From: a virus
Virus record (IMG/VR): IMGVR_UViG_3300038701_002693
Span: 1-33,223 of that record
DNA length: 33,223 bases
Reading direction: 5' to 3' (one strand)
Of this stretch, positions 1 to 33,223 are shown in pieces. The position numbers and the translations under genes were made by a program. A model generated the notes under the pieces. That model saw only the letters and a list, made by a program, of their open reading frames with translations. It ran no database searches and was not told where the DNA came from. The first letter of the stretch is position 1. Each line of letters begins with the position of its first letter.

Positions 1-556
1 AAGATAGATCTTTGTATTTCTCGTCGCGTTCTCGCCATCCATAAATCTCGAATGAAGAATATACATCTAAACTTACCGCTAAATCTGGAAACATTTCCCG
101 TATTTTATTAAAAGCGGGAATCAATATTTCCAAACCGCGATGTGGAGTTGTATGATAAATTAATTTCACTGTTTCAGGACGTTCAGGTGTATTCCTATAT
201 GGAAATGTTTCAATAGAATTACGAATCACAACAGATTTATCATATGGAATTCCATGCACGAGATTAAAATATTGCATTTGCCAGTTTGATACAAATACGA
301 ATTTAGAAAATTTATTTCTAAATGATTCATCTCTTAATTTGTCATACATCGGATCGTGGGGCAAATCGTGGAAGACTAAAATTCTTTCATGGTCTTCGCT
401 TAATTCATCTGGTATACGTGAATGAATAATCTGATATCCGCTAAACAATTCAGATGGAATATTCTGAATCATTCTATTAATTACAAGTTCAGTTCCGCCC
501 ATAGCCTTACGACTTGTGTCACTGAGAATTACTTTTCCATCTAAAATTTGTGACAT
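1..556 (-). CDS. Glycosyltransferase (GT-B/GT4-like), C-terminus cut by window edge
   Basis: My translation from the ATG at 556 gives 185 codons that run off the left edge with no stop. It opens MSQILDGKVILSDTS and continues with GGTELVINRMIQNIP, the N-terminal pattern of GT-B retaining glycosyltransferases, where a glycine-rich loop follows the first strand. Later stretches FVFVSNWQMQYF, VVIRNSIE and LIYHTTPHRGLEIL fit the family's linker, where a partner strand is found and the donor domain begins. Such enzymes move a sugar from a nucleotide-sugar donor; the acceptor cannot be read from sequence. The start codon overlaps the stop of the upstream gene (TAATG). It may act with the nucleotide-sugar genes at 25.6-29.4 kb, which is inference. 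Confidence 0.8.
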   Translation of the reverse strand, partial: MSQILDGKVILSDTSRKAMGGTELVINRMIQNIPSELFSGYQIIHSRIPDELSEDHERILVFHDLPHDPMYDKLRDESFRNKFSKFVFVSNWQMQYFNLVHGIPYDKSVVIRNSIETFPYRNTPERPETVKLIYHTTPHRGLEILIPAFNKIREMFPDLAVSLDVYSSFEIYGWRERDEKYKDLS

Positions 557-975
557 TAAGCTCTCTTATAACTTGCTTCAAAAATATCAGGTTTGCATGG
601 ATAAAATTCACCCTGAATTCCCTGAATGATCATATCACCATGTGTAGCAAAAATACTACCTTCAAGTGTGATAATTTCTAACATTCCATTGGGTGTTTCT
701 TCTCCAACAGAATCGCCAATCCAATCACGCAGTTCATCGGATAATGGATATGTATATTTTGCAGCAGCAATTTTCACAGACTTTTTCACGTAAAGATTCA
801 CTTCAGTTTCAAACTTAGAGGTTGCTTCATCGATACGATTTAGCACATCGTCCTTTGTATCAATAATTTTTTCCTTGATGTCAGAAATATCAATCTTCTG
901 AACTTCGCGTAAAGCCCTTCCCTTTGCATTTGAAAGGGAAGTTTTAATTTGTTTTAGATCAAACAATTTGGACAT
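556..975 (-). CDS. Conserved phage protein with C-terminal GEFYPCKPDIF motif
   Basis: A 139-residue protein. The N-terminal half (about 1-65) is charged and helical, probably coiled coil (DISDIKEKIIDTKDDVLNR). The C-terminal 50 residues contain EGSIFATHGDMIIQGIQGEFYPCKPDIF, a small beta-rich module I recognise from many phage hypothetical proteins, in which a 'GD-I--G--GEFYPCKPDIF' block is the conserved core. No enzymatic function is established for that block as far as I know. The gene starts 17 bases inside the end of the upstream DUF2693-like gene and its stop overlaps the start of the glycosyltransferase, so it sits in a tightly coupled minus-strand run. Confidence 0.75.
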   Translation of the reverse strand: MSKLFDLKQIKTSLSNAKGRALREVQKIDISDIKEKIIDTKDDVLNRIDEATSKFETEVNLYVKKSVKIAAAKYTYPLSDELRDWIGDSVGEETPNGMLEIITLEGSIFATHGDMIIQGIQGEFYPCKPDIFEASYKRA

Positions 976-1222
976 CCTTTACTGCTGAGAATTTAAATGA
1001 TCTCCAAGCTTCTTTTTCCATATCCCATACTACAAAAAGATCAGGATCTTCACTCTTCTTACGTTCCTTCTTTTCTTTTACAGCTTCAGTAGGAACTGGA
1101 AGATATTTAGCATTCAACGTACTTTTCATTGTGCGTTCAGTTTCATCTGACTTTACAAATGTAACATTCACTCCATTATCAGCCTTTACAAGTGCTGACT
1201 TTAATTCATCACGAGTCATCAT
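959..1222 (-). CDS. WYL_2 / DUF2693-like small protein
   Basis: An 87-residue protein. MTRDELKSAL followed by VNVTFVKSDETERTMKSTLN, a lysine-rich linker and then LFVVWDMEKEAWRSFKF matches the DUF2693 (WYL_2, Sm/SH3-like barrel) family common in large phages. These proteins are usually 70-110 residues; the fold suggests nucleic-acid or ligand binding, but no role is proven. An AAGGAG Shine-Dalgarno lies 8 bases before the ATG at 1222. The gene is separated by only 12 bases from the Tad2-like gene upstream. Confidence 0.7.
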   Translation of the reverse strand: MMTRDELKSALVKADNGVNVTFVKSDETERTMKSTLNAKYLPVPTEAVKEKKERKKSEDPDLFVVWDMEKEAWRSFKFSAVKDVQIV

Positions 1223-1234
1223 ATTTTATTCTCC

Positions 1235-1501
1235 TTAAATTTTAACAACACCCCAGTCATCAGCCAACATATCTGTTTGGCTTGCTAACCATGGAACAAT
1301 TTTACCTTCTGCATCTTTCATATCGATATGTGGTCTATAAGTAACTTCTGTACCTTCACCCATAATAGAAAGTAGTGGTTCTCTATTAACTACAAAATTT
1401 GATCCATTTACTAGAAATAGAAACATATTTTTACCGTTCCAACCTTCTCTGGATACTCTTTTTCCATCTTTTAATGCTTCTATTGCATCTCCAAAATTCA
1501 T
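1235..1501 (-). CDS. tad2: Tad2-like anti-Thoeris protein (DUF2829)
   Basis: An 88-residue protein with the hallmark blocks of DUF2829: FGDAIEALKDGKRVSREGWNG at the N-terminus, KNMFLFL at about 24-30, and a C-terminal PWLASQTDMLADDW at 70-83. Known Tad2 proteins are small beta-rich oligomers that bind and sequester cyclic ADP-ribose-type signals (1''-3' gcADPR) and so block the Thoeris abortive-infection system. Length and motif order are as expected for the family, with no missing core block visible. An AAGGAT Shine-Dalgarno lies just upstream. It sits in an early-type cluster of small accessory genes, as expected for a counter-defence gene. The family assignment is firm; the actual ligand in this phage is inferred. 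Confidence 0.85.
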   Translation of the reverse strand: MNFGDAIEALKDGKRVSREGWNGKNMFLFLVNGSNFVVNREPLLSIMGEGTEVTYRPHIDMKDAEGKIVPWLASQTDMLADDWGVVKI

Positions 1502-1504
1502 TTA

Positions 1505-1777
1505 TTATCCTTTCAATATAATTTTAGTTTCACCATTTTCAAATGTTGTATTCTCATTGATGTATGTCTGAAGTTCTTCATAACCCCCAACATAAACATC
1601 GTCAATTACCACTACTGGAACTGATCTAATATTTGCATTCACTTTTTCAATCAAATATTCTGTAACCCCTGGATCATTTGCTGATACATAATCATATGGA
1701 ATATTTCTATTCTGAAGAAATCTTTCAGCTAATTTACAATATGAACAATTTGATTTTCCGTATAGTCTGACCTTCAT
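1505..1777 (-). CDS. grx: Glutaredoxin
   Basis: A 90-residue glutaredoxin. The dithiol active site CSYC is at residues 11-14, after the first strand KVRLYGKSN. The cis-proline loop RSVPVVVID is at 51-59 and the glutathione-binding GGYEEL at 64-69. Length is typical of a single-domain glutaredoxin. T4-like phages use such proteins to reduce ribonucleotide reductase; no reductase gene is in this window, so that partner is inferred. AGGAAAG lies upstream of the ATG at 1777, and the stop is 3 bases before the Tad2-like start. Confidence 0.93.
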   Translation of the reverse strand: MKVRLYGKSNCSYCKLAERFLQNRNIPYDYVSANDPGVTEYLIEKVNANIRSVPVVVIDDVYVGGYEELQTYINENTTFENGETKIILKG

Positions 1778-1978
1778 TTACTTTCCTATTTTTTCTACTT
1801 TAAGTTTATATTTTTTTACGAGATTTTTAACAAGACTTTTCACTCTTTCATCTTCTGATAAACGATAAAACCGCTTAATATTTTTATCGTTGAAAGACCC
1901 AAAATTACGATCTTCGAGAATAGAATTAATTTCTGACTTCACATTCAGAGCATCAGCAATTAAAGTACTTTCATACAT
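1778..1978 (-). CDS. Hypothetical small helical protein
   Basis: A 66-residue basic protein that I do not recognise. It looks mostly helical and ends in a lysine-rich tail (VKNLVKKYKLKVEKIGK). Its stop directly abuts the glutaredoxin start and its ATG overlaps the end of the zinc-ribbon gene upstream by 8 bases, so it belongs to the same coupled transcript. GAGG and AAGG sequences precede the ATG. No membrane segment or signal peptide. Confidence 0.6.
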   Translation of the reverse strand: MYESTLIADALNVKSEINSILEDRNFGSFNDKNIKRFYRLSEDERVKSLVKNLVKKYKLKVEKIGK

Positions 1979-2171
1979 CCTTATATTCCTCTGTTACATT
2001 ATTAAATGAAGCTTTACATGATATACAATTGAAATGTATTTTGAATTTATTTCTTCGTATTTGTTTAATATTTGTTATGATAAGAGAATTTTCCATATCA
2101 CATATTGGGCACTCACCTTGAATATAAGTAAATGCTTCATCATCAGATTCATATGCTTTAAATTCTAACAT
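1971..2171 (-). CDS. Small zinc-ribbon protein
   Basis: I place the start at the ATG at 2171, which gives 66 residues beginning MLEFKAYESD and has GGA 7 bases upstream. Longer in-frame starts at 2225 or 2249 would overlap the upstream gene by 68-92 bases and lack a better ribosome site. The protein has CPIC near residue 23 and CISC near residue 51, a CxxC-27-CxxC spacing typical of a zinc ribbon. Function unknown; such proteins often bind nucleic acids or act as small adaptors. Confidence 0.6.
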   Translation of the reverse strand: MLEFKAYESDDEAFTYIQGECPICDMENSLIITNIKQIRRNKFKIHFNCISCKASFNNVTEEYKDV

Positions 2172-2577
2172 TTGATAATCCACGTGTTGTGATTTTACAT
2201 GTGATCCATGAATTGTAATAATCATCTGATAAAAGAACACCACGATCAAATTGCTCTTTTGTTTCCATATAGGACATCTCGGTTTTATTTCTACATAAAT
2301 GTAAAATTTCTCTTCTATAAAGAGATTTATCTTCTGTTTGAGATACTTCTTCTTTTAGAATTTCATTTGAACCATAATAACTTTCCCAATCAGAATCAAC
2401 CTGTGATATTCTTCTTCGTTTTTTACCCTTTAGAGGTGCTCTTTTTATAGTATTATAGAATATTTTCTTGCCAATATACTTTTTATTATTCATCGTGTTT
2501 GTAATACAATACACGAAGCCAATAATGTCATCTGGAATTTCTTCCTTTGTAAATTCTTTGTTCTGATAATACCACAT
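2158..2577 (-). CDS. GIY-YIG-like nuclease-fold phage protein
   Basis: A 139-residue protein of a family common in T4-like phages. After MWYYQNKEFTKEEIPDD it has GFVYCITN (the GIY-like strand) and KKYIGKK (the YIG strand), then a basic stretch, SDWESYYGSNEIL, RREILHLC and EQFDRGVLLSDDYYN. The conserved Arg and Glu of GIY-YIG nucleases can be placed in RREI and KEQFD, but whether it cuts DNA is unproven. It differs from the homing endonucleases on the plus strand: no NUMOD repeats, and it is conserved as a normal gene. There is no Shine-Dalgarno. An ATAAATA element lies only about 6 bases before the ATG, and ACCACA/TGTGGT inverted arms flank it. Confidence 0.75.
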   Translation of the reverse strand: MWYYQNKEFTKEEIPDDIIGFVYCITNTMNNKKYIGKKIFYNTIKRAPLKGKKRRRISQVDSDWESYYGSNEILKEEVSQTEDKSLYRREILHLCRNKTEMSYMETKEQFDRGVLLSDDYYNSWITCKITTRGLSNVRI

Positions 2578-2624
2578 GCGTTATTTATGCTTGTGGTTTA
2601 GTATTTTTCAATTACTAGTTAAGT

Positions 2625-2831
2625 TTATTCTATCCTTGTGATTTGACTGAAATCAGTCAAAATAGATTCGCCTATATCTAATGTTAAAATGTAATCGTTC
2701 CAGAACCACCTATTATCCATAGTTGATCCTTTTATGCCGCCTTCACAGAGCCATTTAGGAGCCGAGTCTTCATAAAATAATTGAGGTTTTAATTTTGGAA
2801 ATACAGTTGAGGAAAGTTCAAATTTTTTCAT
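2625..2831 (-). CDS. Hypothetical protein
   Basis: A 68-residue acidic protein (MKKFELSSTVFPKLKPQLF...) that I do not recognise. It has several aromatic residues around NRWFWNDYILTLDIGESIL and no cysteine pair, membrane segment or known motif. AAGG lies 8 bases upstream of the ATG at 2831. It is the first gene after the tmRNA-like region and its terminator, so it may have its own promoter in 2832-2862, though I see none clearly. Confidence 0.6.
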   Translation of the reverse strand: MKKFELSSTVFPKLKPQLFYEDSAPKWLCEGGIKGSTMDNRWFWNDYILTLDIGESILTDFSQITRIE

Positions 2832-2852
2832 TATATAGCCTTATTCATAATT

Positions 2853-2890
2853 AAAAAATGGTGAGGAGATTCTGTTGCTAAGTTCTCCTC
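2853..2890 (-). terminator. Rho-independent terminator after the tmRNA tag region
   Basis: On the minus strand GAGGAGA (2890-2884) pairs perfectly with TCTCCTC (2869-2863) around a 14-base loop. ACCA and then six T residues follow at 2858-2853. The stem, loop and U-run fit an intrinsic terminator for the transcript that carries the tmRNA-like tag. The loop is longer than usual, which lowers confidence. Confidence 0.6.
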
Positions 2891-2898
2891 GAACTCCG

Positions 2899-2946
2899 TT
2901 AAGCCGCTAGGCTAACATGTTTGTAATTATCGTTTGCGTTTACCAT
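2899..2946 (-). ncRNA. ssrA: tmRNA-type tag-coding segment (ANDNYKHVSLAA)
   Basis: Reading from the GCA at 2937 gives A-N-D-N-Y-K-H-V-S-L-A-A followed by TAA (2901-2899). This is the layout of a tmRNA proteolysis tag: alanine resume codon, ANDN start, and hydrophobic LAA end recognised by ClpXP-type proteases. The bases before it (GTAAAC then GCAAACGAT) match the resume-codon context of alphaproteobacterial tmRNA as I remember it. The end of the tag forms a hairpin (GTTAGCC-TAGC-GGCTTAAC) holding the stop codon, like tmRNA helix P5. An in-frame ATG at 2946 would also allow a free 15-residue peptide, MVNANDNYKHVSLAA. The segment lies downstream of, not inside, the tRNA-like domain at 3122-3202. 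Confidence 0.75.
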
Positions 2947-3105
2947 TTATTTATTGAATTCAGAAAGTCTAAATTGATATGGTATGACTACATCATCATT
3001 ATCTGTGGCAGTATAATAACCATATTCATATTTGTCATCACAATGAGCTTTTACGTAATCAATTCCGTATGTTTCATAATAAAATTCACGTTGTTCTTTG
3101 TTCAT
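2947..3105 (-). CDS. Small acidic ORF inside the tmRNA-like locus
   Basis: A 52-residue ORF opening MNKEQREFYYETYGIDY and ending FRLSEFNK. It is rich in Tyr, Asp and Glu and I recognise no family. It fills the gap between the tRNA-like domain and the tag segment. Its TAA is directly followed by the in-frame ATG of the tag segment. AGGG lies about 13 bases before its ATG. It could be a real gene inserted into the tmRNA locus, or a spacer that happens to stay open; the clean start, amino-acid make-up and fit to the gap favour a gene. Confidence 0.5.
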   Translation of the reverse strand: MNKEQREFYYETYGIDYVKAHCDDKYEYGYYTATDNDDVVIPYQFRLSEFNK

Positions 3106-3121
3106 AATATGACCCTAAATT

Positions 3122-3202
3122 TGGTGGAAGTGCCCGGAACTGCCCCGGGGTCCTATTAGCTTTGACCGTAACCACAACTATAGTCGATCCTAAATCACTC
3201 CC
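3122..3202 (-). ncRNA. ssrA: Alanine-type tRNA-like domain of a tmRNA
   Basis: An 81-base minus-strand RNA from GGGAGTG (3202) to CCACCA (3122). The 7-bp acceptor stem GGGAGUG/CACUUCC includes a G3-U70 wobble and discriminator A73, the identity elements of alanyl-tRNA synthetase, and encodes its own CCA. The 5' part ATTTAGGATCGAC matches the conserved tmRNA D-loop region. The T-arm is CCCGG-GGCAGTT-CCGGG; the GGCAGUU loop is non-canonical for a tRNA but fits, from memory, alphaproteobacterial tmRNA. Between them CTATAGTT pairs with AGCTAATAG (one bulge), closing helix P2 over a loop of about 14 bases. In ordinary tmRNA the tag lies inside P2; here it does not. An AATAAATA element ends 6 bases before the first G. 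Confidence 0.8.
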
Positions 3203-3208
3203 TCGTCT

Positions 3209-3340
3209 TTATTTATTCTTTTCTGCATCACCCAATGAACGAATTCCACGATTTGTACGAAGTTCATATTCAGCTGCAGCAGCTGAAAGAGAGCCAGACT
3301 TTACGAACTGAACAAGCTCGCCATTTGATTTAGTCTTCAT
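3209..3340 (-). CDS. Hypothetical small protein, 43 residues
   Basis: An ORF opening MKTKSNGELVQFVKSGSLS and ending SLGDAEKNK. It has an alanine-rich helix (SAAAAEYELRTNRGIRSLGD) and looks like a real compact domain. It starts 8 bases after the upstream gene's stop and ends 6 bases before the tRNA-like RNA. I do not recognise the family. The coding reading is supported by composition and by the tight fit between neighbours. Confidence 0.55.
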   Translation of the reverse strand: MKTKSNGELVQFVKSGSLSAAAAEYELRTNRGIRSLGDAEKNK

Positions 3341-3347
3341 TTTTTCA

Positions 3348-3542
3348 CTACGCTTTGACACTATAAATCTCCCATATCTCGTTATCTACAATAGTTCTGA
3401 TTATACCAGCATTTTCTAAAATAAAATCAAAGTCATCGCATTCACATTTATGATAATGAATAGCTTTACCTTTTAATTCCACTTCAACTTTAATAATGGC
3501 TTTTTTTCCATTTATCACAATTGCTAATTCATGAGTTTTCAT
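3348..3542 (-). CDS. Hypothetical protein
   Basis: A 64-residue protein (MKTHELAIVINGKKAIIKVEVELKGK...) with alternating beta-strand character and CECDDFDFILENAG in the middle. No recognised motif beyond the two nearby cysteines. Its start overlaps the end of the next upstream gene by 14 bases, consistent with translational coupling. Confidence 0.6.
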   Translation of the reverse strand: MKTHELAIVINGKKAIIKVEVELKGKAIHYHKCECDDFDFILENAGIIRTIVDNEIWEIYSVKA

Positions 3543-3708
3543 TTATCCAATCCCTTATTTCTTCTACTGGGACATCATATTTACTTGACTTATCATCATA
3601 TCGATATTTTCCATCTTTTACTTTAATCAGATGTTTCACACCTTCTGGATAATAAACCATAACAAAATTTTTTGATAATTCGCTAAAACCAACAATACTA
3701 TAATTCAT
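3529..3708 (-). CDS. Hypothetical protein, 59 residues
   Basis: My reading from the ATG at 3708 gives MNYSIVGFSELSKNFVMVYYPEGVKHLI... ending EEIRDWINENS and TGA at 3529. It is tightly packed: the start is 2 bases after the stop of the metallophosphoesterase gene and the end overlaps the next gene. Composition looks coding. I do not recognise the family. Confidence 0.55.
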   Translation of the reverse strand: MNYSIVGFSELSKNFVMVYYPEGVKHLIKVKDGKYRYDDKSSKYDVPVEEIRDWINENS

Positions 3709-3710
3709 AA

Positions 3711-4907
3711 TCAGAAATACTCTGTTAATCGTGCTACTTGACCATTTTCATGATTATGAATAAAAGCTTCAATTGCTTGTTGATTCACGTATCCATTTCT
3801 GGAATGCCATCCGTCAGCTGGAGAAGGACTTCTTACAGTTTCTATATATACACTATTTTCTGGTCGTTGTACACGAGAAGTTGATAAAGTAGTAACACCG
3901 ATATGATCTTTTTCTAGCATATCATTGCCTGTTTTTCTATGCTTGTGATGAGTGTGGTGAGTAAAAATATATGCATATTTAGTCTTTCCCCACATTTCTC
4001 TTGCTTCATATTGCATGAGAGCTGCTAAATCTTTTTCTTTTGCTCCATCACCATGTGTAAAGCCAAGTAAATTATTTCCATAGACAGCATATTTTCTATG
4101 ATTAATAGAAACACTCATATTATTCATTCCAAAATGAACATTTTCATGATTTCTGAACCATGAGCTAATAGTATCAGCCAACATCCAACCTGAAGTGTAA
4201 TCATGGTTGGATGGACAGAATATAATATGAACATCTGCATACTGCGCCATCAATTCAATTGCTTTAATATAAGCCATCTTTGCCGCAAGGAACATCTCCC
4301 ACCACTGTCCTACAGTATCCTGTGGAGTACCAGATGTTGTAGTTCTTCGTGGATTATCGGTGTGAAGAATATCGTTACCAATCACAAAAATAATTTTATC
4401 GATATTAAATGATACTGATTTCAGAAGAAGACTTTTAACTCCTTCTTGAACTCTTTTTGTTGCAATATCTGTATTATATTCAGGTTGACCTGTTTCATAT
4501 GTTCTAGCAAGTTTACCAACATGAACATCAGCAGCATCAATAACAAGCAAATGTCTATCATCTTCAAGCATGCTGTAATCTCGATTAATGGAAGGATAAA
4601 CTGGAGAATATCTCTTCATTTCTTCAACAAGATTATCTCGTATTTCTTCATAGGACATAACATTGTTGTCCTTTTTCCACATGATAGAAACTTCTTTATT
4701 TTTGATCCATGCCATGGAAATTTCATCGTATGGAATTCTATTTTCCAGAGCATTTTTATATACAATAGCTTCTGGATCAGCATAATATCTACTTAGTCTT
4801 CGGTTAAGTGTTTTTGTATCGATTGATAATGCTCTAGCTGCATCAATTTTTTTATCAAATTTCTCTACTGCTAAAAATGCCTCTACAGCCTGTTCTCTTG
4901 TAATCAT
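3711..4907 (-). CDS. HTH-metallophosphoesterase
   Basis: A 398-residue protein. Residues 1-45 form a helix-turn-helix (REQAVEAFLAVEKF...AARALSIDTKTLNRRLSRYY), like site-specific DNA-binding regulators. Residues 118-340 carry the calcineurin-like phosphoesterase motifs in order: DVH (127-129), GND (177-179), SNHD (233-236), HGD (285-287) and HHTHH (317-321). All metal ligands are present, so it should be an active two-metal phosphatase or nuclease. It is not the gp47/Mre11 gene, which lies at 18.4 kb. The DNA-binding head suggests the substrate is DNA or that it acts at specific sites (inference). GAAAGG lies upstream of the ATG. Confidence 0.85.
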   Translation of the reverse strand: MITREQAVEAFLAVEKFDKKIDAARALSIDTKTLNRRLSRYYADPEAIVYKNALENRIPYDEISMAWIKNKEVSIMWKKDNNVMSYEEIRDNLVEEMKRYSPVYPSINRDYSMLEDDRHLLVIDAADVHVGKLARTYETGQPEYNTDIATKRVQEGVKSLLLKSVSFNIDKIIFVIGNDILHTDNPRRTTTSGTPQDTVGQWWEMFLAAKMAYIKAIELMAQYADVHIIFCPSNHDYTSGWMLADTISSWFRNHENVHFGMNNMSVSINHRKYAVYGNNLLGFTHGDGAKEKDLAALMQYEAREMWGKTKYAYIFTHHTHHKHRKTGNDMLEKDHIGVTTLSTSRVQRPENSVYIETVRSPSPADGWHSRNGYVNQQAIEAFIHNHENGQVARLTEYF

Positions 4908-4933
4908 TTCTACCTTTCAGTGCTCATAAAAAA

Positions 4934-5542
4934 TTATTTATAGTATTTCTCTAGAAGAGAGTCCCATGTAACTCTTTCTAGATTAGATGTTCTATTATAT
5001 GGAGCATCAAATAGGTATGCTTCAATATCTAAATCAAGAGCTTCCTGAACGTGTAATGGCTTATCATCCACAAACACCACTCTTTGATTACAATTTTTAT
5101 ATTGTTCTAGAACTTGATGTTTATCATTGTCAAGATCAAGTTGATGATGAATTGAATAAGCTACAGTGGGAGAAATTTCACGTTCTATATTTTTTAATCT
5201 CGCTTCTAATGCCAGACGACATGAAGAATATGACGACGCTGTGTGAACATTCCAATTCATGAAAATAAATTTGGTTACAGTTCTAACAGCATCAGGCATG
5301 GCTTCTAATCTACCAAAATGTAATGAATTATTGAATATTTTGACATATGCATAAATGATGTCTCCTGGAATTCCATATCTTTCTGATATGTCGTAAACAT
5401 CATCCTTTACATTATCTTTCTGAAAATTTAGATGAGCGTGCGCAGGCATATGATATTCATGAATCCATTTATTGAATCCATCCACCCAATTTAATAGCAC
5501 ACCATCCACATCTAATAGTAATGTATCGCGTGTAAGTTTCAT
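4934..5542 (-). CDS. HAD-family phosphatase (nucleotidase/polynucleotide phosphatase-like)
   Basis: I chose the ATG at 5542 (TAATG overlap with the upstream gene), giving 202 residues; an in-frame ATG at 5548 would add two. Haloacid dehalogenase motifs are clear: motif I DVDGVLLNW with nucleophile D11 and acid/base D13, motif II TAS at 101-103, and motif IV FVDDK with D159/D160. The size and LLDVDGVLLNW start resemble phage 5'(3')-deoxyribonucleotidases and similar small-molecule phosphatases. No kinase domain is attached, so it is not a T4 Pnk homologue. Likely role: dephosphorylation in nucleotide metabolism (inference). Confidence 0.8.
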   Translation of the reverse strand: MKLTRDTLLLDVDGVLLNWVDGFNKWIHEYHMPAHAHLNFQKDNVKDDVYDISERYGIPGDIIYAYVKIFNNSLHFGRLEAMPDAVRTVTKFIFMNWNVHTASSYSSCRLALEARLKNIEREISPTVAYSIHHQLDLDNDKHQVLEQYKNCNQRVVFVDDKPLHVQEALDLDIEAYLFDAPYNRTSNLERVTWDSLLEKYYK

Positions 5543-5754
5543 TAACATCTCACTTTCAGATCGCTTCCGCTTAATAGCGGAGCATTATGAATTTTGTTTA
5601 ATTTTTCTTTATTCTCATATAAATCATCAATTTCATGCTGAAAAACCATATTTAAATGACGTTTAATAAGCTCTGTTTGGCGTTCATTCAATTTCTCTGG
5701 TTCAGCAAGCTCAAAAAGTCCTTGCAACCAATAACAAAAATCTACTGATTTCAT
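5542..5754 (-). CDS. Conserved small phage protein (KSVDFCYWLQG family)
   Basis: A 70-residue protein with the start MKSVDFCYWLQGLFELAEPE followed by LNERQTELIKRHLNMVFQHEID. This block recurs in small uncharacterised proteins of large phages. It is helical and has no catalytic motif that I know. Its ATG overlaps the stop of the 32-residue basic ORF upstream (ATGA). Confidence 0.7.
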   Translation of the reverse strand: MKSVDFCYWLQGLFELAEPEKLNERQTELIKRHLNMVFQHEIDDLYENKEKLNKIHNAPLLSGSDLKVRC

Positions 5755-5849
5755 TTATATTTCACTTTCCTATTATAAATTTTCTTAGATTTGATTTTTT
5801 TGCTCTTAAACAATGGTGATGCAAGAGCTTTTGCATAAACATTTTTCAT
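5751..5849 (-). CDS. Small basic ArfA-like peptide, 32 residues
   Basis: Starting at 5849 with a strong AAAGGAG site, this reads MKNVYAKALASPLFKSK and ends KKIYNRKVKYK, with TGA overlapping the next ATG. It shares the pattern AL--PLF[KR]----KK--Y-RK with the ribosome-rescue factor ArfA (AL--DPLFRQRV---KKGKGSY-RK), and similar tiny basic peptides occur in other phages. If the resemblance is real it could enter the empty mRNA channel of stalled ribosomes; ArfA's release-factor-recruiting part is not obvious here. The existence of the gene is well supported; the function is tentative. Confidence 0.6.
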   Translation of the reverse strand: MKNVYAKALASPLFKSKKIKSKKIYNRKVKYK

Positions 5850-5869
5850 CTTACATCTCCTTTCAAATG

Positions 5870-5877
5870 AATAAATA
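5870..5877 (+). promoter_or_regulatory. Late-type promoter (AATAAATA) for the lone plus-strand gene
   Basis: AATAAATA, close to the T4 late consensus TATAAATA read by gp55, lies 30 bases before the ATG at 5908 in the only divergent gap of the left block. Single elements of this kind are expected by chance in AT-rich DNA, so the position is the main support. Confidence 0.4.
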
Positions 5878-5907
5878 CTATATAATATTTAAAAGGGAAT
5901 GTAAACA

Positions 5908-6252
5908 ATGAATGCTGAAAATTATGGGTATGGTCATGAAAACATGACTATCGAATTTACGAATACTAAATTCGATACTTCTCAATCATTTTCTGGAACA
6001 TATATAGATTTCGCTGGTGTCATCCACGGGTCTAGATCATCAATGATATATGTAATAGGTGGAGATGATAAAGGATATTTTTCCAAAAACTCATATGAGG
6101 CTGGAGGTTTTTTTATGACCCAGGCACAGAGAAAAACTCTCACCCAGGTCATAAAAGGTTTTGCATCATTTACAGATAATGGCTCTATATCTTCTAGCAA
6201 TGGTACATTACAGGAAATGTGCATAGCAATATACGTCAACTTTATTGGTTAG
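5908..6252 (+). CDS. Hypothetical protein, lone plus-strand gene in the minus block
   Basis: A 114-residue protein starting MNAENYGYGHENMTIEFTN, preceded by AAAAGGGA. It is glycine-, serine- and aromatic-rich with strand-like segments (GTYIDFAGVIHGSRSSMIYVIGG) and has no signal peptide. I do not recognise the family; the composition would suit a virion or surface protein. A minus-strand ORF overlaps it, but the plus reading has the ribosome site and upstream element. Its stop overlaps the endolysin stop tail to tail, with no visible terminator between them. Confidence 0.6.
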   Translation: MNAENYGYGHENMTIEFTNTKFDTSQSFSGTYIDFAGVIHGSRSSMIYVIGGDDKGYFSKNSYEAGGFFMTQAQRKTLTQVIKGFASFTDNGSISSSNGTLQEMCIAIYVNFIG

Positions 6253-7109
6253 TTTTCTAATCTATGGAGATACACATCATAAACCCAGCCAGTATATCCA
6301 CCTGGGGTTTTAATATATCTCCAATTTCCATCAAATTTAAGTACTTCAACAATTAAACCGCTATATAAGCTTCCAATGATTTCGCCATTTGGAGAACGAC
6401 GTACATTTAAATTGTCTCCACGATCAACCATCACTTGGGCTTTATATGAACTTATTCCACTATCCTGAATAACGGGTTCCAAAACTTCATCATCAGTATT
6501 TTGATCGCGGCCCTCGAAATATGACCATAGAGAATCTGGCATACATGGACCTGGATCTTGTTTACGTCCAGGAGCAATATCATCATGTCCTACAACTTCT
6601 TCAATTCCATATTGCTTCATAAGAAATGGCACAAGTTCTTTCAAAACTTCAATCTGTTTTTGAGTGAATCCTGCCCACCAACGTTCTGGACCACCATTCT
6701 TATGTGCCTTATACACATAATTATATGGAGATTTAGCAATAGCTCCATACCAAGTTTTATATCGGTCTGGATCAGAAGCTACTTTATCAACTGGTCCTGG
6801 AGAGGTTACTTCAATGCCGATTGAATATCTATTCAATCCATTATAACCTTTCCAACTTGATCTTCCAGCATGCCATAGAACATCTGTAAATTTACCAACC
6901 TGCGTCAATTCACCTTCAGGAGATAATACAAGATGACAAGATGCCTGTGCACTTGAAGATGAAAGTGTTCTAACATCACCTTCATAATTATCGCTTGCTG
7001 TATAATGGACTACAATGAACTTTGGTTTCATTGTTCCTGATTTTTTCTTCGTGTTTGTATGTACTACATTTTCTCCCTGTAATACATGTGATTTTACGTT
7101 ATAAGTCAT
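6249..7109 (-). CDS. Endolysin: N-acetylmuramoyl-L-alanine amidase with SH3 domain
   Basis: A 286-residue Amidase_2 (PGRP-fold) enzyme that cuts the amide bond between muramic acid and the stem peptide. The catalytic domain spans about 25-195: FIVVHYTAS with zinc ligand H35, LWHAGRS (H80), SIGIEVTSPG, and VGHDDIAPGRKQDPG with H175 and D185. A linker rich in Asp and Glu is followed by a bacterial SH3-type domain at about 225-286 (NVRRSPNGEIIGSL, GWVYDVYL) that likely binds cell wall. There is no signal peptide or N-terminal membrane anchor, so export would need a holin. AGGAAAGGAA precedes the ATG. Confidence 0.9.
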   Translation of the reverse strand: MTYNVKSHVLQGENVVHTNTKKKSGTMKPKFIVVHYTASDNYEGDVRTLSSSSAQASCHLVLSPEGELTQVGKFTDVLWHAGRSSWKGYNGLNRYSIGIEVTSPGPVDKVASDPDRYKTWYGAIAKSPYNYVYKAHKNGGPERWWAGFTQKQIEVLKELVPFLMKQYGIEEVVGHDDIAPGRKQDPGPCMPDSLWSYFEGRDQNTDDEVLEPVIQDSGISSYKAQVMVDRGDNLNVRRSPNGEIIGSLYSGLIVEVLKFDGNWRYIKTPGGYTGWVYDVYLHRLEN

Positions 7110-7120
7110 TCATTCCTTTC

Positions 7121-7765
7121 CTAATCCCAAAGTCCGCCATAATATTTTGCGAACAGTCTGCGGCCGTTTTTGATTCTTTCTTCATGTTTTTTCATTCCAT
7201 CCCAATCATATTTTAATGTGTGATTAGGACCCTTTTTTAACTCAAAATATCCATCCATTTCGCTTTTCTCAGAAATATAATCGCTTTTTCCGCTCCGATA
7301 TTGATATTCCCAATTAATCAAGTCTTGCTCGAAAGCCCAAATCATTTCATCCAATATCCATTGCCATCTTTTAAAATGGTGACCATCAGAATCGTATTCA
7401 TTCTCTTTAGGCGGAGCATTATATGAACGAAACTCCTCAGGAGCATCCTCATCATCTGTATATGGAGCTCCATGTTGATGTTTTTTTAATTCAACCAGTG
7501 ATGGATGAATAATAGTAGAAAGAGTTTCATCAAGAGACCAAACATCATAATAATCAATTCTTACTTTTTTCTTTCTTTTTCTACTATCTATATATTTATT
7601 GATGGTAGAATTGTAGAAAGATTGAAGAAAATCCTCAAGTTTCTCGAGAAAGTTTTCGAATAAATTATGATTATTTCCATAATCATATCCGTATTTTTTC
7701 TCCATATAACGAGTATGAATTTTGGATACGAATCTATTACGATATGGTCCTATATAAATTTTCAT
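7121..7765 (-). CDS. Conserved phage protein (MKIYIGPYRNRF family)
   Basis: A 214-residue protein of a family I recognise from many large phages, with landmarks MKIYIGPYRN, VRIDYYDVWSLDETLSTIIHP, KHQHGAPYTDDEDAP, FKRWQWILDEMIWAFEQD and the C-terminal NGRRLFAKYYGGLWD. It is acidic and aromatic-rich. I know of no proven role. It overlaps the membrane-protein gene upstream by 4 bases (ATGA). Confidence 0.75.
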   Translation of the reverse strand: MKIYIGPYRNRFVSKIHTRYMEKKYGYDYGNNHNLFENFLEKLEDFLQSFYNSTINKYIDSRKRKKKVRIDYYDVWSLDETLSTIIHPSLVELKKHQHGAPYTDDEDAPEEFRSYNAPPKENEYDSDGHHFKRWQWILDEMIWAFEQDLINWEYQYRSGKSDYISEKSEMDGYFELKKGPNHTLKYDWDGMKKHEERIKNGRRLFAKYYGGLWD

Positions 7766-7950
7766 TTAGATCCTTTTACGAATATAAAATATAAAGGCCA
7801 TAGAGTTATACGAAATACAATATAACAAAAACTCATAGGCAGCAATTTAGATTTAGAATGTTGATCTTCAGCTTGAACATTTTTCTCAAGTAATATACCA
7901 ATTATAAAATAAAAACAAACTAAACTCATAAAGCTATAAAAATAGATCAT
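7762..7950 (-). CDS. Small membrane protein
   Basis: A 62-residue protein with two hydrophobic segments, about 3-22 (FYSFMSLVCFYFIIGILL) and 39-58 (MSFCYIVFRITLWPLYFIFV), joined by a polar loop. The layout could suit a small inner-membrane protein or a holin. It is close to, but separated by one gene from, the endolysin, so holin is a possibility and not a firm call. It overlaps both neighbours by 4 bases. Confidence 0.6.
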   Translation of the reverse strand: MIYFYSFMSLVCFYFIIGILLEKNVQAEDQHSKSKLLPMSFCYIVFRITLWPLYFIFVKGSK

Positions 7951-8771
7951 CGTGTTAACTCCCTCCAGGAAATTGGGAAGATTTGTTCAATGATTTGACC
8001 AACTTCTTCAGCGAGAATACGATTTTCCTTCTGAGCGTGTGAATCGGTTCTCTGATTGTAATATCTTGCCCACGCTGCAAGCGAACCTGTCCAGAACCAA
8101 TGAACTTCACATCCCTGTGGAAGAATAAATCGTGCTTGCTCAGGAGCAACACCATGTTTAACAATTTTTCCATTTTCATCTTCAATAGTTTCTACCATGT
8201 GCATGTAAGCATCAATAGCCTGATTACAAATTTTCTTATACATTTCAAGATAGAAATCTGATTCTGGGTGTGGACCTGCTGCTCCCTGTTTTACATTTTT
8301 TGGTCTATATGCAAAATATTCTGGAATATAGAGAACAGGCTTACTTGAAATATATCGACGTGATTCTTCCGATTCGTTAAAGCCAACCTTATGTTTGAAA
8401 CATTGTGTGCGAATCGGAACTGGGGCTTCCATCTTCAATGTGACAGAACAATGTGAAAATGGAGCCCAATGTGTCGCAGCATTCTTGATCTTATTTACAA
8501 CAGTTTCAACATCTTCGAAAAATTCATATCCCATCAATTCTGACAGAATATCTTCCCATTCATCTGATGGAAATCCTGTCGCCAAATATCGAATAAGCTT
8601 TTGATCTCTTGGATAAAGAGTTGGAATTTGAAATGTATTAGAACCACCTGAATATGTTTCAAACTCTATTTCTTGCCAATCTTCACATCCAGATAAGCGA
8701 TCAAAAGATACTTTCGCCATATTTACCACTTTTAGATCATCACCAAAATGATCTTCATATTGAGCCTTCAT
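7947..8771 (-). CDS. thyX: Flavin-dependent thymidylate synthase ThyX
   Basis: A 274-residue ThyX, which makes dTMP from dUMP using FAD, NADPH and methylene-tetrahydrofolate. The region TLKMEAPVPIRTQCFKHKVG and then FNESEESRRY (residues 111-140) corresponds to the ThyX signature RHRxxSxNExSxRY, here in the variant form KHKVGFNESEESRRY. HWAPFSHCSV at 101-110 matches the substrate/FAD-binding H-xPFxH segment. Length is in the family range. It supplies thymidylate for phage DNA. The start overlaps the next upstream gene by 4 bases. Confidence 0.92.
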   Translation of the reverse strand: MKAQYEDHFGDDLKVVNMAKVSFDRLSGCEDWQEIEFETYSGGSNTFQIPTLYPRDQKLIRYLATGFPSDEWEDILSELMGYEFFEDVETVVNKIKNAATHWAPFSHCSVTLKMEAPVPIRTQCFKHKVGFNESEESRRYISSKPVLYIPEYFAYRPKNVKQGAAGPHPESDFYLEMYKKICNQAIDAYMHMVETIEDENGKIVKHGVAPEQARFILPQGCEVHWFWTGSLAAWARYYNQRTDSHAQKENRILAEEVGQIIEQIFPISWRELTR

Positions 8772-8959
8772 TCAATCACCCTTAATTCTTGAATTTTTAA
8801 ATGTCCATCTTCAAATAAAATATCTACATTATCTACACCAAAAAAATTCATCCAAGCTTTTGCACCGGTGCGTAATGAATTAATTGATTCATAAACAATT
8901 AATTCTTCATTCACTTCATATGCTTCTGGGCTATATAATTTATAGACAACTCTAATCAT
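8768..8959 (-). CDS. Hypothetical protein
   Basis: A 63-residue acidic protein (MIRVVYKLYSPEAYEVNEELIVYESINSL...), probably an alpha/beta fold. I do not recognise it. ATGA overlaps at both ends place it in the thyX operon. Confidence 0.6.
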   Translation of the reverse strand: MIRVVYKLYSPEAYEVNEELIVYESINSLRTGAKAWMNFFGVDNVDILFEDGHLKIQELRVIE

Positions 8960-9198
8960 GATTTGCTCGACATTTCTATTAGTGTTTCTCCAAGCTCTTT
9001 TAACTGTTCTTTTCTCAAAACAAGATCAGAAACAACAATTTCACGGTTTGAAAAGAGCAATTTAATTTTTTCCCAAAATGATCTGTATGGTTTTTCAGCA
9101 ACCATTACAAAATCACAGAAATCGAACTCATCATCAATATATGCATAAAGATGATGAGTTGATGTTTTACAATCACAGATGAAAATTTTATGTTCCAT
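8956..9198 (-). CDS. Hypothetical protein
   Basis: An 80-residue protein ([30 protein letters not shown]...). A CDC near the start and HH are the only notable residues. The middle reads like strand-turn-strand (REIVVSDLVLRKEQLKEL). No family recognised. It is coupled to GapR upstream by a TAATG-type overlap. Confidence 0.6.
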   Translation of the reverse strand: MEHKIFICDCKTSTHHLYAYIDDEFDFCDFVMVAEKPYRSFWEKIKLLFSNREIVVSDLVLRKEQLKELGETLIEMSSKS

Positions 9199-9440
9199 TA
9201 CATTCCTAATGCTGACATATACGTATCAAGAAGAGCTTCTGTTTCTTCTCTTTCCTGTGAAGAGAGCTTACGAAGTTTAATCACTTGACGAAGAATTTTT
9301 GTATCGTATCCTGAAGCTTTTGCTTCTCCATATTTGTCTTTAATATCTTCTTGAATTGATTGTTTTTCTTCATTGAGACGTTCGATACATTCAATGAAAG
9401 ACTTAAGTTGCGACTGTGCTACTGATTCTGTATCAGACAT
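9198..9440 (-). CDS. gapR: GapR-like DNA-binding protein (DUF2312)
   Basis: An 80-residue protein matching GapR/DUF2312 along its length: [36 protein letters not shown], then [30 protein letters not shown]. GapR is a nucleoid protein of alphaproteobacteria that clamps overtwisted DNA and helps topoisomerases ahead of replication and transcription forks. Phage copies are known mostly from alphaproteobacterial hosts, so it is a good host marker. AAGGAG lies 10 bases before the ATG. Possible roles are managing supercoiling during phage replication or interfering with host GapR (inference). Confidence 0.9.
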
Positions 9441-9453
9441 TATTTTGCTCCTT

Positions 9454-9594
9454 TTACATTCCTAAAGTTTCAATATGCCATGTTCTTGTTTTCCAACAGG
9501 CAGGGTCACTATATGTCCAATGTGAAATGTTTATTTCAATTGGACCATTAATACATGGTGTGGTAATGCAATATAACCATCTAGGAAATCTCAT
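9454..9594 (-). CDS. Hypothetical small protein, 46 residues
   Basis: Read from the ATG at 9594 it begins [19 protein letters not shown] and ends TWHIETLGM. It is rich in Trp and Cys. Its start overlaps the stop of RNA ligase (TAATG), and it ends 13 bases before the GapR start, filling the gap exactly. I do not recognise it; the tight coupling supports it as real. Confidence 0.6.
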
Positions 9595-10760
9595 TACCAC
9601 ACCAAACTATCTGAAAATTCATTTTTATTTATCTGCTTGAAAGTCTGCCATTTTCCATGACTTGAAGTATTTTTAATAGCCCATTCAACAACAATTTGAA
9701 AAATTTCAGGCTCAGTCATTTCTACCATATTGTCCCAAATCTTGAAAATGATCTGAGAAACAATTGGATTTTTAGTATCCTTCACAGTAAGAGCAAACTC
9801 CTTCTTACTGATTTTATCATCGATTGTCATAAACACTTCATTCGTAAGAGTGTTGATATAACAATGTAGAAGATGTTCATATTCAGCAAGCTTCTTCTTT
9901 GAAGCATCATCCAAAAGAGGAACAAGATCATCAACTTGATTTTCAAGGATGAGTTTTACAACATCCTTTTCATAGTCGAAATATGACTTCACCTTATGAA
10001 GTTGACAATACCAATCACCCTTCATCTTCACACGACTACCATCATTAAATGATACCACATAACCTTCTTCACCTTCAAGGTTTGAAGTGTGATCCTTCAA
10101 TGAGTCAAAGTCTGCAAATGAACCAACAGTCTGAACAACTGGAATTCCAAATTGTGATTCATATTTTGACATAAAATCATCAAAAATATGATATGAACCA
10201 GTAGCCATATCTCTCACAGCAGTAAGAATAAGTGACGGTTCATTATATTGTACTACAATCTTGTTTTTTGGCGACACCCATTCAAAAATGGGTGTTTGGC
10301 CAAAATTATAACACATTTTAGCAAATGAATCATATGGAATGGATGAATTTTCTACAAATTCTTTCACATCATTATGAAAGTCGATTGCTCCCATCTTAGT
10401 TGCCCAATAGATTTCTCCATTGGGACGAACAAATGGAGAAATCATGGATCCGTCCAGCTTCATCATGATAACATGCGGATTATCCAGTGAAAGTTCATAT
10501 GTTTCTAGCTTTTCACCATAGTTGAAAAACTTATGGAATGGACGACGTGCTACAGTTCCATCCTTATGGAGGATTAGACCGCGAAATTCGCGATACCAAG
10601 CGGCATCAGGTTCTGATAAATCTGGAAAAGTTCCTGGAAAATTCACAACATAATCTACAACGAAAAAATCATCCTTTTCTACAAGGATGAATTCATCCTT
10701 ACCTTCGATAAGTTCGCGAATTTTTGGTAGAAGATTACCTTCAAAGATTGGAAAGTTCAT
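9594..10760 (-). CDS. rnlA: RNA ligase 1 (T4 RnlA family)
   Basis: I chose the ATG at 10760 (388 residues, GGAG 9 bases upstream) over the in-frame ATG at 10775, which lacks a ribosome site. The nucleotidyltransferase motif I KLDGS has its adenylated lysine at about 101, close to K99 in T4. Other landmarks are REFRGLILHKDGTVARRPFHKFFNYGE, FEWVSPKNKIVVQY (motif IIIa), EGEEGYVVSFNDG (motif IV) and RVKMKGDWYCQLHK (motif V). T4 RnlA repairs tRNA cut by the host PrrC anticodon nuclease, so this is likely a counter-defence enzyme. No Pnk partner is visible in the window. Confidence 0.93.
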   Translation of the reverse strand: MNFPIFEGNLLPKIRELIEGKDEFILVEKDDFFVVDYVVNFPGTFPDLSEPDAAWYREFRGLILHKDGTVARRPFHKFFNYGEKLETYELSLDNPHVIMMKLDGSMISPFVRPNGEIYWATKMGAIDFHNDVKEFVENSSIPYDSFAKMCYNFGQTPIFEWVSPKNKIVVQYNEPSLILTAVRDMATGSYHIFDDFMSKYESQFGIPVVQTVGSFADFDSLKDHTSNLEGEEGYVVSFNDGSRVKMKGDWYCQLHKVKSYFDYEKDVVKLILENQVDDLVPLLDDASKKKLAEYEHLLHCYINTLTNEVFMTIDDKISKKEFALTVKDTKNPIVSQIIFKIWDNMVEMTEPEIFQIVVEWAIKNTSSHGKWQTFKQINKNEFSDSLVW

Positions 10761-10814
10761 TTCACATTTCTCCATTTAATATGTTATCTTATACTTATTT
10801 CATGAGTATGTACA

Positions 10815-11054
10815 CTAAAAATGTACAGTCCACGAACCTTTATGAAAGTCCTGATAAAAAGATCTAAAAAGTGTTTTGAAAGAAGGATGATTCATCCAAT
10901 CTTTAAACTCTTTATTCATTTTACCGGAACGTCCAGTAATAATTCGACATGATTTTGATCCATTCATTTTATGAATCTTCATGAACATAAGCGTTTTATG
11001 AAAGCCCTTTTCAATTGTATAACCATGTAGATCAATCATAAATGGTATTTGCAT
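10815..11054 (-). CDS. Small Smr-domain protein
   Basis: I chose the ATG at 11054 (GGAG 7 bases upstream; 79 residues) over a TTG at 11060. It is almost only an Smr domain: the N-terminal IDLHGYTIEKG has the catalytic-type DLHG, and CRIITGRSGKMNKEFKDW supplies the G-x-G loop, followed by a beta-strand end GSWTVHF. Smr proteins nick DNA or RNA; E. coli SmrB cuts mRNA on collided ribosomes and feeds tmRNA rescue. It overlaps the deaminase gene end by 23 bases. The family call is good; the substrate is unknown. Confidence 0.75.
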   Translation of the reverse strand: MQIPFMIDLHGYTIEKGFHKTLMFMKIHKMNGSKSCRIITGRSGKMNKEFKDWMNHPSFKTLFRSFYQDFHKGSWTVHF

Positions 11055-11481
11055 TTTCAATCTCCATACATTTCATTTGAATTCTGTTCTTCAAAGTTCC
11101 GTCTATAGAATAGATGACACGACTAATGCCATATTTTTTGATTGCTTTCATGCATCCTGGGCAGGGCATTGCCATACCAGAAACTGGAAAATCTTTTCCA
11201 TTTACCTTCATTTTTTTACCACGTACAACATACAAATCACAACCAGATATATCATCCATTTCCTTCAGAGCATTGAAGATGGCATTCGTTTCAGCATGCC
11301 AGAAAATACAATGATCGTGAGAAGCATACTGCTTTTGGAATGGATGTGATTTGCTATAATCATTGTTTCCAAATGAAACAATTTTGCCGCGACGAATGAC
11401 TGCCGCGGCAATTTGAGACTTTTTATTCTGGTCACAAACATCTCTGGTTATCTTAAAAAGAGTATCAGTGATGGAATTCAT
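11032..11481 (-). CDS. Cytidine/deoxycytidylate deaminase-family enzyme
   Basis: A 149-residue zinc deaminase. HAETNAIFN (62-70) gives the zinc ligand H62 and proton-shuttle E64, and PCPGC (106-110) gives the two cysteine ligands. T4 Cd deaminates dCMP to dUMP, which would feed ThyX encoded 2.3 kb downstream on the same strand. The insert VVRGKKMKVNGKDFPVSGMAMP before the cysteines is somewhat different from Cd, so the substrate could differ. The start codon lies in a perfect 11-bp inverted repeat (see 11480-11511). Confidence 0.85.
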   Translation of the reverse strand: MNSITDTLFKITRDVCDQNKKSQIAAAVIRRGKIVSFGNNDYSKSHPFQKQYASHDHCIFWHAETNAIFNALKEMDDISGCDLYVVRGKKMKVNGKDFPVSGMAMPCPGCMKAIKKYGISRVIYSIDGTLKNRIQMKCMEIENANTIYD

Positions 11482-11511
11482 ATTATCTCTCCATTTCTAA
11501 AGAGATAATAT
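11480..11511 (-). promoter_or_regulatory. RNA hairpin covering the deaminase ribosome site and start codon
   Basis: On the minus strand ATATTATCTCT, a 10-base loop and AGAGATAATAT form a perfect 11-bp inverted repeat. The GGAG Shine-Dalgarno straddles the loop and 3' arm, and the start codon ATG begins in that arm. In RNA this hairpin would hide the start site, so translation probably needs a protein, ribosome or shorter transcript to open it. There is no late promoter element inside. Confidence 0.6.
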
Positions 11512-11537
11512 CATATTTTCAAAGAATGTAAACAGTC

Positions 11538-12518
11538 TTATTTAAACTTGTTGAAAAAATCATCCTCGTCGTCTTCGTCAAGAACTGAGGTTTTTTCCTC
11601 TACCTTGTCATCAACGTCGAATGGTGCTTCGTCATCTTCTTCGTCTTCAATATCTTCCTTAAAAGATTGGGTCTTAGATTCCTGGGTTTTTTCTTGACGA
11701 GCTTCCTTCACAGGTTCCTTCTGCTCTTCACCTAACCAAGCAGCCAAATCCTTCTTCTGTTTTTCAACTGAAGCATATAGCTTTGTGTTTTCAGGATCTG
11801 TGAATTCTTTTAGAGAATAACATTTCTTCCAAATTTCTTCAATCTTATCCATATCTTCTGAGATTGGACCAACATCAGCCCAAGTAGACTGCTCGTAATT
11901 CGGAACCAAATTTGTGCCAATTTTCTTTGAAACAATCTTCAGTTTAAAATTACAACCTTCAATTGGATCGAAGGGAATTGCGCCTGTTGACCAATCATCA
12001 ACAGATGGATCTGGATTCATTCTCTTTTCAATAAGTTTATGAATCATAGGACCATATTCAAAAAGGAAAACCTTTCCATTATTTTCTGGTTCAGTTGGGT
12101 CATCAACTACAAGAATATTCGCAATATACTTTTTCTGGCGTCTCATAGCAAGACGTTTCTTCTGATCATCAGATAGAGATTGATCGGAATAAATCTTACC
12201 ATTATACTGATAAGCTGGATCGTTTTCATCACCTTCGCCTAAGCTCTTACGTGAAGAATGAACAAACCATTTACTATTGTATGGAGATTGTGCAAAATAT
12301 GAATAATATAGAGTGAAAGCATCTTCACTGCCAGGTGCAGCAGGAAGAAAACGAATTGTAGCTCGGCCCTGTCCATCTTCGTTCTTAAGATGGGACATTT
12401 CCCAGAATCTTTCATCTTTTTCATTATTGTATGAAGTCTTAAGTGACTCAACCTTTTTCTTAGCTTTTTCAGCTAAAGCTTGTCTATTTTTAAGTAGTTC
12501 TGCAAATGAATTTGCCAT
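11538..12518 (-). CDS. 32: Single-stranded DNA-binding protein gp32
   Basis: Start at the ATG at 12518 (AGGAG 9 bases upstream), giving 326 residues; an in-frame ATG at 12560 is too early. The family layout is clear: N-terminal self-interaction helix (SFAELLKNRQALAEKAKKK), OB-fold core with GRATIRFLPAAPGSEDAF, KKYIANILVVDDPTEPENNGKVFLFEYG and GCNFKLKIVSKK, and a very acidic C-terminal tail (EDIEDEEDDEAPFDVDD) that recruits partner proteins. T4 gp32 binds zinc through H64, C77, C87 and C90; the matching region here (HSSRKSLGEGDENDPAYQYN) has no cysteine, so the zinc site is absent. Gene order 33-59-32 is as in T4. Confidence 0.95.
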   Translation of the reverse strand: MANSFAELLKNRQALAEKAKKKVESLKTSYNNEKDERFWEMSHLKNEDGQGRATIRFLPAAPGSEDAFTLYYSYFAQSPYNSKWFVHSSRKSLGEGDENDPAYQYNGKIYSDQSLSDDQKKRLAMRRQKKYIANILVVDDPTEPENNGKVFLFEYGPMIHKLIEKRMNPDPSVDDWSTGAIPFDPIEGCNFKLKIVSKKIGTNLVPNYEQSTWADVGPISEDMDKIEEIWKKCYSLKEFTDPENTKLYASVEKQKKDLAAWLGEEQKEPVKEARQEKTQESKTQSFKEDIEDEEDDEAPFDVDDKVEEKTSVLDEDDEDDFFNKFK

Positions 12519-12550
12519 TGTATTTCTCCTTATTTTCCGTATAACCTTAA

Positions 12551-12578
12551 ATGATCTCAAAGATCATACTTATTTATA
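12551..12578 (-). promoter_or_regulatory. Late promoter and hairpin upstream of gene 32
   Basis: A perfect TATAAATA (12578-12571) lies on the minus strand inside the end of gene 59, about 55 bases before the gp32 start. T4 gene 32 also has a late promoter. Just downstream ATGATCT-TTG-AGATCAT (12567-12551) forms a 7-bp hairpin holding the gene 59 stop codon. The remaining leader is AU-rich, as suits an autoregulatory gp32 operator, but no pseudoknot is obvious. Confidence 0.6.
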
Positions 12579-13129
12579 ATATTTTTCTTACATTCATCAG
12601 TATAATCAGTAAAAAATATAGAATATTTTTCTATAAGCATTATTTCATTGTCGTAAATAAACGAAAATATTTCGTCTTCTTTCCACCTGTCAACTAAATG
12701 AAAAATATTGTTGAGAATGCATATAATTTCTAAATCTATTTTTTTCTGTTTTAAATCATTCATACATTCAACTTTTCCATTACTGGGTAGAATATATGAA
12801 ATGAGATCTTCTTTTTTATCAAATCTATTTAAAAAATCACTAAAGAAATATTTTAAATTAGAAATGATTCTATTCATACGCACAAAAGGCTCATCGCTAA
12901 AATCTCTCACATATTTATGTGGATCTTCTAGCAAATTTGCTATGATATACATTTTGAATTTTTTTTTCTGAGATTTGGCTATTTTGTCAAAACTATAACG
13001 ATCTTTTCGTTCTTCAAATGTTTTAACAAGGGGTTTCGTACCCATTTTAGACATATCGAAATTTTTGTCTGAGAAATGTAATTTTGCTCTTATATAATAT
13101 CGATATACATCGTATCCATTTATAATCAT
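12557..13129 (-). CDS. 59: Helicase loader gp59
   Basis: A 190-residue protein (T4 gp59 is 217). The N-terminus MIINGYDVYRYYIRAKLHF followed by FEERKDRYSFDKIAK aligns by eye with the T4 gp59 start (GKSVYKLYLMIKQH...RRDKYFF). The rest is helical with the pattern MYIIANLL..., FLNRF and a C-terminal helical bundle. gp59 binds forked DNA and gp32 and loads the gp41 helicase for recombination-dependent replication. Position between 33 and 32 matches T4. It starts in an ATGA overlap with gp33. Confidence 0.85.
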   Translation of the reverse strand: MIINGYDVYRYYIRAKLHFSDKNFDMSKMGTKPLVKTFEERKDRYSFDKIAKSQKKKFKMYIIANLLEDPHKYVRDFSDEPFVRMNRIISNLKYFFSDFLNRFDKKEDLISYILPSNGKVECMNDLKQKKIDLEIICILNNIFHLVDRWKEDEIFSFIYDNEIMLIEKYSIFFTDYTDECKKNIINKYDL

Positions 13130-13344
13130 TCTTTTGGAAACTTGCCAACTTTCTTGGAATCTTTTATCATTTTCATGTCACATGCTTCTTTATAAGATGC
13201 TGCTTTAAATCTACTGTTATTTGAAATCACTAATGCTACACTTTCAATTTCAATATTATGTTTTCTGGAAATTTCAGTGGCTGCTTCAATAATAGAAACA
13301 TTGTTTCTTAGATATCTATCAATTTCTTCTTCAATATTAATCAA
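13126..13344 (-). CDS. 33: Late-transcription co-activator gp33-like
   Basis: A 72-residue protein starting at a TTG (13344) with AGGAG 6 bases upstream. The core IEEEIDRYLRNNVSIIEAATEISRKHNIEIESVALVI resembles the helical region of gp33 proteins that bind the RNA polymerase beta flap (YIDAV-EIC-KY-IE-E-VA in cyanophages). gp33 links the sliding clamp to gp55-bound polymerase for late transcription. It is shorter than T4 gp33 (112), but synteny with 59 and 32 supports the call. The C-terminal clamp-binding tail (KKVGKFPKE) is not clearly T4-like. Confidence 0.7.
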   Translation of the reverse strand: MINIEEEIDRYLRNNVSIIEAATEISRKHNIEIESVALVISNNSRFKAASYKEACDMKMIKDSKKVGKFPKE

Positions 13345-13374
13345 TTTTTACTCCTAACATTATTTTAAACCTTT

Positions 13375-13382
13375 CATAAATA
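13375..13382 (+). promoter_or_regulatory. Late promoter for the tail-fold gene
   Basis: CATAAATA followed by an A/T stretch lies 32 bases before the ATG at 13414 in the divergent gap between gp33 and the structural gene. One mismatch from the T4 late consensus; a structural gene is a natural late target. Confidence 0.5.
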
Positions 13383-13413
13383 TATTATATCACTTCACAT
13401 GGAAAGTACATAG

Positions 13414-13917
13414 ATGACAACTGAAAAAAATGTAAATATTTTAGAAAACATATTGTTTAGAAGCGTTATAAAACGTGCTCCTAACGTTTCATATTTCTCT
13501 AAAAGTCTTAATATTCCAAATGTGAGTATCGCCGCCGTTCCATATTCTACACCGTTTTCAACCATCAAACAACAGGGTGATCACATAACATTTTCTCCTT
13601 TGGAAATCACATTTAATATTGATGAGGATTTAGCTAATTATAAAGAAATAATTACATGGATGAATTCAATAGGTTTTCCTGAAAATTATGCTCAATATGG
13701 TAAGACAAACAGATCTATTGAACAAATAGACAAATCACTTGTTTCTGATATAGAAGTTATGCTTTTTAGTAATAAATCAAATCCAATTCACATGTTCACA
13801 TTTAAAAACGCGTGGCCATCGGATTTAAGCGGCATAAATATGAATATAGAAAACGATACAGTTTTATATGCGGAATGTAGCGTTACATTTGAATATGATA
13901 CTTTTGAAGTAGCTTAA
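13414..13917 (+). CDS. Tail-tube-fold virion protein (gp19-like)
   Basis: A 167-residue protein with a pattern I know from myophage tail-tube and baseplate proteins: NVSYFSKSLNIPNVSIAAVPYSTPF, then GDHITFSPLEITFNIDEDLANYKEIITWMNSIGFPE, then IEVMLFSNKSNPIHMFTFKNAWPSDLSGI and a final beta strand. 'GD-I-F-PL-ITF-VDE---NY-EI--W' is the core of the phage tail-tube (gp19/gp54-like) fold. It therefore probably builds or caps the tail tube. Which T4 protein it replaces cannot be fixed from one sequence. Confidence 0.65.
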   Translation: MTTEKNVNILENILFRSVIKRAPNVSYFSKSLNIPNVSIAAVPYSTPFSTIKQQGDHITFSPLEITFNIDEDLANYKEIITWMNSIGFPENYAQYGKTNRSIEQIDKSLVSDIEVMLFSNKSNPIHMFTFKNAWPSDLSGINMNIENDTVLYAECSVTFEYDTFEVA

Positions 13918-13929
13918 AGGAAAATAATT

Positions 13930-14367
13930 ATGAAATTAGAGGATATTATTGCTTCATGGGAAGCAGATAACACATTTGACCATGAGAGATTGACAGAAGA
14001 ATCTGTTAAATCTGTCACGCTTCATTCAAAATACTATGCTCTTCTAGTCAATGAAAAAATGAAACTTGTTGACTATAATAATAAGAAAAAAGAGCTCCTT
14101 CATCTTAAAACTGAATATTATAATGGTGATCTAGATCAGGAAACTCTTAAAGAGAATGGTTGGAAACCGTTTTCAAAGAAATTACTAAAACTAGACATAG
14201 ATAGATATATTCAAGCTGATAAAGATTACATAAACATGAATCTAAAGATAGCTCTTCAGGAAGAGAAAGTGATTATGCTTAAAGAAATAATAGACAATTT
14301 AAATAGAAGATCTTTCACAATTAAGAATATTATTGAATGGAAGAAATTCAAAGCTGGAGAGTATTAA
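13930..14367 (+). CDS. uvsY: Recombination mediator UvsY
   Basis: A 145-residue protein (T4 UvsY 137). MKLEDIIASWEADNTFDHERLTEESVKSVTLHSKYYALL matches the UvsY start (MRLEDLQEELKKDVFIDSTKL...LYSKWL), and the C-terminus RRSFTIKNIIEWKKFKAGEY matches RGFAIKHIQDMRAFEAGK. UvsY loads UvsX recombinase onto gp32-coated single strands. AAAGGAAA precedes the ATG. The stop overlaps the UvsW start as TAATG; in T4 uvsY and uvsW are also adjacent. Confidence 0.92.
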   Translation: MKLEDIIASWEADNTFDHERLTEESVKSVTLHSKYYALLVNEKMKLVDYNNKKKELLHLKTEYYNGDLDQETLKENGWKPFSKKLLKLDIDRYIQADKDYINMNLKIALQEEKVIMLKEIIDNLNRRSFTIKNIIEWKKFKAGEY

Positions 14368-15845
14368 TGACAAATCTAATGGATGCTGATCTCTACATAC
14401 ATCAAGTAGATGAAGTTTTTTGTAGAGTTGTATGCAACCAAGGCTTGATGATGGAACTTCAGGAAAAATTTACTTTTTTGATTGAAGGACATAAATGGCA
14501 TCCTAAAGTAAAAAGAGGACTTTGGGATGGTAAAATACGCATGCTCAATTCTCGTAATGGCCATATTAAAAAAGGTCTTATACCTGAAATTATTCAGTGG
14601 TGCGAAGACAATAAACTTGTTTGGCATATTGACGATGATGTTTTCACAGGAAAATCTTTTGACTTTTCTGATGATGACATCATTCAAATATATAAGAAAA
14701 TAGGAGCACCCTATACTCCAAAAGAGTATCAGATTCAAGCTCTCAAACATATTTTTTCAAATAAGAGATGTATGATTCTTTCTCCAACTGGATCTGGCAA
14801 GTCATATATGTTATATGGACTTGCTCGTTTTTATCAAAAACTTGGTTTGAAAGTTCTTATAGTTGTTCATAGAGTAGGTCTTGTAAAACAGCTCATTGAA
14901 GACAACTTCGAAGAAGAATATGATAACATGCGTGGCTCGTTTAGTACACATCAAATATACTCCGGAAAGGAAAAAAGTTCCCATGCTGATTTCACTGCAT
15001 CAACATGGCAATCAATCGTAAATTTACCTGAAAGTTTTTATGATAATTTTGATGTGATTATTGCTGATGAAGTTCATGCGTGGAAAGCAATGTCGACAGT
15101 TCAGATTATGGAAAAATGTAAAAATATCATTTATCGTGTGGGTGTGACTGGTACTTTAGATGATATTGAATCCAATCTAATGAGTTTAACAGGAGATTTT
15201 GGTCCTCCTCAGAGAGTAGCTGAAACAGTCCAATTAATGGATAGTAATGACCTTGCTAGACTTAAAATTAAAGCATGTCTACTTCAGTACGATGAAAAGT
15301 ATAGAAAATATGTGAAAAATAGGTGTGCTAAATATCCAGAGGAAATTGATTTTATCAAGAACCTTGATCAGCGAAATGAATTTATTTCTAAACTTACGAT
15401 GTCTCTCAAGGGTAATACTCTCATTGCATTTAAAAATGTGGATCATGGAAAAATACTCTATGACATGATTGATGCTGATTATAAGTTCTATATTGATGGT
15501 GGAGTTCATGTTGATAAACGATCTGAGTATCAAAAGAATATGGATCTTCATGATAATGTAAAAGGTGTTGTTTCAGTAGGAACTTTTGCTGAAGGTATTA
15601 ATATAAAAAATATCAATTACATCATACTTGCATGTCCATTGAAAACAAAAATTAAGCTTCTTCAGTTAATAGGTAGAGGTCTTCGTTTATCAGAAACTAA
15701 ATCAAGTGTAGTTTTCATTGATATTGGAGATGATATATCTTATAAAAATAGAAAGAATTGGAGTCTGTTACATTATATGGAAAGAATTAAGAGATATAAT
15801 CTTGAAGGTTTTGACATAGAATATATTAAACATCAAATAAAATAG
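14367..15845 (+). CDS. uvsW: UvsW helicase
   Basis: Start at the ATG at 14367 (GGAGAG upstream), 492 residues (T4: 503). The N-terminal domain has the UvsW-type FLIEGHKWHPKVKRGLWDGKIRML. Superfamily 2 motifs follow: Walker A SPTGSGKS (about 141-148), DEVH-type motif II in IIADEVHAW (about 230), GVTGTLDD (motif III), and the QLIGRGLRLS motif VI near 432. UvsW unwinds R-loops and branched DNA, ending origin-based replication and favouring recombination-dependent replication. No truncation seen. Confidence 0.95.
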   Translation: MTNLMDADLYIHQVDEVFCRVVCNQGLMMELQEKFTFLIEGHKWHPKVKRGLWDGKIRMLNSRNGHIKKGLIPEIIQWCEDNKLVWHIDDDVFTGKSFDFSDDDIIQIYKKIGAPYTPKEYQIQALKHIFSNKRCMILSPTGSGKSYMLYGLARFYQKLGLKVLIVVHRVGLVKQLIEDNFEEEYDNMRGSFSTHQIYSGKEKSSHADFTASTWQSIVNLPESFYDNFDVIIADEVHAWKAMSTVQIMEKCKNIIYRVGVTGTLDDIESNLMSLTGDFGPPQRVAETVQLMDSNDLARLKIKACLLQYDEKYRKYVKNRCAKYPEEIDFIKNLDQRNEFISKLTMSLKGNTLIAFKNVDHGKILYDMIDADYKFYIDGGVHVDKRSEYQKNMDLHDNVKGVVSVGTFAEGINIKNINYIILACPLKTKIKLLQLIGRGLRLSETKSSVVFIDIGDDISYKNRKNWSLLHYMERIKRYNLEGFDIEYIKHQIK

Positions 15846-15891
15846 CCATCTAGTGAGCCTGCGAACTAGTATGGCATCCAGCTTGCTGGAT
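15845..15891 (+). repeat. Hairpin pair after uvsW
   Basis: GCCAT-CTAGT and ACTAG-T-ATGGC (15845-15875) form a 10-bp stem with one bulge around the loop GAGCCTGCGA. ATCCAG-CTTG-CTGGAT (15876-15891) forms a second 6-bp hairpin with a tetraloop. The first loop is the exact reverse complement of a hairpin loop at 16311-16320. Confidence 0.6.
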
Positions 15892-15909
15892 CATATAAAG
15901 GGATTTTTA

Positions 15910-16260
15910 ATGATAAAAGTAATGAAAATCAAAAATGAAGATGAGATTATATGTGATATCGTAAGAATTAATCCTCATACTTACGATATCAAGAATCCAT
16001 TAATCATAAACTTATATTATGATGAAGGATATATCATAAAAGTGGAAAAATATCTGAAACATATACGTTATAATGATAAAATTGAAATTCATAAAAATGA
16101 CATTTTATGTTCATATGAACCATCTCCAGAATTAGTAAAATATTATATTACTAACATCGAAAAAGTTAAATTTTCTGATAATAATGTTGGAATGCTTTTA
16201 TCATCATTAGCAAATGATCAAGATGAAACTTATGAAGTTGTTAATGAAACATTTCATTGA
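15910..16260 (+). CDS. Lsm/SH3-like small phage protein (tentative)
   Basis: Start at the ATG at 15910 (AAAGGG upstream), 116 residues; an in-frame GTG at 15853 would read through the hairpins and is unlikely. The opening MIKVMKIKNEDEIICDIVR... and ...NPLIINLYYDEG resembles small phage proteins of the 'KLKNGEEIIADV' type with an Sm-like barrel. Function unknown. It is bracketed by the complementary-loop hairpins. Confidence 0.55.
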   Translation: MIKVMKIKNEDEIICDIVRINPHTYDIKNPLIINLYYDEGYIIKVEKYLKHIRYNDKIEIHKNDILCSYEPSPELVKYYITNIEKVKFSDNNVGMLLSSLANDQDETYEVVNETFH

Positions 16261-16858
16261 TCCGGGCAGAGTTTGGCTTAATTATATAATATATTATAAT
16301 CTCTGTTGGCTCGCAGGCTCACCAACAGCTGTGTGTTCGCAAGCTCACCCACAGTGTATTAGTGATTTTTATGATATATGTTTTAGAAGATTTTTATTGG
16401 GTTTTTAGAAGTCCCTATTCTTGCTACAAGCAAGAATGGACAAAATAAAGTCCCTATCTTCATTTGCACAACTTATAAATAAGTAAGGATAGGTGTTGCG
16501 GTTTACCCTTTTACATGCAGTCTTACACGCGGGATGATTTTTATTGCAATGAAGCGACAATAACATCCTGATGGTTTAAGTATTTCCATCTCTTATGAAC
16601 TTTTTATTATTTAGATTACTCAATAGCATTGTTCAATTTAGCTATTTAATACTTAGCTCGTCACTAAGATCCGTCTGACTGGACGAATTATCACGATTAC
16701 TCTCTCAAGGTCATGAGGTGCTCTAATATATAAGCCACACCTAGCCACATAGTCATATACGTTATTTATATACTCGGTATGAAAGTATGTACATCACAGT
16801 AGAAAAATGTTATAATATGTTGATAACAAACAAATAAAAAGACAGGAATTTCAATTTA
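16261..16858. other. Non-coding region of about 600 bases with hairpins and opposed late promoters
   Basis: No convincing gene on either strand. It holds two related hairpins (16303-16328 and 16329-16354), a 12-bp hairpin GTCC-CT-ATTCTTGC/GCAAGAAT-GGAC at 16410-16442 without a U-run, and a perfect TATAAATA on the plus strand at 16474-16481. A further TATAAATA lies on the minus strand at 16770-16763, facing back into the region. GGATG...TTATTG / CAATAA...CATCC at about 16532-16567 also pairs. A possible sigma70-type TATAAT lies at 16811-16816 before gp55. A structured non-coding RNA is possible but unproven. I see no tRNA. Confidence 0.5.
16303..16354 (+). repeat. Tandem hairpins with TCGCA[G/A]GCTC loops
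   Basis: CTGTTGG/CCAACAG (16303-16309, 16322-16328) is a perfect 7-bp stem. CTGTGTG/CCCACAG (16329-16335, 16348-16354) pairs at six of seven positions. The loops TCGCAGGCTC and TCGCAAGCTC differ by one base and both are complementary to the loop at 15855-15864. Confidence 0.65.
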
Positions 16859-17440
16859 ATGGTAGTAGTAAAGAAAAAACGAGAAAGAATTAAAAATAGA
16901 GATCAGTCCAGAGATTATGTAAATGGACCAACACTACAAAAAAATATACTTGAATGGTATGATGAAAGATCAAATGATCCATCTGAAATCCCAGATATTG
17001 TTGTAATGGCAATACTTCAGATCATTGAACGATTGGGAACAAAGTATTGCTATAGAAATTATTCATATCTAGAAGAAATGAAGGGTGATGCTATTGAAGC
17101 ATGTATTAAAGCTCTTCAGCAACGTAAATATAAAGCTTATGAATACGATAATCCATTTGCTTATTTTACACAAATTGCAAATAATGCATTCATCAATGTA
17201 ATAAATAACGAAGCTAAACAATCTTATGTAAAACAAAAATCCCTCGTCTCTCATAATCAGAGCGAAATGCTCGAGGGAAATCCCGTTAGTCTTGAAACAA
17301 CGAGCTCATATCTTGATAATGAAATCATTTCTAAGTTCGAGACTAAAATGAAAAAGAAAACAAAAAAGTCAAACAAATTAGAAGACTTCACGGAGAATGA
17401 AGAAAATGAACAATCAACATATGATACCGGAACTCATTAA
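16859..17440 (+). CDS. 55: Late-promoter sigma factor gp55
   Basis: A 193-residue sigma70-like factor (T4 gp55 is 185). The conserved region is YCYRNYSYLEEMKGDAIEACIKAL and YDNPFAYFTQIANNAFINVIN, the region 2 helices that bind core polymerase and the -10-like TATAAATA. The lysine-rich C-terminal part (MKKKTKKSNKLEDF) should hold the clamp contact. gp55 with gp33 and the gp45 clamp fires late promoters, and all three genes are in this window. AGGA lies about 12 bases before the ATG. Confidence 0.92.
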   Translation: MVVVKKKRERIKNRDQSRDYVNGPTLQKNILEWYDERSNDPSEIPDIVVMAILQIIERLGTKYCYRNYSYLEEMKGDAIEACIKALQQRKYKAYEYDNPFAYFTQIANNAFINVINNEAKQSYVKQKSLVSHNQSEMLEGNPVSLETTSSYLDNEIISKFETKMKKKTKKSNKLEDFTENEENEQSTYDTGTH

Positions 17441-17561
17441 AGATCTGGGAAAAAAATTACTTGAAGCCCGTAAGAATTCAAACGAAAGAATGATTCTACG
17501 TGAACGAATTCGTTCAATATATCAATATTGTGAAAAGTTATTGGATACAGAGAAAAAATGA
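17406..17561 (+). CDS. Hypothetical small helical protein, 51 residues
   Basis: Reading MNNQHMIPELIKDLGKKLL... to ...YCEKLLDTEKK. It starts inside the end of gene 55 with GGAG 10 bases before the ATG (an in-frame ATG at 17397 is an alternative). Its TGA overlaps ATG AAG GTT GCT, the remnant of the original gp47 start. It is strongly charged and helical. No family recognised. Confidence 0.6.
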   Translation: MNNQHMIPELIKDLGKKLLEARKNSNERMILRERIRSIYQYCEKLLDTEKK

Positions 17562-17592
17562 AGGTTGCTTTTGTTATAAATAACATCATATA
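17558..17592 (+). pseudogene. Remnant of the original gene 47 start
   Basis: ATG AAG GTT GCT TTT GTT then ATAAATAAC and a stop at 17591. The first codons match the present gene 47 start (AAAGTTGCTTT against AAGGTTGCTTT), and the ATG overlaps the preceding stop as ATGA, the usual junction in this genome. It looks like the 5' end of gene 47 left behind when the HNH cassette came in. Confidence 0.55.
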
Positions 17593-17629
17593 AAGCAAAA
17601 TGATATTTTGGAGTTATGAATGTTATTTA
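17575..17629 (+). promoter_or_regulatory. Late promoter/hairpin switch for the HNH endonuclease
   Basis: TATAAATA at 17575-17582 overlaps the left arm TAAATAACAT (17577-17586), which is the perfect 10-bp complement of ATGTTATTTA (17620-17629) containing the start codon. A read-through transcript can fold over the start; a transcript begun at this promoter lacks most of the left arm. Confidence 0.65.
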
Positions 17630-18420
17630 AAGATAATAAATACACTAAATGGTATTTTACATTAATAGAAAATTGTAAAAACAAAAATTATAAAAGTTAT
17701 ACAGAAAAACATCATATAATTCCTAAGTCTCTAGGCGGGTCAGATAAATTATCCAACATAATAATTCTATCATTTAGAGAACATTATATAGCTCATTTAC
17801 TATTAATGAAAATGTGTGATGGGGAAAGCAAGAAAAAAATGGTTTGGGCTTTTCATAGAATGTCATTTTCTAATAATGATAAAATACCAAAAAATTCTCA
17901 TCAATATGAATTAGCTAGAAAATATTTTTCCACATTTATGAAAGATAAAAATAATCATCCATCTAAAACTTCAAGTGAATGGAGTAAGAATGCTTCAGAA
18001 TCTATTAAAAAAAATTGGAAGAATGATGATGAAAGACGCCTTAAAAACTCAATGACTATGAAAAAAACTCAAGAAAGATTAAAAAAAGAAAATCCAGATC
18101 TCTATTATAAAACACAAAAAGAAAATGCTAAAAAAGGAGCTCAAAGAATGAAAGAGCTCGCATTGTTTGATATAGAATTTTATGGTGAAATTTATAAAGG
18201 TTGGAATGATTTATTAGAAAAAACACAAATAACTCCAACATTGTATAAAAAATTTTATGAAAATGGCATTAATCCTACATTTAGAATAGGCAAAAATGGT
18301 CCTCTTTCCAAAAAAGAAATAATAGATATATCACAAGAATTAAATATGACATATGAAGAAACTTATGAATATTTAAAAAACAAAAAAATAATTAATAGAA
18401 AGGAGGTTTCCTATGACTAA
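17620..18420 (+). CDS. HNH homing endonuclease
   Basis: A 266-residue free-standing homing endonuclease inserted at the start of gene 47. The HNH motif is EKHHIIPKSLGGSD...NIIILSFREHYIAHLLLMKM (about 29-68), with the usual His-His, Asn and His positions. A basic middle with SEWSKNASESIKKNWKN resembles NUMOD-type DNA-binding segments. The C-terminus (SKKEIIDISQELNMTYEETYEYLKN) looks like a helix-turn-helix. GGAG precedes the ATG. Its last codons contain AAAGGAGG, the ribosome site of gene 47. Confidence 0.88.
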   Translation: MLFKDNKYTKWYFTLIENCKNKNYKSYTEKHHIIPKSLGGSDKLSNIIILSFREHYIAHLLLMKMCDGESKKKMVWAFHRMSFSNNDKIPKNSHQYELARKYFSTFMKDKNNHPSKTSSEWSKNASESIKKNWKNDDERRLKNSMTMKKTQERLKKENPDLYYKTQKENAKKGAQRMKELALFDIEFYGEIYKGWNDLLEKTQITPTLYKKFYENGINPTFRIGKNGPLSKKEIIDISQELNMTYEETYEYLKNKKIINRKEVSYD

Positions 18421-19436
18421 AGTTGCTTTAATCTCGGACCAACACTTTCGGCCTTAACGATGATGCCGAAAAATTTCATGACAATTTTCAACTATTTTAC
18501 GACAATATATTTTTTCCAACATTAAAAGAAAGAAACATATCTCAAGTTTATCATCTTGGAGATGTCTTTCATCATAGGAAGAAAATTAGCACCTATACAA
18601 TGCAAAGATCTAAAGAATATTTCTTTGACCCTTTGGAAAAAAATGAAATCAAAATGTCAATTTTAGTTGGCAATCATGATGTCTATTATAAAGAAACAAA
18701 TCGAATAAATTCACCATCTCTTGTATTAAAATCATATCAAAATATTACAATTTATGACTCTCCCGCTGAAGAGGATAATGTTGCCTTTTTGCCGTGGATA
18801 AATAAGACAAATGCTGAGGAATCGCTCGCATTTATCAAATCTACAAAATGTAATATTCTGCTTGGCCACCTGGAATTAAAAGGTTTTAATCTCAATCGTA
18901 AACAGATTGCAGAGCATGGAATGGGAACTAAATATTTCCAGAAATTTGATAAAGTTCTAACGGGACATTTTCATACAAGATCTAAAAAAGGTAATATCGA
19001 ATATATCGGATCGCCAACTCAACACACATGGATTGATGATGGTGATATAAAAGGTTTTTATATTTTTGACACTTCCACATTAGAGATGGAATTCATCGAA
19101 AATCCATATAATATGTACTATTCTTTGACATATACAGATGATATGGATATTGAAAAAGAAATACCAAAATGCGAAAATAGAATTGTAAAGATATTATATA
19201 ATAATGTTGAAGATCACGCAAAGTATAATGAACTTCAACTTCTTATTAATAAAGTTTCTCATGATATCAAGAATACGGATACATCATCTTTCTCAACTGA
19301 GATTGATTCTGAATCTATTGATATTCAGGATACTTCCGAAATCATTAAACATTATGTGATAGAACTTGAGGATATCAACCATGAGAAAGTTTATTCTTTG
19401 ATGGTTGGATATTATAATGAGGCTTCTACAAATTGA
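18413..19436 (+). CDS. 47: Recombination nuclease subunit gp47 (Mre11-like), apparent +1 frameshift
   Basis: From ATG 18413 (AAAGGAGG upstream) the frame reads MTKVALISDQHF, then CGG CCT TAA. Skipping one T of the TTT at 18446-18448 restores GLNDDAEKFHDNFQLFYDN and the full Mre11-like protein to 19436, about 341 residues (T4 gp47: 339). Motifs are SDQHF, HLGDVFHHRK, VGNHD, LLGHLE and TGHFHTRS, all needed for two-metal nuclease activity. Without the shift only an internal start (ATG 18600) is left, which lacks the first two motifs. It works with gp46 in end resection. The cause may be sequence error, mutation linked to the HNH insertion, or recoding at TTT CGG. Confidence 0.85.
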
Positions 19437-21154
19437 CAAAGATTAAAAATATCAAGATCAAAAATTTTCTAAGTATTGGTAATGCTTTAACTGAATTTGA
19501 TTTATCATCACATTCTCACACTCTGATTGTCGGAAATTCAGGCGAAGGAAAATCTACTCTTATTGACGCAATTTCATTTGCTTTGTATGGGACACCATAC
19601 AGAAAGATTAAAAAGGGCCAAATTGTCAACTCAATTAATAAGAAAAATCTTTTGGTTGAAATAGAGTTTGATAATTACAAAGTTATAAGAGGTATTTCTC
19701 CTAACAAATTTGAGATTTATAAAGACGACGTTTTAATAGAACAATCATCTGATGTAAAATCATATCAAGAATTTCTTGAAAAAGAAGTTCTAAAAATGAA
19801 CCATAAGACCTTCATTCAGACTGTTATTTTGGGATCCGCAGCTTTTACTCCTTTCATGCAATTAACTCCCGCAGACAGACGCAAGGTAATTGAAGATATT
19901 TTGGATATCCATGTTTTTTCTAAGATGTCAGTTTTAGCAAAGATAGAATTCGATTCTCTGAAAAAGACTCGTGAGGATCTGAATTATAAAATATCAGTTA
20001 TAAAAGAATCTATTTCAAGCTTTAGCGAAATATTCGAAAAACAGAAAGCTTCTTCCGAAGATGAACTGAATGAGATAAATGATATTCTAAAGAGAAAAAA
20101 AGAAGAACATGAGAATATTCAAAAGATTATCACTGATAAAAATTTAACACTTCTTGTGAGAGAAGAAGAAAAGCTTGCGTTCAATTACACATTATCAGAA
20201 ATATCAGAAGCAACACAAATATATTATGATAAGTGGAAAGCTCTTGAAAATGAGATTAAATTTCTTAGAAAAGATTTAGCTTTTATATCAGATAACGGAT
20301 CATGTTCTTTATGTAAACAGGATATCACACTAGATCATAAGCATAAGACGGAGGAAGAAATAAATACGAAGATCAAATCTCTTTCTTCTAAAATGGAAAC
20401 ATATGAGAATAAGTATTCCACATTAAATAAAAAGAAAAATGATTTGGTTTCTTTCAATGAAGAATTATCATCTCTCAATACTTCTCTTCTCATAGAACAA
20501 AATAAACTTTCTTCTATTGAGGATTCTATACGAGATACTCTTGCTCGCAAAAAATCACTTAAAAATAAACAGAAGAGTGAAGATTATAACATTACTAAGA
20601 ATAAACTTGTATCCTTGAAAGAAGAAATAGGTGAATACAATAGAGAATTACAGGATATTGTAGAGCAACAGAAAAATATTAAAACCTGTATAGATATTCT
20701 TAAAGATGATGGTATTAAGACTGTTGTAATTTCGAAATACATTCCAGTTCTCAATAAATATATCAACAAATATTTAGAAGAACTTGATATGTTCGTTTCA
20801 TTTGAACTTGATTCTGAATTTAATGAGACGATTAAATCACGTTTTAGAGATGATTTTTCTTACTTCTCATTTTCAGAAGGTGAAAAGAAAAGAATCGATT
20901 TATCAATTCTTCTTGCATTTAGAGATATAACAAAATTAAAAAATAGTGCATATACAAATCTGCTCATCGTTGATGAGTTGATGGATGGTCTTGATACGAC
21001 AAATGTAGACAATGTAGAAAAAATTATATCATCATTCGAAGACACTTCAGTGATTATTATATCACATAATGATGATATAAAAAATAGAGACATTTTTAAA
21101 CGTGTGATAAAAGCTAAAAAAGTGAATAATTTTACAGAATATGAGGATATATGA
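19433..21154 (+). CDS. 46: Recombination endonuclease subunit gp46 (Rad50-like)
   Basis: A 573-residue SMC/Rad50-type ATPase (T4 gp46: 560). It starts at TTG inside the gp47 stop (TTGA). Walker A GNSGEGKST is at 34-42, the Q-loop region TVILGSAAFTPFMQL follows, coiled coils fill about 170-440, the zinc hook CSLC is near 289-292, the signature FSEGEKKRIDLSILLAF near 479-495 and Walker B LLIVDELMDGLD near 508-519. With gp47 it resects DNA ends for strand invasion. Complete, with all motifs present. Confidence 0.95.
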   Translation: MTKIKNIKIKNFLSIGNALTEFDLSSHSHTLIVGNSGEGKSTLIDAISFALYGTPYRKIKKGQIVNSINKKNLLVEIEFDNYKVIRGISPNKFEIYKDDVLIEQSSDVKSYQEFLEKEVLKMNHKTFIQTVILGSAAFTPFMQLTPADRRKVIEDILDIHVFSKMSVLAKIEFDSLKKTREDLNYKISVIKESISSFSEIFEKQKASSEDELNEINDILKRKKEEHENIQKIITDKNLTLLVREEEKLAFNYTLSEISEATQIYYDKWKALENEIKFLRKDLAFISDNGSCSLCKQDITLDHKHKTEEEINTKIKSLSSKMETYENKYSTLNKKKNDLVSFNEELSSLNTSLLIEQNKLSSIEDSIRDTLARKKSLKNKQKSEDYNITKNKLVSLKEEIGEYNRELQDIVEQQKNIKTCIDILKDDGIKTVVISKYIPVLNKYINKYLEELDMFVSFELDSEFNETIKSRFRDDFSYFSFSEGEKKRIDLSILLAFRDITKLKNSAYTNLLIVDELMDGLDTTNVDNVEKIISSFEDTSVIIISHNDDIKNRDIFKRVIKAKKVNNFTEYEDI

Positions 21155-21651
21155 TACATAAAATAGATAAAACAAATCAAATACTTTTTGATGAAATGCT
21201 TAAATTTGATTTCTCAAATCCTCCAATTAATCCTGATGAACTCGCCAAACAATTAGCAGAATCTCTCATAGAAACAACTGGTGTAGGATTATCGGCAAAT
21301 CAAATCGGTCTTCCATATAGGGCTTTTGCTTTAAAGAGTAATCCAATTTATGTGATGTTCAATCCAATAATTGTTCATTCATCGGAAGATGAAGAATACA
21401 TGGAAGAAGGATGTTTATCATTTCCAAATTTAATCATAAACATCAAACGCCCAAAGAAAATAAGAGTTCGGTTCACTCAACCGAATGGTAAAACAACAAC
21501 AGAGGCTTTCGAGGGATTAACTGCAAGAGTGATTCAACATGAAGTAGATCATTTGAATGGTATTACATTCAAACAAAGAGCTACAAAATATCATCTTGAT
21601 AAAGGTTTAAGAAAGATGAAAAAGAGAGTTTACAATAAAAACATAATGTGA
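21151..21651 (+). CDS. def: Peptide deformylase
   Basis: A 166-residue peptide deformylase with all three motifs: GVGLSANQIG (44-53), EGCLS with metal ligand C88 (86-90) and HEVDH (130-134). It removes the formyl group from nascent N-termini at the ribosome exit. It lacks a long C-terminal helix, as usual for phage versions. The start overlaps gp46 by 4 bases. Phage deformylases are known in cyanophages and vibriophages, where they are thought to keep up turnover of proteins during infection. Confidence 0.95.
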   Translation: MIHKIDKTNQILFDEMLKFDFSNPPINPDELAKQLAESLIETTGVGLSANQIGLPYRAFALKSNPIYVMFNPIIVHSSEDEEYMEEGCLSFPNLIINIKRPKKIRVRFTQPNGKTTTEAFEGLTARVIQHEVDHLNGITFKQRATKYHLDKGLRKMKKRVYNKNIM

Positions 21652-21666
21652 TAAACATATTGTAAA

Positions 21667-21715
21667 TACATTCTACCATAAATAAAAACAAAAGGATTAT
21701 TTATGGTAGAATGTA
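21667..21715 (+). promoter_or_regulatory. 19-bp inverted repeat with late promoter over the endonuclease start
   Basis: The left arm (21667-21685) begins TACATTCTACC and the right arm (21697-21715) ends GGTAGAATGTA; all 19 pairs are perfect around the 11-base loop AAACAAAAGGA. The left arm holds CATAAATA (21677-21684), the loop holds the ribosome site, and the right arm holds the start ATG (21703). Early read-through RNA would bury the ATG; a late transcript starting in the loop would expose it. Confidence 0.85.
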
Positions 21716-22377
21716 AAATCTGTAATACTAGATTAAAAAATACAAATGGTTTAGCCAAACATATTCATAACCAACATTCCAATATTTCTAAAGAAGAATA
21801 TTACAATTTATATATTAATGAATCAGATTCATTATGCCAATGTGGTAATACTAAAAAATTTAGAGATTTAGGAGTGGGATATCTTAAACATTGTTCGATG
21901 AAATGTAGATCAAAATTTTCTGAGCCAACAAAATATTGGGAAGGAAAAAAGCAACCCCAAGAAATGATAGATAAGAGAAGAAACACTCTTATCGAAAGAT
22001 ATGATGTTGCATGTGGTTTTTTATTAGGACATTCTTCTGTTGAGAAATATAAGGGGTTCATATGTAGATCTACATATGAAAAAATGTTTATTGATTTTGC
22101 TGAATATTATGAATATACAATATCAGTACCAAATAAAATATCGTATATTCATAAAAATAGAAAAAGATGGTATTTTCCTGATTTTTATATTAATGAATTA
22201 GATCTTATTATAGAAATAAAAAGTAAATGGACTTGGGATTTAAATTATGATATGAATAATGACAAAATAAAGTTTACAAAGATGTCGGGATATGATATTT
22301 TAATTATCAGCGAAGAAAATGGTCTAATGGATAAATCCAAATGGAGTGATTTAAATGAATATATTTCGAGTAGATGA
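21703..22377 (+). CDS. PD-(D/E)XK / Vsr-like homing endonuclease with zinc finger
   Basis: A 224-residue endonuclease. Residues 4-25 form a C2H2-type finger (CKICN...GLAKHIHNQH), followed by more cysteines (CQCG, CSMKC). The C-terminal catalytic part has RSTYEKMFIDFAEYY, RWYFPDFYINELDLIIEIKSKW, i.e. P-D then E-x-K as in PD-(D/E)XK nucleases and Vsr-like phage homing enzymes. It lies between def and the next conserved gene and overlaps that gene's start by 23 bases, supplying its GGAG site. Target not known; the insertion site suggests a nearby core gene. Confidence 0.8.
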   Translation: MVECKICNTRLKNTNGLAKHIHNQHSNISKEEYYNLYINESDSLCQCGNTKKFRDLGVGYLKHCSMKCRSKFSEPTKYWEGKKQPQEMIDKRRNTLIERYDVACGFLLGHSSVEKYKGFICRSTYEKMFIDFAEYYEYTISVPNKISYIHKNRKRWYFPDFYINELDLIIEIKSKWTWDLNYDMNNDKIKFTKMSGYDILIISEENGLMDKSKWSDLNEYISSR

Positions 22378-22909
22378 TGATCCAATTCTCGCAGCCCAAA
22401 TGTTATGTAATTCTCATGTGGTGAAAATGGTGGTAGAAAGTGCCCAAATGCTATCTACAGCTCATCGAGTTCTTGACGGTAAAATTGAAAAAAGATACTC
22501 AAAAAAATTTAGAAAAATTACTTATTATAATCATTTAGCAGATCATATTTTATACAAAGCTGTTCATGTAAATCATCCATCAACTGTTTGGACACGTGAA
22601 ACTTCTGAAAATTATATATGGCATTATCGACATTTTGAAGCATTATGTTACGAATATACATATAGATATGGAAAAATTCACGAAACTGAAACTAAGCTGT
22701 TAAAATTTCTTGGAAAAATACCAACCAATATTAATGTTTCTTCAGAAACTCCACTAAAATTAGCAATGAGTGATCATCCTGAATGTCAATTTCCGAATGA
22801 TCCTGTAAAGTCATATCGTCTGTTTTACCAAACAAAACAGGATCGATTTAAAATGGTTTGGACAAAACGTAATCAACCAGAATGGTTTAAAAGGAGAATA
22901 AATGAGTAG
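22355..22909 (+). CDS. Conserved phage protein (NIFRVDDDPILAAQMLCNSHVVKM family)
   Basis: A 184-residue protein of a family I recognise from T4-like phages: NIFRVDDDPILAAQMLCNSHVVKMVVESAQMLSTAHR at the start, then LYKAVHVNHPSTVWTRETSENYIWHYRHFEALC, and near the end a PEWF motif. Conserved His, Arg and Glu suggest an enzyme; some databases label relatives as pyrimidine-dimer glycosylase-like, which I cannot confirm because it does not resemble T4 DenV by eye. The ribosome site GGAGTG lies inside the endonuclease gene. Confidence 0.7.
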   Translation: MNIFRVDDDPILAAQMLCNSHVVKMVVESAQMLSTAHRVLDGKIEKRYSKKFRKITYYNHLADHILYKAVHVNHPSTVWTRETSENYIWHYRHFEALCYEYTYRYGKIHETETKLLKFLGKIPTNINVSSETPLKLAMSDHPECQFPNDPVKSYRLFYQTKQDRFKMVWTKRNQPEWFKRRINE

Positions 22910-23300
22910 AGACTGGGTACGAGACATTGAAGAAATGCATGAAAAATTTGAATTTCATAAAACAGTAGATCAATTTGACGAAGAAAAATTTTATCAATTA
23001 TTACATTTTCGATTTAGATTTTTAGATGAAGAACTTGGAGAAGGTCAAGGAGCATTAGAAGATGGAGACATCGAAGAAGTTGTAGATGCTCTTATTGATC
23101 TTTGTGTTGTTGCTATTGGCACTTTGGATTTGATGGGTGTAGACTCATACAAAGCTTGGGATGCTGTACATAAAGCAAATATGTCAAAAGAAAGAGGAAT
23201 TAAACCAGGCCGACCAAATCCATTGGGGCTTCCGGATTTAATGAAACCTGAGGGTTGGGTGGGTCCTTCTCATGAGGGAAATCATGGCAAATTCACTTGA
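22902..23300 (+). CDS. MazG/HisE-like nucleotide pyrophosphohydrolase
   Basis: A 132-residue helical protein with the all-alpha NTP-pyrophosphatase signature: FLDEELGEGQ (EExxE at 43-47) and EEVVDALIDLCVVAIGTLDL (ExxD at 59-66), which bind Mg. The C-terminus KPGRPNPLGLPDLM is typical of phage relatives. Such enzymes hydrolyse dNTPs, (p)ppGpp-like or PRA-type substrates; the precise one cannot be told. GGAG lies just before the ATG, and it overlaps both neighbours. Confidence 0.8.
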   Translation: MSRDWVRDIEEMHEKFEFHKTVDQFDEEKFYQLLHFRFRFLDEELGEGQGALEDGDIEEVVDALIDLCVVAIGTLDLMGVDSYKAWDAVHKANMSKERGIKPGRPNPLGLPDLMKPEGWVGPSHEGNHGKFT

Positions 23301-23625
23301 AAATTTTAATACATGGAAGCCTGGGATGATGAAAGATCATCCCAGGATTTCCTGTGTTTATATGATAGAAATTACGGGTAAATACTACATCGGTTTAACA
23401 ACTGATTTGTATAAACGAGTAAAGAATCATATTGCAGATAGGAATAAAAGAAATCATATTCCATTATACAAATGGATGGTAAATAAACCTATGAATGAGC
23501 AAAAAGTTTACATACTTCATGTAGAGACTGACATAAATAAGCTTAAAGAGCTTGAGAAAAAAGAAATTTTGGAAAGAGACACATTATTTCCAAAGGGTTT
23601 AAATTGTAATGGAGGCGGCGGATGA
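23284..23625 (+). CDS. Small GIY-YIG nuclease
   Basis: Start at the ATG at 23284 (GAGGGAAA upstream), 113 residues; an in-frame ATG at 23272 has no ribosome site. The GIY-YIG core is CVYMIEITGKYYIGLTTDLYKRVKNHI, then the catalytic-type Glu region ELEKKEILERDTLFPKGLNCNGGGG. There is no extra DNA-binding module. It may be a minimal homing or repair nuclease. An 11-bp perfect hairpin (23320-23346) lies within codons 13-21. Its stop overlaps the next start (ATGA). Confidence 0.75.
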   Translation: MANSLENFNTWKPGMMKDHPRISCVYMIEITGKYYIGLTTDLYKRVKNHIADRNKRNHIPLYKWMVNKPMNEQKVYILHVETDINKLKELEKKEILERDTLFPKGLNCNGGGG

Positions 23626-24722
23626 AAACAATCCTAATTACTGGTATGAATACTCTTCAAACAAAGAGAGACCATTATCTAAAACAACAACTTCAAGTAG
23701 TTCCAAGTCACACATCTCTTATCGCATGTCTAGAACATATGGGTTGGAGAGTTGAACAAAGACCTGTAAGTCTGGGAGAGGACATTTCACATTATGACGA
23801 AGTTATCGTATATATCCACTCTCCTGCGGGATTTTGCCAGCGTTTGTGGCATGGGCTTTACGCTATTGCTGTTAGACCAAACTGTATCATCTCATTCGAC
23901 GATTGGCAATTCGACAGTATTTTTAATAATATTATTAAATATGGCGAAGTATTAACTGAAAAGAATTACGATTCTGCTTTTCGTGATTATCTTGTTGATA
24001 TGAATGATGGTAATGAAACTAAGGAAGAATTGCAAAAATATATTCCGCATTATCTGGAAGCAATTGATACTCTAAAACAGCGTAATAATCGTCTTCTTAT
24101 CTCTGCTTTTGATGGTGGTGATCTTTCACGATTAAATCTTGAATGGAATGAAGATAAAATTTATCGATTTAATCCAAATCCATATCATGTAAATAGAAAA
24201 CCAGACAATAATTTCTATCGTGAAGGGGATTTGGTATTTCCAAATGAAAAGCGTAAAGAGTGGAATTTTGCTTCTCTTGTTCAGGGAAAAACCCGCAAAT
24301 GGTTATCAAAGCAGAATCCTGATGAATGGAAATGGCCTATTCATTATTACGGTGCTGCGCGTGGACAGTTTAAATCTCCTCGTCTAAAAGAAGGCGACAT
24401 GTGTGCTGAATTCCTTTCACAGTGGGGAATTCTAATGCCAGGATATTTTCATACAGATGGCAAGAAGACTGCATCGGGTTGGTGGAGAGCGCGCTATTTA
24501 CAGGTGGCAGATGTAAGATCAATTCTCATTGGTGAGCCTTCAGAATTATTTGTTATATATAATAATATGGACGTTGCTTCTGTAAAAGCATCAGATGTTG
24601 AAAATATGACAGATAAGGAACTTCGTGCGTTTGCATTAATGCAAAGAGAATGTATATATGATACTCATCCTTTAGATAAAAAAATTCAGAGGGACGAAAT
24701 TAATAGAATTTTATCTAATTAA
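23622..24722 (+). CDS. Putative glycosyltransferase-like phage protein
   Basis: A 366-residue protein. It opens with a Rossmann-type strand (MKTILITGMNTLQTKRDHYL), then HTSLIACLEHMGWRVEQRPV, VIVYIHSPAGFCQRLWHGLYAI and IISFDDWQFDSI. The C-terminal half has HYYGAARGQFKSPRLKEGD, then CAEFLSQWGILMPGYFHTDGKKTASGWWRARYLQVADVRSILIGE. The two-domain layout and the last block look like a GT-B fold with a donor-binding end, but I cannot name the family with certainty. Next to UDP-sugar genes it is a candidate glycosyltransferase of the same pathway. Confidence 0.6.
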   Translation: MKTILITGMNTLQTKRDHYLKQQLQVVPSHTSLIACLEHMGWRVEQRPVSLGEDISHYDEVIVYIHSPAGFCQRLWHGLYAIAVRPNCIISFDDWQFDSIFNNIIKYGEVLTEKNYDSAFRDYLVDMNDGNETKEELQKYIPHYLEAIDTLKQRNNRLLISAFDGGDLSRLNLEWNEDKIYRFNPNPYHVNRKPDNNFYREGDLVFPNEKRKEWNFASLVQGKTRKWLSKQNPDEWKWPIHYYGAARGQFKSPRLKEGDMCAEFLSQWGILMPGYFHTDGKKTASGWWRARYLQVADVRSILIGEPSELFVIYNNMDVASVKASDVENMTDKELRAFALMQRECIYDTHPLDKKIQRDEINRILSN

Positions 24723-24740
24723 TTTGGATGGTGGGGTGCT

Positions 24741-24770
24741 AGATTCTATAAATAAAAATAAAAGGAATCT
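24741..24770 (+). promoter_or_regulatory. Late promoter/inverted repeat before the NUMOD endonuclease
   Basis: AGATTC (24741-24746) and GAATCT (24765-24770) are a perfect 6-bp inverted repeat. The perfect TATAAATA (24747-24754) lies between them, and the right arm overlaps the AAAGGAA ribosome site 2 bases before the ATG at 24773. This is a weaker version of the other endonuclease switches. Confidence 0.5.
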
Positions 24771-24772
24771 TA

Positions 24773-25567
24773 ATGAAGCCTACTCGTCTTTATATAAAAC
24801 AATGTTCTCATTGTAATAAAAAATATTTTGGAAAAACTGTATTAAAAGATATAGAAAAATATGAAGGTTCAGGTAAATTATGGAAACTTCACCTTAAAAA
24901 ACACAATGCCTTAGCAGTTCATATTTGGAATTCTGAATGGTATTATGACAAAGAAATAATGGTTAAAGATGCCTTATTATTCAGTCAATCAAATATGATT
25001 GTAGAAAGCGAGAAATGGTTTAATCTTAAAGAAGAAAATGGAATAGATGGTGGTGATAATTCTGAATTTATAGATTATCTAATTATAGGCGAAAAATTTA
25101 AAGGCGATAATAATCCGGCTAAAAAACCAGGGGTTGGAGAAAAAATATCTAAATCATTACGCGGAAAAAAACAAAGTCCAGAACATGTTAAAAAAAATTC
25201 AGAATTTAGAAAAGGTAAAACGAAAGAAAATTATGAGCCTATTGCCAAAATGTCAAAAACTATTTCAAAAAAATACTCAGGATTGACAAAAGAAAATAGT
25301 GAAATGCGAAGAAATCATTCGAAATCATTATCTGCTAGTATGACAGGTAAAACAAAAGAAACATGTCCTAGATTAGCAAAAGCTTCAAAAACTTTAAGCG
25401 AATCTCTGAGTTTATTGAAATTACATCACCGAAGAGAAATAGTAAGATTAATAGACATCGAGGGATATAACTTCAAGGATATAATAGATTATTTTGATGA
25501 TGTTAGACCATCTATAAATCAGGTGAAAAAAGCATATAAAAAATATAAAGATAATGGAGAAATTTAA
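24773..25567 (+). CDS. GIY-YIG-type homing endonuclease with NUMOD3 repeats
   Basis: A 264-residue protein. The N-terminal RLYIKQCSHCNKKYFGKT and YEGSGKLWKLHLKKHN match the Seg-type GIY-YIG domain, although the usual YIG is YFG here. Three NUMOD3-like DNA-binding segments follow (NPAKKPGVGEKISKSLRGKK, NYEPIAKMSKTISKKYSG, CPRLAKASKTLSESL). The C-terminus (EIVRLIDIEGYNFKDIIDYF) resembles a helix-turn-helix. The catalytic strand departs from consensus, so nuclease activity is uncertain. GGAG in its last codons serves the next gene. Confidence 0.8.
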   Translation: MKPTRLYIKQCSHCNKKYFGKTVLKDIEKYEGSGKLWKLHLKKHNALAVHIWNSEWYYDKEIMVKDALLFSQSNMIVESEKWFNLKEENGIDGGDNSEFIDYLIIGEKFKGDNNPAKKPGVGEKISKSLRGKKQSPEHVKKNSEFRKGKTKENYEPIAKMSKTISKKYSGLTKENSEMRRNHSKSLSASMTGKTKETCPRLAKASKTLSESLSLLKLHHRREIVRLIDIEGYNFKDIIDYFDDVRPSINQVKKAYKKYKDNGEI

Positions 25568-25570
25568 ATT

Positions 25571-26569
25571 ATGATGAAAAGTATTTTAATCGTTGGAGCT
25601 GGTTTTTCTGGAGCAACACTTGCACGAGAATTGGCCGAAAAGGGTTATCATGTTACAATAATTGATAAAAGAAATCATGTTGCTGGAAATGCATATGATG
25701 AAATTCATCAAACATATTCTCAATGGTACCACAAATATGGTCCACATATTTTTCACACGAATAACGAACATGTGTGGGAATATCTTTCAAACTTTACAAG
25801 TTGGGTTCCGTATAAACACAAAGTGAAAGCATTTTATAATAATGAATACTGGACACTTCCACCAAATAAAATCACAAGTGAAAGAATGTCTAAGGATGAA
25901 ATTATTGATGTGTTTTATAAGCCATATACCAAGAAAATGTGGAATATGGAGTTAGAAGATCTTGATCCATCAATTAAAGATAGAGTAAAACCACGCGATG
26001 ATTTGAACGAATTCTACTTTCCAAATGATAAATATCAAGCACTCCCATTAAATGGATATTCAACACTTATTTCAAATATGTTAGAACATAACGATATTGA
26101 TATACGTTTAAACTTAGAATTTCAGAAAGATGATGAGAATCATTTTGATTATATTTTCAATTCAATGCCAATTGATGAATATTTTGAGTTTGAACATGGC
26201 GAGCTTCCATATCGATCGATAAAATTTGCTCATAGAACTACTTCTGAGTATGTACATTCAGAAGCTTCTGTTGTAAATTTAACATCTGAATATGGACCAA
26301 CTCGCATTACAGATTGGTCAAAATTTCCAAATTCCTTTGGTAAAAATCCAATGTTCACTGAGGAATACCCATGCGATTATCGTGAAAACGGTATGGAACG
26401 TTATTATCCTGTGAAAGATATTGACGGAAATAATAGAAAAACATACGAAAAATATAAACAAATGGTAAATAAAGATAAGATGACATTTATCGGCAGATGT
26501 GGCCAATATGTCTATATCGATATGGACATGGCTGTTAATTCATCGCTTCAATTAGCAAAAAAGTTTTAA
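25571..26569 (+). CDS. glf: UDP-galactopyranose mutase
   Basis: A 332-residue flavoenzyme converting UDP-galactopyranose to UDP-galactofuranose. The FAD-binding GAGFSGATLARELAEKG is at 9-25, followed by IIDKRNHVAGNAYD, the substrate loop YGPHIFHTNNEHVWEYL, NGYSTLISNML and the C-terminal FIGRCGQYVYIDMDMAVNSSLQ. Bacterial Glf is about 370-390 residues, so this is a compact form. Start at the first of two ATGs. It supplies a furanose sugar donor to the phage's glycosyltransferases (inference). Confidence 0.93.
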   Translation: MMKSILIVGAGFSGATLARELAEKGYHVTIIDKRNHVAGNAYDEIHQTYSQWYHKYGPHIFHTNNEHVWEYLSNFTSWVPYKHKVKAFYNNEYWTLPPNKITSERMSKDEIIDVFYKPYTKKMWNMELEDLDPSIKDRVKPRDDLNEFYFPNDKYQALPLNGYSTLISNMLEHNDIDIRLNLEFQKDDENHFDYIFNSMPIDEYFEFEHGELPYRSIKFAHRTTSEYVHSEASVVNLTSEYGPTRITDWSKFPNSFGKNPMFTEEYPCDYRENGMERYYPVKDIDGNNRKTYEKYKQMVNKDKMTFIGRCGQYVYIDMDMAVNSSLQLAKKF

Positions 26570-26581
26570 TCCCATATCAAT

Positions 26582-26620
26582 ATACACATAAATAACAATA
26601 AAAAAGGAATTTATGTGTAT
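26582..26620 (+). promoter_or_regulatory. 12-bp inverted repeat with late promoter over the endonuclease start
   Basis: ATACACATAAAT (26582-26593) and ATTTATGTGTAT (26609-26620) are perfect complements around a 15-base loop with AAAAAGGA. CATAAATA lies at 26587-26594, overlapping the left arm, and the GTG start (26615) is in the right arm. Same design as at 21667-21715. Confidence 0.8.
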
Positions 26621-27166
26621 TTTACTGTTTATAAAACAACCTGTCTAATTAATAACAAAATTTATATAGGTGTTCATAAAACAAAAAAACCATATGATTC
26701 TTATTTAGGATCGGGTAAATTAATTCTTTATGCTATAAAAAAATATGGTAAAGAAAACTTCACAAAAGAAATTCTCTTTATATTCGATAATAAATTGGAT
26801 ATGTTTAAAAAAGAAATTGAATTGGTTACTGAAGATTTCTGTTTAAGAGAAGATACTTATAATATGTTTCCAGGTGGAAGCGGCGGCTGTAAATTAAATC
26901 CAGAAAAGAGAAAAGAAATGGGTTTAAAAAATATAAAAATTATTCATAAAAAGAATGAACAAACAAATCATTATAAAAGACTCGGACAATTAAACGCAAA
27001 GAGAATAAAAGGTACAAAAAATAAAATGCATTCGGAGAGAATGAAAAAAATACATAAAGAAACACCTATGTTATGGTGGAACAATGGAAGTGAAAACAAA
27101 AGATCTCATGTATCTCCTGGAGATACATGGGTGCGTGGAAGATTGGCGAAAAGGATAGATTTATGA
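26615..27166 (+). CDS. GIY-YIG homing endonuclease (Seg-like)
   Basis: A 183-residue protein starting at GTG with AAAAAGGA upstream. The GIY-YIG domain has FTVYKTTCLINNKIYIGVHKTK, then YDSYLGSGKLILYAIKKYGKENFTKEILF with catalytic Glu further on (KKEIELV). The C-terminal MLWWNNGSENKRSHVSPGDTW is the WWNNG-type motif found in phage homing enzymes. It ends in an ATGA overlap with the epimerase gene, whose ribosome site AAAGGAT it contains. Confidence 0.87.
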   Translation: MYFTVYKTTCLINNKIYIGVHKTKKPYDSYLGSGKLILYAIKKYGKENFTKEILFIFDNKLDMFKKEIELVTEDFCLREDTYNMFPGGSGGCKLNPEKRKEMGLKNIKIIHKKNEQTNHYKRLGQLNAKRIKGTKNKMHSERMKKIHKETPMLWWNNGSENKRSHVSPGDTWVRGRLAKRIDL

Positions 27167-28563
27167 AAAATATAATTGTTACTGGTGGACTTGGATATAT
27201 TGGATCTGTAATTGTTGAAAAATTATTGGAAAAACAATATGCAGGATTAAATCCGATGTATAAAGTTTTTGTTATTGATAATAAGTCAACATGCTACACA
27301 CAAGAAATGAAACATGAACGAGTTAAATATTACAATGTTGATATCACGGATATAACAGCACTTGACGACGTTTTCAGATCTATTCGCAGACAATATGGAG
27401 AAATAGATGCTATTTTCCATCTTGCCGCACTTTCTGTTGTGTCAGAAAGTAACGAGAAAGAAAAAGATTATCATAGGGTAAATGTAAAAGGTACAGAATC
27501 TCTTGTTCTAATGGCGAATTCATATAGAATTAACAAATTCTTATTTGCATCATCAGCTGCCGTATATAATTATGGGGGTGTTACAAACGGCTATAGTAGA
27601 ACAAAACAACTTGCTGAAAAGGAATTATTGAAACTATCTCCTACTACAAGCAGAATGATATTACGTTTGTATAATGTAATCGGTGCTACAGAAAAATCTG
27701 GAGAAAATAGGAAGAAAGAAACACATCTTATTCCTCTTATTTTGGATAATATCCATTCCGGTAAAGAAATGCAGATATTCGAAACTAACAGTTATAGAGA
27801 TTATATTGACGTGAGAGATGTTGCTAATACATTTATAGAATCGTGTGAAAATATGACTCAAAGAAAAAATAGTGATGTAGATATCATTGACATTTGCTCA
27901 GGTATTCCGACATCAAACCAGGAGATTATCGATGAATGTGAGAGAGTTACTGGAAAGAAACTTAATTATATAGTTAAAGAACGTAGACCCTTCGATCCAT
28001 CGAAAATTGTAGGACCAAGACCGGTTTCCAGTAATTTGATATCTATCAGAAAGTCAATCGAGAGCGCTAACAATTGGATTCTTAAAACCAAGTTTAAAAA
28101 TATTAATAATGTAATAACAGATAAACTTGAACATATTAAACTTACAATGGTTATAGACCATAAAAAAGTACAAACAGAATTAGAAAAATTGGATAAAAAA
28201 ACAATATCTGATAATCCTAAATTACGTGTTGGAAATACAAAGGTTGGTTTCCAATCAATTCCACCATCATCTTTCGTTTACATGGCAAAGGCTATGAATG
28301 ACGGCGCAAATAAATACGGGGCCCGAAATTGGAGAGAATCAGAAGTGATTATGTCAATTTATTTGGATGCAATGATGAGACATCTTCTTTGTGTAATGGA
28401 TGGAGAAGATGTTGCAGAAGATTCTAAAATTGAACATCTTGCTCATATTATGGCAAATTGTGCTATCATTTTAGATGGCCAAAGACTTGGTGTTTTGATT
28501 GATGATAGAAAATCTCCAGGAGACGTAAGCGAAATTTTACAGGAAAATATAAAAGGAAAATAA
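27163..28563 (+). CDS. GalE-like NAD epimerase fused to a DUF5664 dNTP-pyrophosphohydrolase-like domain
   Basis: Start at the ATG at 27163 (466 residues); an in-frame GTG/ATG further up lies inside the endonuclease gene. Residues 1-310 are an extended short-chain dehydrogenase: GGLGYIGS (8-15), IDAIFHLAA, FASSAAVYNYGG and the catalytic YSRTK (Y144, K148), as in UDP-glucose 4-epimerase. Residues about 345-466 match DUF5664: GFQSIPPSSFVYMAKAMNDGANKYGARNW, then MRHLLCVMDGEDVAEDSKIEHLAHIMANCAIIL. That family includes dATP/dGTP pyrophosphohydrolases. Separate genes are the rule; the join is continuous with no internal ribosome site. Confidence 0.85.
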   Translation: MKNIIVTGGLGYIGSVIVEKLLEKQYAGLNPMYKVFVIDNKSTCYTQEMKHERVKYYNVDITDITALDDVFRSIRRQYGEIDAIFHLAALSVVSESNEKEKDYHRVNVKGTESLVLMANSYRINKFLFASSAAVYNYGGVTNGYSRTKQLAEKELLKLSPTTSRMILRLYNVIGATEKSGENRKKETHLIPLILDNIHSGKEMQIFETNSYRDYIDVRDVANTFIESCENMTQRKNSDVDIIDICSGIPTSNQEIIDECERVTGKKLNYIVKERRPFDPSKIVGPRPVSSNLISIRKSIESANNWILKTKFKNINNVITDKLEHIKLTMVIDHKKVQTELEKLDKKTISDNPKLRVGNTKVGFQSIPPSSFVYMAKAMNDGANKYGARNWRESEVIMSIYLDAMMRHLLCVMDGEDVAEDSKIEHLAHIMANCAIILDGQRLGVLIDDRKSPGDVSEILQENIKGK

Positions 28564-29408
28564 TGGTAGACATAACAATCGATTTAGAAAAACTAAGAAA
28601 TAAAGGTCTTTTCGTTGGCATTCCTATGTACGGAGGCCAGTGTTATGGTACTACAACAAAAGCATTAATGGATCTTGCTGTTTTGTGTAAAGAACATAAT
28701 GTTCTTATGAAGACATATTTTCTCTTTAATGAGAGTCTTATTCCTCGTGCTAGAAATTATATTGTTGATGAATTTTTAAGATCAGACTGTGAGTATATGA
28801 TCTTTATTGATGCCGATATTCGCTTCAATGCTTTGGATATTTTTGCAATGTGGCATATTATGAATGAAAGAGAAGATATTGATATTTTCTGTGGAGTATA
28901 TCCTAAAAAAGCAATAGCATGGGAAAAGGTAAAGAACGCTGTTGATCAGGGCTTTGCTGAAGATGATGCAAAAAATCTGGAGAATTATATTGGTGATTAT
29001 GCATTTTCTCCTATTGCTGGGACTATAAATATTGATGAGCCTGCCGAAGTTCTCGAATCCGGTACAGGATTTATGCTTATTAAAAAGCAAACACTTCAGA
29101 AATTTCAAGAATTTCATCCAACATATACATATAAACCAGATCATACACGCACTGAAAACTTTAATGGCGATCGTGAAATTGGTTTATTTTTCCACTGTGA
29201 AATTGATCCAAAAAGTAAGAGATATCTATCAGAAGATTATTGGTTCTGTCAAAAGGCTAGAGAAGCTGGATTGAAAACCTGGATTGCTCCATGGGTTGGA
29301 TTAGAACATACTGGAACCTACACATTTAAAGGATCATTGAGACATCTTGCTCAAATTGGAGAAGCTGTTAATGTTGATCCAGCAAAGTTGAAGAGGAAAT
29401 CAAAATGA
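28563..29408 (+). CDS. Glycosyltransferase, GT-A fold
   Basis: A 281-residue family 2-like glycosyltransferase. KGLFVGIPMYGGQCYG begins the nucleotide-binding half, and the metal-binding DxD is IDAD in YMIFIDADIRFNA (79-90). SGTGFMLIKKQTLQKFQEF, then LSEDYWFCQKAREAGLKTWIAPWVGLEHTGTYTFKG gives the acceptor-side ED motif and the C-terminal His. It starts in a TAATG overlap with the epimerase and probably uses the same sugar donor. The acceptor (DNA base, virion protein or other) is unknown. Confidence 0.88.
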   Translation: MVDITIDLEKLRNKGLFVGIPMYGGQCYGTTTKALMDLAVLCKEHNVLMKTYFLFNESLIPRARNYIVDEFLRSDCEYMIFIDADIRFNALDIFAMWHIMNEREDIDIFCGVYPKKAIAWEKVKNAVDQGFAEDDAKNLENYIGDYAFSPIAGTINIDEPAEVLESGTGFMLIKKQTLQKFQEFHPTYTYKPDHTRTENFNGDREIGLFFHCEIDPKSKRYLSEDYWFCQKAREAGLKTWIAPWVGLEHTGTYTFKGSLRHLAQIGEAVNVDPAKLKRKSK

Positions 29409-29788
29409 TTTTGGATTGGAAAGATAGTATAGATAATATATTGTTTAGCGAACATTTACGTCCTAAGCGATATTATCATTGGAATATGCCTCGTCAAAGC
29501 GGTGTCACAACATACTTGACAAATTTAGCCAAGTATTTACATTATCATGGGCATAAAGTATTATTTATTACACGTAGATTAAATGATTACAATTATATAA
29601 AAAGAAATTTTAACATGCCTTGTGAAATAGATAATATATCAGAAGGTTCTTTCATTAAAGGAAAAACGTTATTATATAATTATATAATATCTGATAATGT
29701 ATCAGATAAATTTATGCTGGAAATAATACCAGCTATCCCGACAACATCTGATACAAAAATAGTTCATATAAATACCACAGAAGGTTAA
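29405..29788 (+). CDS. Small protein with degenerate P-loop
   Basis: A 127-residue protein. RYYHWNMPRQSGVTTYLTNLAKYLHYHGHKVLFITRR resembles the first strand-loop-helix of terminase or helicase ATPases (RQSGKTT), but the P-loop lysine is Val (GVTT). Only this first part of an ATPase is present; there is no Walker B. It may be a remnant, a regulatory partner, or a nucleotide-binding fragment. ATGA overlap at the start; the stop is 10 bases before gp45. Confidence 0.55.
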   Translation: MILDWKDSIDNILFSEHLRPKRYYHWNMPRQSGVTTYLTNLAKYLHYHGHKVLFITRRLNDYNYIKRNFNMPCEIDNISEGSFIKGKTLLYNYIISDNVSDKFMLEIIPAIPTTSDTKIVHINTTEG

Positions 29789-29798
29789 AGGAAACAAT

Positions 29799-30458
29799 AT
29801 GAAATTAAGCGAGAACACATTAGCAATATTACAATCTTTTTCTAACATTAATAAGTCGATTTTGATTAAAAGTGGTAATATTGTCAAAACAAAACCAGAA
29901 CTTACAGACTCTCCAACAGTAAAAGCAAAAATCGACGAAACTTTTCCTGTCGATTTTGCTATTTACGAATTCAAAAAGTTTCTTCAGATCATATCGCTCT
30001 TTGACGATCCTGAGCTGGATTTTAAGGATACTCATGTTGAAATCAAGGATAAGAATAATAAGAAAAGCACAATTTATTATGATGATCCAAGATATGTTTC
30101 AGGAGCAGATTATGACAAGAATCTTAAATTACCATCGGTAGATGTGTCATTTGAGGTAGATTATGATACAATACAATCTGTGATTAAATCTTCCAAAACA
30201 CTTGGTCATTCTGAGATCTGTTTTCGTGGTGAAGATGATAAATTATATGTTTCATCCTTTGAAAAAAGACAAAAGGATAATTTTTCAATCCAAATTGGTG
30301 AAACTGATAAAAAATTCACTATGATTTTTTCAATATCAGACTTCAGTATTATGAAAACAAAATATGATGTTGAATTATGTTTTAAAGGTATTGCTAAATT
30401 AGAATCACAAAATCTAACTTATTGGATAGCTCCTCTAAGTAAATCAACATATTCTTAA
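29799..30458 (+). CDS. 45: Sliding clamp gp45
   Basis: A 219-residue clamp (T4 gp45: 228). MKLSENTLAILQSFSNINKSILIKSGNIVKTK aligns with T4 MKLSKDTTALLKNFATINSGIMLKSGQ, and VDFAIYEFKKFLQIISLFDDPEL with the T4 VDFDVAIYDLNGFLGILSL. A trimeric ring that holds polymerase on DNA and, with gp33 and gp55, activates late transcription. AAAGG precedes the ATG. Gene order 45-44-62-regA is as in T4. Confidence 0.95.
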   Translation: MKLSENTLAILQSFSNINKSILIKSGNIVKTKPELTDSPTVKAKIDETFPVDFAIYEFKKFLQIISLFDDPELDFKDTHVEIKDKNNKKSTIYYDDPRYVSGADYDKNLKLPSVDVSFEVDYDTIQSVIKSSKTLGHSEICFRGEDDKLYVSSFEKRQKDNFSIQIGETDKKFTMIFSISDFSIMKTKYDVELCFKGIAKLESQNLTYWIAPLSKSTYS

Positions 30459-30469
30459 AGGATTATATT

Positions 30470-31417
30470 ATGGAACACACCATTTGGGTAGAGAAATATC
30501 GTCCAAAAACAATCAATGAATGTATTCTTCCATTTAGGATCAAACAGTCCTTTATGAAATATATTGAAGACGGAGAAATTTCTTCTAATTTATTGTTGGA
30601 AGGTCCTCCAGGGCTTGGCAAAACTACAATCGCTTTGGCTGCCATGCATGAACTTGATTGTGAATACATCATGATCAATGCGTCATTGGATGGTAATATT
30701 GATATGATTCGATATGAAGCTCAGTCCTTTGCTACAAAAATGTCTCTGGATGGAAAAAGAAAATATATCATATGGGATGAAGCTGAACGTATGTCAGCAG
30801 CAGCTCAGGATGCTATCCGATCATTTATTGAAGAATTTTCAATGACATGCGGATTTATATTCACATGTAATAATAAGAATTTAATCCATAGCGCTATTCG
30901 ATCACGTTTAGCTACAATTGATTTTTCAATTACCCGTGAAGAAAAACCACTCTTACTTAAGCAATATTACAAAAGAGTAATTGAAATTCTCGATGAAGAA
31001 AATATTGAATATGATAAGAAAGCTATCGTTGATTATATTGCTCAAAGAAAGAATAGCGTAGATTTTAGAAATATCTTAATTCATCTTCAACATGTGAGTA
31101 AATTGGGTAAGATCACAGAAGATACTTTGTTTCATAAGATTGATGAAAGATTTCTTGATCTTATTTCTTATCTTAAGGCTAAAAATTTCGATTCTGTTCG
31201 TAAATGGGTAGTTGATAATCCAGAGTTTGGTTCATCAAATCTATATAGACTTTTCTATGATAATTTGGAATCATCATTTGGAAGCAACAAAGCTCTCATG
31301 GCTGCTATCATTATTTTGATTGGTAAATATCAATATCAAAATGAATTTGTTGCGGATCAGGAAATAAATACAGCAGCATTTCTTGTCGAATGTATGTTAG
31401 AAATTGGTTCAAAATGA
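30470..31417 (+). CDS. 44: Clamp loader large subunit gp44
   Basis: A 315-residue AAA+ ATPase (T4 gp44: 319). IWVEKYRPKTINECILP is the standard loader start; Walker A GPPGLGKTT is at 45-53, Walker B IIWDEAE at 100-106, sensor region GFIFTCNNKNLIHSAIRSRL near 128-147 where the SRC motif reads SRL. It assembles as four copies with one gp62 to open the gp45 ring. AAGGA precedes the ATG. Confidence 0.96.
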   Translation: MEHTIWVEKYRPKTINECILPFRIKQSFMKYIEDGEISSNLLLEGPPGLGKTTIALAAMHELDCEYIMINASLDGNIDMIRYEAQSFATKMSLDGKRKYIIWDEAERMSAAAQDAIRSFIEEFSMTCGFIFTCNNKNLIHSAIRSRLATIDFSITREEKPLLLKQYYKRVIEILDEENIEYDKKAIVDYIAQRKNSVDFRNILIHLQHVSKLGKITEDTLFHKIDERFLDLISYLKAKNFDSVRKWVVDNPEFGSSNLYRLFYDNLESSFGSNKALMAAIIILIGKYQYQNEFVADQEINTAAFLVECMLEIGSK

Positions 31418-31584
31418 TTAAGAAATGTTTTATGTGTGATAAGACAATCTTTAAAGTTGCTGGTTATATTGCTGTGGCTGGTGAAGATTATGAATTAAAG
31501 AAGCCACTTTGCAAAAAGTGTTATGTGAGGATTGAAGATGAATACAAAAAACAACAAAAAGAAGAGCCTTCCGATTGGGACTAA
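31414..31584 (+). CDS. Small zinc-ribbon protein between 44 and 62
   Basis: Start at the ATG overlapping the gp44 stop (ATGA), 56 residues: MIKKCFMCDKTIFKVAGYI..., with CFMC at 5-8 and CKKC near 33-36, a zinc ribbon. The T4 locus has no such gene between 44 and 62. Function unknown; it may help the clamp loader or transcription. It overlaps the gp62 start by 47 bases. Confidence 0.65.
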   Translation: MIKKCFMCDKTIFKVAGYIAVAGEDYELKKPLCKKCYVRIEDEYKKQQKEEPSDWD

Positions 31585-31984
31585 AGAAGCAGGCGTTTCT
31601 CCATTTGAATATGTGAATGCGATCAATCGCGGTGAAAATCTTATTAAATCTTCATATGACCATACTGGTTATTACGACAAATATTACAATGCTTATATTG
31701 CGAATAAAGCATTTTCATTTCATTATGATACTATATTGATGGCCAATGAGATGAATATGAATCATGGTCTGGATAATACTCTTCAATATGATTATTATAT
31801 GAACACGATTCGGCCGAGAACACGTAGAGGAAAATGGTTCAAAGCTCAGAAAAATGACGATCTTCAAATTATATGCGATTTTTTCAATATAAATAAATCT
31901 GTAGGACTTCAATATATGAAGATTTTATCAGATCATGACATAATAAAAATAAAAACAAAAGGTGCTAGTGAACATGGAAAATGA
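31538..31984 (+). CDS. 62: Clamp loader small subunit gp62
   Basis: Start at the ATG at 31538 (GAGGA upstream), 148 residues, shorter than T4 gp62 (187). SPFEYVNAINRGENLI, then YNAYIANKAFSFHYDTILMANEMNMNHGLDNTLQYDYYMNTIRPRTRRGKWFKA is the pattern of gp62 proteins from T4-like and cyanophages. It lacks an ATPase motif, as expected. Position between 44 and regA confirms it. Confidence 0.9.
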   Translation: MNTKNNKKKSLPIGTKEAGVSPFEYVNAINRGENLIKSSYDHTGYYDKYYNAYIANKAFSFHYDTILMANEMNMNHGLDNTLQYDYYMNTIRPRTRRGKWFKAQKNDDLQIICDFFNINKSVGLQYMKILSDHDIIKIKTKGASEHGK

Positions 31985-32369
31985 AGATTTATTCAGAAAT
32001 TACGGAATCAGAGTGAAATTAAAGAATGATTCCTTTAACATTATTAAGGAAACCCTCACACGGATTGGAATTCCTTCCTATAAAAATAATACTTTAACAC
32101 AGACATGTCATATATTTCATCGTCAAGGAAATTATGCAATCTGTCATTTTAAGGAAATGTTGGCCTTTGATGGCAAGGATGTTGACATTTCAAACGATGA
32201 CCTAAATAGACGTGATATTATTGTACGTCTTCTAAAAGAATGGAATCTTATAGATCCATTAGACGATTTTGAGAATGTTGAAAATGATATGCTCAAACTG
32301 AAAATTATCTCATCAAGCGATAAGAAAAATTGGTCGTTCATACAAAAATATACAATCGGAAAAAAATAA
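31974..32369 (+). CDS. regA: Translational repressor RegA
   Basis: Start at ATG 31974 (AAAGGTG upstream), 131 residues (T4: 122). IIKETLTRIGIPSYKNNTLTQTCHIFHRQGNYAICHFKEMLAFDG aligns closely with T4 VKETLTRMGIANNKDKVLYQSCHILQKKGLYYIVHFKEMLRMDG, and the end SFIQKYTIGKK with LVPKYTIGN. RegA binds start regions of early mRNAs and blocks their translation. It overlaps gp62 by 11 bases. Confidence 0.96.
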   Translation: MENEDLFRNYGIRVKLKNDSFNIIKETLTRIGIPSYKNNTLTQTCHIFHRQGNYAICHFKEMLAFDGKDVDISNDDLNRRDIIVRLLKEWNLIDPLDDFENVENDMLKLKIISSSDKKNWSFIQKYTIGKK

Positions 32370-32733
32370 TGATAGATGATGAAGAACTTTTAAATCCCCA
32401 TATACTGATATAGAAAATTATGGTGTATCCGCAGAAATGAATGAAAAAGTTTTAGATGAAAAACTTGATATAGTTTTAAATATGTATAAAATTCAATCCA
32501 AACATTTATTGGACGAAATTTCAAAAAAGCTTAAATCTATGGGTAAAAATGTGCTATATATGAGTGATCCTGTGGTATTGTTGAATGGCACATGTTATAC
32601 TGCGCAAAAACAGCAAATTGATCACGTAGATGATTTAGAAAAGATATCAAAATTTCTCTTATATAAAAATATCATCTTATATATGGCTATTAGTACGCCA
32701 TATTATAAAGTACTTAGATACGCAGCTTTTTAA
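32369..32733 (+). CDS. Hypothetical protein with apparent frameshift after regA
   Basis: The ATG at 32369 overlaps the RegA stop (TAATG) and reads MIDDEELLNPHILI then TAG. A one-base shift at the CCCC run (32396-32399) would continue as PYTDIENYGVSAEMNEKVLDEKLD to the stop at 32733, giving about 121 residues. Without it, the downstream part starts at ATG 32437 with no ribosome site. The coherent composition across the join suggests one gene that is broken or misread. T4 has DNA polymerase (43) here; this is not it. Confidence 0.55.
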
Positions 32734-33223
32734 TTATATAGGAAAAAAGTAACACCAAAGCGAATTTTTTTGTGTACATCCCTGGAGAATAGTGTAGATT
32801 ACCATTATCGAAACAAACACGGAAACATTCAAGTTTGTTTCACATAGAATATCAACAGGAGGTATATGTGTCATGGTTTAATTAGTCTTAGATTTATTAG
32901 AGATAAAATTAGAGTAAGATACGTAAAATAATGTAAAAATGTATGAGTTGTTATAGTTTTTACTATAAATAACACATACCATAAAATTGAGGAGTGTGCA
33001 GACCCTTTAGTCGGGTGTTCCCGATATCTGTACAATTAACTTCGGTTAAGATCTTTGACAATTGAATATTGTTTATTTGTAGATGCAAAATCTATGATTA
33101 AAAGCCTTTCTGGCTGCCTTACCATTAATTTGGACGGTATCATAGACTTTGTGTTTACGCCAGAAGCTGCTAGGTTTTCTAGAGGCTTAAAATAGTAAAT
33201 TGATAGTGTAATTGACATAGCCT
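32734..33223. other. Non-coding right end, about 490 bases
   Basis: No gene I can support. It contains a strong AGGAGG followed by a possible 21-residue ORF at 32866-32931 (spacing of 3, doubtful) and a perfect TATAAATA on the plus strand at 32964-32971. Hairpins GTCGGG-TGTT-CCCGAT and TTAAC-TTCG-GTTAA lie near 33012-33050. Short ORFs on both strands at 33036-33218 have no ribosome site. It may be the leader of the next operon outside the window. Confidence 0.5.
32964..32971 (+). promoter_or_regulatory. Late promoter-like TATAAATA near the right end
   Basis: A perfect match to the T4 late consensus, followed by AACAC and then TTGAGGAG. It would drive genes beyond the window or a structured RNA with the hairpins at 33012-33050. 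Confidence 0.4.

What the first reader, a model, noticed from the sequence alone, without database searches (positions are those of the whole stretch)
2899..3202. Rearranged phage tmRNA: complete alanine-type tRNA-like domain with the tag moved downstream of CCA
Seen: an 81-base tRNA-like domain (3202-3122) with a G3-U70 acceptor, A73, encoded CCA, tmRNA D-loop and GGCAGUU T-loop, and a closed P2 helix; then a 52-codon ORF; then a tag ANDNYKHVSLAA in resume-codon context with a P5-like hairpin and a terminator. Known: in one-piece tmRNA the tag lies between the P2 strands; in two-piece permuted tmRNA the acceptor piece precedes a coding piece that begins with the 5' acceptor strand. This order fits neither. 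It may be a third architecture, with the tag acting as a separate RNA, or a decoy: a chargeable tRNA-like domain without a tag.
Basis: partly seen in the sequence, partly recalled or inferred. Interest (0 to 1): 0.9.

Follow-up and report, generated by a model that had tools for sequence, protein, structure and literature searches.

The report
Phage tmRNA split into two genes
Some phages appear to encode the ribosome-rescue RNA (tmRNA) as two separate small RNAs, a complete chargeable tRNA-like piece and a downstream tag-coding piece with no visible pairing between them, which would challenge the view that the tag message must be physically tied to the tRNA-like part.

Summary
On the minus strand, 3202-3122 is a complete closed tmRNA tRNA-like domain (TLD). 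The tag ANDNYKHVSLAA (2937-2899) and an alphaproteobacterial coding-piece 3' hairpin lie beyond a 52-codon ORF. It is not a one-off. A related phage (L001) has the same order without the ORF. T4-like contigs L057/L058 and L060/L064 place the tag 21 nt after CCA. Two other contigs separate the halves further: L181 by 637 nt and a gene, L063 by 4.4 kb and 19 tRNA genes. The TLD is always upstream, on the same strand. Fourteen phage TLDs share an invariant G3-U70 pair and strong covariation. All six distinct tags keep the resume-codon context (A at -4), and two offsetting indels keep the frame between the window and L001. Nothing upstream of the tag could pair with the TLD. The best reading is a re-permuted alpha-type tmRNA split into a self-contained TLD RNA and a short tag RNA acting in trans. 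The serious rival is a decoy TLD: a tag-less TLD from phage DS6A is reported to inhibit host tmRNA. The split gene form with a conserved separate tag is not among the published tmRNA forms I found; trans activity is inferred, not shown.

The parts
3122..3202 (-). closed tmRNA tRNA-like domain (81 nt): acceptor stem with G3-U70, tmRNA D-loop, short closed P2, T-arm, encoded CCA
   Evidence: (RF00023 1e-8)
3210..3217 (-). AATAAATA, possible T4-type late promoter just upstream of the TLD
   Evidence: sequence; gp55-like late sigma factor encoded in the window; inference
2947..3105 (-). 52-codon ORF between the two halves, absent from relative L001; no Pfam or PHROG match
2948..2955 (-). AATAAATA (TATAAATA in L001) ending 10 nt before the resume codon; candidate late promoter of the tag RNA
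   Evidence: 1.5% of positions score as well in the window, 0.14% in L001
2899..2937 (-). tag reading frame ANDNYKHVSLAA-stop, resume codon GCA preceded by GUAAAC (A at -4)
2863..2890 (-). 3' hairpin of alpha-type tmRNA coding piece (loop ACTTAGCAACAGAA)
2853..2858 (-). T-run after the hairpin, possible terminator
   Evidence: sequence; not tested

Best explanation
This is a split, re-permuted alpha-type tmRNA. In an ordinary alpha permuted gene the order is acceptor piece, intervening sequence, 5' acceptor strand, tag. Here the 5' acceptor strand, D-loop and 5' P2 strand sit in front of the acceptor piece, giving a self-contained TLD (shown by sequence). The former coding piece is reduced to about 6 nt upstream of the resume codon, the tag and the 3' hairpin (shown). 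The two RNAs probably become separate molecules through tRNA-type processing of the TLD, and perhaps a promoter just upstream of the tag (inferred). The TLD would be charged with alanine, bind host SmpB and EF-Tu and enter stalled ribosomes. The tag RNA would then be loaded in trans as the template, using the conserved upstream A and the hairpin as handles (inferred).
For: Same order in L001, L057/L058/L060/L064, L181 and L063. The spacing runs from 21 to 4448 nt and includes an ORF with an apparent ribosome-binding site (L181) or 19 tRNAs (L063). TLD covariation: 96.8% of cells paired, 12 of 16 pairs with changes on both sides, with 0/500 shuffles reaching the observed pairing or covariation score; G3-U70 in 14/14. 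Whole-contig RF01849 search puts its best hit on the stand-alone tag RNAs of L063 and L181 (E about 1e-4), and model R1 finds exactly one TLD in each of the eight contigs. In about 0.7 Mb a loose tag filter found only those two tags, both downstream of a TLD on the same strand. All six distinct tags keep A at -4, the main frame determinant in E. coli (PMC2481249), and no in-frame start codon is conserved. Between window and L001 a -1 and a +1 indel cancel inside the tag, so the frame and SLAA-stop survive.
Against: No complementarity between cognate TLD and tag RNAs was found, so nothing visible brings them together. More than half of the distinct closed phage TLDs found have no recognisable tag in the sequence held. 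A tag-less phage TLD is reported to act as an inhibitor. The promoter evidence is weak outside L001 and the window. No expression data exist.
Confidence: 0.55

Rival explanations
1. Decoy: the TLD is a chargeable RNA that occupies SmpB and stalled ribosomes and blocks host trans-translation; the tag piece is a leftover or has another role.
For: The tag-less, roughly 65-nt tmRNA of mycobacteriophage DS6A is reported to inhibit endogenous tmRNA in E. coli (PMC11915505 citing Mao et al. 2009). Many phage contigs carry a closed TLD with no ANDN-type tag found.
Against: Tag, resume context and hairpin stay intact in six distinct loci, with frame-preserving paired indels between window and L001 and mostly synonymous changes between L057 and L060/L064. 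A leftover should decay.
Confidence: 0.25
2. The two RNAs work as one complex held by a protein or by tertiary or pseudoknot contacts not visible in simple folding, so it is a two-piece tmRNA with an unusual interface rather than free trans action.
For: Order and strand are always conserved; the 3' hairpin loop is almost invariant; L001 keeps a 15-bp intervening-sequence helix that brings the tag next to the TLD in the precursor.
Against: That helix is absent from the window and the L057 group, and would be lost when the CCA end is trimmed. Cofolding shows no cognate pairing.
Confidence: 0.12
3. A decaying permuted tmRNA in which both halves are non-functional relics.
For: Weak Rfam scores; spacer invaded by an ORF in the window.
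Against: The acceptor stem pairs 7/7 with covariation across 14 TLDs, the tag frame is preserved, and the same arrangement occurs in at least three phage lineages.
Confidence: 0.05
4. Assembly artefact or chance arrangement.
For: All split cases are metagenome contigs.
Against: The same arrangement was assembled independently several times (L057 and L058; L060 and L064; L001 and window), with different spacers.
Confidence: 0.02

Closest known systems
Alphaproteobacterial permuted two-piece tmRNA (RF01849, RF04321), including phage copies such as Rhizobium phage RHph_I1_18 and Melnitz
   Same: T-loop type, resume context, ANDN..LAA tag, 3' hairpin with GGCAACAGAA loop, acceptor region upstream of the tag on one strand
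   Different: 5' acceptor strand, D-loop and P2 strand lie before the acceptor piece; the coding piece has no strand that could pair with it
CDS-less (tag-less) tmRNA: mycobacteriophage DS6A, some plastids, and the re-permuted mitochondrial tmRNA of Jakoba libera
   Same: compact closed TLD without a tag in P2
   Different: here a conserved tag RNA is encoded downstream
Standard one-piece tmRNA (RF00023)
   Same: TLD strands in the ordinary order
   Different: the tag is outside P2 and after CCA
Intron-form tmRNA
   Same: a gene form interrupted by other sequence
   Different: no group I intron in the T-loop; the tag is outside the TLD

Membership tests
tmRNA tRNA-like domain | 7-bp acceptor stem with G3-U70, A73, CCA | tested here: met
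   window and 13 other TLDs
tmRNA tRNA-like domain | conserved D-loop (GGNUCGAC) and T-arm, no anticodon arm | tested here: met
tmRNA tRNA-like domain | alanine charging and SmpB binding | not testable with these tools
   needs biochemistry
standard tmRNA | tag enclosed between the P2 strands | tested here: not met
   P2 closes over a 14-nt loop; the tag starts 184 nt after CCA
permuted two-piece tmRNA | acceptor piece upstream of tag piece, alpha-type tag and 3' hairpin | tested here: met
permuted two-piece tmRNA | coding piece begins with the 5' acceptor strand and 5' P2 strand | tested here: not met
   no such strand between CCA and tag in the window, L001, L057 or L181, nor upstream of the tag in L063
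CDS-less tmRNA (DS6A type) | no tag reading frame belongs to the RNA | tested here: inconclusive
   none in the TLD itself, but a conserved tag RNA lies downstream; DS6A itself is not in the held collection
intron-form tmRNA | group I intron in the T-loop | tested here: not met
   T-loop is continuous; no intron family hit
trans-translation template | A at -4 of the resume codon, tag ending in LAA-type residues and a stop | tested here: met
   A at -4 in all six distinct split tags; ends are LAA, or TAA (Thr-Ala-Ala) in L060

The most novel reading that the evidence does not exclude
A fourth tmRNA gene form: the tRNA-like domain and the tag message are separate RNAs, the message starting only a few bases before the resume codon, and the ribosome accepts the message in trans after the TLD-SmpB complex enters.
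Probability: 0.5. Interest if true: 0.92.

Novelty: new variant of a known kind. Interest (0 to 1): 0.8.

Why it matters
Known tmRNAs keep the tag covalently attached to, or base-paired with, the tRNA-like domain. If a free tag RNA can serve, the requirement for tethering in trans-translation becomes directly testable with two minimal natural RNAs (about 62-81 nt and about 85 nt). It also exposes a class of phage TLD genes that ARAGORN and Rfam at default thresholds did not call in the loci tested, relevant to how phages use or block ribosome rescue.

Tried and rejected
TLD-tag base pairing: duplexfold and cofold matrices show no cognate preference. Sigma70-like promoters upstream of the L057, L060, L063 and L181 tags: present, but 4-26% of comparable positions score as well, so not significant alone. 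Relatives of the 52-aa ORF: none. L046, L056, L177, L178, L186 and all five genome-contig hits: chance matches; the genome hits pair only 4-5 of 7 acceptor bases. L236 and L240: ordinary permuted genes. Isolated alpha phages examined all have an ordinary permuted gene (RHph_I1_18), and so do nearly all contigs matched by the tag pattern, apart from a few clearly protein-coding matches. Resolving the tag-less TLD groups: no ANDN-type tag in the contig sequence held. Close relatives of L063 and L181 among isolated phages: none useful.

Full report
Check of the observation. The window is a 33 kb fragment of a T4-like phage; PHROG matches include single-strand DNA binding protein (gp32), sliding clamp, clamp loader, SbcC-like gp46 and the late sigma factor gp55. 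On the minus strand, 3202-3122 is a complete tRNA-like domain of tmRNA: a 7-bp acceptor stem with G3-U70, the tmRNA D-loop, a short P2 closed over a 14-nt loop, a T-arm with an alpha-type loop and an encoded CCA. After a 52-codon ORF (3105-2947) comes the tag ANDNYKHVSLAA (2937-2899) and a hairpin with the alphaproteobacterial loop ACTTAGCAACAGAA. Rfam at its curated cut-offs and ARAGORN miss it, but in a search of 501 bases RF00023 hits the TLD (E 1e-8) and RF01849 hits tag plus hairpin (E 1.4e-8).

Relatives. A phage contig whose nearby metallophosphoesterase-like protein is 76% identical (L001) has the same gene neighbours and the same order, TLD-CCA-119 nt-tag-hairpin, without the 52-aa ORF. 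The tags are ANDNYKHVSLAA and ANDNTNMLSLAA: one base is missing in one place and one added in another, so the frame and the SLAA-stop end are kept. The L001 spacer folds into a 15-bp helix (z -4.3), like the helices flanking the intervening sequence of ordinary permuted phage tmRNAs. An alpha-type permuted gene with the same 3' hairpin is present in Rhizobium phage RHph_I1_18. Other isolated alpha phages examined, and nearly all contigs matched by a tag pattern, have the ordinary permuted order.

A wider class. Scans of IMG/VR for a closed TLD, with a pattern that did not require acceptor, T-stem or P2 pairing, found many contigs with perfect 7/7 acceptor stems. The same kind of pattern in 257 billion bases of bacterial and archaeal genomes gave five hits, all chance. 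A covariance model from five of them scores all 14 distinct TLDs at 47-88 bits, while ordinary permuted genes reach at most about 36 bits. Across 14 TLDs 96.8% of cells pair and 12 of 16 pairs change on both sides; no shuffle reaches the pairing or the covariation score, and sliding the partner by 1-3 columns drops pairing to 44-52%. The alignment was fitted to the structure, which favours it somewhat, but the slide control is decisive.

Split cases. T4-like contigs L057/L058 and L060/L064 have the tag only 21 nt after CCA. L181 has TLD, then a 75-aa ORF with an apparent ribosome-binding site, then the tag ANDNYFPLALAA, 637 nt away. L063 has TLD, 19 tRNA genes, then the tag ANDNSNMDYALAA 4448 nt away, followed by the alpha hairpin and a terminator-like stem. 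Searching those whole contigs, RF01849 puts its best hit on the stand-alone tag RNA (E 1e-4 and 1.8e-4), and the TLD model finds exactly one TLD each. In all cases the TLD is upstream of the tag on the same strand, which fits descent from a permuted gene. L061/L062 carry a second copy of the 5' half in front of an acceptor piece as well as one after CCA, a plausible duplication intermediate.

What the tag RNA keeps. All six distinct tags keep A at -4 and U or C at -5 of the resume codon; in E. coli the five bases upstream set the frame and A86 (-4) is the key one (PMC2481249). No 5' acceptor strand, P2 strand or recognisable pseudoknot 1 is present further upstream. There is no conserved start codon in frame: L001, L063 and L181 have in-frame stops just upstream, the window has an ATG at -9, and L057/L060 a TTG at -18. 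So the frame looks like a resume frame, not a small gene. TATAAATA (L001) and AATAAATA (window) end exactly 10 nt before the resume codon (0.14% and 1.5% of positions score as well); sigma70-like elements before the other tags are not significant on their own. A tag RNA starting a few bases before the resume codon is therefore a suggestion only.

Mechanism. Shown: the anatomy, its conservation, and the lack of a pairing partner in the tag RNA. Inferred: separate RNAs, alanine charging, SmpB-dependent entry, and use of the tag RNA in trans. The weak point is that no contact between the two RNAs is visible.

The decoy rival is serious. The tmRNA database paper reports that a roughly 65-nt tag-less tmRNA of phage DS6A inhibits endogenous tmRNA in E. 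coli, and also lists CDS-less plastid forms and the re-permuted tmRNA of Jakoba libera mitochondria (PMC11915505). DS6A is not in the collection held here, so I could not ask whether it has a separate tag. Many closed phage TLDs found here have no ANDN-type tag in the sequence held; these look like further members of the DS6A kind. The conserved tags of the split group are what the decoy model does not explain.

Novelty. The published gene forms are standard, intron, permuted and CDS-less (PMC11915505). A closed TLD with a separate conserved tag RNA is none of these. I found no report of it in the papers searched, though most subscription journals are not held. I rate it a new variant of a known kind.

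Noticed in passing
L179, L182-L185, L187, L190, L192, L180/L188, L189, L191, L059, L235, L238, L243, L247, L249: closed 66-85-nt tmRNA TLDs with 7/7 acceptor stems and no ANDN-type tag found in the sequence held; probably relatives of the DS6A kind
   Followed up: partly
L061:4073-4700 (-), L062: tmRNA locus with two acceptor pieces and two copies of the 5' half, one pair forming a closed TLD; possible duplication intermediate
   Followed up: partly
L179, L183, L184 just downstream of the TLD: a conserved, apparently structured sequence of about 85 nt (GGAGGTGGGG...CCCCGCCTCC) with varying, still complementary ends; no Rfam match in L183 or L190
   Followed up: partly
window 9594-10775 (-): T4 RNA ligase 1 relative (Pfam RNA_lig_T4_1); whether it could act on these RNAs is unknown
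   Followed up: no
window 17620-18420, 21703-22377, 24773-25567, 26615-27166 (+): several ORFs that look like HNH or GIY-YIG homing endonucleases scattered among replication genes; judged by eye only
   Followed up: no
L063:2487-6997 (-): array of 19 tRNA genes lying exactly between the TLD and the stand-alone tag RNA
   Followed up: partly
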